Shown here one piece after another: positions 1 to 64,000 of a stretch of 64,000 nucleotides of DNA. This DNA is from Flavobacterium sp. (GTDB lineage: Bacteria > Bacteroidota > Bacteroidia > Flavobacteriales > Flavobacteriaceae). Position 1 is the stretch's first letter. Each line of letters starts with the position of its first letter. The stretch lies in contig NZ_SEBS01000001.1 of assembly GCF_004211145.1 (NCBI RefSeq), forward strand, positions 62,001 through 126,000. Direction: 5' to 3'. The translations under genes were made by a program, and so were the position numbers. The notes beneath the pieces are model-generated. The model was given only the letters and a program-made list of their open reading frames with translations. It did no database searches and was not told the origin of the DNA.

Positions 1-30
1 TGAGGTTTGGCGGCATTGTCGAAGCTCGCG

Positions 31-90
31 GCCTTTTTGCGCTAACTGGCGCGAAAAGGCCGCAGCGACTGCCGCCTGACCGACGGCGGC
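31..90. repeat. Two short inverted repeats at the window edge
   Basis: Positions 31-42 and 49-60 form an imperfect 12-bp stem around a TAACTG loop, and 71-76/85-90 form a GCCGCC/GGCGGC stem. No start-to-stop reading frame in the first 144 bases looks like a gene; one plus frame is open through most of it but has no support. These could be terminators of an unseen gene to the left or of the minus-strand gene that ends at 145. Confidence 0.35.
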
Positions 91-144
91 TTGTAGGATT
101 TGGAAACTTACCGATTGTCGAAAGCCGCCGGCACGCCCAAAAAA

Positions 145-714
145 TCATAAGTTCTGCCGTTTGAATTTCTTGTGGTGATCCACGTTTTTGCCTGAGATCA
201 TGAACACGCCTTCGCCTCGATAGTGTACCGTTTTAGGATATTTCGGGAACGTCGCGACGTGCGCTTTGACGACTTCGAGCACGAAGAAATTGTAATCGTT
301 GAGCATTTTTGTGTCGTGGATCTTACATTCAAAATTGGCGAAACATTCCTTGATCAGCGGCGCTTTGATATTCTGGGCTTCCTCAGCCGTGAGATTGAAT
401 TCCTTGAATTTGTCGATTTCTTTTCCCGACGAATTCCCGATTTGGATGACTTCTTCCAGGTAGTCGACCGTTGGGATGTTGATCACGCATTCGCCGCTTT
501 TTTGGATCATCTCGAAACTGTGGTTCGCGGCCGTGATCATGCAGCCGATCAACGACGGCGTGAATTCCATGACCGTGTGCCAACCCATCGTCATGATGTT
601 GTTTTTGCCCGCGTGGTGCGAACTTACGAGTACGATAGGACCGGGTTCGAGGAATTTCCTGATGCCTGAAACGGGAAAATCGTGCTTTTTATACGTGCGT
701 TTCATGGGTTTCAT
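145..714 (-). CDS. Flavin reductase family (FMN-binding split barrel) protein
   Basis: This 189-residue protein resembles the flavin reductase/DIM6-NTAB family, which binds FMN in a split beta-barrel. The family features seen are the N-terminal GPIVLVSSHHAGKNN strand and loop, the MTMGWHT segment and the SFEMIQKSGECVINIP segment. The ORF track starts it 38 codons upstream, but that extension reads as noise. I chose the Met of MKPMKRT at 714; the next Met at 705 is also possible. A TAAATTTG -7 box lies only six bases upstream of 714, so the mRNA may be leaderless. It is divergent from the nucleotidase gene. The actual substrate (a flavin, or an oxidoreductase partner) is unknown. Confidence 0.8.
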   Translation of the reverse strand: MKPMKRTYKKHDFPVSGIRKFLEPGPIVLVSSHHAGKNNIMTMGWHTVMEFTPSLIGCMITAANHSFEMIQKSGECVINIPTVDYLEEVIQIGNSSGKEIDKFKEFNLTAEEAQNIKAPLIKECFANFECKIHDTKMLNDYNFFVLEVVKAHVATFPKYPKTVHYRGEGVFMISGKNVDHHKKFKRQNL

Positions 715-719
715 TTTCC

Positions 720-727
720 CAAATTTA
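720..727 (-). promoter_or_regulatory. Candidate -7 box of the flavin reductase gene
   Basis: The minus strand reads TAAATTTG, a perfect match to the Bacteroidota -7 consensus TAnnTTTG, six bases before the chosen ATG. No good TTG lies 19-21 bp upstream, so this is only half a promoter. If it is used, transcription would begin at or next to the start codon. Confidence 0.4.
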
Positions 728-809
728 CGTTCGTTTGCCGTGTGGCATTTTATCGATTTGCGCCGATTTTTTACAGCAAACGCATCGAAATCGTTATAGG
801 TTAAGTTGT

Positions 810-840
810 TTGCCTCCAAAAAAAGCATTGGGTAAATTTG
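810..840 (+). promoter_or_regulatory. Bacteroidota-type promoter of the deoxyribonucleotidase gene
   Basis: TTG (810-812), a 20-bp spacer and TAAATTTG (833-840) match the -33/-7 promoter of Bacteroidota. The start codon follows at 858, giving a short leader of about a dozen bases. This supports the downstream start over the longer ORF-track start, which would lie upstream of the transcript. Confidence 0.6.
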
Positions 841-857
841 TGGAAAGACGATTTTTT

Positions 858-1394
858 ATGAAGAAAAAGACGATTGCCATCGACATGGATGGCGTGATTG
901 CCGACGTGGAAGCGCATTCTCTGTCGCTGTACGAAAGGCACAGCGGGATTTCGCTTTCGAAACAAAGTATAATCGGAAAGAACGGCGATGATGTATTTCC
1001 AGACGGACTGTGGCGTCATTTTGCGTTCCAGGCCGGATTTTTCAGGGATTTGCCGGTGATCGAAGGCGCGGTCGAGGCGTTGAGGAAATTATCGGAAGAC
1101 TTTGAAATCTACATCGTTTCGGCGGCGACGGAATTCCCATTGTCGTTGCCCGAAAAACAGGCTTGGCTCGGCGAGCATTTCCCGTTCATCACGTGGTACA
1201 ACATCGTTTTTTGCGGTGACAAAAGTATCATCAACACCGATTATATGATTGACGATATGTGCAAGAACCTCGATTTTTGCCCGGGAAAACCGTTGCTTTT
1301 CACGGCGTTCCACAACCACAATGTCGATCATCACGAGCGTTTTGATAATTGGGATTCGATCTTGGAGTTTTTTGAGCGGGAGTTGGTGAAGTGA
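858..1394 (+). CDS. 5'(3')-deoxyribonucleotidase, HAD superfamily
   Basis: This 178-residue HAD-fold phosphatase matches the NT5C/deoxyribonucleotidase family, which dephosphorylates deoxynucleoside monophosphates in the cytoplasm. Motif I is DMDGVIAD at residues 9-16, with the nucleophile Asp and the acid Asp two residues later. A YIVSAATE segment fits motif II, and a late YMIDDMCKNL fits the acidic motif IV. The length agrees with the bacterial family. The ORF-track extension (735-857) overlaps the divergent promoter, so I start at ATG 858 (MKKKTIAI). Downstream is a long perfect inverted repeat and then the convergent osmC gene. Confidence 0.85.
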   Translation: MKKKTIAIDMDGVIADVEAHSLSLYERHSGISLSKQSIIGKNGDDVFPDGLWRHFAFQAGFFRDLPVIEGAVEALRKLSEDFEIYIVSAATEFPLSLPEKQAWLGEHFPFITWYNIVFCGDKSIINTDYMIDDMCKNLDFCPGKPLLFTAFHNHNVDHHERFDNWDSILEFFERELVK

Positions 1395-1403
1395 AAAATC
1401 GGA

Positions 1404-1464
1404 ATTCGTAAGACCTAACAGGTTTAAGTGGCCGACGTTGGGAAACCTGTTAGGTCTAACGAAG
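1404..1464. repeat. Dispersed-type palindrome AGACCTAACAGGTTT
   Basis: AGACCTAACAGGTTT (1411-1425) and its exact reverse complement (1443-1457) flank a 17-bp loop. With one mismatch the stem extends by about seven bases on each side (TTCGT/ACGAA). It lies in the 167-bp gap between two convergent genes. It resembles the palindromic intergenic repeats scattered in flavobacterial genomes, but this window has only one copy, so dispersal is inferred. Confidence 0.6.
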
Positions 1465-1517
1465 TTCGGGGAAATTCCTGACTTTTTGCTGTAGTTTTTA
1501 TGTAAAAAAACATAAAA

Positions 1518-1542
1518 AAAACAGGCCCAATGAGCCTGTTTT
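1518..1542 (-). terminator. Rho-independent terminator of osmC
   Basis: AAAACAGGC and GCCTGTTTT form a perfect 9-bp stem around a 7-base loop. On the minus strand the stem is followed by a run of T, so it best serves osmC; it could also stop plus-strand transcripts. Confidence 0.8.
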
Positions 1543-1561
1543 CTTGATCGTGATGTCAAAT

Positions 1562-1978
1562 TTATGCGAGCGTCGCCGTGAGCGATATCTCAGCATTCAA
1601 CACTTTCGATACCGGGCAAATCGCTTTTGCTTTGGCTGCGATTTCCTGAAATTGTGCATCTTCTATTCCGGGAACCGTTGCGTTAAGGTCGAGGTGAAGT
1701 TTCGTGATCGTCCCGTCTTCAAACGTCAGTGTCGCTTCGGTGTCGAGGTTATCGGCGGTGAAACCTGCTTCGTTCAACAGGAAACTCAATTGCATGGTGT
1801 AGCAACCTGAGTGTGCGGCGGCGATCAATTCTTCAGGGTTCGTTCCGACGCCGTCAGCGAATCTTGTCTTGAACGAAAGTTGGGCGTTGTCAAGCGTTTT
1901 ACTTGCGGTTGAGATTTTTCCGGTTCCTTCCATTCCCGTTCCTTGCCAGTTGGCGTTTGCTTTTCTTGTGAATTTCAT
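1562..1978 (-). CDS. osmC: OsmC family peroxiredoxin
   Basis: This 138-residue protein is full length for OsmC, a cytoplasmic thiol peroxidase that reduces organic hydroperoxides. The resolving and peroxidatic cysteines are in the two expected motifs, TNPEELIAAAHSGCYTMQ near residue 60 and KAICPVSKVLNAEI near residue 120. The rest follows OsmC closely, including VPGIEDAQF. The start ATG is at 1978. The 72-bp gap to the upstream esterase gene holds a four-copy 10-bp tandem repeat and no clear -7 box. An OxyR-type regulator two genes away gives a plausible oxidative-stress context, although no operator was identified. Confidence 0.92.
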   Translation of the reverse strand: MKFTRKANANWQGTGMEGTGKISTASKTLDNAQLSFKTRFADGVGTNPEELIAAAHSGCYTMQLSFLLNEAGFTADNLDTEATLTFEDGTITKLHLDLNATVPGIEDAQFQEIAAKAKAICPVSKVLNAEISLTATLA

Positions 1979-2000
1979 GATTTCTGGTTTTTAATTGTTA

Positions 2001-2045
2001 TATCGTTTGTAATCGTTTGTAATCGTTTGTAATCGTTTGTAATCG
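2001..2045. repeat. Tandem 10-bp repeat AATCGTTTGT
   Basis: The unit AATCGTTTGT occurs four times head to tail (the first copy has one base change) plus a partial fifth copy. It fills most of the gap between the esterase stop and the osmC start, so it would lie in the osmC leader or promoter. Copy number could vary by slippage. Confidence 0.9.
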
Positions 2046-2050
2046 GATAA

Positions 2051-3076
2051 TTATTTGAGTGCTGTTTTCAAAGCGTCGGTCGCTTGCTTTATCGCGGCTC
2101 TTGGCGCCGGTGTTTCGGTGATCGGGTTTAGCATCACGAAATCGTGGATGGTTCCCAGATATCTCGTCGCTGTGACTTTTACTCCGGCGGCGTTCAGTTT
2201 TTTGGCGTACGCTTCGCCTTCGTCACGCAACACGTCGTTCTCGGCGACAATCACCAAAGCTTCGGGCAGATCTTTTAATTGATTTATGTCGGCACGTAAA
2301 GGCGATGCATAGATCGAGTTGCGGTCTTCAGCTTTCGGCGCGTAGGTTTTCCAGAACCAATCCATAGCGTTTTTAGTCAGGAAATGTCCGTTCGCAAACT
2401 GCTGGTACGACGCGGTGTCGAGATTATTATCGGTTACGGGATAGAACAGCAATTGAAAATCGATTTTTGGGCCTTTGCGGTCTTTGGCCATTAAAGTTAC
2501 GGCAATTGCCATGTTGCCTCCGACACTGTCGCCTCCGACTGCGAGTTTCGTGGTGTTCAACCCAATTGAATTTCCATTTTCCTTGATCCACTTTGTCGCA
2601 GCATACGCTTCTTCGTTCGCAATTGGGAACAACGCTTCAGGCGACGGCGTGTAGTTCACGAAGACAACGGCGATGTTGGCTCCTACCGTGAGTTCGCGAA
2701 CCAGTCTGTCGTGTGTAAAGAAGTTGCCAAGAACCCAACCGCCGCCGTGGAAGTACATGAGTACGGGCAATTTCTCTTTTGAATTTTGCGGTTTTACGAT
2801 CGTGAGTTTTACGGTTTTGCCGTCTTGGGTGATCGTCTTTTCAGAAACGTCGGCGGGAAGTTTTCTGTATTCTCCGGTTTGGGCGCCTATGAGTACTTTT
2901 CGGGCATCTTCGTATGACAATTCATAAAGCTGTTTTCCCGTTCCGTCTCCATGAACGGCTTTTAGGAATTCGCGGGTTTTGGTTTCGACTCCGTAATTTC
3001 CCGATAAGGACGTGTCGATTTGACTTATGGCTAACACGGATGTCAGTAGAGCGATTGAAGTGGTGATTGTTTTCAT
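2051..3076 (-). CDS. Secreted alpha/beta-hydrolase fold-3 esterase (HSL/Aes type)
   Basis: This 341-residue protein has a signal peptide (MKTITTSIALLTSVLAIS) and so is probably periplasmic or exported. The hormone-sensitive-lipase family signature is complete: the oxyanion-hole motif YFHGGGWVLG near residue 110, the nucleophile elbow GGDSVGGNMA near 184, the acid in NDVLRDEG near 280 and the His in IHDFVML near 311. It probably hydrolyses short-chain carboxylic esters; the natural substrate cannot be read from sequence. A TTG-N21-TATCTTTG promoter lies upstream, and the gene is divergent from oxyR. Confidence 0.88.
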   Translation of the reverse strand: MKTITTSIALLTSVLAISQIDTSLSGNYGVETKTREFLKAVHGDGTGKQLYELSYEDARKVLIGAQTGEYRKLPADVSEKTITQDGKTVKLTIVKPQNSKEKLPVLMYFHGGGWVLGNFFTHDRLVRELTVGANIAVVFVNYTPSPEALFPIANEEAYAATKWIKENGNSIGLNTTKLAVGGDSVGGNMAIAVTLMAKDRKGPKIDFQLLFYPVTDNNLDTASYQQFANGHFLTKNAMDWFWKTYAPKAEDRNSIYASPLRADINQLKDLPEALVIVAENDVLRDEGEAYAKKLNAAGVKVTATRYLGTIHDFVMLNPITETPAPRAAIKQATDALKTALK

Positions 3077-3158
3077 TTTTTGTTGAATTGTTTAATTAAT
3101 GTCATTTCCTTGCGACAGTTGGCCTTTTGGCCTTACGACTTTCGGCTTATTTCTCGGT

Positions 3159-3190
3159 CAAAGATATTTCAACAACATAACATAAATCAA
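3159..3190 (-). promoter_or_regulatory. Candidate promoter of the esterase gene
   Basis: On the minus strand TTG (3190-3188) is followed after 21 bp by TATCTTTG (3166-3159), a full match to TAnnTTTG. It lies in the 154-bp divergent region shared with oxyR, so an OxyR site could act on both genes; I could not identify one. Confidence 0.45.
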
Positions 3191-3230
3191 ATTAATAATT
3201 TTTTATCTTTATAAATTAAAATTATAAACA

Positions 3231-4199
3231 ATGACGTTACAACAGCTCAAATACATTATCGCGTTGGACGAAGAACGGCATTTCGCAAGGGCTGCCGATG
3301 CCTGCATGGTCACACAACCCGGCCTCACAATACAGCTTAAAAATCTCGAAGAAGAAATAGGAATTAAGATTTTCGACCGAAATAAAGTGCCGCTTACGCC
3401 TACGAAAGACGGAATCGAAATCATTTCGCGCGCCAGGAAGATCCTTCGTGAAGCCGATGGTATCCGCGATTTCGTCGTCGATCGCAAAAACACGCTGGAA
3501 GGAAATGTCAAACTCGGCGTAATCAGTACGCTTTCGCCCTACCTGATTCCGCTGTTCATCAAAGCGATGCGCGAAGTTGCACCGAAAGTGCATTTCATTA
3601 TTTCGGAAATGCCGACGGGGTTGCTCGTGCGCGGTCTCGAAACCGGTGAAATCGACATCGCGCTGATGGCAACGCCCACAGGACATTCGAACCTAAAAGA
3701 GCATTTGATTTTTCGCGAACCGTTTATCGCGTACCTCAACGACGGCCATCCGCAATCGGCAAACGAATTCTACGACCTCGAACCCAGTGACAAATCGGAA
3801 CTGCTGTTGCTCCAAAACGAATTCTGCTACAACGCCCAATTGCTCGACATCTGCGACATAAGTGACGCGGGAAGGATCACCGAAAAATTCAGTTTCGGAA
3901 TCAGCTCGATCGAGACGCTGAAGAATCTCGTGCGCGCGGGTCTGGGTTTCGCGATCATTCCGCAGTTGTCGATTTTGAACGATTCGGGAAATCCGCAGTT
4001 CAAGCCGTTCAAGGATCCGAAGCCGGTTCGCGAAATAAGCCTGGTGACGTCCGACTCGTTTTCGAAACAATTGTTGCTCGAGAAAATGAACGAAGCGATC
4101 TGGAATTGCTTGCCCGAAAATCTCAAACAGGATTTCGCATTCAAGAAAATCCGATGGGACGATTCGCCTTATTTCGCAAAGAAAATATCGGAATTATGA
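3231..4199 (+). CDS. oxyR: OxyR-type LysR hydrogen-peroxide sensor
   Basis: This 322-residue LysR family regulator has an N-terminal winged helix-turn-helix (MTLQQLKYIIALDEERHFARAADAC, residues 1-60) and a periplasmic-binding-like sensor domain. The sensor carries FCYNAQLLDIC around residues 199-208: two cysteines with eight residues between them, the same spacing as the redox pair C199/C208 of E. coli OxyR. That spacing is why I call it OxyR rather than a generic LysR protein. It should become an activator of peroxide defence when the disulfide forms. osmC is close by on the opposite strand. The gene converges with the deiminase gene three bases from its stop. Confidence 0.88.
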   Translation: MTLQQLKYIIALDEERHFARAADACMVTQPGLTIQLKNLEEEIGIKIFDRNKVPLTPTKDGIEIISRARKILREADGIRDFVVDRKNTLEGNVKLGVISTLSPYLIPLFIKAMREVAPKVHFIISEMPTGLLVRGLETGEIDIALMATPTGHSNLKEHLIFREPFIAYLNDGHPQSANEFYDLEPSDKSELLLLQNEFCYNAQLLDICDISDAGRITEKFSFGISSIETLKNLVRAGLGFAIIPQLSILNDSGNPQFKPFKDPKPVREISLVTSDSFSKQLLLEKMNEAIWNCLPENLKQDFAFKKIRWDDSPYFAKKISEL

Positions 4200-4202
4200 G
4201 CG

Positions 4203-5426
4203 TCATTTTCCCATTACTCCAACCGGCTGATTGCGCGAATGACAATGCAATCCGGCGCCGTCGTGGTGTAACGCCATGCAATCGATCTGGACTATTTTTC
4301 TGTTCGGAAATGCCTTTTCCAAAGCCTTTTTCGCGTTATCGTCACGCTTTTTTAAATCGTCGTCCGCGCCCGGTTTCCAATACTTTGCGGTGATGACCAC
4401 GCCATTCGCGATGATAAAGTTCAGGTAACCCGTAGCCAAATAGAATTCGATCTCGTCTGAGGTTGCGCCCTCAAACCAACTCTTTTCCTCGACCGACAGC
4501 GATTTAAGTTTCACTTTTTCAGACAACAGCGGCCCAATCGGAATTCGGATAATCGTAAAGGGCTTTCCATCCTGATCTGACGCTTCTTCAAGGATTTCAT
4601 AATTTTCACGCATTCGGGTCTGCGTTTCTTTCGCTATCGGATTTTCGCGCGCCTCGGCATCTGAAACTTCAGCTAGTAAAATCGTGTTGTGATCGGCGAA
4701 ACGGCAAAATTCATCAATATGGCCGCCAGTTCCGATGCCGTACAATCCGTTTTCAAGCCTTCCCCATTCTTCTTCTTTTGCGCCTTTTTTAAGCCAGATT
4801 ATTTTGGAAACTCCCAGGACGCGTTTGTATTCGCTTTCAATTTCAGCTCTCGACATCTTGGGGTTTCGATCAAATTCCACCGATTCTACGAGCAATAGCG
4901 TTCCTTTGCCGTTTGTTTGCCACGCGCCGCCTTCAGAAATCATGTCAGATTTGATGGTTGGCAAACCGAAATATTTGGCGACGTTACGGTCGATCTCTTT
5001 TGAACGTTCATCAGGATGATTGAAATTGAAATCGGCAACGGCGAACTTTTCGTTTTCGTTACGCAGGAAAATCGGTCCCGGATCCTGGATTGCACCGTAC
5101 GGTTTCGGATTGTAAAACAGGGCGACGCGCGATGTATCGACTTTTTCTTCAAGCAATCTCTTCCAAATTCTGGATTGCATTTGTTGCTTATTAAAGTTCG
5201 CCGTCGGACCATAAAACAGTCGAATTTTGGAATAAGGTGTAATTTCTCTCATTGCGGCCAAGGCAGTGTCGCAAAATGGTTCGCCTCCTAGAAATCCAGA
5301 CTCGACCCAACTTAACCAAATGTATTCCTGTGGCTCGAATTCGGCCGGGATCGTGAACTTTTCCTGTGCTTGCGTAATGGACGCGATGCAAAACACGACA
5401 GCAAAAAAAAGTGGCTTTTTCATCAT
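4203..5426 (-). CDS. Secreted agmatine deiminase / peptidyl-arginine deiminase family protein
   Basis: This 407-residue protein belongs to the PAD_porph/agmatine deiminase family of guanidino-group hydrolases. Seen are EGGAWQTNGKGTLL (substrate and Asp region), GTGGHIDEFCRF (catalytic His region) and the C-terminal GAGLHCHSRNQP with the nucleophilic Cys. It has a signal peptide ending ASITQAQ, so unlike cytoplasmic agmatine deiminase it is exported. The ORF track adds 89 spurious residues from inside cydB; I use ATG 5426, whose ATGA overlaps the cydB stop, implying translational coupling. Whether the substrate is agmatine or peptidyl-arginine is open. Confidence 0.85.
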   Translation of the reverse strand: MMKKPLFFAVVFCIASITQAQEKFTIPAEFEPQEYIWLSWVESGFLGGEPFCDTALAAMREITPYSKIRLFYGPTANFNKQQMQSRIWKRLLEEKVDTSRVALFYNPKPYGAIQDPGPIFLRNENEKFAVADFNFNHPDERSKEIDRNVAKYFGLPTIKSDMISEGGAWQTNGKGTLLLVESVEFDRNPKMSRAEIESEYKRVLGVSKIIWLKKGAKEEEWGRLENGLYGIGTGGHIDEFCRFADHNTILLAEVSDAEARENPIAKETQTRMRENYEILEEASDQDGKPFTIIRIPIGPLLSEKVKLKSLSVEEKSWFEGATSDEIEFYLATGYLNFIIANGVVITAKYWKPGADDDLKKRDDNAKKALEKAFPNRKIVQIDCMALHHDGAGLHCHSRNQPVGVMGK

Positions 5427-6445
5427 TCGTTCTCGAACATCTTGATCATGTGAAACGATTTGAGCAAATGGATCAATCCCGGAATAATCAACAATCCGCC
5501 GATAATGAGCGAGATTCCGAGCACATTCATCACGCTGTCGGGCGCGAGGCTTTCCATGAAATTGAGTTTGCCCGAAGTGGTTCCAATAACGTTCGGGAAA
5601 TGTGTAATTGCCGCCGCGAAAAGGATCAACGCGACCTGCAATCCCCCGAAGAAGCGGCATCGTTTCACGCGTCCGAAGCGAATCGCGCGCCACAACGGAT
5701 ACAGCAAAATCGCCGAAAGCGCCGCGGAACCGATCGCAAATGGATTCGTAACGAAATCGATCACGAATTCACGACCTTCCAAAAATCCCGTAATCAACAC
5801 CAAAAAACCAAGCGAAACAACGGCAATGATCGCGACTTTCGCTTTCTTGATGTACATTTTCTTCTCTTCATCATGCGCCTCACCGATCAGGAAAACCGCG
5901 GCGAGAAACGAACAAAGCGCGGCGTAGAAACATCCGATCAAAATCGGGAAAACCTGCAGCCACGGATGCACGTAAACGTCATAAAATCCCGCATTCGGAT
6001 TGTCTTCGATGAGTTGTATGTCGCCCGAAATCAAGGCGCCGAACGTCATTCCGAGGAAAATCGGTGTGATAAGGCACGAGATACGAAACAAACCGTCGTA
6101 CAATTTTTGGGATTCTCCTTTTATCGCATCGTAATGCCGGAAGATAAAAGCCGCGCCACGCAACGTAATGCCGAGTAGCACCAGCGTGAGCGGAATATGC
6201 AGGTACACGACCACGACATTGTACGTCATCGGGAATCCGATCCACAAAATCACGATCATGATGATGATCCAAATGTGGTTGGCTTCCCAAACCGGCCCCA
6301 TGACTTCGTAAACGGTCTTCTTGATCGGTTTTTGGTTGTCGGTCGATGAAAACAATTCGATGATTCCAGCCCCGAAGTCGGCACCGCCCAACAAAACGTA
6401 CAGGAAAAACGAGACGACCAGAAATACCAAAACTACATATAACAT
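5423..6445 (-). CDS. cydB: Cytochrome bd ubiquinol oxidase subunit II
   Basis: This 340-residue integral membrane protein is CydB, the partner of CydA in the high-affinity, non-proton-pumping bd quinol oxidase. The N-terminal helix contains the family stretch VLLGGADFGAGIIELFS, followed by GPVWEANHIWIIIMIVILW, with many hydrophobic helices after that. The start ATG at 6445 overlaps the cydA stop as TGATG. The 89-residue ORF-track extension lies inside cydA in another frame. The last bases overlap the start of the deiminase gene. Confidence 0.95.
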   Translation of the reverse strand: MLYVVLVFLVVSFFLYVLLGGADFGAGIIELFSSTDNQKPIKKTVYEVMGPVWEANHIWIIIMIVILWIGFPMTYNVVVVYLHIPLTLVLLGITLRGAAFIFRHYDAIKGESQKLYDGLFRISCLITPIFLGMTFGALISGDIQLIEDNPNAGFYDVYVHPWLQVFPILIGCFYAALCSFLAAVFLIGEAHDEEKKMYIKKAKVAIIAVVSLGFLVLITGFLEGREFVIDFVTNPFAIGSAALSAILLYPLWRAIRFGRVKRCRFFGGLQVALILFAAAITHFPNVIGTTSGKLNFMESLAPDSVMNVLGISLIIGGLLIIPGLIHLLKSFHMIKMFENE

Positions 6446-7746
6446 CAGTCGATTTTTTCGTTCAACACTTTGATTTGTCGGCGCATGAGCCAAATTACGG
6501 TCAGCGTTAAAATTGTGTACAACAACACGTAAAAGTAAAAACTGTACACCATTCCCGGCATGGGCGTGACGGCGTCTTTTGTGCGCATGATTTTGTGGAT
6601 GATCCACGGTTGGCGCCCGACTTCGGTCACGACCCAGCCCGCTTCGAGAGCGATGTAACCCGCGGGAGCGAGAATGGCGAACGCGAGCCAGAACCAACTT
6701 TTTTCCCACCATTTCCTTCGTCGGACGCTAATGAAATACACCAACGCCGACATCGCCATGATTCCGCCCATCGTGACCATGATCTGGAACGCGTAATGCG
6801 GGATCGCGACGGGCGGCAATTCGTCCTGCGGGAAATCGTTGAGGCCTCTGACTTCGGCGTCGAAATCCCCGAAAGCCAGGAACGACAACGCATTCGGGAT
6901 TTCTATTTTATGGGAAACGGTTTTGTTTTTTTCGTCAACGATTCCTCCGATGAATAATGGGACGCCTTTTTTCGTCTCATAATGTGCTTCCATCGCCGCG
7001 AGTTTTACGGGTTGTCTTTGGGCGACATCTTTGGCCGAAATATCGCCCGAAAGCGGTTGCAGCAATGCCGCGATTCCGCCAAAAACAATTGCGATGTGGA
7101 ATGCTTTCGCGTGCACTTCGGGATTGCGTTTCTTGTAGACTTGCCACGCGTGGATTCCGGCGACTGCAAAACCCGTGGCGGCAAAAGCGGCCAACGTCAT
7201 GTGCAGTGCTTGAGCGAACCACGCGGGATTGAGCAATGCTTCGACGGGGTCGATATTCAAGAACTTTCCATCGACGTAATCGAAACCCGAAGGCGCATTC
7301 ATCCAACTGTTCGCCGACACGACCAAGATTCCCGAGGCGACGCCCGAAACGCCGATAATCACTCCTGTTATCCAATGAAACCGCTCGTTGAGTTTGTTCC
7401 ATCCGTACAGATAAAACCCGATGGCGAGTGCTTCGACGAAGAATGCCGCGCCTTCCAATGAAAACGGCATCCCGATGATCGGGCCCGCGTGTTTCATGAA
7501 TTCGGGCCAAAGCAATCCGAGTTCGAAACTTAAAGCCGTTCCTGAAACCGCGCCCGTAACGAAGAATATCGCGACGCCTTTTTGCCAGGCTTTCGTGAGT
7601 TTAAGATAAATCGGGTTGCGCGTTTTAAGCCATTTGTAGTGGGAAACGACCATGAAGAACGGCATGACCATTCCGATGCAGGCGAAAACGATATGAAACA
7701 TTAGGGTAAAAGCCATCTGTAGCCGGGCGGCGTCGAGGTTGTCCAT
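6445..7746 (-). CDS. cydA: Cytochrome bd ubiquinol oxidase subunit I
   Basis: This 433-residue membrane protein carries the haem-bearing subunit motifs: RLQMAFTLMFH with the early haem-ligand His, SGTALSFELGLLWPEFM, the ALHMTLAAFAATGF region with the second His, and GWVVTEVGRQPWI near the C-terminus. The quinol-binding loop is short compared with the E. coli enzyme. I prefer ATG 7746 (MDNLDAAR) to 7770 because a TAAATTTG -7 box sits at 7775-7768, which would leave the upstream Met out of the message. First gene of a cydA-cydB-deiminase operon. Confidence 0.95.
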   Translation of the reverse strand: MDNLDAARLQMAFTLMFHIVFACIGMVMPFFMVVSHYKWLKTRNPIYLKLTKAWQKGVAIFFVTGAVSGTALSFELGLLWPEFMKHAGPIIGMPFSLEGAAFFVEALAIGFYLYGWNKLNERFHWITGVIIGVSGVASGILVVSANSWMNAPSGFDYVDGKFLNIDPVEALLNPAWFAQALHMTLAAFAATGFAVAGIHAWQVYKKRNPEVHAKAFHIAIVFGGIAALLQPLSGDISAKDVAQRQPVKLAAMEAHYETKKGVPLFIGGIVDEKNKTVSHKIEIPNALSFLAFGDFDAEVRGLNDFPQDELPPVAIPHYAFQIMVTMGGIMAMSALVYFISVRRRKWWEKSWFWLAFAILAPAGYIALEAGWVVTEVGRQPWIIHKIMRTKDAVTPMPGMVYSFYFYVLLYTILTLTVIWLMRRQIKVLNEKID

Positions 7747-7767
7747 GACAAGTGCTTTTGAGTTTCT

Positions 7768-7775
7768 CAAATTTA
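7768..7775 (-). promoter_or_regulatory. Candidate -7 box of the cydAB operon
   Basis: The minus strand reads TAAATTTG about 20 bases upstream of the preferred cydA start. The -33 region (AGT at the right distance) is weak, which may mean an activator is needed. No FNR-like palindrome was found upstream. Confidence 0.45.
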
Positions 7776-7822
7776 CGGCGCAAAAATCTCAGAAACTAAT
7801 TTGGGCGAGTAATGTTTAAAAA

Positions 7823-7892
7823 TTTAGGGTTTAGCGTTTAGAGTTGTCGCTATTTGACAAAACCCTAAACCCTAAACCCTAAACCCTAAACC
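7823..7892. repeat. Telomere-like CCCTAAA tandem repeat with inverted partner
   Basis: Four perfect CCCTAAA units (7863-7890) plus a partial unit follow a TTTAGGGTTTAGCGTTTAGAG segment (7823-7843) that can pair with them. It lies between the symporter stop (7908) and the cydA start. On the minus strand the hairpin is followed by an AT-rich stretch, so it may terminate the arabinose operon transcript. Confidence 0.8.
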
Positions 7893-7907
7893 AAGATAAC
7901 TAATTCC

Positions 7908-9608
7908 TTACCAGAATCGAATGTAAAGCGCCGCCACCAAAAGGCAAGTCACCACGATCAACGCCAACGTACTCGGCGCGACCTTGAACATCGATTTGTC
8001 GAGTTCGAATGCTTTCGGGTTTACTTTCGGGCCGAACAAACTCATCACGATCATCAACGCCATCGTGAAGAAGAACGACCAACCCATACAGATATGGAAC
8101 GGGATTTCCCAGCCGCCTTTTCCGTTCGGGAACGCTGAATATAACCAGGTTTCATGTCCGAATAGTTCAGGCGCGTAGTTGTTGAACAGTACCGAAAGCG
8201 CGAATCCTGTGAGAACGCCGGCAATTGCCGCGGCTCCCGTCGTGCGTTTCCAGAACATTCCGAGGAAGAACATCGCGAACACTCCCGGGCTGATGAATCC
8301 AGTATATTTTTGGATGAACGTGAATCCGCCTTCTCCGCCAATTCCGAGCAAATCCTTCCAAGTCAATCCGATCGAAAGGATCATCGCGACCACGATCGTG
8401 ATACGCCCGATGATGACGAGTTTCTTTTCGCCCGCTTCCTTATCGATATATTTTTTGTGTATGTCAAGCGTGTAGATCGTCGCGATACTGTTCGCTTTTC
8501 CTGCCAATGACGCAACGATCGCGGCAGTCAATGCGGCGAGTGAAAGTCCTTTCAAGCCTGTCGGCAAGAATCCGAGGATCGCTGAATAGGCGTTGTCGGC
8601 GTTGAAATGTCCGCCCGGCGCCATCTCGTTTTGGAGCCCACCGTTCTGGTAGATCACGTAAGCCGCGATTCCGGGAAGCATTACGATTACAGGCATTGCC
8701 AATTTCATGAAACCGGCGAACAGGATTCCGGTACGTGCGGTTTTCAGATCGGCGCCCAAAGCACGTTGCGTGATGTATTGGTTACAGCCCCAATAATTGA
8801 GGTTCACGATCCATTGCCCTGCGAAATACATCGCGATTCCGGGCAACATCAAATATTTGTTGATTTCCGACTGAGGCGCGTCGACCGATGGTTTTTCGAT
8901 CAACATCTTAAAGTGATCGGGCGCTGCTTCGAGCATTTTGTTCCATCCCGCGATCGCGCTGTGGCCCAAGTTGAAATGGTCGGAAACAAGCGTCAATGCG
9001 ATATATGTCGTGGCCAAACCTCCTATCACGAGCACCAAGACCTGGATAACGTCGGTGAACCCGATGACCTTCATTCCGCCCAGTGTGATGATGAGCGCGA
9101 AGACCGCCATGACGATGATGATGACGTGGAAATAACCGCCGCCGGCCATACTGTCGATCGCGATCGCACCCAAATAAAGTATTGAGGTCAAGTTTACGAA
9201 AACGTATAGGAACAACCAGAAAATCGCCATGATCAGACTCACGCTTTCGTTGTAACGCGTCTGCAGGAACTGCGGCATCGTGAAGATTTTGTTCTTGAGA
9301 TAGACCGGTATGAACCAAACCGCTACGATAATCAACGCAATCGCGGCCACCCATTCGTAAGCCGCAACGGCAATCCCGACGAAAAATCCGTTTCCGGACA
9401 TCCCGATGAACTGCTCGGCCGAAATGTTCGACGCAATCAACGAAGCTCCGATCGCCCACCAAGTAAGCGAACCTTCGGCAAGGAAAAAGTCTTTGGAATC
9501 TGAAACTCCGTCGCCTTTTTTCTTTTTGTAAATCCAATAGCCGTAGCCCGCGACTACAAAGAAATAGGTGATGAAAATGATGTAGTCGATGGTTGAAAAC
9601 TTACTCAT
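7908..9608 (-). CDS. Sodium:solute symporter (SSS/SGLT family), probable L-arabinose importer
   Basis: This 566-residue inner-membrane protein of the SSS family has about 14 hydrophobic segments. It shows the family stretch FFLAEGSLTWWAIGASLIASNISAEQFIG near residue 45 and the VLTAAIVASLAGKANSIATIYT region typical of SGLT-like sugar transporters. It is the last gene of the minus-strand araB-araD-araA group, 131 bp after araA, so import of L-arabinose with Na+ is the likely role, inferred from context. The gap to araA holds a 17-bp inverted repeat that could lower its expression. Confidence 0.88.
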   Translation of the reverse strand: MSKFSTIDYIIFITYFFVVAGYGYWIYKKKKGDGVSDSKDFFLAEGSLTWWAIGASLIASNISAEQFIGMSGNGFFVGIAVAAYEWVAAIALIIVAVWFIPVYLKNKIFTMPQFLQTRYNESVSLIMAIFWLFLYVFVNLTSILYLGAIAIDSMAGGGYFHVIIIVMAVFALIITLGGMKVIGFTDVIQVLVLVIGGLATTYIALTLVSDHFNLGHSAIAGWNKMLEAAPDHFKMLIEKPSVDAPQSEINKYLMLPGIAMYFAGQWIVNLNYWGCNQYITQRALGADLKTARTGILFAGFMKLAMPVIVMLPGIAAYVIYQNGGLQNEMAPGGHFNADNAYSAILGFLPTGLKGLSLAALTAAIVASLAGKANSIATIYTLDIHKKYIDKEAGEKKLVIIGRITIVVAMILSIGLTWKDLLGIGGEGGFTFIQKYTGFISPGVFAMFFLGMFWKRTTGAAAIAGVLTGFALSVLFNNYAPELFGHETWLYSAFPNGKGGWEIPFHICMGWSFFFTMALMIVMSLFGPKVNPKAFELDKSMFKVAPSTLALIVVTCLLVAALYIRFW

Positions 9609-9640
9609 GGTTTGGTTGGTTTGGTTAATTGTTAATTAAC

Positions 9641-9744
9641 AATGAATAATTAACAATGGATAATTAGGCTTTCTTGAAGATCGCTCGAACTATAGCTGAA
9701 CGTCTGTCTAATTGTCATCAATTATTAATTGTTAATTATTCATT
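9641..9744. repeat. 17-bp inverted repeat between araA and the symporter
   Basis: AATGAATAATTAACAAT (9641-9657) and its exact reverse complement (9728-9744) are separated by 70 bp. The right arm overlaps the araA stop codon. Both arms sit in longer AT-rich repeated text (TTAATTGTTAATTA). A hairpin here could stabilise the araA mRNA end or attenuate the symporter. Confidence 0.75.
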
Positions 9745-11230
9745 TAAAAGAAGCGTCATTCCAACGAATCTCGTTCCTGAATTCCTCTAATTTCGTTTCT
9801 TTCCCGATGAGCAAAAACTCGATGTCGGCCATTTCGGCGAACATTCGGATCAAATCGCTCGACAGGTTTTGGCTGTAGGCCGTGTGATGCGCTCCTCCGG
9901 CGTAAATCCACGCGGCACAACCCGTTTTCATGTCGGGATACGGTTTCCACAAAACGCGAGCTACGGGTAAATTCGGCAATTCGTTTTGAGGCTCGACGGC
10001 TTTTACTTCGTTGACGATCATTCGGAATCGGTTGCCCATGTCGACGATCGAAGCGTTCAAGGCTTCACCACCGGCGACGTTGAATACCAATCGCGCAGGA
10101 TCGGCTTTTCCTCCGATGCCCAGCGGATGTACTTCCAAACTCGGTTTCGTACTTGCGAGCGACGCGTCGATCTCCAGCATGTGCGAACCTAAAACGAGCT
10201 CGTTATTCGGGTCGAAATGGTAAGTGTAATCTTCCATAAATCCGTTTCCGCCTTCCAATCCGGCGCCCATGACTTTGAACGCGCGCACCAAAGCTGCAGT
10301 TTTCCAGTCGCCTTCGCCGGCGAATCCGTAACCGTCGGCGAGCAAACGCTGCACGGCCAATCCGGGCAATTGCACCATTCCGTGCAGGTCTTCGAACGTG
10401 TCGGAGAAACCTTTGAAACCGCCGTCCTCGAGGAACTTTCTCAAGCCTAATTCGATTCGTGCCGCTTCATACACTGACGAATGATCTTTCGCACCGCGGC
10501 GCAAGTTATCAGAAACCGAATACAAGTTTTCATATTCCCCTACCAGTTTTTCGATATCGTTTGCGGAAATCTTGTCGATGATCGAAACCAAATCGCCGAT
10601 CCCATAAGAATTTACCGAGAATCCGAACTTCAATTCAGCCTCGACCTTATCGCCGTCGGTAACCGCGACAAAACGCATGTTATCTCCGAAACGCGCGAAT
10701 TTCGCACCTTGCCAATCGTTCCATCCGGCAGCGGCACGCGTCCAATCGCCGATTTGTTGCTGCACGTCGGTCGCTTCCCAATGTCCGACGACAACTTTCC
10801 TGTTCTTGCGCATTCTCGACACCATGAAACCGAATTCGCGATCGCCATGAGCCGCTTGGTTCAAATTCATGAAGTCCATGTCGATCGAACTCCACGGAAT
10901 GTCGCGGTTGTATTGTGTATGTAAATGTAGTAACGGTTTTTTGAGGATCGAAAGCCCGCGGATCCACATTTTTGCTGGTGAAAACGTGTGCATCCAAGCG
11001 ATTACGCCGATTACGTTTTCAGTCGTGTTCGCCGCCAAAAGCGTTTCGTAGATCTCGTCGGTCGTCTTAACTGTAGGTTTGAAAACCACGCGAACCGGTA
11101 TCTTGCCCGAAGCGTCGAGGCCGGCCGCGATGGCTTTTGAATGTTCGGCTACTTTTGCAAGCGTTTCTTCTCCGTAAAGATGTTGGCTTCCGGTGACGAA
11201 CCAAACTTCAAATGTCTTTAGATTTATCAT
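9740..11230 (-). CDS. araA: L-arabinose isomerase
   Basis: This 496-residue protein is full length for AraA, the Mn2+-dependent cytoplasmic isomerase converting L-arabinose to L-ribulose. It starts with [18 protein letters not shown], a hallmark of the family, and contains [15 protein letters not shown] and the metal-site Glu regions [16 protein letters not shown] and FMEDYTYHF. It follows araD by 26 bp in an operon. Confidence 0.97.
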
Positions 11231-11256
11231 TTTATCTTTTATTCTGATTGTTATTT

Positions 11257-11958
11257 TTATTGTTGGCCGTAGTAGGAATCGGGGCCGTGTTTGCGTTCGA
11301 AGTGTTTTTTGATGAGCGAATCTTTTAGTCGCGGCGCGGCAGGATTGATTTGTTCGGTCAAAAGCGCCATTTGTGCGACGGTTTCGAGAACGGCCGAGTT
11401 GTAAACCGCTTTCTCAGCCGATTTTCCCCACGTAAAAGGCGCGTGGTTCCCGACCAAAATCATCTCGACCTCATTGTAATCCAGATTGCGTTCCTCGAAG
11501 CAATTCATGATCTGGAAACCGGTTTCGTATTCGTAATTTCCTTGAATCGATTTGTCGGCCATTGGAGGCGCGCACGGAATATCGACCGTCAAATGATCGG
11601 CGTGCGTTGTTCCAAAGATCGGAATGTCGCGCTGTGACTGCGCCCAAGCCGTTCCGTAAGTGGAATGTGTGTGCACGATTCCGCCGATGTTCGGCCAATG
11701 TTTGTATAAAACCGCGTGTGTTTTCGTATCCGACGACGGACGCAATTCACCTTCGACAGTATTTCCGTCAAAATCGACGATCACCATTTTTTCAGGCGAC
11801 AAATCCTCATACGGAACGCCGCTCGGTTTGATAGCGAAAACGCCTAATTCACGATCTACGGCGCTCACATTTCCAAACGTGAACAGCACCAAACCCAATT
11901 TCGGCAATTGCATATTCGCCTCGTACGCGCTCTTTTTTATGTGATCGTATTTGCTCAT
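11257..11958 (-). CDS. araD: L-ribulose-5-phosphate 4-epimerase
   Basis: This 233-residue class II aldolase-fold enzyme converts L-ribulose 5-phosphate to D-xylulose 5-phosphate in the cytoplasm. Zinc-ligand motifs are visible: [13 protein letters not shown] near residue 96 and [13 protein letters not shown] near 170. The C-terminal HGPDSYYGQ matches the family. Its start overlaps the araB stop by four bases (ATGA), implying coupled translation. Confidence 0.97.
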
Positions 11959-13655
11959 GCCGTGACTGCGGTTTTAGCGGTTTTCGCGAGCGTTTCGTTC
12001 ACGACGAAATCGCCCAATTTCTTGTATTGTTTGTAACGATTCCTGTACACTGAAAACGTGGCGGGATTCGGTTGGTATTCGACGTCGAAGCCTCGGCCCA
12101 TTGCGACCATCGCTTCTTCGACGGTTTCGTAAATTCCCGCGGCGACGGCTGCAAACATTGCGGCTCCGAGCGCACACGTATGCTTGAATTGATGGATTCT
12201 GATTGGCATTTCGAGAATATCGGCCATCGTCTGCATTACGAAAGGCGACTTTTTGGCGACGCCGCCGATTCCGATAATTCCTTTCACAGGAATGCCTTCG
12301 TCGATGAAACGGTCCACGATCGCTTTTGCTCCGAAGCAAGTCGATTCAGCCAAAGCGCGGAAAATTCTCGGCGCGTCCGAACCTAAACTCAAGCCTGAAA
12401 TCGTACCTTTCAACAATTGGTTCGCGTCAGGCGTGCGACGTCCGTTGAGCCAGTCCAAAGCGAGTTCGTTACTCGTTTCGATTGGCAATAATGCGGCTTG
12501 GCGGCTGAGTTCGGGGATTATTTTGTCGGCGATTTCGTCCTTCAACGCTTCGGCTGTTTTCTGGTCGATTACCGACGAATTGGTCAATAGGCTGTCCATC
12601 GGCCAAAGCAATACTTTCTTGAACCACGCATAGACGTCGCCGAATGCCGATTGCCCGGCTTCAAGCCCGACCATTCCCGGTATTACCGATCCGTCGACCT
12701 GTCCGCAAATGCCGGCTACGAGTTTGTTTTCCATGTCTTCAGCAGGAGCGACGAGAATATCGCACGTCGAAGTTCCGACGATCTTGCACAGATGATACGG
12801 TTCGATCTGTCCGCCGACCGCGCCCATGTGGCAATCAAAAGCTCCGACACCTACGACGACGTTGGTCGGCAAACCTAAACGCGACGCCCATTCGGCGCTG
12901 ATCGTTCCGGCTGAAATATCGGACGTAAACGTTTCGGTGAATAATTTATCGGTGATTCCCGATAAGATCGGATCGAGTGACGTGAAGAATTCCTGTGGCG
13001 GCAAACCGTTGAATTCGGCTGCCCAAAGCGCTTTGTGGCCTGCGGCGCAACGCGAGCGTTTTATGTTTTTGACGTCGTTTCCGCCCGTGAGCAAAAACGG
13101 GATCCAGTCGCAATGCTCGACCCATGAATGCAACGCGTTTTTGACGGCCGTATCGACGCGGATCGTGCGCAATAATTTCGCCCAATACCATTCCGAGGAA
13201 TAAATTCCGCCTACATATTTAAGGTAATTCGTATCGAATTTGGTCGCATGTTCGTTGATTTCGGCGGCTTCGTTAACGGCCGTGTGGTCTTTCCAGAGCA
13301 CGAACATGGCGTTCGGATTTTCAGCGAACGCGGGCGTCAAGGCCAAAGGCGTTCCTTTCGCATCGACGGCAACCGGAGTTGAACCTGTGGTATCGACTGA
13401 AATTCCTTTTATGTTTTTGGCGACTTCCGCTCCGCCCGCTGTGGCGATGCAATCTTTAATCGTAGCTTCCAATCCTTCGATGTAATCGAGCGGATGTTGT
13501 CGGAATTGATTTTCAGACGGTTTGCAGTACAATCCTTTCTCCCAACGCGGATAATTATAGACCGATGACGCGAGTTCACGCCCGTTTGCGGCGTCGATGA
13601 TTACTGATCGAACTGAATCCGATCCATAGTCGACCCCTATTACAAATTGATTCAT
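11955..13655 (-). CDS. araB: Ribulokinase
   Basis: This 566-residue FGGY-family kinase phosphorylates L-ribulose with ATP. The N-terminal phosphate motif GVDYGSDSVRS, the ADP-binding GIGGVAKKSPFVMQ segment near residue 465 and the length match bacterial AraB. It is the first gene of araB-araD-araA-symporter. Its promoter contains a palindrome shared with the susC and MFS promoters (see findings), so it should belong to the regulon of the Nudix regulator encoded 21 kb away. Confidence 0.97.
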   Translation of the reverse strand: MNQFVIGVDYGSDSVRSVIIDAANGRELASSVYNYPRWEKGLYCKPSENQFRQHPLDYIEGLEATIKDCIATAGGAEVAKNIKGISVDTTGSTPVAVDAKGTPLALTPAFAENPNAMFVLWKDHTAVNEAAEINEHATKFDTNYLKYVGGIYSSEWYWAKLLRTIRVDTAVKNALHSWVEHCDWIPFLLTGGNDVKNIKRSRCAAGHKALWAAEFNGLPPQEFFTSLDPILSGITDKLFTETFTSDISAGTISAEWASRLGLPTNVVVGVGAFDCHMGAVGGQIEPYHLCKIVGTSTCDILVAPAEDMENKLVAGICGQVDGSVIPGMVGLEAGQSAFGDVYAWFKKVLLWPMDSLLTNSSVIDQKTAEALKDEIADKIIPELSRQAALLPIETSNELALDWLNGRRTPDANQLLKGTISGLSLGSDAPRIFRALAESTCFGAKAIVDRFIDEGIPVKGIIGIGGVAKKSPFVMQTMADILEMPIRIHQFKHTCALGAAMFAAVAAGIYETVEEAMVAMGRGFDVEYQPNPATFSVYRNRYKQYKKLGDFVVNETLAKTAKTAVTA

Positions 13656-13675
13656 ATTCAGAGTGAATTTCTATA

Positions 13676-13692
13676 AGTGTCAAAATAACACT
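13676..13692. promoter_or_regulatory. Putative AraR operator at the araB promoter
   Basis: AGTGTCAAAATAACACT is a perfect AGTGT-N7-ACACT palindrome. It overlaps the candidate araB -7 box (13688-13681), a position suited to repression. About 30 bases around it match the copy upstream of susC at most positions. Confidence 0.65.
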
Positions 13693-13711
13693 AATATTTT
13701 GATATAAACAA
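13681..13711 (-). promoter_or_regulatory. Candidate promoter of araBDA-symporter
   Basis: On the minus strand TTG (13711-13709), 20 bp, then TTATTTTG (13688-13681). The -7 box differs from TAnnTTTG at one base. The operator-like palindrome covers the -7 box. Confidence 0.45.
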
Positions 13712-13841
13712 ATATGCCGCGTGAAAATTAACAATTATTCAATTCCGCACCGAAAAACTAACGTTATTGCAGATTCGTTGAATTATGTCATACAAATTTC
13801 GCAAAACACTTACATTGCTTGTAAAAGACGCAATAATAATA

Positions 13842-13858
13842 ATTGTTGTTTTTACACT
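13842..13858. promoter_or_regulatory. Putative AraR operator at the MFS-GH97 promoter
   Basis: ATTGT-N7-ACACT with the sequence ATTGTTGTTTTTACACT. It differs from the araB copy in one arm base and lies exactly between the -33 TTG and the -7 box of the MFS promoter. Over 22 bases it agrees with the reverse complement of the araB site at 18 positions. Confidence 0.6.
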
Positions 13859-13872
13859 TATTTGTATATTTG
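13843..13872 (+). promoter_or_regulatory. Consensus promoter of the MFS-GH97 operon
   Basis: TTG (13843-13845), exactly 19 bp, then TATATTTG (13865-13872): a full match to the Bacteroidota promoter. The start codon is at 13883, so the leader can be only a few bases long. Confidence 0.75.
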
Positions 13873-13882
13873 GCAGTAATCT

Positions 13883-15013
13883 ATGACCTATTCCGCCCGA
13901 ACATATCGCATAACCGTCAGCATTTTATTCTTTATGGCAGGCCTCTGCTTTTCGAGTTGGGCTTCGCGCATCGCAACCATCCAACAGAAATTGGGTTTGT
14001 CTGAAGCCGGATTGGGTGCCGTCCTTTTCGCGTTGCCCGTCGGGTTGATGCTATCATTGCCGCTTTCAGGCTGGGCGGTCACGAAGATCGGTAGCCGACG
14101 CGTACTTACCGCCTCGTTGACTCTTTACGGAAGCACTCTCGTCCTACTAGGATTGGTCAACCACATTTCGCTTTTATTCTTGTGCCTGGTATTCTTCGGG
14201 ATGGCGAGCAATGCCGTAAACATTTCGGTAAACACTCAAGCTGTCGCAACCGAAAATATGTACCCGAAACCCATCATGGCGTCGTTCCACGGTTTGTGGA
14301 GTTTGGCTGGATTCGTGGGCGCGGGCGTCGGAACGTTCATGATCGGGAACAACATCCTGCCTTTTCATCACTTCCTTATTATAGGTGGAATCGTTTTGAT
14401 TTCGGTGGGCGTTTGCTGGAATTTCCTGCACAACGATAAAAATCCGGTTTCAAGTGGCCCAGCGTTCGTAAGACCCGACAAGTCGCTCGTCACGCTCGGC
14501 ATCATCGCGTTCTGTTCGATGGTGATCGAAGGCGCGATGTTCGATTGGAGCACGATTTACTTCAAGAAAGTCGTCCTCGCTGAAAAAGGCTGGATCGGCG
14601 CAGGTTACACGGCCGGAATGTGCGCGATGGCGTCGGGGAGATTCGTCGCCGATTGGTTCTCTCACAAATTCGGATTGCGGACGACATTGCAAGCCAGCGG
14701 CGCCTTGAGTTTGATAGGATTGCTGATCGCGATTATTTTCCCGACGTTGATTCCTGCGATGATCGGATTCTTATTCATCGGGCTTGGCATTTCGTCAGTC
14801 GTACCGATGATCTACAGCGCCGCGGGAAGATCAACGACCATGTCGCCCGGAGCTGCAATCGCGTCGGTTTCGACGATCAGTTTCACGGGATTTCTCGTCG
14901 GGCCACCCGTCATAGGATTCATCGCCGACGCGTCGAACCTCAAAATTTCGTTCCTCTTTTTGGCCGTCATGGCTGCTTGCGTAATTATTTTTACATCACG
15001 CGCTAAAATCTGA
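13883..15013 (+). CDS. Major facilitator superfamily transporter (sugar permease-like)
   Basis: This 376-residue protein has about 12 transmembrane segments and the MFS loop motif between helices 2 and 3 (GSRRVLTASL). It resembles the YbjJ/fucose-permease-like branch. It is the first gene of a two-gene plus-strand operon with the GH97 enzyme and is divergent from araB. The promoter carries the same palindrome as araB and susC. Uptake of arabinose or a product of the GH97 enzyme is inferred only from location. Confidence 0.8.
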   Translation: MTYSARTYRITVSILFFMAGLCFSSWASRIATIQQKLGLSEAGLGAVLFALPVGLMLSLPLSGWAVTKIGSRRVLTASLTLYGSTLVLLGLVNHISLLFLCLVFFGMASNAVNISVNTQAVATENMYPKPIMASFHGLWSLAGFVGAGVGTFMIGNNILPFHHFLIIGGIVLISVGVCWNFLHNDKNPVSSGPAFVRPDKSLVTLGIIAFCSMVIEGAMFDWSTIYFKKVVLAEKGWIGAGYTAGMCAMASGRFVADWFSHKFGLRTTLQASGALSLIGLLIAIIFPTLIPAMIGFLFIGLGISSVVPMIYSAAGRSTTMSPGAAIASVSTISFTGFLVGPPVIGFIADASNLKISFLFLAVMAACVIIFTSRAKI

Positions 15014-15030
15014 AAATAAACACATTAGAT

Positions 15031-16953
15031 ATGAAAACGGTTTACGTAACGCTTTGTTTTTTGTTGACTATATCGATTTCGGCGCAAAAGTCCGAAAGCG
15101 TGAAAAGTCCTGACGGTTCTGTTTCAGTGACATTCGGCATCAACGAAAAGAAACAACCCTATTATTCGGTACACAAAAATGCAATTCCGATCATCGACGC
15201 ATCGCAATTGGGATTGGTCCGCAAAGACGGCGATTTTTCACAGAACATGAGCGTGATCTCTATTTCGCCCGACGTAAAAATCTCGGAAAACTACCAAATG
15301 TTCGTCGGAAAAGAAAAGAACGTTACCTACTCGGCCAATCAAAAAACGCTGCATCTGCAGAATGCGTCGGGTCAAAAAATGGACATCGTATTCAATGTTT
15401 CCGACGACGGTTTTGCGTTCCGATACGCGTTTCCCGAAACCTCATCGGACGTGAAATTCATAACCGAAGAAATCTCGACGTTCCATTTCAAACCGTCCGC
15501 GAAAGGCTGGCTGCAACCGATGTCACGCGCGCAAACGGGTTGGGAACATTGCAATCCGTCGTATGAGGAAAATTATTTGCAGAACGTCGCGCTCGACACA
15601 AAATCCCCGATCGGCCAAGGCTGGGTGTATCCCGTTTTGGTGAACGACGGGCAAAATTGGGCGGCGCTTACCGAGGCTTCGGTCGAAAAAAATTACTGCG
15701 GCAGCCATCTCGATTACGATCCAAAATTAAAGGCGATGCGCGTCGTTTTCCCGCAGCCTGAGGAAGTTTTCGCGAAAGATGCCGCGCTGTATCCGCAATC
15801 GAAACTGCCTTGGGAAACGCCTTGGCGCGTCGTGGCTTTGGGTTCGCTCCAAACCGTCGTGAACTCGACTTTGGGAACGGATTTGTCAGCGAAATCGCGA
15901 CTTTCCGACACTTCGTACATCAAAGCCGGGCCAGCCGCCTGGAGTTGGGGCATTTACAAAGATGACGGGACGAATTTCGAATTGCAAAAAACGTTCATCG
16001 ATTATGCCGCGAAAATGGGCTGGCCGTACGTCTTGATCGACGCCGACTGGCACATTAAAATCGGAATGGATCGCATCAAGGAACTCGTCGCACAGGGAAA
16101 AAAGCAAAACGTGAAACTGATTTTGTGGTACAACTCGGCTGGCGACTGGAACACGACGCCTTACGGCCCGAGAGGAAAATTTTTGACACCTGAGAGTCGC
16201 GAATCGGAGTTCAAAATGTTGCACGAAATGGGTATCGCGGGAACGAAAATCGACTTTTTCGGAGGCGACGGACAATCGTTCATGCAATATTACATAGACA
16301 TTTTGGAAGCCGCGGCCAAGCATCAGATCATGGTGAATTTTCACGGTGCGACGTTGCCTCGCGGTTGGGAAAAAACCTATCCGAACCTCATGACGGCCGA
16401 AGCGATCAAAGGTTTCGAATTCATCACGTTCACTCAGGAAGGCGCCGACGCACAGCCGGAACATTGCGCGACGATTCCGTTCACGCGCAATTTGTTCGAC
16501 CCGATGGATTTCACGCCTATGTGTCTCGACAAAATCCCGAACGTCAACCGACGCACGACTTCAGCGTTCGAACTCGCGCTTCCGACGTTGTTCCTTTCGG
16601 GTTTCCAACACATTGCCGAAGTGCCCGACGGCATGGCGAAAATGCCCGATTACGTCGTGGAATATTGCAAGGATTTGCCGATGCTTTGGGACGAATCCCG
16701 TCTGCTCGCGGGCTTTCCCGGGCAACATGTCGTGATGGCGAGACGACGCGGGAACGATTGGTTCGTGATGGCGATCAACGGGCAAAATTCGGTAAAAGAC
16801 GTTGAAATCGATTTGAGTTTCATTAAGGCGAAGAATGGTTTTATGATTACCGATGGAGAAAAGTCGGTGTTTGAGAAATCGGAGGTGAAAGCAGGCAAAA
16901 CCAAAGTAAAACTGAAACCGTTCGGTGGATTCGTGATGAAGTTCAAAGGTTAG
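15031..16953 (+). CDS. Glycoside hydrolase family 97 enzyme
   Basis: This 640-residue secreted protein (signal peptide ending ISISAQ) has the GH97 layout: an N-terminal beta-sandwich, a central (beta/alpha)8 barrel and a C-terminal beta domain. Barrel hallmarks are LIDADWHI, GTKIDFFGGDGQ, MVNFHGATLPRGWEKTYPN and LMTAEAIKG. GH97 includes alpha-glucosidases, alpha-galactosidases and beta-L-arabinopyranosidases. KIDFFGGD holds an Asp placed like the nucleophile of retaining members. In this arabinan locus a beta-L-arabinopyranosidase or alpha-galactosidase role is the best guess. It is 17 bp after the MFS gene. Confidence 0.88.
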   Translation: MKTVYVTLCFLLTISISAQKSESVKSPDGSVSVTFGINEKKQPYYSVHKNAIPIIDASQLGLVRKDGDFSQNMSVISISPDVKISENYQMFVGKEKNVTYSANQKTLHLQNASGQKMDIVFNVSDDGFAFRYAFPETSSDVKFITEEISTFHFKPSAKGWLQPMSRAQTGWEHCNPSYEENYLQNVALDTKSPIGQGWVYPVLVNDGQNWAALTEASVEKNYCGSHLDYDPKLKAMRVVFPQPEEVFAKDAALYPQSKLPWETPWRVVALGSLQTVVNSTLGTDLSAKSRLSDTSYIKAGPAAWSWGIYKDDGTNFELQKTFIDYAAKMGWPYVLIDADWHIKIGMDRIKELVAQGKKQNVKLILWYNSAGDWNTTPYGPRGKFLTPESRESEFKMLHEMGIAGTKIDFFGGDGQSFMQYYIDILEAAAKHQIMVNFHGATLPRGWEKTYPNLMTAEAIKGFEFITFTQEGADAQPEHCATIPFTRNLFDPMDFTPMCLDKIPNVNRRTTSAFELALPTLFLSGFQHIAEVPDGMAKMPDYVVEYCKDLPMLWDESRLLAGFPGQHVVMARRRGNDWFVMAINGQNSVKDVEIDLSFIKAKNGFMITDGEKSVFEKSEVKAGKTKVKLKPFGGFVMKFKG

Positions 16954-17075
16954 TTTAAAGACTGCATCCTACGCCTTTTTTGACGCCGCGTTCCAAAAAA
17001 TAACTCGGCATAACATTTCAATCGGTTTTTTCGTTTGGACATTTTTTGCTTTGTCGGTTCGGCAACAACCAAATT

Positions 17076-17152
17076 TGTAACAATTTACGTCCGGTTAAAT
17101 TTTTTGTTTTGAGTCATGTAACAATATTCCGGGCATTAAAAAAATTGTTACA
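17076..17152. repeat. TGTAACAATTT repeats, direct and inverted
   Basis: TGTAACAATTT (17076-17086), TGTAACAATAT (17117-17127) and the reverse complement AAATTGTTACA (17142-17152) lie in the 276-bp gap between the convergent GH97 and epimerase genes. They can form a stem, but no function is evident. The rest of the gap holds only the terminator at 17185. Confidence 0.6.
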
Positions 17153-17184
17153 GCGCGAAAACTGCGTCATTCAGGAACATAAAA

Positions 17185-17210
17185 AAAGCCGGCTCACTTG
17201 AACCGGCTTT
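17185..17210 (-). terminator. Terminator of the arabinan operon
   Basis: AAAGCCGG and CCGGCTTT pair around a 10-base loop. On the minus strand a run of T follows, so it ends the ten-gene susC-to-galM transcript just after the epimerase stop. Confidence 0.85.
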
Positions 17211-17229
17211 CCTAACTAACTCAAACAAA

Positions 17230-18390
17230 TTATCGTGCAGCAAACGCATAAACCGTTTTGCTTGTGTATTTTTTTCCGGCTTCGAGCGTCGTCGTCGGGA
17301 ATTTTGGCTGGTTCGGAGAATCGGGATAATGTTGCGTTTCGAGGCAAAGTCCCGAGCGTTTCTCGTATTTCCCGCCATTTTTCGAGGTGTGCGTTCCGTC
17401 GAGGAAGTTTCCGCTGTAGAATTGGATCGCAGGTTCGGTCGTGGAAACCGTCATCAATCGACCCGAAGCCGCGTGATACAACGTTCCGACTTCTTTCAAA
17501 TCCGACTTTGCATCGGTGAAAACCCAGCAATGATCGAAGCCTTGGCCTTTCTTCAATTGATCGTCGGCGACTTCGATATCTTTGCCGATTAATTTCGCCG
17601 ACGTGAAATCGAATGGCGTTCCTTTGACCGTTTTCAATTCGCCCGTCGGGATCAACGTCGCGTCGACGGGAAGGAATTTGTCGGCCGCCAGGCTCAACTC
17701 GTGATCCAAAATCGTCTTGCCGTTGCCCGACAAATTGAAGTACGAATGTTGCGTCAGATTCACGATCGTATTTTTGTCCGACTCGGCTTCGTAGCCGATT
17801 TCGAGCGCATTTTCGTTTGTCAATGTGTACGTAACGGTGACCTTCAAATTTCCGGGATAACCTTCTTCGCCATCTTTCGACGTGTACGAAAGTTTGATCG
17901 CTGGTTGGTCGCCTTCGACAGTTTCAGCCGACCAGACTTTCTTGTCGAAACCCTTTCCGCCATGAAGCGAATTCGGGCCGTCGTTCACGGTCAATTGATA
18001 CGGTTTGCCGTCGAGCGCGAATTTTCCTTTGGCGATGCGGTTTCCGTAGCGTCCGATGATGCCGCCGAAGAAATACGGATTGCCGTTGAAATATTCCTCG
18101 GGCGTCGTATAACTCAACACGATGTCCTCGAATTTCCCGTTTTTGTCGGGAGCCGTGAGTTTCGTAATGATGCCGCCGAACGTGATCACGTCCATTTCCA
18201 TCCCGTTGGCGTTCGTGAGCGTGTATTTTTCGATTTTCGTGCCGTCGGCCATCGTGGCGTATTCTGATTTTACGATAGCGCTTTTCTTGGCTTCGGTCGT
18301 TTCGGTCATGTCTTTTTTGTCTTCTTTTTTGCACGCGATGAATGTCGCAGTCATCACGAGTAGCAAACAGGTTTTGTGTAAAATTTTCAT
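17230..18390 (-). CDS. galM: Aldose 1-epimerase (mutarotase), lipoprotein
   Basis: This 386-residue protein of the GalM family interconverts the alpha and beta anomers of free aldoses. Seen are GGIIGRYGNRIAKGKF, NSLHGGKGFDKKVW with the catalytic His, NLTQHSYFNLSG with the second His, and CLETQHYPDSPN with the catalytic Glu. The N-terminus MKILHKTCLLLVMTATFIAC has a lipobox ending in Cys, so it is probably periplasmic and membrane anchored. As the last gene of the operon it likely acts on arabinose released by the retaining arabinofuranosidases. Confidence 0.93.
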   Translation of the reverse strand: MKILHKTCLLLVMTATFIACKKEDKKDMTETTEAKKSAIVKSEYATMADGTKIEKYTLTNANGMEMDVITFGGIITKLTAPDKNGKFEDIVLSYTTPEEYFNGNPYFFGGIIGRYGNRIAKGKFALDGKPYQLTVNDGPNSLHGGKGFDKKVWSAETVEGDQPAIKLSYTSKDGEEGYPGNLKVTVTYTLTNENALEIGYEAESDKNTIVNLTQHSYFNLSGNGKTILDHELSLAADKFLPVDATLIPTGELKTVKGTPFDFTSAKLIGKDIEVADDQLKKGQGFDHCWVFTDAKSDLKEVGTLYHAASGRLMTVSTTEPAIQFYSGNFLDGTHTSKNGGKYEKRSGLCLETQHYPDSPNQPKFPTTTLEAGKKYTSKTVYAFAAR

Positions 18391-18404
18391 ATTGTTTTGG
18401 TTTG

Positions 18405-20384
18405 TTAGGACATTTTAATTTTAAGTACGACAAACGAATACGCCGGAATTTCAACGTTGATCGCGCCCGATTTCGTAGAGAAGTCCGACGTTTTCGGAGC
18501 GATGCTTTCGCCGTCGAATCCATTTTCAGACGACAGATTCGAACTGCCTAAAGTCGTCATTTTTCCTTTGGTAGCAAGTTTTTTGCCTTTGGTAGAAATA
18601 TCGGTTTTCTGGGCTTTGTCGGTGACATTTACGATCTTGATGATGACTTCGTTCGACGTTTTGTCGATGACCGACGTCGCGTACATCCCGTTTTGTCCCG
18701 TGATCGCCTTTCCGTTGTCGGTGATCGCGATCAAGTCGGTTCCCGCGTTGTTTCCGTATAACTGCTGCACGTAATAATTCGGCGTCGCATACGAATTCAA
18801 GTTGTTGAACCAGATCAGGTCGGGCGTCCATTGCCAACCTTCGGCGTGAGCGAAAAGAGGCGCGTACGAAGTCATGTTCACGACATCGGCGTTGCGCTCC
18901 AAACCGGTCATGAAAGCGGCTTCGGCGAGTGCGCAGTCCCAGTTGTTCTTGTTGTCGGGCGACGCGATCGCGTTCGATTGGGCCGCGTATTCACCCGCGA
19001 AAACCTTGGGGCCGCGACGGTCGTATTTGTCGTAACGCGTCGCATTTTCCTTGAACCATTGAGGCGAATTGTAGTAATGTTCATCGACGAGTTGGGCATT
19101 CAATTCCTTGAGTTGTTGCCATCCGAAGTCGAAATAATCGCCCGTCGGGAAAGGTCCCGATCCCGAAACGATCTTGATGTTCGGGTATTTCTTATGGATC
19201 GCCTTCTCGAAAACCTTGTAACGGTCGATGTAATCCTGTCCCCATTGTTCGTTTCCGACGCCGATGAATTTGAGGTTGAACGGGTGCGGATGACCCATTT
19301 CAGCACGTACTTTTCCCCAAGCGGTCGATTGGTCGCCGTTCGCGAATTCGATGAGATCGAGCGCATCCTGGACGTATGGATCGAGCTGGTCCATCGGAAC
19401 CAATTCGGCCGTGTTGAACTGGCACGCCATTCCGCAACTCAAGATCGGCAGCGGCGTCGCGCCTATATCTTCAGACAATTGGAAATATTCGAAGAACCCG
19501 AGGCCGAATGTCTGGAAATAATCGGGTGCCAATTTGTGCGCGAATTCGGTGTTCCAGCGGTTGATCAACAGCTCGCGGTCTTCGACTTTGCCGATCGATT
19601 TCTTCCATTGGTAACGTTGCGCCAGCGTCCGACCTTCGACGATGCATCCGCCCGGAAAGCGCAAAAATCCTGGATTCAAATCGTAGAGTTTCTGTACTAA
19701 ATCCTTGCGCATTCCGCCCGGACGGCCTTTCCACGTGTCTTGCGGAAACACCGAAATCATGTCGAGATTGATCACTCCTTCGCCTTCGAACGTGATTTTG
19801 AGTTGTGCTTTGGCTTCGGTCTTGGTCGGCTTCAAAACGGCCGTATATTTTTTCCAGTCTTTCGACGCCGGGCTTACGGTCGCCTCACTAATGACCGCGC
19901 CCGAGGCATCGATAAACTGTACTTTTATTTTTGAGATGTTGCCCGATTGGTTGGCCGCCATCAAAGACAAATTGTATGTTTCGCCCTGTTTGACGCCCAT
20001 TCCGCGGAAACCTTCGTTGATGAGCGCGTAGCCTTTGTCATCTTTGACTTCGACGCGACAGATGAATTTGTTGGTCTTTCCTTCGGATTTTATGACGGTC
20101 GCATAACCCGATTCGGTGTTCAATTTGTGCCGGTCGGAATTGGGTTGCAGCCAGCCCATGAGCGGCGTTTCGAATTCGAAGGAGCGGTTTTTGACCATTT
20201 CGGCATAGAGGCCGCCGTCAGCTCCGAAGTTGATGTCTTCGAAGAAAATGCCGTACATCGTGGGTTCGATTTTGACGCCCGTGTCTTTGAAGTCGAGCGT
20301 GTATTTGTTTTGTGCCGACGCGATTGCCGTGATTGCAAGCGCAAAAGCCGCGGATAGAAGAGATTGTTTGATGTTTATGTTCAT
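18405..20384 (-). CDS. GH51 alpha-L-arabinofuranosidase with N-terminal carbohydrate-binding-like domain
   Basis: This 659-residue exported enzyme (signal peptide ending AIASAQ) has the GH51 catalytic pair: the acid/base Glu in FIGVGNEQWGQDY near residue 380 and the nucleophile Glu in VFAGEYAAQS near 460. A beta-sandwich of the CBM4_9 type (about residues 90-230) precedes the barrel, and a C-terminal beta domain follows. It removes alpha-L-arabinofuranose from arabinan or arabinoxylan. It is 14 bp upstream of galM; the 149-bp gap on its other side holds an inverted repeat. Confidence 0.92.
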   Translation of the reverse strand: MNINIKQSLLSAAFALAITAIASAQNKYTLDFKDTGVKIEPTMYGIFFEDINFGADGGLYAEMVKNRSFEFETPLMGWLQPNSDRHKLNTESGYATVIKSEGKTNKFICRVEVKDDKGYALINEGFRGMGVKQGETYNLSLMAANQSGNISKIKVQFIDASGAVISEATVSPASKDWKKYTAVLKPTKTEAKAQLKITFEGEGVINLDMISVFPQDTWKGRPGGMRKDLVQKLYDLNPGFLRFPGGCIVEGRTLAQRYQWKKSIGKVEDRELLINRWNTEFAHKLAPDYFQTFGLGFFEYFQLSEDIGATPLPILSCGMACQFNTAELVPMDQLDPYVQDALDLIEFANGDQSTAWGKVRAEMGHPHPFNLKFIGVGNEQWGQDYIDRYKVFEKAIHKKYPNIKIVSGSGPFPTGDYFDFGWQQLKELNAQLVDEHYYNSPQWFKENATRYDKYDRRGPKVFAGEYAAQSNAIASPDNKNNWDCALAEAAFMTGLERNADVVNMTSYAPLFAHAEGWQWTPDLIWFNNLNSYATPNYYVQQLYGNNAGTDLIAITDNGKAITGQNGMYATSVIDKTSNEVIIKIVNVTDKAQKTDISTKGKKLATKGKMTTLGSSNLSSENGFDGESIAPKTSDFSTKSGAINVEIPAYSFVVLKIKMS

Positions 20385-20427
20385 TTTGGTTCGCAGTTTT
20401 ATTTTTGTTGCGGTTATTTTTTTTTCG

Positions 20428-20525
20428 CCACGGATACACGGATTTTCACGGATTTTTTGTCATTAAATAGCAATCCGAAGTCTGCCGTTTAGCGGTTGGA
20501 TCCGTGGAAATCCGTGGAATCCGTG
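20428..20525. repeat. CACGGAT-rich imperfect inverted repeat inside the operon
   Basis: About 25 bases (20428-20452) built from CACGGAT units pair with about 26 bases (20500-20525) built from ATCCGTGG units, with two or three mismatches. The hairpin separates the GH127 and GH51 genes of the same operon and may be a processing or attenuation element. Similar text is common between genes in Bacteroidota; that comparison is from memory. Confidence 0.7.
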
Positions 20526-20533
20526 GCCAAATC

Positions 20534-22507
20534 TTATATTCGTGGCAGCCAAACTTTCATCTTCCCAACGCCTCGGTTCGACCAAGCATAATATGGGATT
20601 GCCGTGAAAATCTTGTTTTCGTTTTGCATTTGGATGGTTTGCACGCCAAACAATAAATCAGGGCGTTTTTTGATGCTGAATTTACTCGTATTCGAAATCG
20701 CCAAAGCGTCAAAAACTTTCGCATTGTCAACTTCCTCGAAGGCGTAAACAAGCGGGCCGTATTCCAATGCCGTCTTTCCTTTGTCGTCCTGAATCTTTTC
20801 GTTGGCGACGACTTCACGCACTTCCATCGGGAAATTGATTTCGACGTTATCGTTATTCTTCCAGTTTCGGGTTACGATGAAATAACCGTTTTCGATTTTC
20901 GAAGTTACTTTTTTCCCGTTGATTTTCAGTTCGGGAATCGCCGATGACTTTGTTTCGTAGCTATACAAATCAGACGGCAAGACCTCGTTTCTCGCCCAAC
21001 CCGGAACGCGCAATTTCACCGTGAAGTTCCCGTCTTTTTCAGGGTTGACAGTAACTTTGACTTTCCCGTTCCACGGATATTCTGTCAGTTGGCTAACTGC
21101 AACTTTTTGGCCGTTTAGGTTTACGTTGGCGTTGTTCGACATGTATAGGTTTACGTACAACGTGTCTTTCTGTTTCGCATAGATCAAACCCGGAATCGCG
21201 GGAATGAATCGGATCAGGTTCGTCGGGCAACACGAACAATCGAACCAACCTTGGCGCGTGCATGAACCGCGATTGGATTGGTATTTCGCGTCGGATTCGA
21301 GTGCGTTCGGATAGAAAAATTCGGTTCCCGAAAGTGAAACCCCTGAGATCAAACCGTTATACATCGTGCGTTCGAGAACATCGTAATATTTAACGTTCCC
21401 GTATAAATTAAACATACGCTCGTTCCAGTAGACGTCACCGATCGCGGCGCAGGTTTCGTTGTAAGCCGTCAGGTTCGGGAGTTCATAATTTTCGCCGAAC
21501 GCTTCCCCGTCGTGTTTCGCCCCGATGCCGCCCGTGAGATACATTTTCTTGTCGACCATGTTATCCCAAAGTTTGTTTATCGCCGTTTCATATCCGTTAT
21601 CCTGATAGATCGCGGCGATATCGGTCATTCCGGCGTACATATAAGTCGCCCGGACCGCATGCCCGACAACCTCATCCTGTTGTACGACCGGAATATGATC
21701 TTGGGAATAAGCGCCATACAGCTCGTGGCTTTTGGCATTGCCGCGGTTATCGAGGAAATATTTCGCGAGTTTGAGATAGTCTTCTTTTTTCGTGATCTGA
21801 TACAATTTGATCAGACCGGTTTCGATGATCTGATGTCCCGGAACGCGTTGCAATTTTCCGGGTTCGTCGCCGAAAGTCTTCACGAAGAGGTCGGCGTTCT
21901 TGAGCGCGATGTCGAGGAAATTGCGCTTTCCAGTCGCCCAAAAATGTGTTGCGGCGGCTTCGTACAAATGCCCGGCGTTGTAATCCTCGTGGCTCATGAA
22001 CATGAATTCCCAGCGCTCGCCCTTTTCCACCTTAACCCAAGTGGCGGGCGGTTTGGCGGGATTTATCGTGCGCCAGGTCGTGAGATAGCCATCTTTTTCC
22101 TGCCCGACCTTTACGATCGAAATGATCGAATCGAGTGTTCTTTCGAGTTTCGGGTTCGGTGAAGAAATCAACGAGTTCGACGCGCCTTCGATGATCTTGT
22201 AAACATCGGTATCGTCAAACGGCATCTGGCCTTTTACCTCGCCTTTCATTTGACCGCCAGCGATCAGGAAATTGTCGAAACGGCCTTCGTCGGCGCATTT
22301 TTTAATCGCGTAGTAAATGGTTTTTTCCTGGACGCGCTTGATGATCGGAAGCCAAAAATTGTCGGTGACTTTCACGTCGGCAATTGGAACCGACTCGATC
22401 GGATAACTTCCTTTGGGTTGGCTAACCGCAATTTTTTGGCTGTTATCGTTCTTGAAAACGAAGAACAAAAAAGGGAAAACGGCTATAGAGATCTTGAAAT
22501 AATTCAT
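20534..22507 (-). CDS. GH127 beta-L-arabinofuranosidase
   Basis: This 657-residue protein equals the length of the founding GH127 enzyme HypBA1 (658). The metal-thiolate site is intact: ETC near residue 345 and a CSCCPTN cluster near 425, with another Glu sixteen residues before the ETC Glu (DGEAFGE), the spacing seen in HypBA1 (E322, E338, C340, C417, C418). It should cleave beta-L-arabinofuranosyl ends, a linkage the GH43/GH51 enzymes do not attack. The N-terminus is a hydrophobic anchor or signal. ATG 22507 overlaps the upstream GH51 stop by four bases. Confidence 0.92.
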   Translation of the reverse strand: MNYFKISIAVFPFLFFVFKNDNSQKIAVSQPKGSYPIESVPIADVKVTDNFWLPIIKRVQEKTIYYAIKKCADEGRFDNFLIAGGQMKGEVKGQMPFDDTDVYKIIEGASNSLISSPNPKLERTLDSIISIVKVGQEKDGYLTTWRTINPAKPPATWVKVEKGERWEFMFMSHEDYNAGHLYEAAATHFWATGKRNFLDIALKNADLFVKTFGDEPGKLQRVPGHQIIETGLIKLYQITKKEDYLKLAKYFLDNRGNAKSHELYGAYSQDHIPVVQQDEVVGHAVRATYMYAGMTDIAAIYQDNGYETAINKLWDNMVDKKMYLTGGIGAKHDGEAFGENYELPNLTAYNETCAAIGDVYWNERMFNLYGNVKYYDVLERTMYNGLISGVSLSGTEFFYPNALESDAKYQSNRGSCTRQGWFDCSCCPTNLIRFIPAIPGLIYAKQKDTLYVNLYMSNNANVNLNGQKVAVSQLTEYPWNGKVKVTVNPEKDGNFTVKLRVPGWARNEVLPSDLYSYETKSSAIPELKINGKKVTSKIENGYFIVTRNWKNNDNVEINFPMEVREVVANEKIQDDKGKTALEYGPLVYAFEEVDNAKVFDALAISNTSKFSIKKRPDLLFGVQTIQMQNENKIFTAIPYYAWSNRGVGKMKVWLPRI

Positions 22508-24558
22508 ATCTGTTGCAATTCAAAACGGTACAAATTAATTGTGGCCGCGGGTATCGAATATTGGGTATTCCTATTGGAATTGGTATTTTTTATCGGGTAT
22601 TCGGTGACGGTGACTTCGGGTTTTTGATTGACGATGTTGCGGGCGTTTATTGACCTGCCGGACATTTTCCAGACTTTACCTATGCCTGTTCTCAAAGTTC
22701 CGAAATCAAAGACGATAGATTGGTCTTTTTCAGTCGGATTGATGACTGATACCGTAATTGCTTTTCCGTCCTCGGTGATTGCCGCGACGACATCGAGCGG
22801 ATAACAATTCCCGCCCGCATTTTCAGCGGGTTGGTCACCGCCGATCGGCCACTTCGGATCCGGTTGTGGTGAGTTCGCCGAAACAAAAATCGGGGTTTTA
22901 CCGAATTGATCACCGTAGAGTTTGAACAGCAATCCCGTCGAGTTGTAGTCGGCGGCCGTATCGGTAAAGGACAACGTCGAAGTCGCGAAAGTGAATCCCG
23001 CCATCTTGAACAAATCGGTATGGCGGAACAATTCGTGCAAACCGCGCGCGTGCCCGATCGTAACGCCAAGCGTCGGTTTTGGATGCACCCAATTCGTGTA
23101 ATACGTCCATTCATCGAGATATACGGGAATTTTTTCAGCACCCGGAATCAGTTCGCGGTATTTTTTATAATGGATGGATTTTGACTTGATACGGTTCGCG
23201 GGGCGTCGCGTCCAGTCTTCCAAAGGTTCAGAAACTTCGACGTATTTCCCTTTTTCAAGATCGAATCTCTCGTTGACCGAACAGTAGAAATGCTCGCTGA
23301 TGAATTTGATTTTCTCGCCCGATTTCAACATTCCGCCCGTCCAGTCGGTTTCTGACAAGTAGTCGGGAATCACGTTGCCGTCAGTGCGTTTTGCACATTC
23401 GGTGACCGTCATTTCCTCAATCGATGCGCCGGAACCGATGAGCTCCAACGTCGGATCTTTCTCGAGCATTTTCTCGACGAACATGTTGTGTTTGATGATG
23501 TACTGTTTCAACGACAAATGCCCGAGTTGCCACCAACCATAACTTTCGTTTCCGACGCACCATTTTTTGATGCCGTACGGTTGCGGATGGCCGTTAGCCG
23601 CCCGAAGTTTGCCCATATCAGTAGAAATATCGCCGTTTACGTACTCGACCCAATTCGCCGCCGACGTCGCGTCTCCGAAACCTGCGTTGACGGTCATCGC
23701 CAGTTCGACGTTTACAAGTTCTGAGAAACGGATCATTTCTTCGGTCCCGACGTCGTTGTCCTCGAGGCATTCCCAAGCGAATTCATAACGGGGCGCGCGT
23801 TTGTCGCGATTTCCGACACCGTCGCGCCAATCGTAGGCCGAAATGAAATTCCCGCCCCAGCGATATATTTTGGAGTTGAGACCTTTGAGTAATTTTATAA
23901 CGTCGGATCGGAAACCGTCGATGTTGTCGGCCGGCATTAAGGAAACCGCGCCGATGTGGAAATTCCCATTTCCTTTTCCGACGATTTCCAATGTCGCATC
24001 GGCGATGTCGTTCGAAGCGATAAACGAAAAATCATAGCGGTTATACGTTTCGGTCGGTGTGATAGAAATGGTTTCGGGTTTAGCGTTTTTGACGTTCAGA
24101 CGGAGCTGAACCGAAACAGCTGAAGTCGCTTTTAAAAAGATGTGTCCGACGTATTTTTTCCCTTTCAGTAATGCGATTCCCGTTTGCGAGATGCCGTTTT
24201 CAGCGGTTTCCGAAGTCGTGATTTTTGGAGAATGGTTCCCGACGTACGCATCGGTTTTGTCCATTTCAACTTTACCGATCGGCGTCCATTGGTTGATTTT
24301 TTGCTTGCGGTTTTTGGGAACCAACACCTCATCGTCGTCGATCGCATAGAAGAATTTCCTGTCGTCGAGGAGTTCGCTCCATAAACAATCGTCCACCAAA
24401 TTGCCCACATCGTCGTTGCCGAGGTTTTCCATGAACATGCCGTAAAGTTCATCGGCGATCGGTTCACCTTTTTTCGACGCGTCGATTTTTACCGACAGCT
24501 GCGAAAACGCCGGAACACCAACAAAAAACAACAATATGAAATGAAAATTTTTCATCAA
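22504..24558 (-). CDS. GH51-like alpha-L-arabinofuranosidase
   Basis: This 684-residue exported protein (signal peptide ending PAFSQ) carries an acid/base Glu in WCVGNESYGWWQLGH near residue 335 and a nucleophile Glu in VYLDEWTYYTNW near 480, then a C-terminal beta domain. The active-site loop differs from the other two GH51 proteins of the locus, which suggests another linkage or chain-length preference. It overlaps its neighbours by four bases on both sides, so the three genes are tightly coupled. Confidence 0.88.
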   Translation of the reverse strand: MMKNFHFILLFFVGVPAFSQLSVKIDASKKGEPIADELYGMFMENLGNDDVGNLVDDCLWSELLDDRKFFYAIDDDEVLVPKNRKQKINQWTPIGKVEMDKTDAYVGNHSPKITTSETAENGISQTGIALLKGKKYVGHIFLKATSAVSVQLRLNVKNAKPETISITPTETYNRYDFSFIASNDIADATLEIVGKGNGNFHIGAVSLMPADNIDGFRSDVIKLLKGLNSKIYRWGGNFISAYDWRDGVGNRDKRAPRYEFAWECLEDNDVGTEEMIRFSELVNVELAMTVNAGFGDATSAANWVEYVNGDISTDMGKLRAANGHPQPYGIKKWCVGNESYGWWQLGHLSLKQYIIKHNMFVEKMLEKDPTLELIGSGASIEEMTVTECAKRTDGNVIPDYLSETDWTGGMLKSGEKIKFISEHFYCSVNERFDLEKGKYVEVSEPLEDWTRRPANRIKSKSIHYKKYRELIPGAEKIPVYLDEWTYYTNWVHPKPTLGVTIGHARGLHELFRHTDLFKMAGFTFATSTLSFTDTAADYNSTGLLFKLYGDQFGKTPIFVSANSPQPDPKWPIGGDQPAENAGGNCYPLDVVAAITEDGKAITVSVINPTEKDQSIVFDFGTLRTGIGKVWKMSGRSINARNIVNQKPEVTVTEYPIKNTNSNRNTQYSIPAATINLYRFELQQI

Positions 24559-25547
24559 TTCATCGGCTCGACTTTGGGCCAGCCGTTATCCCATTTGATT
24601 TCCTTGATCTTCAATTTCGGTTTGCCTTTGTCGTTCGAATCGTAGGCGTGGAAAACGAGATAATCCTTGCCGCCGAACGTGTACGCGCTGTTGTGCCCCG
24701 CGCCTGCCCAGTTTTTATTACCCTCGATGACTAACGTTCCGCCGCCTTGGAACAATGACTTTCCATCGGCGTCGAGATACGGGCCGAAAACGTCTTTAGA
24801 TTTTCCGACGACGACTTTATACGTGGAATTCTCGCCTCGACAGCAAAAATCCCAAGAAACGAACAGGTAGTAAAATCCGTCTTTTTTGAAGATGAAAGGC
24901 GCTTCGATCGCGGCGTTTCCGGGATCTTTGTCGTCCAATTTGAAATCTCTTTCGCGTCTTGCGACCGTAAACCATTCCTCAGGTTTCGCCACCGATTTGA
25001 AGTCGGGCGAAAGCTTGACCATTTTCATTCCGTCCCAAAAAGAACCGAACGTGAGCCAAGGTGTTCCTTTTTCGTCGATGACGAGATTCGGGTCGATCGC
25101 GTTCCACAAATCGCGGTTCGGAATTGATTGGATCACGATGCCGTGGTCTTCCCATTTATAGTTTTTGTCGGATGGATTCAAGGTTTTATTCGTGGCGACT
25201 CCAATCGCCGACGTGTTTTTCGCGAACGAAGAAACTGAGTAGTACAAGTAATATTGTCCGTTGTGGAATGAAATGTCGGGTGCCCAAATGTGGTTCTTGA
25301 AATCGGCCGCGACTGATGTTCCCCATTTCGGAGCTTCGGGAAAAACAGGGTTTTCCTTTTTCCAATCTTGCCTGTCGGTCGATGAAAACATCGAAATGCC
25401 TTTGCCCGTGCAGAACAAATAATACGTGCCGTTTTGCTCGATCATTACCGGATCGTGTACGATTGTCTCGTTTATGGGCAACGTTTCCTGCGAAAAAACG
25501 CTGCCATAAACGAATAACAAACCAAAAAATCTAACCCAAATATTCAT
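24555..25547 (-). CDS. GH43 arabinanase/arabinosidase
   Basis: This 330-residue secreted protein (signal peptide ending GSVFSQ) is a five-bladed GH43 enzyme. Catalytic carboxylates are in IVHDPVM (base Asp), NAIDPNLV (pKa-modulating Asp) and EAPFIF (acid Glu). The IWAPDISFHNGQYYLYYS blade is typical of the arabinan endo-1,5-alpha-L-arabinanase branch. The C-terminal GHNSAY offers the usual central His. It should cut alpha-1,5-arabinan; endo or exo mode cannot be decided here. Confidence 0.88.
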   Translation of the reverse strand: MNIWVRFFGLLFVYGSVFSQETLPINETIVHDPVMIEQNGTYYLFCTGKGISMFSSTDRQDWKKENPVFPEAPKWGTSVAADFKNHIWAPDISFHNGQYYLYYSVSSFAKNTSAIGVATNKTLNPSDKNYKWEDHGIVIQSIPNRDLWNAIDPNLVIDEKGTPWLTFGSFWDGMKMVKLSPDFKSVAKPEEWFTVARRERDFKLDDKDPGNAAIEAPFIFKKDGFYYLFVSWDFCCRGENSTYKVVVGKSKDVFGPYLDADGKSLFQGGGTLVIEGNKNWAGAGHNSAYTFGGKDYLVFHAYDSNDKGKPKLKIKEIKWDNGWPKVEPMN

Positions 25548-25548
25548 A

Positions 25549-26469
25549 TTATTTTATGCCTTCAGACGTCATGACCACGCGTTTCATGGTCCCGTCAGGA
25601 TTGTAGAAAAGTTGATCGATGCATACCGAGCGACGGAAACTTCCTCCGTTTGGCTGGACCGCGCCGTTGTGGTAAATGAAATACGACTTGCCTTTGAAAT
25701 CGATGATAGACTGGTGGTTCGTGTTGCAGTTCCCGGCGAGTTCGTTGAGAATTCCTTTGTATTCCCACGGCCCCGTCGGCGATTTGCTCATGGCGTAGGC
25801 GATCTTCTCGGGGAATTCGTAAGCGTATGACAAATAGTACCAATTTCCGCGCTTATGCAACCACGGCGCCTCGGTGAAATTCGGCAATTTTATGGCGGTT
25901 ATACTTCCTGAGAATTCCGTCATGTTTTCGTTGAGCTTGACGTATTTGCACACTTGGTTTCCCCAGTATAAATAGGCTTGCTTATCATCGTCGATGAAAA
26001 CCGTCGGGTCGATATCGTCCCAGGCGATCGCGACTTGTTTGGTCATGTCGTTCGTAATCAATGCCTTCCCGATAGCGTCCTTAAACGGGCCGAGAGGTGA
26101 ATCTGAAACCGCGACTCCTATGGCTTTTCCCGCAATCGTCGCGTGCTCGACGGTAACATACCAGTAGAATTTCCCGTTGCGTTCGATGACTTGCGACGCC
26201 CAGGCCTCGCCTTTCGCCCATTTGAAATCGGTCGCTTTGAGCGGTACTTTGTGGGGTTTCCAGGTTTTCATATCAGCCGACGAATAGACGTGCCATTCGT
26301 TCATCTTATAAAAATTGAAATCGTTGGGCGCTTCGTCATGACCCGCATACAAATACACCGAATCCTTGTGAACGAGCGCGGCCGGATCGCCGAGATACAC
26401 GTCTTTTATGATCGGGTTTTGAGCCGAACAGCTAATTGAAACGAGGAAGAATAACAGCAACTTTCTCAT
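25549..26469 (-). CDS. GH43 family glycosidase (alpha-L-arabinofuranosidase-like)
   Basis: This 306-residue protein has a signal peptide (MRKLLLFFLVSISCSAQ) and a single GH43 propeller. The carboxylates are in YLGDPAALV, DDIDPTVF and TEAPWLHK. The start is ATG 26469, which overlaps the upstream stop as TGATG; the 31-residue ORF-track extension is from another frame. It sits one base before the next GH43 gene. It is likely a side-chain or exo-acting arabinofuranosidase, inferred from its small single-domain form. Confidence 0.87.
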   Translation of the reverse strand: MRKLLLFFLVSISCSAQNPIIKDVYLGDPAALVHKDSVYLYAGHDEAPNDFNFYKMNEWHVYSSADMKTWKPHKVPLKATDFKWAKGEAWASQVIERNGKFYWYVTVEHATIAGKAIGVAVSDSPLGPFKDAIGKALITNDMTKQVAIAWDDIDPTVFIDDDKQAYLYWGNQVCKYVKLNENMTEFSGSITAIKLPNFTEAPWLHKRGNWYYLSYAYEFPEKIAYAMSKSPTGPWEYKGILNELAGNCNTNHQSIIDFKGKSYFIYHNGAVQPNGGSFRRSVCIDQLFYNPDGTMKRVVMTSEGIK

Positions 26470-28073
26470 CAGTATTTCCGTTTCCCCCAAATTGGCCTTC
26501 CTGTTCCCGTGAAACCACTTATCGTGATCGTGCGTCGACGTGGCGAGGCTTCCCAATCCCAACCGTTCGAGACTTTACATTCCTGATCGTTGAGCATAAG
26601 CGTTCGCGTTTGGTCGTCGTACGCCCAGTTTCCGGACATAGCTCCCGTAAATGTTCCGTTGGCGTTCAATACCAGTGAAGCCGAGCGTTGTATTTGTCGA
26701 TATTGGTATTCCATTGTGATCACGTCCCAAGTTCCCGTGAGATCGGCGTTCGTGATCGCGACTTGCGGCACGGCGGCGTAACGTTCGGGAGCTACGGTCG
26801 GCCAGCCGTCAGATGTCCATTGGAGTTCGCGCACGTGACCCATCATGACAGCGTTCGAGACGTTGATTCCCGGAACATTTTCAGGAAGTCGGCCTTGGGA
26901 AGCGAAGAACCATTTTCCGGTCGCCTCGTCCTTAAACACCGAACAATGCGAAATTCCGACCCAACCCGTGTGCGTCCCGAATGCGTACGGATGCGTCAAC
27001 ATCGGCCAACATTCGGCTCCCGCTGAAACATCTTCGCCGTTGTAGCCCAAGTATGGGCCGTTGATGTTTTGCGAACGCGCGACCCTCGTATTGTAGGCGA
27101 CCGAAAGTTCATCGTATGCGACGAACATATAATAATAACCCGTGTCAGGATTGTAGATGACTTCAGCACCTTCGAGCGCCTGCCAACGGTTGTTCGCGAG
27201 ATTTCCGCGGCCTGCGATTCGCGTTCCGTAGTCGTCTATCGTGTTGAGCTGTGTCGGTTTTCCGGTTGCGGGATCGAGGTCGAGCGATGCGATTCCCGTC
27301 ATCCATGAACCGTAGATTAGTTTGTGCTCGCCGGTCTGCGTGATGATGTAACTCGGATCTATGCCGTTGAATTTGTAATACGAATACCAGTCGTTGCCGC
27401 CGCTTCGGATGTAATCGGTCGCGCCATCGGTTTCCGAACAGACGACCATTCCCTTATCGACCCAATTGTTCGATTCGAGGCTCGTCGTTTCCATAAGTCC
27501 GATGTACGGACGCTCGCCCCAGGATGTATTCGGGTCGGTTCCCGTGATCAGGTTGTTCACGACGATGCTGTAATACATTCTGTAAACGCTTCCGACTTTT
27601 CGCACACACGGCGCCCAAAATCCGAACGACGGATTGTCGATCGCAGGCAGTCCCATTTGCGCACGTTTGCTGTTCATCGTGTCCTTGACCCAAGCCGGAG
27701 CCGCCGTCATCGTGGAACCGATGTATTCCCAGTTGACCAGATCGGTCGATCGTCGGCTATGGAAATGACCGTGGCCTTCGTGTGCGTTGCCGTACGAAGC
27801 GTCGGTTTGGTACATGTAAAAATAATTGCCTTCTTTTACGACCGATGGATCGTGCACGTTGGCCAGATTCCATTGGGCACGGTTTTCCCAACCTGCGATC
27901 GATGTGTAATTGTCAGGGTATGTCGGGCCCGGAAATGTTTCCACGTAAACCGGATCCGTGGGATCGACGGGAACGGGATCTTTCGGGCTGTCCTCATCGG
28001 AACAAGAAACGAAAGCCGCCATCAATACAGCCGTCGCGAATACTTTATACGTTGTAATGTTGTGGTTTTTCAT
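26469..28073 (-). CDS. GH43 endo-arabinanase with C-terminal beta domain, lipoprotein
   Basis: This 534-residue lipoprotein (lipobox AAFVSC) has a GH43 propeller with VHDPSVV, GIDPSYII and LEGAEVIY. The C-terminal domain (about residues 430-534) carries LTGTWDVITMEYQYRQ and FTGAMSGNWAYDD, typical of surface endo-alpha-1,5-L-arabinanases. I use the internal Met at 28073 because the ORF-track start would overlap the upstream gene. As a lipoprotein it probably acts at the cell surface, making oligosaccharides for SusCD. Confidence 0.88.
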   Translation of the reverse strand: MKNHNITTYKVFATAVLMAAFVSCSDEDSPKDPVPVDPTDPVYVETFPGPTYPDNYTSIAGWENRAQWNLANVHDPSVVKEGNYFYMYQTDASYGNAHEGHGHFHSRRSTDLVNWEYIGSTMTAAPAWVKDTMNSKRAQMGLPAIDNPSFGFWAPCVRKVGSVYRMYYSIVVNNLITGTDPNTSWGERPYIGLMETTSLESNNWVDKGMVVCSETDGATDYIRSGGNDWYSYYKFNGIDPSYIITQTGEHKLIYGSWMTGIASLDLDPATGKPTQLNTIDDYGTRIAGRGNLANNRWQALEGAEVIYNPDTGYYYMFVAYDELSVAYNTRVARSQNINGPYLGYNGEDVSAGAECWPMLTHPYAFGTHTGWVGISHCSVFKDEATGKWFFASQGRLPENVPGINVSNAVMMGHVRELQWTSDGWPTVAPERYAAVPQVAITNADLTGTWDVITMEYQYRQIQRSASLVLNANGTFTGAMSGNWAYDDQTRTLMLNDQECKVSNGWDWEASPRRRTITISGFTGTGRPIWGKRKY

Positions 28074-28074
28074 G

Positions 28075-29616
28075 TTAATTTGCTTCAAAAACGATTACTG
28101 AAAACGGCGGAATGTTCACGCTCAACGTGCCATTTTTGTATGTAAAATCCTTGAATGGCTTCGGCGTGATCGCGTTTGGTTTGTCGAATGTGTTGTGGTC
28201 TTGCAGTTTGGCTGACGAAATGATCTGGGCCGAGAAATTCTTGAGTTTCAATGCGTCGAGTTTCACTTCGGTCGTTATTTTTTTCGAAGCGTCGATGTTG
28301 ACCAATGAAATATGTGTTTTTCCATCCTTTGAAGATGCCGATGCTGAGATCGCGGGCAAATTTTCTTTTCCGAACGTATAATTCGGGCCTGAAACTTTTA
28401 TCGGGATCAACTTCGCGTCTTGATGTACTTTGTACAAATGCATCACATGATACGTTGGCGTAAGCAACATTTTGTCGTCTTTTGTCAGGATGACGGCCTG
28501 TAATACGTTAACCGTTTGCGCGAGGTTCGCCATGCGGACTCGGTCGCTGTGGTTGTTGAAAATGTTCAATGTCGTTCCTGCGATCATCGCATCGCGCATC
28601 GTATTCTGCTGATACAGGAAACCCGGATTCGTGCCCGGTTCAACGTCATACCAGCCGCCCCATTCGTCCACCACGAGCGCGGTTTTCTTCGCGGCATCGT
28701 ACTTGTCCATGATGTCGCTGTGTTTTTGTACGAGCTCTTCCATTTTGAGAGCCGTCTTCATCGTCGCGAAATATTGGGTTTCGTCAAATCCTGTCGACGA
28801 GCCTTTCTTGTCCCATTCCACGAACGAATACGAATGCAACGCAACGCCTTCGATCATGTTTCTCGGGATGTCGCGCATCAAAACCTCGGTCCAGTGATAA
28901 TCGGCTACGTTTGCGCCCGATGCGATTCGGAACAGTTTATCAGTGTTGTTCCAATCGGTCATGAAGGTCGCGTATTGCTTGTAGAGATTGGCGTAATACT
29001 CGGGAGTCATGTTTCCGCCGCAACCCCACATTTCGTTTCCGACGCCCCAAAACTTTACGCCCCAAGGTGCTTGACGATTGTTTTTTTTGCGCAGTTCGCT
29101 CATGGGCGAATTTCCGGGATGGTTTACATATTGCACCCAGTCGGTGAATTCCTGCACGGTTCCTGATCCGACATTGGCAGCCAGGTACGGGTCGGCTCCG
29201 ATCGCTTCGCAAAGCCCAAGGAAATCGTGGGTCCCGAAGCTGTTGTCCTCAGTCACGCCGCCCCACCATTGGTTGACCATGGAAGGTCTTGCGTCACGTG
29301 GTCCGATTCCGTTTTTCCAGTGATACGTGTCGGCGAAACATCCTCCGGGCCAGCGCAAATTGGGAACACCCAAATCTTTCAACGCCAGAATGATGTCGTT
29401 GCGCACGCCGTTCGTGTTCGGGATTTTGCTTTTCTCGCCCACGTAGAAACCGTCGTAGATGCAACGACCCAAATGTTCGGCAAAATGTCCGTAGATATGT
29501 TTGCTGATGGTTGGCGCTGCGGCATCGGGCGCAACGGTGACGACCGCGGTCTGCGATTGTGCGAAAATCGGCGACAGGGCCGAAATAAGGAACAGGAGTA
29601 GGATTTTCTTTGACAT
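28075..29616 (-). CDS. GH51 alpha-N-arabinofuranosidase (classical type)
   Basis: This 513-residue protein matches the well-studied single-domain GH51 enzymes: HIYGHFAEHLGRCIYDG near the N-terminus, LRWPGGCFADTYHWKNGIGP, the acid/base Glu in GVGNEMWGCGGNM and the nucleophile in VDEWGGWYDVEPG. A signal peptide (ISALSPIFAQ) is present. I start at ATG 29616 (MSKKILLLF), since the ten upstream residues do not resemble a signal. It lies just after susD and is presumably periplasmic, finishing imported oligosaccharides. Confidence 0.93.
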   Translation of the reverse strand: MSKKILLLFLISALSPIFAQSQTAVVTVAPDAAAPTISKHIYGHFAEHLGRCIYDGFYVGEKSKIPNTNGVRNDIILALKDLGVPNLRWPGGCFADTYHWKNGIGPRDARPSMVNQWWGGVTEDNSFGTHDFLGLCEAIGADPYLAANVGSGTVQEFTDWVQYVNHPGNSPMSELRKKNNRQAPWGVKFWGVGNEMWGCGGNMTPEYYANLYKQYATFMTDWNNTDKLFRIASGANVADYHWTEVLMRDIPRNMIEGVALHSYSFVEWDKKGSSTGFDETQYFATMKTALKMEELVQKHSDIMDKYDAAKKTALVVDEWGGWYDVEPGTNPGFLYQQNTMRDAMIAGTTLNIFNNHSDRVRMANLAQTVNVLQAVILTKDDKMLLTPTYHVMHLYKVHQDAKLIPIKVSGPNYTFGKENLPAISASASSKDGKTHISLVNIDASKKITTEVKLDALKLKNFSAQIISSAKLQDHNTFDKPNAITPKPFKDFTYKNGTLSVNIPPFSVIVFEAN

Positions 29617-29679
29617 GATCGTGTGATAAAAAGACATGGCAGGCAAAAATACCTGCCATGAATTTCAAATTTTTGATTT

Positions 29680-31245
29680 TTAGTAACCGTCGTTTTGCGT
29701 GGTTCCTGGATTGTTATCGATTTCCAACTGCGGAATCGGGAAAAATTCGTGACCCGGAACGTACGTATTGTACTCGGCATCGCGCGCTTTGAGCCACTCC
29801 AATTTTACAGGATCCTGAAGCCATCCCCAACGGCGGATGTCGTCGAAACGGTGTCCTTCAAGTGCGAACTCCAACATGCGCTCGTGCCCGATCTGTTCAC
29901 GCATTTGCGACTGTGTCATGCCTGGATTCGCAACGGCCAAATCAGGAAGCCCGACACGTGAGCGGACCATTTGGATATACTGGTACGCATCGGCGGTTTG
30001 TCCAGCTTCGTTCAGACATTCGGCGTACATCAACAACACGTCGGAATAACGCATCAAACGTTCGTTGATTCCCGAGCGCCAGTCGTATTCGTTGGCGAAT
30101 TCACCATCAGAGTTTTGGTATTTGCGACAGAAAAGTTCGTTCAGATCAGACGGACTGTTCGCATAAAACGTCGCGAAATCCTGACCGTATAACATCATGC
30201 CGCCCGGCTTGTTGTAGAACATCGTGGCGTCGAGGCGTGGATCTACGTCTCCCCCGGTCGTAGGTTCAAGCAAGAACTCGTTATACAAAGTCCAGCTTGG
30301 CTGCACGTCGGTCCATCCGAAGTTGCGCGGCGCATACGTGATCGCACGAGCCGACGTTTTCCCCCAACCTGAAGCGGGAACTCCGCCCCAACCTAGATCG
30401 ACACCTCCGGCGCTGCGGCTGAACTGTACCTCGAAAATAGATTCGGAGTTGTTCTCGTTCGCAGTCGTAAAGTTGTCGCGGTAATTTGAAACCAACGAAT
30501 ATTGATTCGAGCTGATCACGGTTTGGAATGCTTGTCTCGCGCTTTCGAAATCTCCGGTGAACAAATGCGCTTTCCCTAAATATGCGATTGCAGCACCTTT
30601 CGTGGCGCGACCTTTCTGACCTTGATCGGCTCCGGTTACTTCGTCGTAATTGTTCGGAAGCAGGTCGGCCGCCATTTGGAAATCGGCTTTGACTTGCGCC
30701 CAACCTTCTTCCTCGGTTTTCTGGGCATTGTACAACTGTGAATTGTCCAATGGCAAAGGCACGCGTTTGAACATGTTCACGGCGTGGAAGAAATACAGCC
30801 CGCGAAGGAAATAGGCCTGGCCTAAGATTCGGTTCTTGTACGCTTCGTCGGCAAATGTAATATCAGGAACATGCGCCAAAACCTGATTGGCGCGGTAGAT
30901 TCCCTGATAGTAGGTTTCAAACGCCCAACCGTAGATCGCGGCATCGGCGATACTTGAATTGAAACGGCCTACGTTCGCCATGGCCGCCCACGGTGAATTA
31001 CTGCGCGTGTCGTCGCCTTTAAGGTCAAGCAAAAGCGGTGTGCTTCGCATGTAGGTTCCGTCGGTAAGCAAACTTCCGTACACGGCATTCACGCCGAGCA
31101 ACGCATCGTTTTCGTCTTGCCAGAATGTGCTTTCGGATTCGTTGTTCGGATCCAGCTGTACCAAATCGTCTTCGCTGACACAACCAATCATGAGCAGGCT
31201 CAAAACCGGTGTCAACAAGAATAGTTTAAAATTTACGTTCTTCAT
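29680..31245 (-). CDS. susD: SusD/RagB family surface glycan-binding lipoprotein
   Basis: This 521-residue lipoprotein (lipobox LLMIGC) has the SusD fold: an N-terminal helix with NESESTFWQDENDALLGVNAVYGSL, TPR-like helices including RGLYFFHAVNMFKRVP, and a C-terminal LRYSDVLLMYAECLNEAG segment. It caps the SusC channel and captures arabinan fragments at the surface. It follows susC by 18 bp. Confidence 0.95.
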   Translation of the reverse strand: MKNVNFKLFLLTPVLSLLMIGCVSEDDLVQLDPNNESESTFWQDENDALLGVNAVYGSLLTDGTYMRSTPLLLDLKGDDTRSNSPWAAMANVGRFNSSIADAAIYGWAFETYYQGIYRANQVLAHVPDITFADEAYKNRILGQAYFLRGLYFFHAVNMFKRVPLPLDNSQLYNAQKTEEEGWAQVKADFQMAADLLPNNYDEVTGADQGQKGRATKGAAIAYLGKAHLFTGDFESARQAFQTVISSNQYSLVSNYRDNFTTANENNSESIFEVQFSRSAGGVDLGWGGVPASGWGKTSARAITYAPRNFGWTDVQPSWTLYNEFLLEPTTGGDVDPRLDATMFYNKPGGMMLYGQDFATFYANSPSDLNELFCRKYQNSDGEFANEYDWRSGINERLMRYSDVLLMYAECLNEAGQTADAYQYIQMVRSRVGLPDLAVANPGMTQSQMREQIGHERMLEFALEGHRFDDIRRWGWLQDPVKLEWLKARDAEYNTYVPGHEFFPIPQLEIDNNPGTTQNDGY

Positions 31246-31263
31246 GATTCAATTTTTTTCTTA

Positions 31264-34200
31264 TTAAAAACTAATGTCAACTCCAAAAAGGACTCCGCGT
31301 GGGTTCGGGAATGAACCGCCGTCAACACCGCGTGAAAGCACGTTTCCGTTGTAGTTGATGTCAGGATCCAAACCGCGGTAGTTCGTGAACGTGTACAGGT
31401 TTTGGCCTGATACATAAACACGGGCTCTTTTGATGAATAAATCTTTCAATGGCAATGTATAGCCAAGTTCCACGCTCTGTATCCTCAAGTAATTACCGCT
31501 TTCCACGAAACGGTTCGACGGGCGTGAGTTTCCGTTAAGGTCGCGGTAATCGACGCGCGGCACGTTCGTGTCGGTGTTGTCGACTGTCCAGTGGTCAACC
31601 AAGTCAGTGCTGTAATTATTCAATCCGCTTGTCATCAACGCGTTGTACATGCTGTTGTAGATCTTGTTTCCTCCGACTCCTTGAAGGAAAATCGACAAAT
31701 CAACACCTTTATAGCTTGCATTCGCGTTTATTCCGTAAGAGATTTTAGGGATTGTTGTTCCTTGGTACGTACGGTCTTCATCGTTGATGATGTCGTCTCC
31801 GTTAACGTCCTTGAATTTCACGTCACCCGGAACGGCGTTCGCTTGGAAAGCGTGTGCGTCGATTTCGGCTTGGTTTTGGAAAATTCCTTCAGTTTGATAG
31901 ACGAAAAGTTCTCCGAGTGAACGCCCGACCTCTGTTTTCGAATTGATTCCGAAAAGAGGCAAATTGTCGTCCCCGATCTTCAACACCTTATTCTTGATCG
32001 TTCCCAAGTTGGCCGAAATCCCGTATTTGAATTCCCTGTCCTGATTCTGGTAACCCAAGGCGAATTCCCATCCGTAGTTCTTGAATGTCGCCGCGTTGGT
32101 CACGATTTGCGCAGGGAAAGAACCCGTTGAAAAAGGAAGTGGCACGGGAGCGAGGATATCTTCAGACGTCTTCACGAAATATTCGGCTGAGAAAGTCAAC
32201 TTGTTGTTGAAGAATGCCGTTTCAAGAGCGACGTTGGCCGTTTTTGTCGTTTCCCAGCTGATGTTCTGATCCAAACGCGCCACGTTCGTTGTTCCCGGTG
32301 CGGTCTGGTCGTTGAAATCGTAGCTCGAGAATGCGTTGACCGTTTGTGAGAAAAAGTATGGCCCGATAGCGTTGTTACCCGTCAAACCGTAACCTCCGCG
32401 CAATTTCGCAGCAGTCCACCAAGACGGAAGCTTGAAGTCGTTGTGGATTTTCCAAGCGCCGCTCACCGAGTAGAAATCACCTGCGTTATTCTGCTCAGGG
32501 AAAAGTGAAGAACGGTCCTGACGCCATGTTCCTTGAATGATGTAGCGGTCGTCGAACGTATAGATCGCACGCCCCAGGTAGGAAACGCGTGTTTCGACGG
32601 CTTCATATTCTCCTGCCGAATTGTTGTCGGCGTATTCAAGATGTGCGATCTCACCCGGTTGGAAACCTACGCCACGTGACCAATGACGGTAACGGTCGTT
32701 GCGTTCCTGTACATAACCTCCGAGTAATTCTATGTGGTGTTTTCCAAAAGTGCGGTCATAGGTAAGCAAGTTATCGATGATCGTGCGTTGGTTTTTACCG
32801 TTGTCGACGTCAAGCGATGCCTCGTCGTTTGTCGTAATATAATACCAGCCCAAATCACTCGGCGGAACAAAGAAACGGTTTCCGTAATGCAATTGGTCGG
32901 CACTCAAGCTCAACTTGTACTTCAAACCGTTTAGGATTTCGAATTCTCCCCAAACATTACCCAGGAAACGGTCGCGGTAGCCTTCGTTCTTGACGAGGTT
33001 GTTCCATCCGATGACGTTCAACGTGATGGCGCGTTGCGTGAAGTTGTCGGCACCTCCGTATCCGCCAAGACGGTTTTCATCGTACACGGGCATAGTCGGA
33101 ATCGCCTGTAAAAGGTTTAGGATATTCGATGTTCCGGGCAAGTATTCGCTGAAACTGTCCTTGTTCGAATCGGAATACGAAAGTTTTGCACCGAACCTGA
33201 ACTTGCCGAGTTTTCCTCCGAGGTTCAAATTCGTAGACGTACGCACATATTCCTGAGGCGAACGCACATAACTCGTGTTTTCGAATCGGTCGAGGTTGAG
33301 GCTGAAGTTGAACGTTTCAGTTCCTCCGGCAAGATTGATCGCCTGGTTTTGCAATTGTCCCGTGCGGAAAGCGGCATCCTGCCAATCCGTATTCACGTCG
33401 TCTATATAAAATTCGCTCGTCGGATCATTTCCGGGAAGCGGAACGTTAAGGTTGATCGGATCGGCGACCCAAGCCTCGTTTGCGATCTGCTGATATTGCT
33501 CACGATCAGTAAGCGAAAGTTTCTTCGCTACGTTCTGGAATCCGACAACCGACTTCAAGTTGATGTTCAGTTTGCCGTTTTTCCCTTTTTTGGTCGTGAT
33601 AATGATTACACCGCCCGCACCACGAACACCGTAGATCGCTGCCGCCGATGCATCTTTAAGCACCTGCATCGACTCGATGTCGCCCGGAGCGAAATCGTAT
33701 GGATCGTCCACGATCACGCCGTCGATAACGAATGTCGGGTTGTTATTGGTCAATGACGAAGCACCGCGGATCTTGATGTTCACGAAACCTCCAGGCTCAC
33801 CCGAAGATTGGACGGTCACGCCCGCAACTTGTCCTTGCAACATCTTGGCGACATCATGCGTGACGGTTTTTTTGGCGTCATCGACATCGACAACTGAAAT
33901 CGCGCCGGTCAGGTCGGATTTCTTCTGCGTACCGTATCCGATTACGACTACTTCATTCAAAGTATTTTCATCGGGCGACAATTTGATGTCGATTTTAGTT
34001 TGGCCGGCGAGTTTTACTTCCTGCGAAACGAATCCGACGAATGAGAAAACAAGAATGTCACCTGACTTGGCGGAAATCTCATATTTTCCGTCGATATCTG
34101 AGGCGATTGCATTGGTGCTTCCTTTAACGGCTACGTTTGCCATTGGCAATGGCATTCCCGTATCGGACGCAGTGATCGTACCGCTAACAGGACTCTGGGC

Positions 34201-34299
34201 GCTCATGCCCAAAATCGAAAACAGCAATACGACTCCTGCAAACCGTACTCTCGCGAGACTGCCTGAAGCGCATTTTAACAACTTGGTTAGTGTCATCAT
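31264..34299 (-). CDS. susC: SusC/RagA family TonB-dependent outer-membrane transporter
   Basis: This 1011-residue receptor has a signal peptide (to about residue 35), a carboxypeptidase-D-like regulatory domain (SGTITASDTGMPLPMANV), the SusC plug motif region VVVIGYGTQKKSDLTGAISVV, a plug with IKIRGASSLTNNNPTFVIDGVIVDDP, and a 22-strand barrel ending in GVLFGVDISF with terminal Phe. It imports oligosaccharides using TonB energy. It is the first gene of the arabinan operon, with a consensus promoter and two operator-like palindromes upstream. Confidence 0.96.
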   Translation of the reverse strand: MMTLTKLLKCASGSLARVRFAGVVLLFSILGMSAQSPVSGTITASDTGMPLPMANVAVKGSTNAIASDIDGKYEISAKSGDILVFSFVGFVSQEVKLAGQTKIDIKLSPDENTLNEVVVIGYGTQKKSDLTGAISVVDVDDAKKTVTHDVAKMLQGQVAGVTVQSSGEPGGFVNIKIRGASSLTNNNPTFVIDGVIVDDPYDFAPGDIESMQVLKDASAAAIYGVRGAGGVIIITTKKGKNGKLNINLKSVVGFQNVAKKLSLTDREQYQQIANEAWVADPINLNVPLPGNDPTSEFYIDDVNTDWQDAAFRTGQLQNQAINLAGGTETFNFSLNLDRFENTSYVRSPQEYVRTSTNLNLGGKLGKFRFGAKLSYSDSNKDSFSEYLPGTSNILNLLQAIPTMPVYDENRLGGYGGADNFTQRAITLNVIGWNNLVKNEGYRDRFLGNVWGEFEILNGLKYKLSLSADQLHYGNRFFVPPSDLGWYYITTNDEASLDVDNGKNQRTIIDNLLTYDRTFGKHHIELLGGYVQERNDRYRHWSRGVGFQPGEIAHLEYADNNSAGEYEAVETRVSYLGRAIYTFDDRYIIQGTWRQDRSSLFPEQNNAGDFYSVSGAWKIHNDFKLPSWWTAAKLRGGYGLTGNNAIGPYFFSQTVNAFSSYDFNDQTAPGTTNVARLDQNISWETTKTANVALETAFFNNKLTFSAEYFVKTSEDILAPVPLPFSTGSFPAQIVTNAATFKNYGWEFALGYQNQDREFKYGISANLGTIKNKVLKIGDDNLPLFGINSKTEVGRSLGELFVYQTEGIFQNQAEIDAHAFQANAVPGDVKFKDVNGDDIINDEDRTYQGTTIPKISYGINANASYKGVDLSIFLQGVGGNKIYNSMYNALMTSGLNNYSTDLVDHWTVDNTDTNVPRVDYRDLNGNSRPSNRFVESGNYLRIQSVELGYTLPLKDLFIKRARVYVSGQNLYTFTNYRGLDPDINYNGNVLSRGVDGGSFPNPRGVLFGVDISF

Positions 34300-34328
34300 A
34301 ATCAGTTAAAGATTTGTTTAGTTAAATA

Positions 34329-34345
34329 AATGTGTTTTTTACACT
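34329..34345. promoter_or_regulatory. Putative AraR operator downstream of the susC -7 box
   Basis: AATGT-N7-ACACT, one arm base away from the araB palindrome. It lies just after the -7 box, over the expected transcription start, a classic repressor position. Confidence 0.55.
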
Positions 34346-34347
34346 TC

Positions 34348-34377
34348 CAAATTTAGTTAAAGTTTTAAGAAAAGCAA
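34348..34377 (-). promoter_or_regulatory. Consensus promoter of the susC operon
   Basis: On the minus strand TTG (34377-34375), exactly 19 bp, then TAAATTTG (34355-34348). This is a full match to the Bacteroidota -33/-7 promoter, about 50 bp upstream of the susC start. Confidence 0.8.
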
Positions 34378-34393
34378 GAATTTTTTTTTCATA

Positions 34394-34410
34394 AGTGAAA
34401 TTTTAACACT
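34394..34410. promoter_or_regulatory. Putative AraR operator upstream of the susC -33 box
   Basis: AGTGA-N7-ACACT. Together with flanks (ATAAGTG before, AAT after) it repeats the araB operator region closely. It lies between divergent susC and araR, so it may also autoregulate araR. Confidence 0.6.
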
Positions 34411-34539
34411 AATAAATTGAGAACCTGTCAATACTACATCGTTTACTTTTGTCAAATCCTCAGTTTGCCGAATAAGTGTGAATCCTTGTTTTATTCGGGG
34501 TTTGTGGTTATCTTGCCCCTGATTTCAGATTATTAGCGC

Positions 34540-35226
34540 ATGGAAAATTATCAGGACCAAGACAAAATTTTACTCGCCGTAGATTGTATTATTTTCGGAT
34601 TCGATAAGAAAAACCTGAAAATTTTGCTCATAAAAAGAGATTTCGAGCCCGAACGCGGACGCTGGTCACTAATGGGCGGATTCCTCAAAAAAGACGAAAC
34701 CCTCGACGATGCCGCGAATCGCGTGCTTAATCACCTGACAGGATTGCACGATGTCTACCTCGAACAATTGCGTGCTTACAGCGCGATCGATCGCGATCCC
34801 GTTGAACGAACTGTTTCGGTTTCGTACTATGCGCTTATCAATGCCTCCGAGAATTCGACGACACTAAACAGCGACTTCTCGGCCAAATGGTTCAATATTG
34901 ACGAAGCGCCGAGTTTGATTTTCGACCACAAAGCCATGGTTTCGAATGCGATGCTCCGACTCCGGCGACGCGCGCTCACCAAACCCATCGGATTCGAATT
35001 GCTTCCCGCGAAATTCACGATGAAACAACTTCAGATCTTGTACGAGGCGATTTTGGGCGAAAAACTCGACAAACGCAATTTCATCAACAAGATCAATTCG
35101 CTCGACATCCTTTTGAAAACCGAGGAAAAGGACATGAACTCGTCCCGAAAAGGATCGTTTTTGTACATGTTTGATGAGGTGAAGTATGGGAATAAGGTTA
35201 AGGAAGGATTTGCGTTTAAACTTTAG
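34540..35226 (+). CDS. araR: AraR: Nudix-fold transcriptional regulator of arabinose utilisation
   Basis: This 228-residue protein has an N-terminal Nudix domain and a C-terminal winged-helix domain (LLPAKFTMKQLQILYEAILGEKL), the NrtR/AraR arrangement known from Bacteroides thetaiotaomicron. The Nudix box is degenerate: G-x5-E-x7-R is present in GGFLKKDETLDDAANR, but the following REUxEE reads RVLNHL, so the metal-binding glutamates are gone and hydrolysis is unlikely. It should bind arabinose and release DNA. Divergent from susC. A TACTTTTG box (34444-34451) and an ATAAGTGT half-site at 34472 lie upstream. Confidence 0.88.
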   Translation: MENYQDQDKILLAVDCIIFGFDKKNLKILLIKRDFEPERGRWSLMGGFLKKDETLDDAANRVLNHLTGLHDVYLEQLRAYSAIDRDPVERTVSVSYYALINASENSTTLNSDFSAKWFNIDEAPSLIFDHKAMVSNAMLRLRRRALTKPIGFELLPAKFTMKQLQILYEAILGEKLDKRNFINKINSLDILLKTEEKDMNSSRKGSFLYMFDEVKYGNKVKEGFAFKL

Positions 35227-35239
35227 TGCCTGAGGAAAT

Positions 35240-35274
35240 GAGTGCCTGAGTGCCTGAGTGCCTGAGTGCCTGAG
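35240..35274. repeat. Tandem 8-bp repeat GAGTGCCT
   Basis: Four perfect head-to-tail copies of GAGTGCCT plus a partial fifth follow directly after the araR stop codon. A related unit precedes them at 35225. No function is apparent; the array could change length by slippage. Confidence 0.9.
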
Positions 35275-35360
35275 TTTCTGATATTCTAAATTCAGGGATC
35301 GTTTTTTATGGACATGCGATGCGATTTCGTCACTATTTTCGCGGTCTAACATTTAACAAG

Positions 35361-36367
35361 ATGAAAAAAAACTAAATCTTATTGAGAAAGCTTGTGCGAA
35401 CATTCCGGGTTACTTAGAATTCCACAAACGCGTTGAACAAAAAATCATTATCGCTGGCAAAAGCCAAAGTTTGTTACACGGTTATTCCTACCATTTGGCA
35501 AGGATTGCAAACTGTTACGGCATGTTGCCCACCGAAATCCCAATGCGTGACGTAGAGGAGTATTTATCCGAAGCCGCGCAACGACCGACTTCCCCATCGA
35601 AATCCTTTTTTAAATTTGCCGTTTACGGACTTCGTTTCGCTTATAAAATGGAAGGTTTGCAAGACCGCTATCTTGCGATGCCGTCGATCAAAAAAAGCAA
35701 ATCGCTTCCCGTTGTTCTGAGTAAAGAAGAAATGAAACGGCTGATTTCGGTCACGACTTTGCCAAAGCATCGCGTGCTGTTGCATTTGATCTATGGCTGT
35801 GGCCTGCGATGTTTCGAAGCTCGGAACTTAAAAACGTCCGATATAGATTTCGACCGAAAAACCATCCATATCCGAAAGGGAAAAGGTCAAAAAGATCGGT
35901 ATGTTCCGCTGAGTAACATCTTGGCCGACGAAGTCAAAATCTACCTGAAAAAAGCAAAACCAATCAACTACCTGTTCAATGGAAAACCTGTTGGACGAGC
36001 CGGCGGAGATTTCGATTCCCGCTACTCCAACCGCGGAGTTTATTGGGTGATCAAACAAGCGTGCCTCAAAGCCGACATCACAAAGGACGTGTCCGTGCAC
36101 ACGCTTCGCCACACATTCGCGACCCATTTGCTCGAGGACGGTCTCGATATCGTAAGCATCAAAGATTTATTGGGACATTCTAAAATCGAAACCACGATGA
36201 TTTATCTCCATGTGGCCCAAACGGGTCGCGGCTTGGCATTCAGCCCGCTCGACACGCTTTACGGCTTGCGCGAACCCGAATTCAAACACGGGATTTGCCC
36301 GTATTTCGTGAAAAGCGTAAAGGAAAGCACCGAGAAAATCGAGGCTACTTTGCAAGTTTCGCCTTAA
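35361..36367 (+). pseudogene. Tyrosine recombinase with a one-base frameshift after the start codon
   Basis: The 298-residue ORF encodes the catalytic domain of a XerC/D-like recombinase: R in GCGLRCFEARNL, K in HIRKGKGQKDRYVPL, HTLRHTFATHLLEDG, LLGHSKIETTMIYLHV with the nucleophile Tyr. Its TTG start at 35471 would lose the N-terminal domain. The frame is open back to about 35355, and an ATG at 35361 is followed by eight A. Nine A would give MKKKLNLIEKACANIPGYLE in frame with the rest, a natural full-length start of about 335 residues. So the gene is frameshifted, phase variable, rescued by slippage, or carries a sequencing error. The best relatives are recombinases linked to mobile elements; no partner transposase is present. 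It overlaps the convergent DUF3095 gene by 23 bp. Confidence 0.7.
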
Positions 36368-37499
36368 GCACTCGCGCCGCCGACGTATAACCGCCCTCGG
36401 CTCCGTCGACGAAATGGATATGTCCGTCCTCGAGATCGCGCACATAGCACGACATCACCGAGGCCTGGCTCATGTGCATCCCGAAAAGTATGTCGCCCGA
36501 GGCTTCGAGTTGTTCGAGGAAGCGTTCGAGTTTCTTGCGTTGTTTGGCGTTTCCTGAAATCACGGTGTTGATTTTCCCGTCGAGTACCAAAGTGTCCGAC
36601 ATGTCGACGAGTCGTTCGAGGTATTTCTTGCCTTTGATCGTTCGGAAGTAAATGTACGCGTACCACGAGATGATCTTTTCACGCAGCAATTCGAACAGTT
36701 TTATTTTGCCGAGTTTCACGCGCATTTCGGCCCGAAGCTTCCCGAACGTGGTCTTGAGTCGAAGTTTGGTGACCGAGATCGGTTGTCGCGCCTGACCGTT
36801 TCCATAAACCTCATCGAGCTTGTCCATGATGCGGCTGAAGATTTTGGGCTGTTTCGCCTCGTCGTTCGCGATAACCAACAGCGTCACGATTTCTTCCTTG
36901 TTTTCAGGAGGCGAAATGTGGTCCCAACGGCATTGCATTCCGCTCAGGTCGAGATCGGATTCGGGAGGCGCGAAATCCTCGGCGGGATAATCGGATCCTT
37001 TTATGATTTTTTCGGCATAGATGAGTCCGTCGCCCAAAATTACGGGAATCGAAAATACTTTGGAATTGTGGAATTTGGAGATGCGCAGTTTGTTTCCGCT
37101 TTCGACGATCTGCCTCACGGGAACTTGCCCGACGCGGATCTCGAGGTTGAAATTCGCCAACGTATTTTCCCTGAACAACGAAAGTGCGCGTAACGCTTTC
37201 TCGCACAACGAAGGCGGAACGAGGAATGTCGCGCCGTCGCCACCAAAGAAAAACGGGATCGTGATGTTGTCTTTGTACGCGATGTTGAGCACCGTGACGA
37301 TACTTCCCGTGGCGAGCAGGTTGACATTTTCGTGCTGTCCGCCGAATACGGCTTGCGTGGAATTCTTGATGTCGGTGATGATGACGGTCCAGTCTATCGG
37401 AAAATCATGGAACAATTCGTCCCGGACGAGCAATTCGCCAAGTCGCATTTTGTTGGGCTGCAGGTTCGTATAAAATTGTTCGTTCGTGGCGTTTTCCAT
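36345..37499 (-). CDS. DUF3095 protein, class III nucleotidyl cyclase-like
   Basis: This 384-residue protein belongs to the DUF3095 family. Two stretches resemble class III adenylate/guanylate cyclases: VIITDIKNSTQAVFGG near residue 45 (first metal Asp) and IPFFFGGDGATFLVP near 85 (the GGDxxxF-like second metal site). No signal peptide or membrane segment is seen, so it is cytosolic. Product and regulator are unknown; cAMP synthesis is only suggested by the fold motifs, and the nearby CRP/FNR gene may be a coincidence. The start is ATG 37499 rather than the track's 37526. Confidence 0.72.
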   Translation of the reverse strand: MENATNEQFYTNLQPNKMRLGELLVRDELFHDFPIDWTVIITDIKNSTQAVFGGQHENVNLLATGSIVTVLNIAYKDNITIPFFFGGDGATFLVPPSLCEKALRALSLFRENTLANFNLEIRVGQVPVRQIVESGNKLRISKFHNSKVFSIPVILGDGLIYAEKIIKGSDYPAEDFAPPESDLDLSGMQCRWDHISPPENKEEIVTLLVIANDEAKQPKIFSRIMDKLDEVYGNGQARQPISVTKLRLKTTFGKLRAEMRVKLGKIKLFELLREKIISWYAYIYFRTIKGKKYLERLVDMSDTLVLDGKINTVISGNAKQRKKLERFLEQLEASGDILFGMHMSQASVMSCYVRDLEDGHIHFVDGAEGGYTSAARVLKAKLAK

Positions 37500-37635
37500 C
37501 ACAACCAAGTTAGATAAAAATATCAATCGAGGCGATGTTTTTTAAATCGTACAACAGACGAGGCGAATTGCGTAAGGCAAACTCCTTAGGTAATGATGAA
37601 CTTTACATAAATGATAAATCTAAAACACAACTATT

Positions 37636-38100
37636 ATGGACAGAGTAGCAATTGACAGCGAAAAAGCGATAAAAGCAATCAACAGTCTAATCGAAATCAA
37701 CAATGATCGCGTCGAAGGTTATGAAACGGCTGCAAAAGAAACCGATTCGGCCGAATTGAAAAGCCTTTTCTCAGGATTGAAAGGTACGAGCGAGCAAGTG
37801 TTGCCCGAGCTCAGATCTGAAATCACGCGTCTTGGCGGCGAACCTGAAGAAGGAACGCGCGTCACCGGAAAATTCTTCCGCGCGTGGATGGACGTGAAAG
37901 CGGCCTTGACCGGAAACAACCGCCACGAGATCTTGAAATCGTGCGAATTCGGTGAAGACAAAGCGCAGGAAGCGTACACCGATGTCCTCGAAAACCATCG
38001 CGAAGAATTGTCGTCGGAACAAATTTCGATGATCCAAAACCAGCAGGCGAAATTGCGTGCCGACCACGATAAAGTAAAAATGTTGCGCGATTCCGAATAG
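37636..38100 (+). CDS. PA2169/DUF2383-family four-helix-bundle protein
   Basis: This 154-residue, highly charged helical protein matches the PA2169 family (ferritin-like four-helix bundle, DUF2383): EKAIKAINSLIEINNDRVEGYETAAKE, then SLFSGLKGTSEQVLPELRSEI and GGEPEEGTRVTGKFFRAWMDVKAAL. Such proteins are often stress induced, but their function is not established. It stands alone with its own terminator downstream. Confidence 0.85.
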   Translation: MDRVAIDSEKAIKAINSLIEINNDRVEGYETAAKETDSAELKSLFSGLKGTSEQVLPELRSEITRLGGEPEEGTRVTGKFFRAWMDVKAALTGNNRHEILKSCEFGEDKAQEAYTDVLENHREELSSEQISMIQNQQAKLRADHDKVKMLRDSE

Positions 38101-38118
38101 CTTTTCGCGACAACTGAG

Positions 38119-38152
38119 AAAGCCTTGTAGAGAATTTTACAAGGCTTTTTTT
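38119..38152 (+). terminator. Rho-independent terminator
   Basis: AAAGCCTTGTA pairs perfectly with TACAAGGCTTT (11 bp, 8-base loop) followed by a T run, right after the PA2169-like gene. Confidence 0.9.
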
Positions 38153-38254
38153 ATTTTAGAACGTCGCGTTCCAGCTACATTATTGTGACGACATTTTTGC
38201 GCGAAACGGCTGCTACCGACACTGATTTCCTTACTTTTGCGAAAAATTTCAGCC

Positions 38255-38935
38255 ATGAGCAAATGTGAGCAATGTATCGTTCGGGAATTCAGTTCCATCA
38301 AAGCGCTTACGAAACAGGAGCTTTTGCACATGGCCGATTGCAAGACTTCGAAAATCGTCAAGAAAGGCGAACCTATTTTTGAGGAAGGCGAAGTCGTGAA
38401 CGGCGTTTTCTGTGTCAAGGATGGCGTCTGCAAAATGACGAAACTCAGCGAGAACGGCAAAGACCAGATCGTGAAACTCGCCAAAAAAGGAGAATTGCTC
38501 GGGCAGCGTTCGCTCATCAGTGAAGAACCCGCAAACCTGAGCGCGGTCGCACTTGAAGATATGACGGTCTGTTTTATCCCGAGGAGCGAAATCCTTAACT
38601 TCTTCAACCAGAACAACAATTTCTCGATGTCGGTGATGCGGACGATTTGCGGAGATTTGAAGGACGCCGACGACATCCTGGTCAATATGGCGCAAAAAAC
38701 CGTACGCGAACGCCTTGCCCAAACGTTGCTGTATCTCGAGGAAAATTTCGGGACGAACCCAGACAAAAGCCTCAAGTTGCAATTGTCGCGTGAGGAAATC
38801 GCGAGCATAATCGGGACGGCGACTGAAAGCTGCATCCGATTGCTGTCGGAACTCAACAAAGAAGGCGCGATAAAACTCGACGGCAAGAAGATCACGATTG
38901 TAAATCCCGGAGTGCTGCGCAAGATCGCGCATTGA
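38255..38935 (+). CDS. Crp/FNR family transcriptional regulator, FNR-like
   Basis: This 226-residue regulator has a cyclic-nucleotide-binding-like barrel and a C-terminal helix-turn-helix (SREEIASIIGTATESCIRLLSEL). An N-terminal CEQC and a Cys in LEDMTVCFIP, which aligns with C122 of E. coli FNR, suggest an Fe-S cluster, although the other ligands are not at E. coli positions. The recognition helix keeps Glu and Arg at FNR positions 209 and 213 (TESCIR), consistent with TGA half-sites. Start ATG 38255; the track's TTG is inside a TACTTTTG -7 box. It lies just upstream of hemN, and three FNR-like sites in the window mark its likely targets. Confidence 0.85.
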   Translation: MSKCEQCIVREFSSIKALTKQELLHMADCKTSKIVKKGEPIFEEGEVVNGVFCVKDGVCKMTKLSENGKDQIVKLAKKGELLGQRSLISEEPANLSAVALEDMTVCFIPRSEILNFFNQNNNFSMSVMRTICGDLKDADDILVNMAQKTVRERLAQTLLYLEENFGTNPDKSLKLQLSREEIASIIGTATESCIRLLSELNKEGAIKLDGKKITIVNPGVLRKIAH

Positions 38936-38952
38936 TTTGCGTCGCGTGCATC

Positions 38953-38964
38953 TGATAAATATCA
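38953..38964. promoter_or_regulatory. FNR-like box at the hemN promoter
   Basis: TGATAAATATCA is a perfect palindrome with the FNR core TGAT-N4-ATCA. Exactly 23 bp downstream begins TAATTTTG (38988-38995), a full -7 box, which puts the centre near -41, the class II activation position. The -33 region is poor, as expected for an activator-dependent promoter. Confidence 0.75.
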
Positions 38965-39013
38965 TATTTTCCCGAATCTGAACCTCATAATTTTGGACGA
39001 TAAAATCCAGATT

Positions 39014-40378
39014 ATGAACACTTCCCTATTCAGCAAATACAACGTTCCCGGCCCGCGCTACACGAGCTATCCAACAGTTCCATATTGGGACGAATCGTTT
39101 TTTGGCGTCGAAAGCTGGAAAGACAATCTGTGCCGCTCATTTCTGGAAACCAATGCAATTGAGGGAATCAGCCTTTACATCCATTTGCCGTTTTGCGAAA
39201 GCATGTGCACGTTTTGCGGTTGTTTCAAGCGAATTACGAAGAATCATTCGGTCGAAACGACGTATATCAAGGCGATTTTGAAAGAGTGGAAATTGTATTG
39301 CCGACTTTTGGGCGAACGTCCGCGCATCGCCGAATTGCATTTGGGTGGCGGAACTCCGACGTTTTTCTCGTCCCAAAATCTCGAAGATCTTATCAATGGG
39401 ATTTTCTCGAGCGCTGAACGCACCCAAAACTGCGAAATGAGTTTCGAAGGCCATCCGAACAATACGACGAGACAACATCTTGAAAAACTGTACGAACTTG
39501 GTTTCCGACGCGTGAGTTTCGGCGTGCAGGATTATTGCGAGATTGTGCAACAAGCGATCAATCGTGTGCAACCGTTTCAGAATGTGGCGAAAGTGACACT
39601 TTGGGCGCGCGAGATCGGTTATACTTCGGTTGGCCACGATTTGGTTTACGGGCTTCCGTTCCAGACGAAAGAAGCGATCATCGACACGATTGAAAAGACG
39701 TATTCGCTGCATCCCGACCGCATCTCGTTTTACAGTTACGCGCACGTGCCGTGGCTAAAAGGCAACGGACAACGCGGATTTCGGGACGAAGACATCCCAA
39801 AGGATGCGCAAAAACGCGATTTATATGAGACGGGAAAAAACATGCTTTCCCAGCACGGTTATTACGAGATCGGCATGGATCATTTCGCGTTGGCGACCGA
39901 CAGTTTGTTCAAGGCGGCTAAAAACGGGTCGTTGCATCGGAACTTCATGGGATACAACGCGTCGAAAACGCAGCTCATGATCGGGCTTGGCGTTTCTTCG
40001 ATTTCCGACAGTTGGTACAGTTTCGCGCAGAACGTCAAGAATCTCGAGGATTACTACCAGATGCTCGAATGGGACGCGCTTCCCGTCGTGAAAGGACATA
40101 CGCTCACGGCTGAAGATCTGACGATTCGGAAACATATTTTGAACCTTACATGTTTCCTGGAAACGTCTTGGGAAGACCGCGACATGCAATTCAAAACGCT
40201 CGCGAACGTGATGGAAAAACTCATCGAACTCCAAAACGACGGGCTCGTTACGATCAAAGGTAACGTCATAAAAATTACCGAGACCGGCCGGCCGTTTTTG
40301 CGCAATGTCTGCATGGCGTTCGATTTGCGCATGACGCGGACGGAACCGGAACGAAACGTATTTTCGACAACGATTTAA
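39014..40378 (+). CDS. hemN: Oxygen-independent coproporphyrinogen III dehydrogenase
   Basis: This 454-residue radical-SAM enzyme carries out the anaerobic oxidative decarboxylation of coproporphyrinogen III to protoporphyrinogen IX in haem synthesis. It begins YNVPGPRYTSYPTVPYW, a HemN hallmark, and has the cluster motif CESMCTFCGC (CxxxCxxC plus the extra Cys). LHLGGGTPTF and GFRRVSFGVQD are the SAM-binding parts. Start ATG 39014 is preceded by an FNR-like box and a -7 element, fitting low-oxygen induction together with the cbb3 oxidase. Confidence 0.96.
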   Translation: MNTSLFSKYNVPGPRYTSYPTVPYWDESFFGVESWKDNLCRSFLETNAIEGISLYIHLPFCESMCTFCGCFKRITKNHSVETTYIKAILKEWKLYCRLLGERPRIAELHLGGGTPTFFSSQNLEDLINGIFSSAERTQNCEMSFEGHPNNTTRQHLEKLYELGFRRVSFGVQDYCEIVQQAINRVQPFQNVAKVTLWAREIGYTSVGHDLVYGLPFQTKEAIIDTIEKTYSLHPDRISFYSYAHVPWLKGNGQRGFRDEDIPKDAQKRDLYETGKNMLSQHGYYEIGMDHFALATDSLFKAAKNGSLHRNFMGYNASKTQLMIGLGVSSISDSWYSFAQNVKNLEDYYQMLEWDALPVVKGHTLTAEDLTIRKHILNLTCFLETSWEDRDMQFKTLANVMEKLIELQNDGLVTIKGNVIKITETGRPFLRNVCMAFDLRMTRTEPERNVFSTTI

Positions 40379-40402
40379 TTTTAAGGGAAGTTTGATTTTT
40401 GA

Positions 40403-40467
40403 ACAGTTAAGATAGTTGAGAATAGTTGAGACTTCAATGTTGAAGATTATGGCTTTTTCTTAACTGT
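40403..40467. repeat. Inverted repeat ACAGTTAAGA downstream of hemN
   Basis: ACAGTTAAGA (40403-40412) and TCTTAACTGT (40458-40467) are exact reverse complements in the 265-bp gap after hemN. The loop holds two copies of ATAGTTGAG. It may be the hemN 3' stem; there is no T run. The rest of the gap holds only the terminator at 40595. Confidence 0.6.
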
Positions 40468-40594
40468 GTTGATTGCGCTAACTGGGAATTTCGAGTGTTT
40501 TAGGGATTTGAGAGAAGTATAAATTTTTCTGATTACAGCCCGACAACTTCAAATATCGTAACCATTATTAATTATCAGGTCGATGTTTTCTACA

Positions 40595-40623
40595 AAAAAG
40601 CCGCTCTATAAAAGCGGCTTTTT
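40595..40623 (-). terminator. Terminator of the cbb3 operon
   Basis: AAAAAGCCGCT and AGCGGCTTTTT form an 11-bp stem with a 7-base loop; the minus strand continues with T. It lies just beyond the stop of the SafE-like gene, the last gene of the cluster. Confidence 0.88.
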
Positions 40624-40643
40624 CAACTTCAACTATCAACTTT

Positions 40644-41345
40644 CTACTGACAATCAGGAAACGCCTTGACGAGCAACGACATCGTCGCGGGTGAGACGAA
40701 AGGAATTCCCAATCCAAGACCGCGCAGAATAAACAAACTCCCCACGAAAACGGCCATTACGGGCACAACTCGCGCCATCCTTTTCCTAAGGTTCAAGCTC
40801 AGGTGAACATACAAATACTGTATTCCGGCCATGAGCGGTAAAGTTCCAATGCCGAAAACCAACATGAACAACACTCCCAAACCCGCAGTCTGCAGCGCGA
40901 TCGCTCCGAAAAGCGCCGTATAAACCATTCCGCACGGCAGCAATCCGTTCAAGGTTCCGATGAAGAATACGCTCGACACGCTTCCATTTTTGAATTGTTT
41001 TCCCATCGCGGTTTTTACTTTCGAGATCAATCGGAAGATCAAACCCGAACCGTTGACCATTGCCCATTTTCGCTCGGGCACAACTGCGATCAGGATCACG
41101 ATAATTCCCATGAACAGCGATAACTTTTGTTGGAAACCCGCGAGATACAGGCCGCGTCCGACGAGACCGAAAACCAGTCCGAGCATCGCATACGACGACA
41201 ATCGACCGATGTGATAGGCGAACAATTGAACGGCTTTACGCGTCGGATTTTGTCGGTCCAACGGCAACATGAGCGCGATCGGCCCGCACATACCGATGCA
41301 ATGCAAACTGCTCGTCAATCCCAATATAAGCGCGGCGAGCAACAT
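40644..41345 (-). CDS. SafE/UreH-like membrane protein of the cbb3 cluster
   Basis: This 233-residue protein has about six membrane helices and the family signature GLTSSLHCIGMCGPIALMLP at its N-terminus, followed by LNGLLPCGMVYTALFGAIAL. It belongs to the sulfite exporter TauE/SafE or UreH-like transmembrane group found at the end of many cco clusters. A role in copper handling or oxidase assembly is inferred from its place and its Cys/His/Met pairs. ATG 41345 shares a base with the ccoH stop, so the ORF-track extension is wrong. Confidence 0.82.
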   Translation of the reverse strand: MLLAALILGLTSSLHCIGMCGPIALMLPLDRQNPTRKAVQLFAYHIGRLSSYAMLGLVFGLVGRGLYLAGFQQKLSLFMGIIVILIAVVPERKWAMVNGSGLIFRLISKVKTAMGKQFKNGSVSSVFFIGTLNGLLPCGMVYTALFGAIALQTAGLGVLFMLVFGIGTLPLMAGIQYLYVHLSLNLRKRMARVVPVMAVFVGSLFILRGLGLGIPFVSPATMSLLVKAFPDCQ

Positions 41346-41785
41346 TATTGATAGATTTCTTTTTTGATCATATAGGTTTTCCCGAACTCGGTCCATTCGA
41401 GCGTAATGTCCCACTGACCGCCAGCCAGGCGCGAAACAGGTATGAGCAAATATGTTCCGGATCTTGGAATTGAGGTTTCAAAATCCAGTTTGCTGGCCGA
41501 CGGTCGGTAAAAGGACACTTTTCCTGATATATTTTTAAGGTCGTGCGCGAAGTCGATGCGCACGCCCTCATCCGTTGACACGATTTCAGGTTTTTGGGAA
41601 AGATCGGCCGCGTTCTGCAGCTTGTCGAATTCCTCGCTGAATTTCGTGTCGTGTTTGTAATATTCCTGCACGACGAGTTCGTTGTCGTATTTCGAGTTCG
41701 ATTGCACTTCAAACACGAAGTACAAAATAAATGTCATAAAAAGCCCGAAAGCAATCACGATTCCCGTTCCCCAATTAATTTTCAT
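41345..41785 (-). CDS. ccoH: FixH/CcoH family assembly protein
   Basis: This 146-residue protein has one N-terminal membrane helix (GTGIVIAFGLFMTFILYFVF) and a periplasmic beta domain with YRPSASKLDFE and LAGGQWDITLEW, which match FixH. It is needed for cbb3 oxidase assembly in other bacteria. It lies between ccoG and the SafE-like gene, matching the usual gene order. Confidence 0.88.
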   Translation of the reverse strand: MKINWGTGIVIAFGLFMTFILYFVFEVQSNSKYDNELVVQEYYKHDTKFSEEFDKLQNAADLSQKPEIVSTDEGVRIDFAHDLKNISGKVSFYRPSASKLDFETSIPRSGTYLLIPVSRLAGGQWDITLEWTEFGKTYMIKKEIYQ

Positions 41786-41796
41786 GATATCGTATT

Positions 41797-43206
41797 TTAA
41801 AAAGTTCTGGGGCCTAAAAACGTGGCCTTTTGTGTGCTGATCAATTTTTTTCCACTGTAAATCCCGAACTCGACTTTTGTCTTATCGCCCGAGAGCAATG
41901 CGGCGGGAATTTCGACGAAAATCGTTCCCTGTACCGTTTTTTGTTTTTCGATATGCGACTGGACATTGCCGATCGTTTCAATTTTTCCTTTGGGCGACAG
42001 CAGTTCGATGTGCACGTTTTCATACGCCGCTGACGTTTTGTTCAGGATCCGGAACGTATAAATGTTGCGGATGTCTTCGCCTTTGTGTTCGAACAATTGT
42101 CCGGGCAATCTCAGGATCGACGCTTCAACGTCGGTGCGCAATGCGAGCAGAATCGCGAAAACGCTCATCAGAACGAGCAAAACCGCCGTGTAACCTTTCA
42201 TGCGCAGCGTAAACCGGAACTTTTCCTTCTTCTCGATTTCATCTTCAGACGCGTACCGAATCAAACCATTTGGCAGTCCGACGCCTTTCATAATCGTATC
42301 GCATTCGTCGATGCAAGCCGTGCAATTGGTGCATTCGAGCTGGGTTCCGTTGCGGATGTCGATTCCCGTCGGACAAACATTAACACACAACCGGCAATCG
42401 ATGCAATCGCCTTTTCCCGACGCGACGCGGTCTTCATTTTTCTTGAATTTCGCGCGGCCTTCGGATTTTTCGCCCCTCACGAAATCGTACACGACATTGA
42501 TCGATTTGTTGTCGAGCAGCACGCCCTGCAGCCTTCCGTATGGGCAAGCGATGATGCAGACTTGTTCGCGGAACCACGCGTACACGAAGTAAAAAACGAT
42601 TGTAAACAGCAGCAACGTGATGAAGTTCCCGACGTGCGATTTCGGGCCGTCTTCCACGATCCTGATCAATTCGTCCGAGCCGATCAAATACGCGAGGAAA
42701 ATGTTTGCGATCAGGAACGAAACGAGAAAAAACAGTGCGAATTTGAATGAACGTTTACGGATTTTTTCGGCATTCCAGGATTGATTCTCCAATCTTTGTT
42801 GGGCGCCGCGATCGCCGTCGATCCAGTATTCGATGCGTCGGAAGACCATTTCGAGGAAAATCGTCTGCGGACAAATCCATCCGCAAAACAAACGTCCATA
42901 TACTACGGTGAACAGCGCCACGAACACGACCATGATGATCATCCCGATCACGACGAGGTAGAAATCCTGCGGCCAAAATGGAAACCCGAAAAAATTGAAT
43001 CTGCGCCCGATCACATTGAACAGCAGAAACTGGTTGCCGTTGATCTTCACGAATGGCGCCGACGCCAGGAAAGCAAGCAACACATAACTCACGATTTTGC
43101 GATACTCGTAAAACTTACCCGACGGCTTTTTCGGAAAAATAAAATTGCGTTTTCCGGTCTCGTCTATGGTCGAAATCGAATCGCGAAACGACTGGTTGTC
43201 TGGCAT
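41797..43206 (-). CDS. ccoG: cbb3 oxidase accessory iron-sulfur protein CcoG (FixG/RdxA)
   Basis: This 469-residue polyferredoxin-like membrane protein has five helices, then a ferredoxin region with CIDCRLCVNVCPTGIDIR and CTNCTACIDECD (two 4Fe-4S motifs), an ICPQTIFLEMVFRRIEYW loop, CIACPYGRLQG, and a C-terminal Ig-like periplasmic domain. CcoG is known as a Cu2+ reductase supplying Cu+ for the cbb3 site. It starts one base after the ccoP stop. Confidence 0.95.
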   Translation of the reverse strand: MPDNQSFRDSISTIDETGKRNFIFPKKPSGKFYEYRKIVSYVLLAFLASAPFVKINGNQFLLFNVIGRRFNFFGFPFWPQDFYLVVIGMIIMVVFVALFTVVYGRLFCGWICPQTIFLEMVFRRIEYWIDGDRGAQQRLENQSWNAEKIRKRSFKFALFFLVSFLIANIFLAYLIGSDELIRIVEDGPKSHVGNFITLLLFTIVFYFVYAWFREQVCIIACPYGRLQGVLLDNKSINVVYDFVRGEKSEGRAKFKKNEDRVASGKGDCIDCRLCVNVCPTGIDIRNGTQLECTNCTACIDECDTIMKGVGLPNGLIRYASEDEIEKKEKFRFTLRMKGYTAVLLVLMSVFAILLALRTDVEASILRLPGQLFEHKGEDIRNIYTFRILNKTSAAYENVHIELLSPKGKIETIGNVQSHIEKQKTVQGTIFVEIPAALLSGDKTKVEFGIYSGKKLISTQKATFLGPRTF

Positions 43207-43207
43207 A

Positions 43208-44149
43208 TTATTTCTTTTCGAGTGCGGCGATTGGCTTGCTTGCCGCTGATTTCGTGCTGTCGGGTGCGACGGTCTTATCTATCCAGAGTTCACCGTCGGG
43301 CGCTTTAGGATCAACAGGTTTCGTGCCTTGCAATGACAGCACGTAACTCGCTACATGTTGTATTTCGGTCGGTTTCAACGTGCTGTTCCACGCGATCATC
43401 CCTTTGCCGTCGCGGCCTCCGTTCGTGATCGTGTGGAAAACGTTTTTGATGCCGCCGCCCAGGATCCAATATTCGTCAGTCAGGTTTGGGCCGATCTGTC
43501 CGCCCGCATCCACGCGATGGCACGCGACGCAACTCGTTTGGAAAATCACTTTGCCTTTGGCCAGATCATCGGCCGATGTGAGCAACGTGACCTTCTCCTC
43601 GTTCATTTGGTCGGGAGCGGTTTTCTTCCATTCCTCGACGTCGATTTTGGCTTGTGCCATTTCCTTGCGCAATTCGGTTTCCTGGTCGTCGGCGCCAATG
43701 ACCTCGAATCGGATCAAATAGACCGCACCGAAAAATATCGTCGCATAAAAAAGATATACCCACCAAGGCGGCAACGTATTGTCAAGTTCCTTGATGCCGT
43801 CATAATCATGATTCAGCAGCAATTCGCCTTCACTTTCGATCGGTTTTGTGCGCATGAGTTTCTGCATCAAGTTTTTGTAGAATGCAGTTTGCGTGAACGG
43901 CGTATTTTGTTCGATGTCGGCGGACTTCTTTTGCTCGTCGGACATAAGTTGGTACATCACGTTTTCGACGGCGGCCCATGTCATCTCAATCGCAATCAGG
44001 AAAACCAGGATGACCAACAGCACGAGCGAAATCATCGGAAACTTGACAAACGCAGGCAGTTCGCCCGAATCTACGTAATATTCAATGCCTCCGACAATCG
44101 CGATAAAGATCAGCGAAACTCTCAACCATGCGGGAAAAAACTTTTTCAT
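43208..44149 (-). CDS. ccoP: cbb3-type oxidase subunit III (CcoP) with a single c-type haem
   Basis: This 313-residue protein has two N-terminal membrane helices, a third near residue 130 and a C-terminal cytochrome c domain with one CVACH haem-binding motif near residue 208 and MIAWNSTLKPTEI with the axial Met. Proteobacterial CcoP usually has two haems; here only one CxxCH is visible, a form I recall from other Bacteroidota. It passes electrons to CcoNO. Confidence 0.92.
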   Translation of the reverse strand: MKKFFPAWLRVSLIFIAIVGGIEYYVDSGELPAFVKFPMISLVLLVILVFLIAIEMTWAAVENVMYQLMSDEQKKSADIEQNTPFTQTAFYKNLMQKLMRTKPIESEGELLLNHDYDGIKELDNTLPPWWVYLFYATIFFGAVYLIRFEVIGADDQETELRKEMAQAKIDVEEWKKTAPDQMNEEKVTLLTSADDLAKGKVIFQTSCVACHRVDAGGQIGPNLTDEYWILGGGIKNVFHTITNGGRDGKGMIAWNSTLKPTEIQHVASYVLSLQGTKPVDPKAPDGELWIDKTVAPDSTKSAASKPIAALEKK

Positions 44150-44156
44150 GATGTGA

Positions 44157-44330
44157 TTATTTGTCCTCGTTTAAGGGAATTTGACTCAGTTCTTCGATTT
44201 TTTGTTTTTTGTAGGACGCGACCCAAAATCCGAGCACGACGAAGAACACGAAAAAGATGCTCAGCGATACGATCGGGTAAATCGCGACTCCCGAAATGGT
44301 TTCCATGCTGTGTTTTATTTGTTCGAACAT
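44157..44330 (-). CDS. ccoQ: CcoQ-like small membrane subunit, missed by the ORF track
   Basis: Translating the minus strand between ccoP and ccoNO gives a 57-residue protein starting MFEQIKHSMETISG, with one membrane helix (VSLSIFFVFFVVLGFWVA) and a charged tail SYKKQKIEELSQIPLNEDK. The size, topology and position match CcoQ/FixQ. It starts three bases after the ccoNO stop and ends seven bases before ccoP. Confidence 0.88.
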   Translation of the reverse strand: MFEQIKHSMETISGVAIYPIVSLSIFFVFFVVLGFWVASYKKQKIEELSQIPLNEDK

Positions 44331-44333
44331 GAC

Positions 44334-46517
44334 TTATTTTTTAGGTTTTACTTTGATGTCGGTGCCCAGTTTTTGGATGTAGGCGATAAGCGCGGTGATT
44401 TCGCGTTTGGAAACCGGCGTGAACGTTTCGCCTTTTGCAGCGGCGGCTTTCTTGCTTGCCTCGTAGCTTTTGGCGAAATCGGGATCCTCAAGCAGGTTTT
44501 TTTCGATTTCGTCCGACTGGATTTCCATGTTCTGCTTGGCTTCGACGATATCGCGTTCTGAATACGGAACTCCGAGTTGTTTCATCGTGCGCATCTTCGC
44601 CTCGGTGCCTGAAATGTCGAGCGGCTTATTATCGAACAGCCATTTGTACGACGGCATGATCGAACCTGAAGACGTGCTTTGCGGATCGTACATGTGGTTG
44701 AAATGCCAGTTGTCGTTGTACTTTTGTCCGACTCTAAGCAAATCCGGACCAGTTCGTTTCGAGCCCCAAAGGAACGGATGGTCGTACACGAATTCGCCGG
44801 CTTTCGACTGCGGTCCGTAGCGTTCGACTTCGCTTCGGAACGGACGAACCATTTGCGAATGACAGGAAACGCAGCCTTCACGGATATACAAATCACGGCC
44901 TTCGAGTTCGAGAGGCGAATACGGTTTCACGCTCGCGATCGTCGGGATGTTCGACTTAACCATGATGGTGGGCACGATCTGGATCACGCCACCGATCAGG
45001 ATCGCGACGGTCGCGAGAATCGTCAATTGTATCGGGCGACGCTCGAGCCACGGGTGGAATTTCTCGCCTTTCAGACGTTGCAGGCTGATGCGTTGCAATT
45101 CAGGTGCTTCGGCCAACTCGTCCTCGACGGCGGCGTTTGCTTTGACGGTTCTCCAGATGTTGTACACGAGCACGATGATTCCGATCAGATACATGGTTCC
45201 GCCCACGGCACGCATCCAGTACATTGGGATGATTTGGTTGACGGTTTCGAGGAAGTTTCCGTAGGTGAGCGTTCCGTCAGGATTGAATTGCTTCCACATC
45301 GAGGCTTGGGTGAAACCGGCGACATACATCGGAAGCGTGTACAAGATGATTCCCAACGTCCCAATCCAGAAATGGAAATTCGCGAGTTTTTTCGAGAACA
45401 ATTCGCCTTTTGTCAAACGCGGAACGAGCCAATAAATCATGCCGAACGCCATGAATCCGTTCCAGGCGAGCGCTCCGACGTGGACGTGGGCGATGATCCA
45501 ATCAGTGAAATGCGCGATTGCATTTACGTTTTTGAGCGACAGCATCGGGCCTTCGAACGTCGCCATTCCATAACCCGTGATCGCGACGACGAAGAATTTT
45601 AGAACAGGTTCGGTCCGGACTTTATCCCAAACGCCGCGCAAGGTCAACAAGCCGTTGATCATTCCGCCCCAAGACGGCGCGATGAGCATGATCGAGAACA
45701 CGACACCGAGGTTTTGCGCCCAGGTCGGTAAAGCCGAATATAACAAGTGATGCGGCCCGGCCCAAATATAGATGAAGATCAGCGACCAGAAGTGAATGAT
45801 CGAAAGTCGGTACGAATACACGGGACGGTTCGCGGCTTTGGGCACGAAATAATACATCAATCCAAGGAACGGCGTCGTGAGGAAAAACGCGACGGCGTTG
45901 TGTCCGTACCACCATTGCACGAGCGCATCCTGGACGCCTGCGTAGACCGAATAACTTTTGGTAAATGAAACAGGAAGTTCCAGGCTGTTGAAAATATGTA
46001 GTACGGCGACCGTTACGAAAGTCGCGAGGTAAAACCAGATGGCCACATACAAATGGCGTTCGCGTCGGCGTAAAACCGTCCCGATCATGTTGATTCCGAA
46101 TACGACCCAGATGAGCGCGATCGCAATGTCTATCGGCCATTCGAGTTCGGCGTATTCCTTCGACGTCGTAATCCCGAGCGGCAACGAAACAGCGGCTGCC
46201 ACGATGATCAATTGCCAGCCCCAAAAGTGCAGGTTGCTCAAGAAGTTGCTGTACAACCGCGCTTTGAGCAAGCGTTGCAGCGAATAATAAATTCCCGCGA
46301 ACATCGCGTTTCCTACAAAGGCGAAAATGACCGCGTTCGTGTGCAGCGGTCGCAGTCGGCCGAAACTCAGCCATGAAATTCCCTCGGTGAGATTCGGGAA
46401 CAAAAACAGGAACGCGAGCAATAGCCCGACGACCATTCCCACGACGCCGAACAAAATGGTCGCGTAGATAAATTTCTTGACGATTTTATTGTCGTAATAA
46501 AATTGTTGGATCTCCAT
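44334..46517 (-). CDS. ccoNO: Fused cbb3 oxidase subunits I and II (CcoN-CcoO)
   Basis: This 727-residue protein joins the catalytic haem-copper subunit and the mono-haem subunit. The first ~480 residues have 12 helices and the conserved His regions LHTNAVIFAFVGNAMF, WWYGHNAVAFFLT, WAGPHHLLYSALP and WIIAHVHVGALAWNG. The CcoO part has REGCVSCHSQMVRPFRSEVERYG with a CxxCH haem site. Fusion of the two genes is typical for Bacteroidota. The start ATG 46517 lies one base after the ccoS stop; the longer ORF-track start is inside ccoS. Confidence 0.95.
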   Translation of the reverse strand: MEIQQFYYDNKIVKKFIYATILFGVVGMVVGLLLAFLFLFPNLTEGISWLSFGRLRPLHTNAVIFAFVGNAMFAGIYYSLQRLLKARLYSNFLSNLHFWGWQLIIVAAAVSLPLGITTSKEYAELEWPIDIAIALIWVVFGINMIGTVLRRRERHLYVAIWFYLATFVTVAVLHIFNSLELPVSFTKSYSVYAGVQDALVQWWYGHNAVAFFLTTPFLGLMYYFVPKAANRPVYSYRLSIIHFWSLIFIYIWAGPHHLLYSALPTWAQNLGVVFSIMLIAPSWGGMINGLLTLRGVWDKVRTEPVLKFFVVAITGYGMATFEGPMLSLKNVNAIAHFTDWIIAHVHVGALAWNGFMAFGMIYWLVPRLTKGELFSKKLANFHFWIGTLGIILYTLPMYVAGFTQASMWKQFNPDGTLTYGNFLETVNQIIPMYWMRAVGGTMYLIGIIVLVYNIWRTVKANAAVEDELAEAPELQRISLQRLKGEKFHPWLERRPIQLTILATVAILIGGVIQIVPTIMVKSNIPTIASVKPYSPLELEGRDLYIREGCVSCHSQMVRPFRSEVERYGPQSKAGEFVYDHPFLWGSKRTGPDLLRVGQKYNDNWHFNHMYDPQSTSSGSIMPSYKWLFDNKPLDISGTEAKMRTMKQLGVPYSERDIVEAKQNMEIQSDEIEKNLLEDPDFAKSYEASKKAAAAKGETFTPVSKREITALIAYIQKLGTDIKVKPKK

Positions 46518-46518
46518 A

Positions 46519-46695
46519 CTATTCGGGTTTGTCATGGTTTTTGGTTTCGATTTTGGTTTCGTCGTCGAAAAGCATACGCACTGACGGCGTGTACGTGTCT
46601 TCAAATTGACCGACTTTCACGGCCGCGACAAACACGGCGAAAAAGCATACGGCGACGAAAATGCTCACGCAGATTAAAAGATAGATTACGCTCAT
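46519..46695 (-). CDS. ccoS: cbb3 oxidase maturation protein CcoS
   Basis: This 58-residue protein has one helix (MSVIYLLICVSIFVAVCFFAVF) followed by VKVGQFEDTYTPSVRMLFDDE, the conserved CcoS tail. CcoS is required for cofactor insertion into cbb3. Start ATG 46695 rather than the track's 46716. An FNR-like box and a perfect -7 element lie upstream, overlapping the ccoI end, so ccoS-NO-Q-P-G-H has its own promoter. Confidence 0.93.
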   Translation of the reverse strand: MSVIYLLICVSIFVAVCFFAVFVAAVKVGQFEDTYTPSVRMLFDDETKIETKNHDKPE

Positions 46696-46713
46696 AATAC
46701 CTGTTTTATTGGA

Positions 46714-46721
46714 CAAAATTA
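46714..46721 (-). promoter_or_regulatory. -7 box of the ccoS-NO-Q-P-G-H operon
   Basis: The minus strand reads TAATTTTG, a full TAnnTTTG match. It overlaps the ccoI stop codon and lies exactly 23 bp downstream of an FNR-like box. Confidence 0.7.
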
Positions 46722-49172
46722 GTGCGCGGGTTCAGCCGAAACTATGACATTTATCATGCGTTCGGAAGTTTTCGAATCCCTTGTCTCGTGCGTCTTTACG
46801 CGTGTCGTTCGCGCGAAAATATTTCCGGCGAGCGTCACGAAACTCACGATCGTGATCGTGCTCAGCGGCATGATGATGGCGGCCACGAGCGGCAACAGAT
46901 TTCCGGTGAAAGCGAACGACAACCCGACGACATTGTACAGCAACGACAACCCGAAACTCAACTTGATGACCAACATTCCCTTGCGCGACAACGCGAGGAA
47001 ATTCGCGATCTTGCCAAACGCCGACGCGTCTAGGATTGCGTCGCAGGCGGGTGAGAAAATGTTGATGTCTTCAGCTATCGAGATCCCGACATCGCTCTGG
47101 GCAAGCGCGCCCGCGTCATTCAAACCGTCGCCGATCATGATTACTTTTTTGCCTTGTCCCTGCAGGTTTTTGATGAATTCGAGTTTCTGTTCGGGCGTTT
47201 GGTCGAAAGCCATCTGGGTTCCGCGTGGCAATAATTTTTGCAGGTTTTTGCGTTCGCCTTCGTTGTCGCCTGAAAGCACCGCGAGTTTAAAATGCGTGTT
47301 CAATTGCCGCAACAATTCGGGCAGCTCGCTCCTGTATTGGTTCGAGAAAATGAATTTCCCGAGGTGATTCCCATTGCAGTTTATGTGGACGGCAGTTTCG
47401 GTGAAAGCCGATTTTGACGCGTCGGTAAAGGAGGCCGAACCGATCTTGAGATCGATTCCGTCGAAAATCGCGTGAATTCCGTGCGATGGAATTTCCTCGA
47501 AAACATCGGGAGCCGAAACATTGAAGTCGGGCAAAAAATCATACAACATGCGGCTTAACGGATGATTCGAAGCGCGCACGGCTTTCTTTATGCAAGCGAT
47601 CTGGAAGCCTGAAAGCTCAGTTCCTTGATACGCGATGGTCGACGAACTTGACGTCGTGAGTGTTCCCGTCTTGTCGAAAACGATCGTATCGGCGCGCGCC
47701 ATCCGTTCGAGTACCGACGCGTTCTTGAGATACAGTTTTTGGCGTCCGATGATTCGGATCAGATTGCCCAACGTAAACGGAGCGGTCAACGCCAACGCGC
47801 ACGGACACGCGACGATCAGCACGGCGGTAAACACGTTCCACGCGGTTTGCATGTCGAAAAAGCACCAATACAAAAATCCCGAGATTGCGACCAGCAGCAG
47901 CGCGGGCGTGAAATAACGGCTGATCGAATCGGTGATCGATTGTAGTTTTTGTTCGTTCGATTTCCTAAAAATCTCGTGGCTCCACAATTGCGTCAAATAG
48001 CTTTGGGAAACTGCGCACAGGGTTTCAATTTCGGCCGGAATCCCAATGTGTCGGCCGCCCGCGAAAATCTTGTCGCCCGAAATTTTGCTCACGGGAATCG
48101 CTTCTCCGGTCACGAAACTGTAGTCGATCTTGGCGTCGCCTGAAATCAAGATGCCGTCGCACGGAATGATTTCCTGGTTGCGCACGAGGATTCGGTTTCC
48201 TTTTTGGATTTCGTAGATCGGGACGTTGACTTCAGTTCGATCGGACAAAATCTGCGTGACCGCTACGGGAAAATACGATTTGTAATCGCGTTCGAAACTC
48301 AGGAAATCGTAGGTTTTGGCCTGGAAGGTCTTGCCGAGCAACATGAAGAAAATCAGGCCGGCCATGCTATCGAAAAAACCCGGGCCGTGGTTGAAGAACA
48401 TGTCGGAAACGCTTCGCGCGAACATCACGACGATACCGAGCGCAATCGGGATTTCGATGCTTAAAAATCCGGACTTAATACTTTTCCACGCGATCGAATA
48501 ATACTCACTCGCCGAATACAGAAACGCGGGAAGCGAGATTACGAAAATCAAAAGTCGGAAGAAACCTTTGTATTGGTCGAGCCAAAATTCATTGACTTCG
48601 AAATACTCGGGAAACGATAGCAACATGATGTTTCCGAAGCAAAAAAATGCGACACCAAGTTTTATCGTGAGCGATTTGTTTGTGGTTTTCTTTTGCTTTC
48701 CATAATCGTCGAGCGTGATATTGGGCTCATAGCCGATTTTACATAGCAATGTGACGATTGATTTGAGGTTCGTTTCGTCGTTGTGATAGGCAATTCGGAC
48801 GGATTTCTGCCGAAAATTCACCACGGAATTCACCACGCCACTTGCCAGCCTGTGCAAATTCTCCAGCAAATAAATGCACGAACTGCAATGGATGTGCGGA
48901 ATGTGCAACGATACGACTTTCGTATTTCCTTCGTCGAATTCAAGAAGTTTCGCGACGATTTTTTCGTTCTCGAGGAAATCGTATTTGCCTTGCAAGTCCA
49001 ACGGCGTCGCGCCCGGAGATTGCTGTATGTCGTAATAGGCCGAAAGGTCGTTCGCGCTGAAAATCTCGTACACGGTCTTGCAACCGTTGCAACAAAAAGA
49101 TTTTTCGTCAAAACGCACTTCGCTCGCAGGCGTGAACGTCAGCCCGCAGTGGAAACAGTTTCGTAAGGTCAT
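46719..49172 (-). CDS. ccoI: cbb3-associated copper-transporting P-type ATPase
   Basis: This 817-residue P1B-type ATPase moves copper for cbb3 assembly. In order: an N-terminal Cys-rich metal-binding domain (CFHCG, CCNGC), a heavy-metal-associated domain with HIHCSSCIYLLENL, eight helices, a TGEAIP actuator loop, the transport-site CPCALALTAPF, the phosphorylation site DKTGTLT, and MIGDGLNDAGAL. It has a single-gene promoter with an FNR-like box upstream and ends inside the ccoS promoter. Confidence 0.95.
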   Translation of the reverse strand: MTLRNCFHCGLTFTPASEVRFDEKSFCCNGCKTVYEIFSANDLSAYYDIQQSPGATPLDLQGKYDFLENEKIVAKLLEFDEGNTKVVSLHIPHIHCSSCIYLLENLHRLASGVVNSVVNFRQKSVRIAYHNDETNLKSIVTLLCKIGYEPNITLDDYGKQKKTTNKSLTIKLGVAFFCFGNIMLLSFPEYFEVNEFWLDQYKGFFRLLIFVISLPAFLYSASEYYSIAWKSIKSGFLSIEIPIALGIVVMFARSVSDMFFNHGPGFFDSMAGLIFFMLLGKTFQAKTYDFLSFERDYKSYFPVAVTQILSDRTEVNVPIYEIQKGNRILVRNQEIIPCDGILISGDAKIDYSFVTGEAIPVSKISGDKIFAGGRHIGIPAEIETLCAVSQSYLTQLWSHEIFRKSNEQKLQSITDSISRYFTPALLLVAISGFLYWCFFDMQTAWNVFTAVLIVACPCALALTAPFTLGNLIRIIGRQKLYLKNASVLERMARADTIVFDKTGTLTTSSSSTIAYQGTELSGFQIACIKKAVRASNHPLSRMLYDFLPDFNVSAPDVFEEIPSHGIHAIFDGIDLKIGSASFTDASKSAFTETAVHINCNGNHLGKFIFSNQYRSELPELLRQLNTHFKLAVLSGDNEGERKNLQKLLPRGTQMAFDQTPEQKLEFIKNLQGQGKKVIMIGDGLNDAGALAQSDVGISIAEDINIFSPACDAILDASAFGKIANFLALSRKGMLVIKLSFGLSLLYNVVGLSFAFTGNLLPLVAAIIMPLSTITIVSFVTLAGNIFARTTRVKTHETRDSKTSERMINVIVSAEPAH
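46745..46756. promoter_or_regulatory. FNR-like box at the ccoS promoter, inside the ccoI coding region
   Basis: TGACATTTATCA (TGAC-N4-ATCA), 23 bp upstream of TAATTTTG on the minus strand. It lies in the last codons of ccoI, encoding part of the NVIVS segment. Confidence 0.7.
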
Positions 49173-49193
49173 TTTTGCTCAATTTACCTGGAG

Positions 49194-49201
49194 CAAAGTT
49201 C
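49194..49201 (-). promoter_or_regulatory. Candidate -7 box of ccoI
   Basis: The minus strand reads GAACTTTG, one base from TAnnTTTG, exactly 23 bp downstream of the FNR-like box at 49225-49236 and about 20 bases before the ccoI start. Confidence 0.55.
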
Positions 49202-49224
49202 AGGCTGGCAATTCGGTCAAACTA

Positions 49225-49236
49225 TGACAATTGTCA
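49225..49236. promoter_or_regulatory. FNR-like box at the ccoI promoter
   Basis: TGACAATTGTCA is a perfect palindrome, and flanking bases extend it to ATGACAATTGTCAT. It is the TGAC variant of the box found at hemN and ccoS, with the same 23-bp spacing to the -7 element. Confidence 0.7.
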
Positions 49237-49263
49237 TAAGTCCTTAATTTCCATGCATAAAAA

Positions 49264-49285
49264 AAGCCACTCGATTGAGCGGCTT
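49264..49285 (-). terminator. Terminator of the cold-shock gene
   Basis: AAGCCACTC pairs with GAGCGGCTT (one G-U pair) around a short loop; the minus strand continues with a run of T. It separates the cold-shock gene from ccoI. Confidence 0.82.
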
Positions 49286-49310
49286 TCCTAATACAGGTGT
49301 ACGATATTTA

Positions 49311-49502
49311 TTAAATAACGGTGACATTTACTGCGTTAAGGCCTCTTTTTCCCTGTTCTACAGAGTAAGTAACCTTGTCGTTCTCACGTACTTGTCCGTT
49401 AAGACCGGTTACATGTACAAACAGGTCATCACCTCCGTCTTCGGGGCTGATGAAACCGAAGCCTTTTGCTTCGTTGAAAAATTTAATGGTACCTTGATTC
49501 AT
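49311..49502 (-). CDS. CspA-family cold-shock protein
   Basis: This 63-residue single OB-fold protein has both RNA-binding motifs, KGFGFI (RNP1) and DLFVHV (RNP2), and the start MNQGTIKFFNEAKG. It binds single-stranded nucleic acid and acts as an RNA chaperone. The 316-bp region upstream (49503-49818) holds no gene; part of it may be a structured 5' leader, but I could not identify a promoter or a defined cold-shock element. Confidence 0.95.
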   Translation of the reverse strand: MNQGTIKFFNEAKGFGFISPEDGGDDLFVHVTGLNGQVRENDKVTYSVEQGKRGLNAVNVTVI

Positions 49503-49818
49503 GGTAATAAAATTATATTAAGCGGCGAAGGTAGGTCTAAATAATTGAAATACAGCACGTTTTATTGTTTATTTGAAATTATAATTATTTGGGCCGACTA
49601 AAAGCGGTCCGATTTCATGAATCGTCCAACCTGTCAAATCACCCCTAACATCGCGGCAATCACCATACTAAAAAATGGATTGTGGCGGCCCGCACGCGTT
49701 CGTCGCTTGGATTACGACGTTGTTCATACTGTAATCGCCGAACACGATTATTAATTAAATTGCGTCGTTCGAGTCCGATTATTTTTCGTCGCATTACACG
49801 AGACCTGAAACTTTTGAG

Positions 49819-50376
49819 ATGATTCCGATAAACGACCAAAACATTCTAAACATTGTGACGTATTCCAAACCGATTGATGGAGTTTGCGACCATTCACCAT
49901 TTTTAAAATGGAATTTCTCGAGTTCCGAGTTGGTTTCGTCTCTGTCAAAAATCGGATTTGTGAGCGTTGAAAATTGCTTGCCGAGTTCGGGCGACGACAC
50001 GGAAACGATTGACCTGGAACGCCAACCATATTGCTCAAGCGATGTTTTCAGATGTGAAAAATGCCATCGGTTTTTCTTCCGAAATGAGAATAATTTCAAG
50101 CTCATCAAAAGAGAAATGATCGATATCGAAACGATTCGTCCGAAGCATCAAATCATCATCGACAATGGAAACCTCGATTATATGGTTTTCAAGAATCCCG
50201 ATTTGAGTTACGCCGTTTCGATTTCTAAGCCCGTCGGAATTGGAATTGACGTGCACCATCAATTGTCGGAAATGGAAACGTCAAGCTATCTCGAACATGG
50301 AATTTTGGCATTATCGGAAAGACTGGATGACATGGACCGGAATTTTTCGAAATATAAAGTGACCTCGTGGCGATGA
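49819..50376 (+). CDS. Hypothetical protein with a zinc-knuckle-like motif
   Basis: I do not recognise this 185-residue protein. It is acidic to neutral with no signal peptide or membrane segment. A CSSDVFRCEKCHRFFF stretch near residue 72 has C-x7-C-x2-C and could hold zinc with a nearby His or Cys. The region after it alternates strands and helices (HQIIIDNGNLDYMVFK). The reading frame looks coding, with no competing ORF of similar quality. It stands alone between the cold-shock gene and a large T9SS protein. About 500 bp downstream (50377-50878) hold no convincing gene. Confidence 0.55.
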   Translation: MIPINDQNILNIVTYSKPIDGVCDHSPFLKWNFSSSELVSSLSKIGFVSVENCLPSSGDDTETIDLERQPYCSSDVFRCEKCHRFFFRNENNFKLIKREMIDIETIRPKHQIIIDNGNLDYMVFKNPDLSYAVSISKPVGIGIDVHHQLSEMETSSYLEHGILALSERLDDMDRNFSKYKVTSWR

Positions 50377-50878
50377 TCGCAGTTGCAAAAAAATCGAAAT
50401 GAGAAATGCCCTAAAAACTGCCGACTAGCATGAATTATTTCACCTTGATTGAAACGCGAACGCCATCTATCGACTTGGAATGGGAAGATCGGAAACGATA
50501 AACACTTTTCTCGAAAATGTTCGATAAGTACGTCGTTTTATGCAAAATCACCTCGCTAAAACGATTTCGCTAACCTTACATTACCACAACAAAATAGGAT
50601 TTGGGAATTCTTCATGTGCCGATTTCCCACTGATTGCGCGCCTTTGCACTGTCAACAACTACAGCATACTGTTGTATTTGACATTTAATTACGAATTGTA
50701 TGGTTTTTATAACTGTAAATGATGAAAATGGTAAAATCTTCGCGCTATTTTTATCATTGACGAATTTATCATTCGTCGGATCTAACACGCATTTTCCAAA
50801 ACGTCTTTTTGCATTGTAATTCATCGACCGGCGGATTTTGAATAGTTAGGTGCCAGTACGAAAATCCATTCCCCATTG

Positions 50879-53800
50879 ATGCGCAACTTTACACTGAAAT
50901 TTACTTTACTTTTTTTATTTGCTTCCGCAGCGCATGCCCAACTCGGGTTTTGTCCGGGCAGCAAAGGAGAACCTATTTTCACTGAGAATTTTGGAAACGG
51001 CACGACATATGGTCCGGCCTTGCCTGCAGGAATCACGACATATCCTTTCGTAACCGGCGCCCCGAACGATGGGCAATACACCTTATATTATCATTCGAGC
51101 CTTTACACGACTTGGCATTATTCGCTCGATCACACGCCCGACGCTACGAACGGCCCGAATGGAAAAATGCTTTTGGTCAACGCGAATGCTGCGACATCGG
51201 GCGACTTTTACAAAAAAACTGTGTCAGGATTATGTGTCAATACGACGTTCGAATTTTCGGCCTGGCTCATGAACGTCTATAATCCGAATACCAATTATTG
51301 CGGCGCGGGCCAAATCCCTATAAACGTGAGATTTGAAATCTGGAACGCGTCCGAAACGATTCTCCTGGGTTCGGGAAACACAGGAAATTTAATGGGAACG
51401 ACGGCACCGTTGTGGCAACAGTTCGCATTGGTTTTTACGACGGTCAACGAAACGTCGGTCGTACTCAAAATGAAGAACAACGGAACGGGCGGCTGCGGAA
51501 ACGACTTGGCGATCGACGATATTTCATTCAGCGCTTGCGGCGATTTGACGACAGTTTCGAGCCCATCGGCAACCGGAAGTTCATTTGCTACGTGCAGCAA
51601 TCCGGCGTCGTTGCAGCTCAACGCGTCGACGGTAAGCGCCGTTCCATATTTCTATCAGTGGCAATCGAGTAGCGACGGCACGACGTGGGCGGATATTCCG
51701 GGCGCAACAAACGCGAGTTACAATGCGACAAATATCACATCGACGACATATTTTCGCGTGAAGGCGGCTCAGGACGCGGTGAATTTGAACTCGAGTTTCT
51801 GTTCGGCCATATCGAACGTGTTTACGGTTTCGATTTTACCGACGCCAATTCCCGGGACGAACAACGGCGACCAGACGATCTGCAGCAATGAATCCATCCC
51901 GACTTTAGGCGTAACGGCGGCCGCGGGAACGGGCGTAAACTGGTACAGTGCCGCGAGTGGCGGAACTTTGCTGCAATCGAACAGCCCAACGTACACGCCA
52001 ACAACAGCGGGGATTTTTTACGCCGAAACCTACGATTTGACTTCGAATTGCATCGCGACTCCACGAACGCCCGTTCAACTCATGATCGTCGCCTTGCCGA
52101 CCGCGACGATATCGGGAACGACAAGCATTTGCAGCGGGAATTCGGCTATAATCAGCTTTAGCGGAACACCGAATGCGATCGTAACCTACGCGATCGACGC
52201 GGGCGCGAACCAAACGATAACGTTGAATGCTTCAGGTGCGGCCAGTGTGACGACATCGGCTTCGAGTACGTATACTTTGGCGGGCGTGAGTTTGCCGAGT
52301 CCGAGTACGTGCAGCCAGACGCTTACGGGTTCGGCTTCGATTACGGTTACGAATTTGCCGACGGCGAGCGTTTCAAGCGTTCCGCTGGTATGTTCGGGAA
52401 GCTCGGCTGTCGTGAATTTCAGTGGAACTGCGGGCGCGATCGTTACCTATAAAGTAAATGCGGGCGCGAACCAGACGATCACGTTGAACGGATCGGGAAC
52501 GGCTTCGGTCACAATTCCGAGCGTAACTACTGCAATGACGTACACGCTGGTCAACGTCGCTTTGCCCGGCCCGAGCGGATGCAGCCAAACGCTGTCGCAA
52601 TCCATCACGATTTCACCCGTCGCAATCCCGACGGCTTCGATAAGCGCTAACCCCACGACGGTTTGTTCCGGCCAATCGAGCACGATCATGTTCACGGGAA
52701 CGGCAAACGCCACGGTAACCTATACGATAGACGGAGGCGCGAACCAGACGATCACGTTGAACGCGTCGGGTTCGGCGACGATTGCCGCGTCGGGCTTGAC
52801 ATCGAACAGGACGTACAGTTTGGTTAACGTAACGTCGGCCGATTTGAACACTTGCAGCAACAGCGCAAGCGGGTCGGTCACAATTACGGTAAACGGTTTG
52901 CCGACGGCGACAATTTCGAATACTTCTCCGGTTTGTTCGGGAAGTTCAGCTGCAGTCAATTTCAGCGGAACGCCTAATGCGATCGTCACCTATTCGGTAA
53001 ATTCAGGTGCGAACCAGACGATTTCGTTGAACGGTTCGGGCAACGCGTCGGTTACGGTTCCCAGCGTTACATCGGCGACGACGTACACGCTCATTTCGGT
53101 AAATCTGGCGGCTACGGGCTGCAGTCAGGCGCTTTCGCAATCGACGACCGTATCGGCAGTCGCGTTACCCACGGCTTCGATAAGTGCGAATCCGATGACG
53201 GTTTGTTCGGGACAAAACAGCATAGTTTCCCTTAACGGAACGCCAAATGCCGTCGTTACGTACACGATAAATGCCGGCGCGAATCAGACGGTTACATTGG
53301 ACGCGTCAGGACAAGCGTCATTTGCGAATCCATTTTCGTCGAATACGACCTATCAATTGGTCAGCGTGGCTCTGGCGGGAACGGGTTGCAGCCAAACGCT
53401 TACGGGTTTCGCCACGGTATCGGTGAATCCGACTCCGATTATGGCGTATAGCGGCGACTTATCCTACTGCGAAGGTGAGTCGGTCGCGATAAATCTGACG
53501 TCGGATATCGCGGGCACGACGTTTAGTTGGACAGTTGTCGAGAATGGAACGTCGGGCGCAACGTCGGATACAGGGAACCAGATCGCACAAACGTTGGCTT
53601 TGACGAATGGCAACGTTGGAACCGCAACGTATACCGTGACGCCTTTTTACAACGGTTGTCCCGGAATTCCTGTCGCGATAACGGTTACGATTTATCCATT
53701 GCCTGTTCCGCAGATTACCGACGGCGTGATCTGTACGACAGGTTCGGGCGCAAACCAATTTTATACGCTGGACACGAATCTCGATCCCGCAACCCATAGT

Positions 53801-54415
53801 TTCCAATGGTTTTTCGGTCCGAATTTAATTCCGACGGCTTCCGGAAGCACGTACGACGCGAATCAAATCGGAACGTATTCGGTGATCGCGACGAATGCCC
53901 AAGGTTGTGCTTCGCTTCCGGTTGAGGCGGTCGTGAGTGAAATGTCGCAGGGCGAAAGTTTGGTGATACAGCAATCGAGTGCGTTCAGTGACAACCCGAC
54001 GGTTACGATTACTGTTGTGGGTGGCGACGGACCGTATTCGTATCAATTGGACGACACGGTGCAGTCGTCGAACGTATTCCGCGATGTTTCGGCGGGAACG
54101 CATACGATTACTGTTTTCGATGCATTCTGTACGAATTTAACGGCAACTGTGACGATTGTGAATTACCCGAAATATTTCACTCCGAACAGCGACGGCATAC
54201 ACGATACGTGGAATATTGTCGGAATCGGGAATGCGGTGATTCGGATCTATGACCGATACGGAAAATTGATCAAACAGATCAGCCCCGACGGTTCCGGTTG
54301 GGACGGAAATTACAATGGACGAGCATTGCCGTCGACCGATTACTGGTTCACGATCGACTATATCGAAAACGCTTTGAACAAAACGTTCAACGCCCATTTC
54401 GCATTAAAAAGATAG
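50879..54415 (+). CDS. Large T9SS-exported protein with five Ig-like repeats and a type B sorting domain
   Basis: This 1178-residue secreted protein starts MRNFTLKFTLLFLFASAAHAQ (signal peptide). Residues 25-220 form a beta-rich lectin- or adhesin-like domain (FSAWLMNVYNP, LAIDDISFSACG). After two Ig-like segments come five tandem repeats of about 89 residues beginning LPTA(T/S)IS and containing VCSGxS, VTYxxxAGANQTI and CSQTL, then further Ig-like domains. The C-terminus FTPNSDGIHDTWNIVG, IRIYDRYGKLI, WDGNYNGRALPSTDYWF is the gliding-motility-associated type B sorting domain. Start ATG 50879; the track uses the TTG just before it. Role: surface adhesin or binding protein, inferred. Confidence 0.9.
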   Translation: MRNFTLKFTLLFLFASAAHAQLGFCPGSKGEPIFTENFGNGTTYGPALPAGITTYPFVTGAPNDGQYTLYYHSSLYTTWHYSLDHTPDATNGPNGKMLLVNANAATSGDFYKKTVSGLCVNTTFEFSAWLMNVYNPNTNYCGAGQIPINVRFEIWNASETILLGSGNTGNLMGTTAPLWQQFALVFTTVNETSVVLKMKNNGTGGCGNDLAIDDISFSACGDLTTVSSPSATGSSFATCSNPASLQLNASTVSAVPYFYQWQSSSDGTTWADIPGATNASYNATNITSTTYFRVKAAQDAVNLNSSFCSAISNVFTVSILPTPIPGTNNGDQTICSNESIPTLGVTAAAGTGVNWYSAASGGTLLQSNSPTYTPTTAGIFYAETYDLTSNCIATPRTPVQLMIVALPTATISGTTSICSGNSAIISFSGTPNAIVTYAIDAGANQTITLNASGAASVTTSASSTYTLAGVSLPSPSTCSQTLTGSASITVTNLPTASVSSVPLVCSGSSAVVNFSGTAGAIVTYKVNAGANQTITLNGSGTASVTIPSVTTAMTYTLVNVALPGPSGCSQTLSQSITISPVAIPTASISANPTTVCSGQSSTIMFTGTANATVTYTIDGGANQTITLNASGSATIAASGLTSNRTYSLVNVTSADLNTCSNSASGSVTITVNGLPTATISNTSPVCSGSSAAVNFSGTPNAIVTYSVNSGANQTISLNGSGNASVTVPSVTSATTYTLISVNLAATGCSQALSQSTTVSAVALPTASISANPMTVCSGQNSIVSLNGTPNAVVTYTINAGANQTVTLDASGQASFANPFSSNTTYQLVSVALAGTGCSQTLTGFATVSVNPTPIMAYSGDLSYCEGESVAINLTSDIAGTTFSWTVVENGTSGATSDTGNQIAQTLALTNGNVGTATYTVTPFYNGCPGIPVAITVTIYPLPVPQITDGVICTTGSGANQFYTLDTNLDPATHSFQWFFGPNLIPTASGSTYDANQIGTYSVIATNAQGCASLPVEAVVSEMSQGESLVIQQSSAFSDNPTVTITVVGGDGPYSYQLDDTVQSSNVFRDVSAGTHTITVFDAFCTNLTATVTIVNYPKYFTPNSDGIHDTWNIVGIGNAVIRIYDRYGKLIKQISPDGSGWDGNYNGRALPSTDYWFTIDYIENALNKTFNAHFALKR
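52094..53430 (+). repeat. Five ~267-bp coding tandem repeats
   Basis: The five Ig-like repeats are also similar in DNA: phrases such as GCGAACCAGACGATCAC recur at the same phase. This could allow recombination that changes repeat number, and it could also cause assembly collapse. Confidence 0.8.
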
Positions 54416-54697
54416 TTTGCGCGTTTTCGAGCGGATTTCGGCCAAAAACGTCCAAAGAAAACGTTGTAGTAAGCATCGTAAAGCATCGAAAAAACCATAC
54501 AACAACTATACATTAGCGGTTTTTATAAGTTAGTCAAACGCTTTATAATTCGTTATTGTGGAAGATTTTATCGACCAACTCAATCGTTTTCATAAATATT
54601 TGGTTGTATAGTTTATATATGCGATAATTGCAGACTACGTAATTATGTTATTATTTATTTTAGCTTTCGACAAATTTAATTCCTAAAAATGTGTGAT

Positions 54698-56293
54698 ATG
54701 AAAAAAATTACCCAATTAGTAGTATTAACGATCGCGTTGCTGAACGGAGTCTTCGTTTACGCCCAACCGACCACTAATGCGCCTACCCCTACAAATGCCG
54801 CGGCAGATGTAATCTCTATATATGGTGATTCGTTCCCGAGCGTGGCAACAAATTACAACCCGAACTGGGGACAAACCGGTCAGGTGAACCCATCGTACGA
54901 TCCGGGAACCGGAAACCTGGTGTTGGCGTATACCAATTTCAATTATCAGGGAACCGAGTTGACGAACCAGAACGCGTCGGGCATGGAATTCCTTCATATC
55001 GACATCTGGACATCGACCGCGACCAATATTAAAGTTTCGCCTATCAACGGCGGCAGCGGAACCGGAACTCCAGAAGTTCTGGTCGACGTTCCATTGGTGC
55101 AGAATGGATGGAGCAGCGTCAACCTTCCAAAAAGCGCGTTCACGGGCATGAGCTGGGATGCGGTTTATCAAATCAAGTTCGATGGACAAAACGGCGCAAA
55201 CCCGTCGGCTATCTATCTCGACAATATCTATTTCTGGAAAACACCTACGGCGGCCGGGTCTGACGCGTCCTTGAGCGATTTGAAAGTGGACGGAACGACA
55301 GTGCCCGGATTCACTTCTTCGGTTACGAATTACACGGTCGAACTCGTCGTCGGGACAACTACGGTACCACAAATCACCGGCTCGACTACGACTGACGCGA
55401 ATGCAACGGTTACTTCGACTACGCAGGCGTCGGGAATTCCGGGAACTGCATCGGTTTTGGTCACTTCGGCCAATGGAAACGTTACGAAAACATATACCGT
55501 GAATTTTGTGGCATCGCTTCCGAACCCATCGCCTCAACCGGCAACTCCAAACATGGAAGTCCTAAGCCTTTACGGCGACACGGGCGGATTTACGAACATC
55601 TGGACACCGAACTACAACTTCGGCGTTTTTGCCGGAAAACCGGATCTCGACCCGACAGCGGGCGTGAATGAAGCGATCAAAATGAATTTCGCGGTCGCAG
55701 GTTATGGCGAAGGAACTGATTTGGTGACGAATATTTCAACATATCAATGGCTACACTTCGATTATTTCGCGGATGGAACTTCTACGCAATTGCGTTTCAT
55801 CATCATCGGCAACGTAGGCGGTGTCGTAACCGAATACAACTACGAATTGAATACGACTGGCGGCGGAAACGGATCACTCACGGCCGGTTCTTGGCAAAGT
55901 GTGAACGTACCGTTGAGCTTCTTTACGGGATTGGGCTTCAACAAGGCGAATTTCTTCCAGTTCAAATTGGGAACTTCTTCAAACTTGGTGTCTAACATCA
56001 TATACTTCGACAATATTTACTTCTCGGTGAACGAGCCGCTATTGCAATCGGAAGGTTTTGCAAAGGCGACATTCAGCGCGTATCCGAACCCGACTCGCAA
56101 CGAGTGGAATATCAACGCGACCCAGAACATTACTTCGGTTACCGTTTTCGATATTTCAGGAAAGCAGATCAAAGCGTTGCAACCGAACGATTTAAATGCC
56201 GTGATCGACGCATCGGAACTGTCGAACGGAATCTACTTCGCCAACGTCCTTACTGACGGCGGCAGCAAAACGATTAAACTTGTTAAGAATTGA
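54698..56293 (+). CDS. T9SS-exported protein with two DVISIYGD-type beta-sandwich modules
   Basis: This 531-residue protein (signal peptide ending VFVYAQ) has two copies of a module seen as an accessory domain of bacteroidetal glycosidases: ADVISIYGDSF...NPNWGQ with FLHIDIWT and IYLDNIYFWK (about residues 35-185), and a diverged copy MEVLSLYGD...IYFDNIYFS (about 285-440). Between them is a cadherin-like beta-sandwich (SDASLSDLKVDGTTVPGF). The C-terminus AYPNPTRNEWNI, VTVFDISGKQI, NGIYFANVLTDGGSKTIKLVK is a type A T9SS sorting domain. No catalytic domain is present; glycan binding is a guess. The 282-bp gap upstream holds no clear promoter. Confidence 0.87.
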   Translation: MKKITQLVVLTIALLNGVFVYAQPTTNAPTPTNAAADVISIYGDSFPSVATNYNPNWGQTGQVNPSYDPGTGNLVLAYTNFNYQGTELTNQNASGMEFLHIDIWTSTATNIKVSPINGGSGTGTPEVLVDVPLVQNGWSSVNLPKSAFTGMSWDAVYQIKFDGQNGANPSAIYLDNIYFWKTPTAAGSDASLSDLKVDGTTVPGFTSSVTNYTVELVVGTTTVPQITGSTTTDANATVTSTTQASGIPGTASVLVTSANGNVTKTYTVNFVASLPNPSPQPATPNMEVLSLYGDTGGFTNIWTPNYNFGVFAGKPDLDPTAGVNEAIKMNFAVAGYGEGTDLVTNISTYQWLHFDYFADGTSTQLRFIIIGNVGGVVTEYNYELNTTGGGNGSLTAGSWQSVNVPLSFFTGLGFNKANFFQFKLGTSSNLVSNIIYFDNIYFSVNEPLLQSEGFAKATFSAYPNPTRNEWNINATQNITSVTVFDISGKQIKALQPNDLNAVIDASELSNGIYFANVLTDGGSKTIKLVKN

Positions 56294-56303
56294 TGTAATG
56301 CAC

Positions 56304-56340
56304 AAAGGCAAACTGTCGTGAGATGGTTTGCCTTTCTTTT
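56304..56340 (+). terminator. Rho-independent terminator
   Basis: AAAGGCAAAC and GTTTGCCTTT form a perfect 10-bp stem with a 12-base loop followed by TCTTTT, just after the 531-residue T9SS protein gene. Confidence 0.88.
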
Positions 56341-56538
56341 TATCAGTTCCTGGAAATTCCCCAATCTCCAATCACCTGCATTTTTTTTACCCTTTTCACG
56401 AAAACGATATAGCGTTTACGGGAAGGTCGGCTAGTGTCTTGACTAACCAACAAGATCTGGCAAAAACGAATGAATATGAACAAAGCAGCTGAGGAAAATT
56501 CCTTAGAGATTAACAACCATTATGAAAACCAAACGATT

Positions 56539-59500
56539 ATGAAGAACATTAAAAACCTGATCCTGCTACTGCTTGTATTTGTGGCGGGCATCGATGGTAG
56601 CGTCGCCCAGAACACGCAATGCGCGGGCACATCTACCCAACTGTCCCAAGGTAGCGGCATGGCCGAATACCGGTACAAATTCACGACGTCAGGCAATGAC
56701 GTGACCGTGGAATTTGAGGGCTTGACGCCAGTGACCGGACTCGTCTGCTACGCCTGGACATTCAATCCCGGCTTTGCCGAATTGCCGATGACAAACGTGG
56801 GCGGACAAACCTTCCGACGTACGTACACGAACGTAACACCGGGCAGTACTTTTACCGTCGCGTGTAAATTCGAATGGGCCGCGGGCGGATTCGCCGTTAC
56901 CCAACAATTCCAGTACACGGTCGGAAACGACTGCGGAGGCGGAAGTTCGCTTCCTGCACCGACAATCGGAACATTCACCGTTCCCGCAAAAGTTTTGGGC
57001 GACGCTGATTTCGCGATCACGGCACCGACTTCAAACAGCGCCGGTGCTTTCACGTACACGAGCAGCAATACCGGAGTTGCCACGATCGTGGGCGGAAACA
57101 GCATCCATATCGTAGGTGGCGGAACATCGACCATCATGGCTACACAAGCGGCGACTGCTAGCTATTCATCGGGAAGCACGACCGCTACGTTTACGGTTAC
57201 GGTTCCGAACACGACACCTGCGGCAGGACCTGCGGCTCCACCGGCGAGAAATCCTTGGGACGTTTTGTCTCAATACGGCGCGGCCTATACGAACCAACCT
57301 GGCGTTATTTTCGACAATTTTGGCGGAAGTACGATCGTGGGCGACGTTACGCTTGCCGACAACAGCGTCGTCAAAAAATACATCAACCACAGTTATTCAG
57401 GAATCTCGACGAATGGCGCGCTGGATTTGAATGTGTCGGCAATGACGCATCTGCACATCGACGTTTGGTCGCCTGATTTCGTGTCGTTCAAGATAAAACT
57501 CGAAGCCGCGAATGGCAGCAACATCGAATTGGAAGTTCCGGGCGCGAAATCCCAAGGCACTTGGAATTCTTACGACATCCCATTGAGTTCTTATTCGGCC
57601 GTTGATTTGGCACATTTGAAATATATCGTTCCGGTTACTTTCAATCCGAACAACACTACACTTTTCATCACCAACGTATATTTTTACCGACCTGCGACGA
57701 TACAACCTCCGACATTGGGAGCGTTCACGGTTCCGGCTAAAAACGTAGGCGATGCTGATTTCGCGATCACAGCACCGACATCAAACAGTGCCGGAGCATG
57801 GTCATACACAAGCAGCAACACGGCTGTAGCGACGATCGTCGGAGGCAACATGATTCATATCGTCGGAGGCGGATCATCGACCATCACCGCGACCCAAGCT
57901 GCGAACGGCCCATACGGACAAGGTGTCGCGACGGCTACGTTCACCGTTAATTTCCCGGATCCGGGCGCATCGCCGACACAACCTGCGAGAAACCCCGCGG
58001 ATGTGGTTTCGATTTTCGCGAATCCGTACTACACGGACATTGCAGGAACCGACTTCAACCCGAACTGGGGACAAACGTCGAACCACCCGAACAACCTGAC
58101 TACGCCATCATACGGTGGCAACCAAGTCAAACAATATCAAAATTCAGGCACGTATCAAGGAACGGCCTTTGCAAACACCGACGCCACGTCGATAAACAAA
58201 TTGCATGTGGACGTGTACTCGCCTACGCTCAATTCGATCCGTTTGGTGTTGATCACCGCGGGCTCTGGAGAATCAGGCTACACGCTCGCTTTGACGCCGG
58301 GTGTTTGGAACAGCTTCAACATCGACGTGAACGCTGCGAATTTCCCAGCGGTAAATCTCGCACTGATCAACCAGATCAAATACGACGAACCTAAAGTGGG
58401 CGCGGCGATTACGGGAGGCCAGATTTTCGCGATCGACAATTTGTATTTCTTCCGTGAGGTAGGAACGGCACCGACACTCGGAGCATTCACCGTCCCTGCG
58501 AAAGTCTTGGGCGACGCAGACTTTGCAATCACGCCTCCGACTTCAAATAGTCCCGGAGCGTTTTCATACAGCAGCAGCAACACTGCGGTAGCGACTGTGA
58601 TCGGTGGAAACCTGCACATCGTTGGCGCTGGTTCGTCGACCATCACGGCGACACAGGCTGCGAGCGGCAGTTATACATCGGCGAGCACGACGGCAGTATT
58701 TACGGTAACGGTTCCGCCGTTGACGACTCCTGCTCCGACACCTCCGGCAAGAAACCCTTGGGATGTGATTTCGATGTACAGCAATGCTTACGCGACTTCA
58801 TCTTCTCCTTCATGGCAAAATGCGTCCACGACGACCGACGAACTGCTTCAAGGCAACGACACCAAGAAAATATCGAATTTCCTTGTTGAAATCCTAAACT
58901 TCCAGGCAACCGATTTGACTGCGATGACGATGATGCACATCGATGTCTATTCAGAAGACTGCACAGGATTGAACCTTTGGCTGCAAAACAACGGCGACCG
59001 CGTGGCACAACGTTCGGTTACGTTGAACCAATGGAACAGCTTCGACATTCCTTTGTCGACGTATTCCAACCAAGGCCTTAACATGACCGGCGTATTCTTC
59101 CTCAAGTTCGAAGGTTTGAACGGCCCGGGCAAAACCATTTACGTGGATAACGTTTACTTCTATCGTCCGGCGACTTCATTGCCTCCGACATTGACCGACT
59201 TCTCGGTTCCGGCACAACCATTCGGCGCCGCTCCGTTTACATTGACGGCTCCGAATTCAAACAGCGCGGGCGCATTCACGTACACGAGCAGTAATCCTGC
59301 AGTTGCGACTATAAGCGGAAACACCGTGACTGTCGTCGGTCCTGGAACATCTACGATCACGGCTACTCAGGCCGCTGACGGAAGTTATGGTTCGGCAAGC
59401 ATCACGGCTCAATTGGTCGTAGCGTATCCGACTCCCGGACCTTCACCGATTCCACCGACAAGAACACCGGATCGCGTCGTTTCTATGTATACGGGAACTC

Positions 59501-61281
59501 CGTCGACTTACGCAAACGCGATTACGGCCGTGCGTTCGAACTGGACGGGAGCGACCACGTTGACTGAAATCCCGAACGGAACGAACACAGCTTTGCGTTT
59601 GGACAACTTTGGCTTCTTAGGTCTTGTCGACCAAAACGAAACGCTATTCGATGTTACGGGCATGAGCCATTTGCACGTCGACATATATCTAAATGCGCCT
59701 TTGAACGCGAATCTTGCGCAGTCGAACGTGATGATCTTCTTGATTTCAAACGGAGATCACATGTACACCGCGTCTAACTTGCACGCAGGTTGGAACTCGG
59801 TCAGCATTCCGATGACGGCTTTTCCTGCCGCGACGTTGAACAACGTTTACGGATTGAAATTCGAACAGAACGTTACCGCTCCGACGCAGATCTACATCGA
59901 CAACGTGTATTTCAGCAACGAATGTTATACGTATTACGCCGATGCCGATGGAGATACTTATGGTGATCCGAACAATTCTCTCGCGTTGTGCGCGCCTCAA
60001 TCAGGCTATGTCTTGGACAACACCGATTGTAACGACGCCATCGCAGCGGTTCACCCAGGCGCTTCTGAAGTTCCTTACAACGGAGTCGATGACGACTGCG
60101 ACGGAACTATCGACGAAGGCAGCCAATTGTTGTCTAAAGTTTTGGCTTCCCAATGTGGAACGACGCTTACTACGATCAACTCTTTGATTGGTGCCGTGAG
60201 TTTTGGCGCGCCGGTTGACGGCTACCGTTTCCGCGTTGTGAACACGACTACGAATGCGGTTCAGACAATCGACCGTACGGCTCCGAACTTCCAGTTGACG
60301 GCTCTTGCGACTTACGACTACGCTACGACGTACTCTATTTCAGTTCAATTGCGTCGTAACGGAATCTGGCTTAACTACTACGGAGATCCTTGTTTGGTTT
60401 CAACACCTGCGGTTTTGGATCCGGGTGGAGCGGCTTCGGTCACGCCATCTCAATGTAATATCACGCTTACGAACATCTCGACGCTTATCGCTACTACAAG
60501 TCTGCAAGGCGTTACGGGATATCGTTTCCGTATCACGAACCTTACCGATGCAAGCGCACCGAACCAAATCCAGACGCTTGACCGCACGACACATTGGTTC
60601 TCTCTCACGATGTTGTCGACGTATGCTTACGGCACGACTTACAGCATCGAAGTAGCGTTGAAAACAGGAAACAGCACAACCTATTCAGGTTACGGTTCGC
60701 CTTGTAACATCACGACTCCTGCGGTTCCTGTAATCACGAATCCTGGCGTTGCGACCACGAACAATACGTTGTTCTACACAAGCAGCATGAACCGTGCGAC
60801 TTCGTACCGTTTCGAACTGACGCTTGCAACCGCTCCGTTCACTACGATCATCGTAGACCGTGCGGCGCATTATTTCAGCTTTGGAAATGTTCCGGGATTT
60901 GTTCCTGGCGCACAGTACGCAGTTCGCGTGGCCGTGATGACATCCGGAACTTGGTCTCCGTTCGGGGAAGCTTCATTGGTCACCGCTCCGGGCGCGACTC
61001 GTGGCATGTTCGAGGAAGAGGCGGCACCGGGCATCGCGTTCCGTGCAGTTGCTTATCCGAACCCATATCTGGAAGGATTCTCGCTGGACATGGACACGGC
61101 AAGTGACGAGCGCATTCAGGTAAAAGTCTACGATATGGTAGGCAAATTACTTGACAACCGCGAATTCGCAGTGGACGCGATAGAAATGCAACAGTTCGGC
61201 GAGCGTTATCCGTCGGGTGTTTACAATGTTATTGTGACCCAAGGTGCTTCGGTGAAGACACTCAGGGTTATCAAAAGATAA
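56539..61281 (+). CDS. Giant T9SS surface protein: four Ig-plus-sandwich modules, MopE-like motif, three fibronectin-like repeats
   Basis: This 1580-residue protein (signal peptide ending GSVAQ) has an N-terminal domain to about residue 135, then four tandem units of about 250 residues (starting near 138, 389, 644, 881). Each unit has an Ig-like part (TxxAFTVPAK, [14 protein letters not shown]) and a DVxSxY sandwich ([27 protein letters not shown]). Near 1129-1194 lies an Asp-rich putative metal-binding motif ([36 protein letters not shown]). Three YRFRxxN repeats follow, then a type A sorting domain ([23 protein letters not shown]). No enzyme domain is seen. Start ATG 56539 (MKNIKNL) rather than the track's 56470. 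Confidence 0.88.
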
Positions 61282-61302
61282 GTTGTGGAGTTATTAATAA
61301 AG

Positions 61303-61330
61303 ACACCTCTCTTAATCGAGGGGTGTTTTT
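61303..61330 (+). terminator. Rho-independent terminator
   Basis: ACACCTCTC pairs with GAGGGGTGT (one G-U pair) and is followed by TTTT. It lies in the 70-bp gap after the giant surface protein gene. Confidence 0.8.
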
Positions 61331-61351
61331 AATTTTCTAAAAATCAAAACT

Positions 61352-63424
61352 ATGACAACCTCAAGAAATAAATTGGCGATAGTGTTCTTGCTGTATTCGG
61401 CGATGAGCATGGCGCAAGTTGGCGTCGGGACGACCTCTCCCGCGGCCACGCTTGACGTTACCGCCGCTAATTTGACGGGAACTACCGTTGACGGCTTATT
61501 GATCCCGAGGGTTTCCAGACTGCGCGCGCAATCCATGGTGGGCACTCCGACCTCGACGGTATTGTACGTGAACGACATCACGAACGGAACGGCCACTGGC
61601 ACAACCGTCAACGTGACAACGACCGGATTTTATTTCTTCAACGGAACCGTTTGGGAAAAACTCGGATCGGGCGCGACGAACGCATGGAATACGACAGGAA
61701 ATTCGGGATTGTCAGGTACGACGAATTTTCTTGGAACGACCGACAACATCGATTTGGCGTTCAGACGAAGCAACACCGCGGCCGGAAAAATCGGAGCGAC
61801 GAGCACGTCTTTCGGAACAAATGCTTTGACAGCCGGAGTTGCAACGAACAACGCGGCCTTCGGGACTAACGCGTTGGCTGCGAGTACCGGAGCCGATAAC
61901 GTCGCTGTCGGAAATGGAACGTTGACATTGAATACGACCGGAATCCAAAACACAGGCGTCGGAAATGCCGCTTTGGCCGTGAATACGGGAAGCGCTTCGA
62001 CGGCCGTCGGTTTTCAGGCATTGAACGCGAATACGTTGGGAAATAATGGAACGGCAGTCGGTTTTCAGGCTTTGTCGAGGAACACGACGCAAAGCAACAA
62101 TACAGGTGTCGGATTCCAAGCGTTGACCAACAGCAACGGAGGCGTAAACAATACCGCTGTCGGATTTCAGTCAGGAGCCGGTCTCACAAGCGGAAGTCGG
62201 AACACATCGGTCGGCAACCAAGCCTTGCAATTAAACGTGACCGGAGCCGAGAATACGGCGGTCGGGAATTATGCATTGGGTCGGAACACGGGATCGGGAA
62301 ATACGGTAATGGGCCACGAAGCCGAATTCGGATCGGGCGTGAACTTCAACAATACGACAGCTATCGGCTGGCATGCGCTTTTCGGAAATTCGGGAAGCAA
62401 CAACACTGCGATCGGATACAATACGCTGCAAGGCAACGGCGCTGCTACGGGAAATACGGCCGTTGGATCGAGTGCGTTGCGCATCAGCACGGGCGCGAAC
62501 AATACCGCGTTCGGAACACAGGCCGGCGATGAACTCCAAACGGGCACAAATAATACCTATGTCGGGTTCGAAGCGGGCAGATACAATACGTTTGCGGCCA
62601 ACAACAATGCGTTTTTCGGTGCCCAGGCAGGACATTTTTCCCAAGGCAGTTTCAACGTCGCCATCGGATCGAACACACTTAAGGCGAATCAGGCTACTTC
62701 GAATAACGTAGCCGTCGGTTATAATGCGCTCACCATCAACGCAGGAACAGGAAATGTTGCGCTTGGTTACAGCGCGGGATCGGCTGAAACGGGTTCGAAC
62801 AAACTCTACATCGAAAATTCAAGTGCCGATGCGAGCAACGCGTTGATATACGGTGAATTCGACACGAACATCGCACGCGTGAACGGAACGTTGCAAGTCA
62901 ACAATCCGGCGAACGCCAACGGTTACGCATTGCCGAACGTACGCGGAACAAACGGCCAAATCCTGCAAACGAACGGCGCGGGAGCGACGAATTGGGTCAC
63001 GAGCCCGAGCGCGACGTTGTCTATGGTGCGCACCAATCTGGCGGCCAATCAAGTCCTCAACGATACGGGCTGGCAAAAGGTGAATTTCAATACCGTCGCG
63101 TTCGATTCGAGCACCGAATTCTCGACAGCGACCGGAAGATTTACGGCCACGAAAGCCGGCTTTTACCGAATCGATGCCGCGATCCATACGACAAGCCAAT
63201 CGAACAACCAGTTTTACTCGGTCGGGATACGCCGCAACGGGCTCTTCTACCAACAGACATCGGCGAATCACTTTGGTAACGGGCCGGTCGACCGCTCGGT
63301 AAGCTGTTTGATCCAGCTTGCAGTAGGCGACTATATCGAGGTCTATTTTGAGAATTACATCAACGGCGCCGAGATTGATTTCTTTAGCGGAAAAACCGTT
63401 TTTGAAGTCCAGCAATTGCGATAG
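61352..63424 (+). CDS. Surface protein with YadA-head-like repeats and a C1q-like C-terminal domain
   Basis: This 690-residue protein (signal peptide ending MSMAQ) begins with VGVGTTSPAATLDV, common in bacteroidetal tail-fibre-like proteins. About 20 repeats of 16-17 residues with the pattern NTAVGxxAL (about residues 150-475) resemble the left-handed beta-roll head repeats of trimeric adhesins. A neck-like segment NKLYIENSSADASNALIYGEF follows. The last 130 residues fit the C1q/TNF jelly roll: FTATKAGFYRIDAAIH and IQLAVGDYIEVYFEN. No T9SS domain or outer-membrane anchor is seen, so the export route is unclear. It is probably a homotrimer. Confidence 0.82.
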   Translation: MTTSRNKLAIVFLLYSAMSMAQVGVGTTSPAATLDVTAANLTGTTVDGLLIPRVSRLRAQSMVGTPTSTVLYVNDITNGTATGTTVNVTTTGFYFFNGTVWEKLGSGATNAWNTTGNSGLSGTTNFLGTTDNIDLAFRRSNTAAGKIGATSTSFGTNALTAGVATNNAAFGTNALAASTGADNVAVGNGTLTLNTTGIQNTGVGNAALAVNTGSASTAVGFQALNANTLGNNGTAVGFQALSRNTTQSNNTGVGFQALTNSNGGVNNTAVGFQSGAGLTSGSRNTSVGNQALQLNVTGAENTAVGNYALGRNTGSGNTVMGHEAEFGSGVNFNNTTAIGWHALFGNSGSNNTAIGYNTLQGNGAATGNTAVGSSALRISTGANNTAFGTQAGDELQTGTNNTYVGFEAGRYNTFAANNNAFFGAQAGHFSQGSFNVAIGSNTLKANQATSNNVAVGYNALTINAGTGNVALGYSAGSAETGSNKLYIENSSADASNALIYGEFDTNIARVNGTLQVNNPANANGYALPNVRGTNGQILQTNGAGATNWVTSPSATLSMVRTNLAANQVLNDTGWQKVNFNTVAFDSSTEFSTATGRFTATKAGFYRIDAAIHTTSQSNNQFYSVGIRRNGLFYQQTSANHFGNGPVDRSVSCLIQLAVGDYIEVYFENYINGAEIDFFSGKTVFEVQQLR

Positions 63425-63460
63425 GCAGTGCTTTCCCGCAAGATTTTAAAAATTTAGACC

Positions 63461-63496
63461 ACAAGCGATTTCCCAACACGGAATCGCTTGTTTTCT
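63461..63496 (+). terminator. Rho-independent terminator
   Basis: ACAAGCGATT pairs perfectly with AATCGCTTGT (10 bp, 11-base loop), followed by TTTCT, downstream of the YadA/C1q-like gene. The rest of the 245-bp gap to the next gene holds nothing I recognise. Confidence 0.85.
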
Positions 63497-63669
63497 AAAA
63501 TTCGGGTCGGACAAAAACAATCGCATCGTCGGGCGCGTGAAAAGTGTTTATTATCGCGTCACAATACTTGCGCGAAATCGATTTCTTAAATTATATTGCG
63601 CCCAGTTTTTTGGCATGTTTACCCCAAACACATTTAATCTATCAATCGCAATCAAAATCATTTGTAAAA

Positions 63670-64000
63670 ATGAAAATCAAATCAGGTTTCATTTGGCTAC
63701 TGCTGCTTCCTGTTTTTTTGTTCGGACAGGAATTGTCGCCAATTGTAAAATACAATCCATCGATTTATAACGCCGGAAACCAGAACTGGATGATTTCCCA
63801 GGATTCCCAGCGCTTCATGTTCTTCGCGAACAATGACGGTTTGCTCGAATTCAACGGGTCGGCGTGGACGTTGTATGCGTCGCCTAACGAGACGATCATC
63901 CGATCGGTAAAAGTCGTCGGTGACCGAGTCTATACGGGCTGTTACATGGAGTTCGGTTATTGGACGCGAGAGGCGAACAACCACCTCAAATACCATTCGC
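63670..64000 (+). CDS. Start of a beta-propeller sensor/regulator (partial, runs off the window)
   Basis: The open frame from ATG 63670 to the window end encodes 110 residues: a signal peptide (GFIWLLLLPVFLFGQ), then SPIVKYNPSIYNAGNQNWMISQDSQ and GLLEFNGSAWTLYASPN, the first blades of the two-component-regulator propeller type. In Flavobacteriaceae such proteins usually continue with a Y_Y_Y domain, a membrane helix and either a LuxR-type HTH or a histidine kinase. The ORF track missed it because it has no stop. It may sense a ligand bound by the adjacent surface proteins, which is speculative. Confidence 0.75.
   Translation, partial: MKIKSGFIWLLLLPVFLFGQELSPIVKYNPSIYNAGNQNWMISQDSQRFMFFANNDGLLEFNGSAWTLYASPNETIIRSVKVVGDRVYTGCYMEFGYWTREANNHLKYHS

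Follow-up and report, generated by a model that had tools for sequence, protein, structure and literature searches.

A repeat fibre with a C1q-like end, encoded beside a giant T9SS-sorted protein in a beta-glucan cluster of Flavobacterium

Trimeric autotransporter adhesins are defined by their C-terminal membrane anchor (PMC2483945), and heads of the YadA/BpaC type consist of a repeat of the form GxNSVAIGAxSxAx (PMC9543794). TNF/C1q-like domains form the tip of an appendage in BclA and F-BclA (PMC11952670), and the bacterial TNF-like domains of BC2L-CN and PLTL form trimers that bind sugars (PMC12914763). Literature searches on YadA and C1q in Bacteroidetes, on S74 or C1q fibres in Flavobacterium and on C1q with polysaccharide utilisation loci returned nothing directly on the class of fibres considered here, nor did a search on laminarin, polysaccharide utilisation loci and YadA, judged by titles. 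Many Bacteroidota fibres of this class have no recognised surface route, and the literature searched describes no function for them. Here we analyse one such fibre, encoded in a stretch of 64,000 nucleotides of a Flavobacterium sp. (contig NZ_SEBS01000001.1, positions 62,001 to 126,000; hereafter the window, whose coordinates are used throughout). New here is its coupling to a giant T9SS-sorted CBM/Big_2/MopE protein inside a beta-glucan cluster, which we observe in seven Flavobacterium. This setting offers a testable entry into the question of whether a fibre that resembles those of phage tails, but has a C1q knob like that of animal proteins, serves in glycan capture, and the gene pair raises a second one, namely whether the fibre is held on the cell by a T9SS protein.

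Architecture of the fibre protein

The fibre gene occupies positions 61352-63424 of the plus strand, exactly as given in a preliminary description of this DNA, and codes for 690 amino acids. Residues 1-21 (61352..61414, +) are a Sec-type leader that reads LLYSAMSMA before the mature start QVGVG, the cleavage between SMA and Q22 having been read by eye; in 30 relatives the leader itself is variable, with A21 and Q22 almost invariant. It is followed by a conserved N-terminal module of ~130 aa (residues 22-150; 61415..61801, +; QVGVGTTSPAATLDV...DGLLIPR...GFYFFNGTVW...FLGTTDNIDLAFRR) that has no Pfam name and for which AlphaFold, run with a 30-sequence alignment, gave a low-confidence model without a resolved fold. 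The repeat shaft (residues 151-480; 61802..62791, +) is built of turns of the NTAVGxxAL type with a period of 16-17 aa, about 20 of them, as already counted in the preliminary description. Residues 151-490 contain 14 copies of the strict motif N-x-[AGSTV]-[hydrophobic]-G vs 0.6 expected from 2000 shuffles, none of which gave more than 4. In the model each turn carries a short strand, with a pLDDT of about 60-90 over most of the shaft. An exit segment and connector (residues 481-556; 62792..63019, +; NKLYIENSSADASNALIYGEFDTNIARVNG...GTNGQILQTNGAGATNWV) come next and, in the alignment of relatives, belong to its best-conserved regions. Since no Pfam model matches residues 481-556, what had been called a neck-like segment stands as a connector by position only. 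The N-terminal module, the exit and connector and the C-terminal domain align with few gaps among relatives, and units have been added to or lost from the repeat array, so that repeat number differs between species. Between connector and C1q domain, F. silvaticum and F. caeni (L044, L046) have an extra connector unit of ~85 aa, of the ETDPQVSS...KWNGTTLVDG type.

The C-terminal domain (residues 557-690; 63020..63421, +) is C1q/TNF-like by Pfam, structure model, Foldseek and profile search, which bears out the C1q-like jelly roll of the preliminary description. Pfam C1q (PF00386) matches residues 574-669 with 28.2 bits, above the curated cut-off of 23.7 (E 2.5e-6), and reaches E<=0.01 in 16 of 30 relatives; cerebellin-1 and C1q were found by profile search. 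AlphaFold gave a useless model from single-sequence input (mean pLDDT 40) and one of mean pLDDT 70 from the 30-sequence alignment, in which the C1q domain of the single chain reaches about 90. Compared by Foldseek, this model resembles C1QL2, C1QL3, Caprin-2 and BclA (TM of target 0.76-0.87). Among the 50 PDB matches listed there are only C1q/TNF-type and spike jelly rolls, with TM values to C1q chains mostly of 0.7-0.87. With a Foldseek E of 1.6e-8 at a TM of target of 0.84-0.87, the predicted structure confirms a ten-strand C1q/TNF jelly-roll fold for the C-terminus of the fibre.

The repeats had been likened to a YadA head. This likeness holds for the shaft motif, and the same genome codes for a paralogue with the same N-terminal module and bona fide Pfam YadA_head repeats followed by an S74 domain. 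It does not extend to a Pfam YadA_head (PF05658) match, which is absent from the fibre and its 29 relatives, or to the period, which is 16-17 rather than 14. That the protein is a YadA-class trimeric autotransporter adhesin is extremely improbable and in fact already contradicted: the class-defining anchor is missing, as the preliminary description had stated, no Pfam YadA anchor being found in the fibre or its relatives, and the order is reversed, with the C1q knob at the C-terminus. The profile scan of the fibre did not find a T9SS sorting domain (TIGR04183/PF18962) either.

A modular fibre class and its likeness to phage tails

In the same genome, several proteins share this leader and N-terminal module, and three of them that bear repeats end in an S74 chaperone. 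Because paralogues and relatives share this module but end differently, we recognise a class of modular exported fibres with exchangeable ends, defined here as the Bacteroidota QVGIGTT-module exported fibre class by its leader, N-terminal module and NTAVG-type shaft, all of which the fibre has; the end may be an S74 chaperone, a C1q domain or, occasionally, a T9SS tail. Judged from its sequence, the fibre is one version of a large Bacteroidota class in which the N-terminal module and a similar shaft are common. Some members have arrangements of their own. In a 220-aa protein of the same genome (L020 4548-5210, minus strand) the N-terminal module is joined directly to a BclA_C/C1q domain, the repeats being absent. 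The gene of the S74 fibre with true YadA_head repeats (L014 4276-7479, minus strand) overlaps by 4 nt the downstream gene (3419-4279, minus strand), which encodes a protein with an end resembling that of T9SS cargo, as read by eye, and the two are perhaps a second fibre/T9SS pair. An Ignavibacteria contig holds four tandem repeat-fibre genes (L066 3230-14061, plus strand), and the one scanned has S74 and then a T9SS sorting domain.

The shaft also matches PHROG tail and virion families (E 4e-33 to 5e-24), is 30-40% identical to phage tail fibres, and the matches in the viral library span both shaft and C1q part, phage C1q-domain proteins included. A phage tail fibre gene or a relic of a prophage or extracellular contractile injection system (eCIS), close to the phage-tail-like relic of the preliminary description, could explain why phage tail fibres rank among the best matches of the shaft and why structural matches include phage proteins with C1q knobs. 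We nevertheless hold this origin to be highly unlikely. The fibre has its own signal peptide, and the neighbours examined are T9SS and carbohydrate genes, with no phage or eCIS genes among them. Its cellular synteny is conserved in seven species, in which pN/pS is 0.16-0.29 in every part of the gene, with synonymous sites near saturation. This purifying selection marks a maintained gene and not a relic, and shared building blocks account for the likeness. Of the other proposals of the preliminary description, a capsule-bound fibre found no support, and a free fibre is a candidate.

A giant partner gene within a beta-glucan cluster

A survey of gene neighbourhoods in Flavobacterium, which the preliminary description had advised for Flavobacteriaceae, revealed a setting that it had missed: the fibre belongs to a cassette with a T9SS-sorted giant inside a beta-glucan cluster. 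The partner gene (56539..61281, +) codes for this giant protein, with a T9SS sorting domain (TIGR04183, E 2.4e-8; PF18962), a Big_2 domain (PF02368), a MopE motif (PF11617) and repeated CBM-like domains; its start was chosen by eye, the longest ORF beginning at 56470. Before it lies another T9SS-sorted protein (54689..56293, +; TIGR04183, E 4.8e-14), which resembles one found directly before the regulator in fibre-free relatives. Both upstream neighbours of the fibre therefore carry the sorting domain that the fibre itself lacks, and the T9SS translocon protein SprA is present. Downstream starts a Y_Y_Y/LuxR-type regulator of 935 aa (63670..64000, +) that extends beyond the window, and behind it, outside the window, follow a conserved 1044-aa protein, a CBM11/30-like protein, GH16 and GH3. 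Partner and fibre form one insert in a GH16/GH3 beta-glucan cluster, flanked by the T9SS protein on one side and the cluster's regulator on the other. This cluster has the composition of a polysaccharide utilisation locus, as it unites GH16, GH3 and CBM11/30-like genes with a Y_Y_Y regulator. No adjacent SusC/SusD pair occurs among the genes examined beside the fibre, and the pair of SusD and TonB-plug genes at 29680-34299 lies about 27 kb off, on the strand opposite to the fibre. The exported 1044-aa protein (L013 4290-7421, plus strand), possibly an unclassified glycoside hydrolase, has no match in Pfam, NCBIfam or PDB, occurs in 78 of 400 Flavobacterium genomes and follows the Y_Y_Y regulator in the five relatives examined as well.

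The gap between partner and fibre measures about 70-75 nt in all seven beta-glucan loci, the contig of NTP45 holding only the last codons of the partner. It contains a terminator-like hairpin, TAAAGACACCTCTC-TTAATC-GAGGGGTGTTTTTA (61298..61331, +), that stops 20 nt before the fibre ATG. In 17 paired loci the hairpin is kept, with 98% of cells paired and 4 pairs changed on both sides (covariation). Its exact pattern, checked as a possible frequent generic terminator, has only 4 occurrences in the 4-Mb genome. It is possibly an attenuator between partner and fibre, or it may do no more than terminate the partner gene. A separate fibre promoter downstream of the hairpin was considered and rejected, the 20 nt left before the ATG being too short.

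Seven C1q fibres lie in the beta-glucan cluster, those of this window, F. agri, F. selenitireducens, F. silvaticum, F. caeni and the isolates PMG_227 and NTP45. In five relatives whose cluster lacks the fibre, the regulator is directly preceded by only one T9SS-tailed protein, which is why giant partner and fibre were probably gained together at this site. The cluster marker enzyme occurs in 78 of 400 genomes and only 4 of those sampled have the fibre inside the cluster; the fibre is therefore an accessory of the cluster and not part of its core. Across the genus, 43 of 400 genomes contain the exit, connector and C1q part. Many C1q fibre copies sit between an ABC ATPase gene and UbiB/OmpA/HtpG genes, and since roughly half of the C1q fibres lie at that other locus with no partner next to them, neither the partner nor beta-glucan is a general requirement. 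A pair of this kind is also seen at the other locus, with a C1q fibre in at least five further genomes and with a different fibre end in one case, and the best partner homologues outside the beta-glucan cluster include ones that adjoin other fibres. The partner is present in 37 of 43 fibre-bearing genomes vs 105 of 357 others, a comparison made without regard to phylogeny and with a permissive definition of the partner.

This distribution bears on whether the fibre is simply a general surface or autoaggregation adhesin, with the C1q domain only a trimerisation cap or a binder of proteins or other cells, and with the beta-glucan cluster an accidental landing site of the cassette. Most C1q fibres of Flavobacterium lie outside this cluster, the cluster is in most genomes complete without a fibre, and the location of the fibre there has a single origin, the seven cluster-linked fibres grouping together in the tree built from the C-terminal part (support 94/88), which also tempers the weight of the conserved synteny. 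On the other hand, seven species with 60-77% protein identity all retain the site between T9SS protein and regulator, and CBM-like modules occur in the partner. We regard such a general adhesin as possible, although doubtful.

Proposed function and comparison with known systems

To the following reading we give an even chance: the fibre would act, together with the T9SS partner, as an adhesin that is exported and probably trimeric; its C1q knob would nucleate the trimer and also bind a ligand, which is probably a glycan. Its sequence predicts Sec export and a mature protein beginning with QVGVG after removal of the leader. Three chains would probably join through C1q, as its fold family and the swapping of ends suggest, this domain standing in for the S74 chaperone or coiled coil that ends sister proteins. 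The shaft of ~20 turns would be a rigid spacer whose length can change. Attachment to the cell surface would probably fall to the N-terminal module, possibly via the T9SS-sorted partner, as the conserved gene pair hints. At the far end the C1q knob would bind a ligand, here most likely beta-glucan or a glucan-coated particle or cell; a glycan is suggested by the beta-glucan cluster together with bacterial TNF-like lectins and C1q-tipped fibres. In this manner the fibre would help to hold the cell at its food, and the hairpin would place it under read-through, less fibre than partner being made. Against the adhesin reading, the fibre itself has neither a T9SS sorting domain nor an outer-membrane anchor. 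It might then be a structural fibre of the periplasm or of the inner face of the outer membrane, never displayed, in line with a Sec signal being the only one recognisable. This we find unlikely, because related proteins with repeats and S74 on an Ignavibacteria contig carry T9SS sorting domains, and because the partner is T9SS-sorted. More speculative than the adhesin itself, and improbable as a whole in our judgement, is a transferable two-gene system in which the T9SS-anchored, CBM-rich giant would be the tether or exporter of an anchorless trimeric C1q-tipped fibre, the hairpin attenuator would set the dose, and one clade would have recruited the system as capture arm of its beta-glucan cluster.

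Among described proteins, the flavobacterial paralogues annotated as 'chaperone of endosialidase' (PF13884) have the same leader and N-terminal module as the fibre and share its connector and similar shaft repeats, but end in the S74 intramolecular chaperone and a coiled coil where the fibre ends in C1q. Tail fibres and spikes of tailed phages with NTAIGxxAL repeats approach it in their shaft, and some phage proteins in their C1q knobs, but they are virion proteins, whereas the fibre is a chromosomal exported protein. The left-handed parallel beta-roll of the YadA/BpaC head has the turn motif N-[ST]-x-A-[VI]-G with the conserved glycine also seen in the fibre, in turns of 14-15 aa instead of 16-17. 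BclA, itself a structural match, and F-BclA likewise combine a repetitive shaft with a trimeric C1q-like tip at the C-terminus, but their shaft is collagen and their place the spore surface of Bacillota. BC2L-CN and PLTL resemble the fibre in having a TNF-like domain, no sequence link having been found here, and are fucose-specific soluble lectins. Because the defining anchor is absent, the fibre is not a trimeric autotransporter; in its manner of working it would be comparable to phage tail fibres or YadA heads, outside that class.
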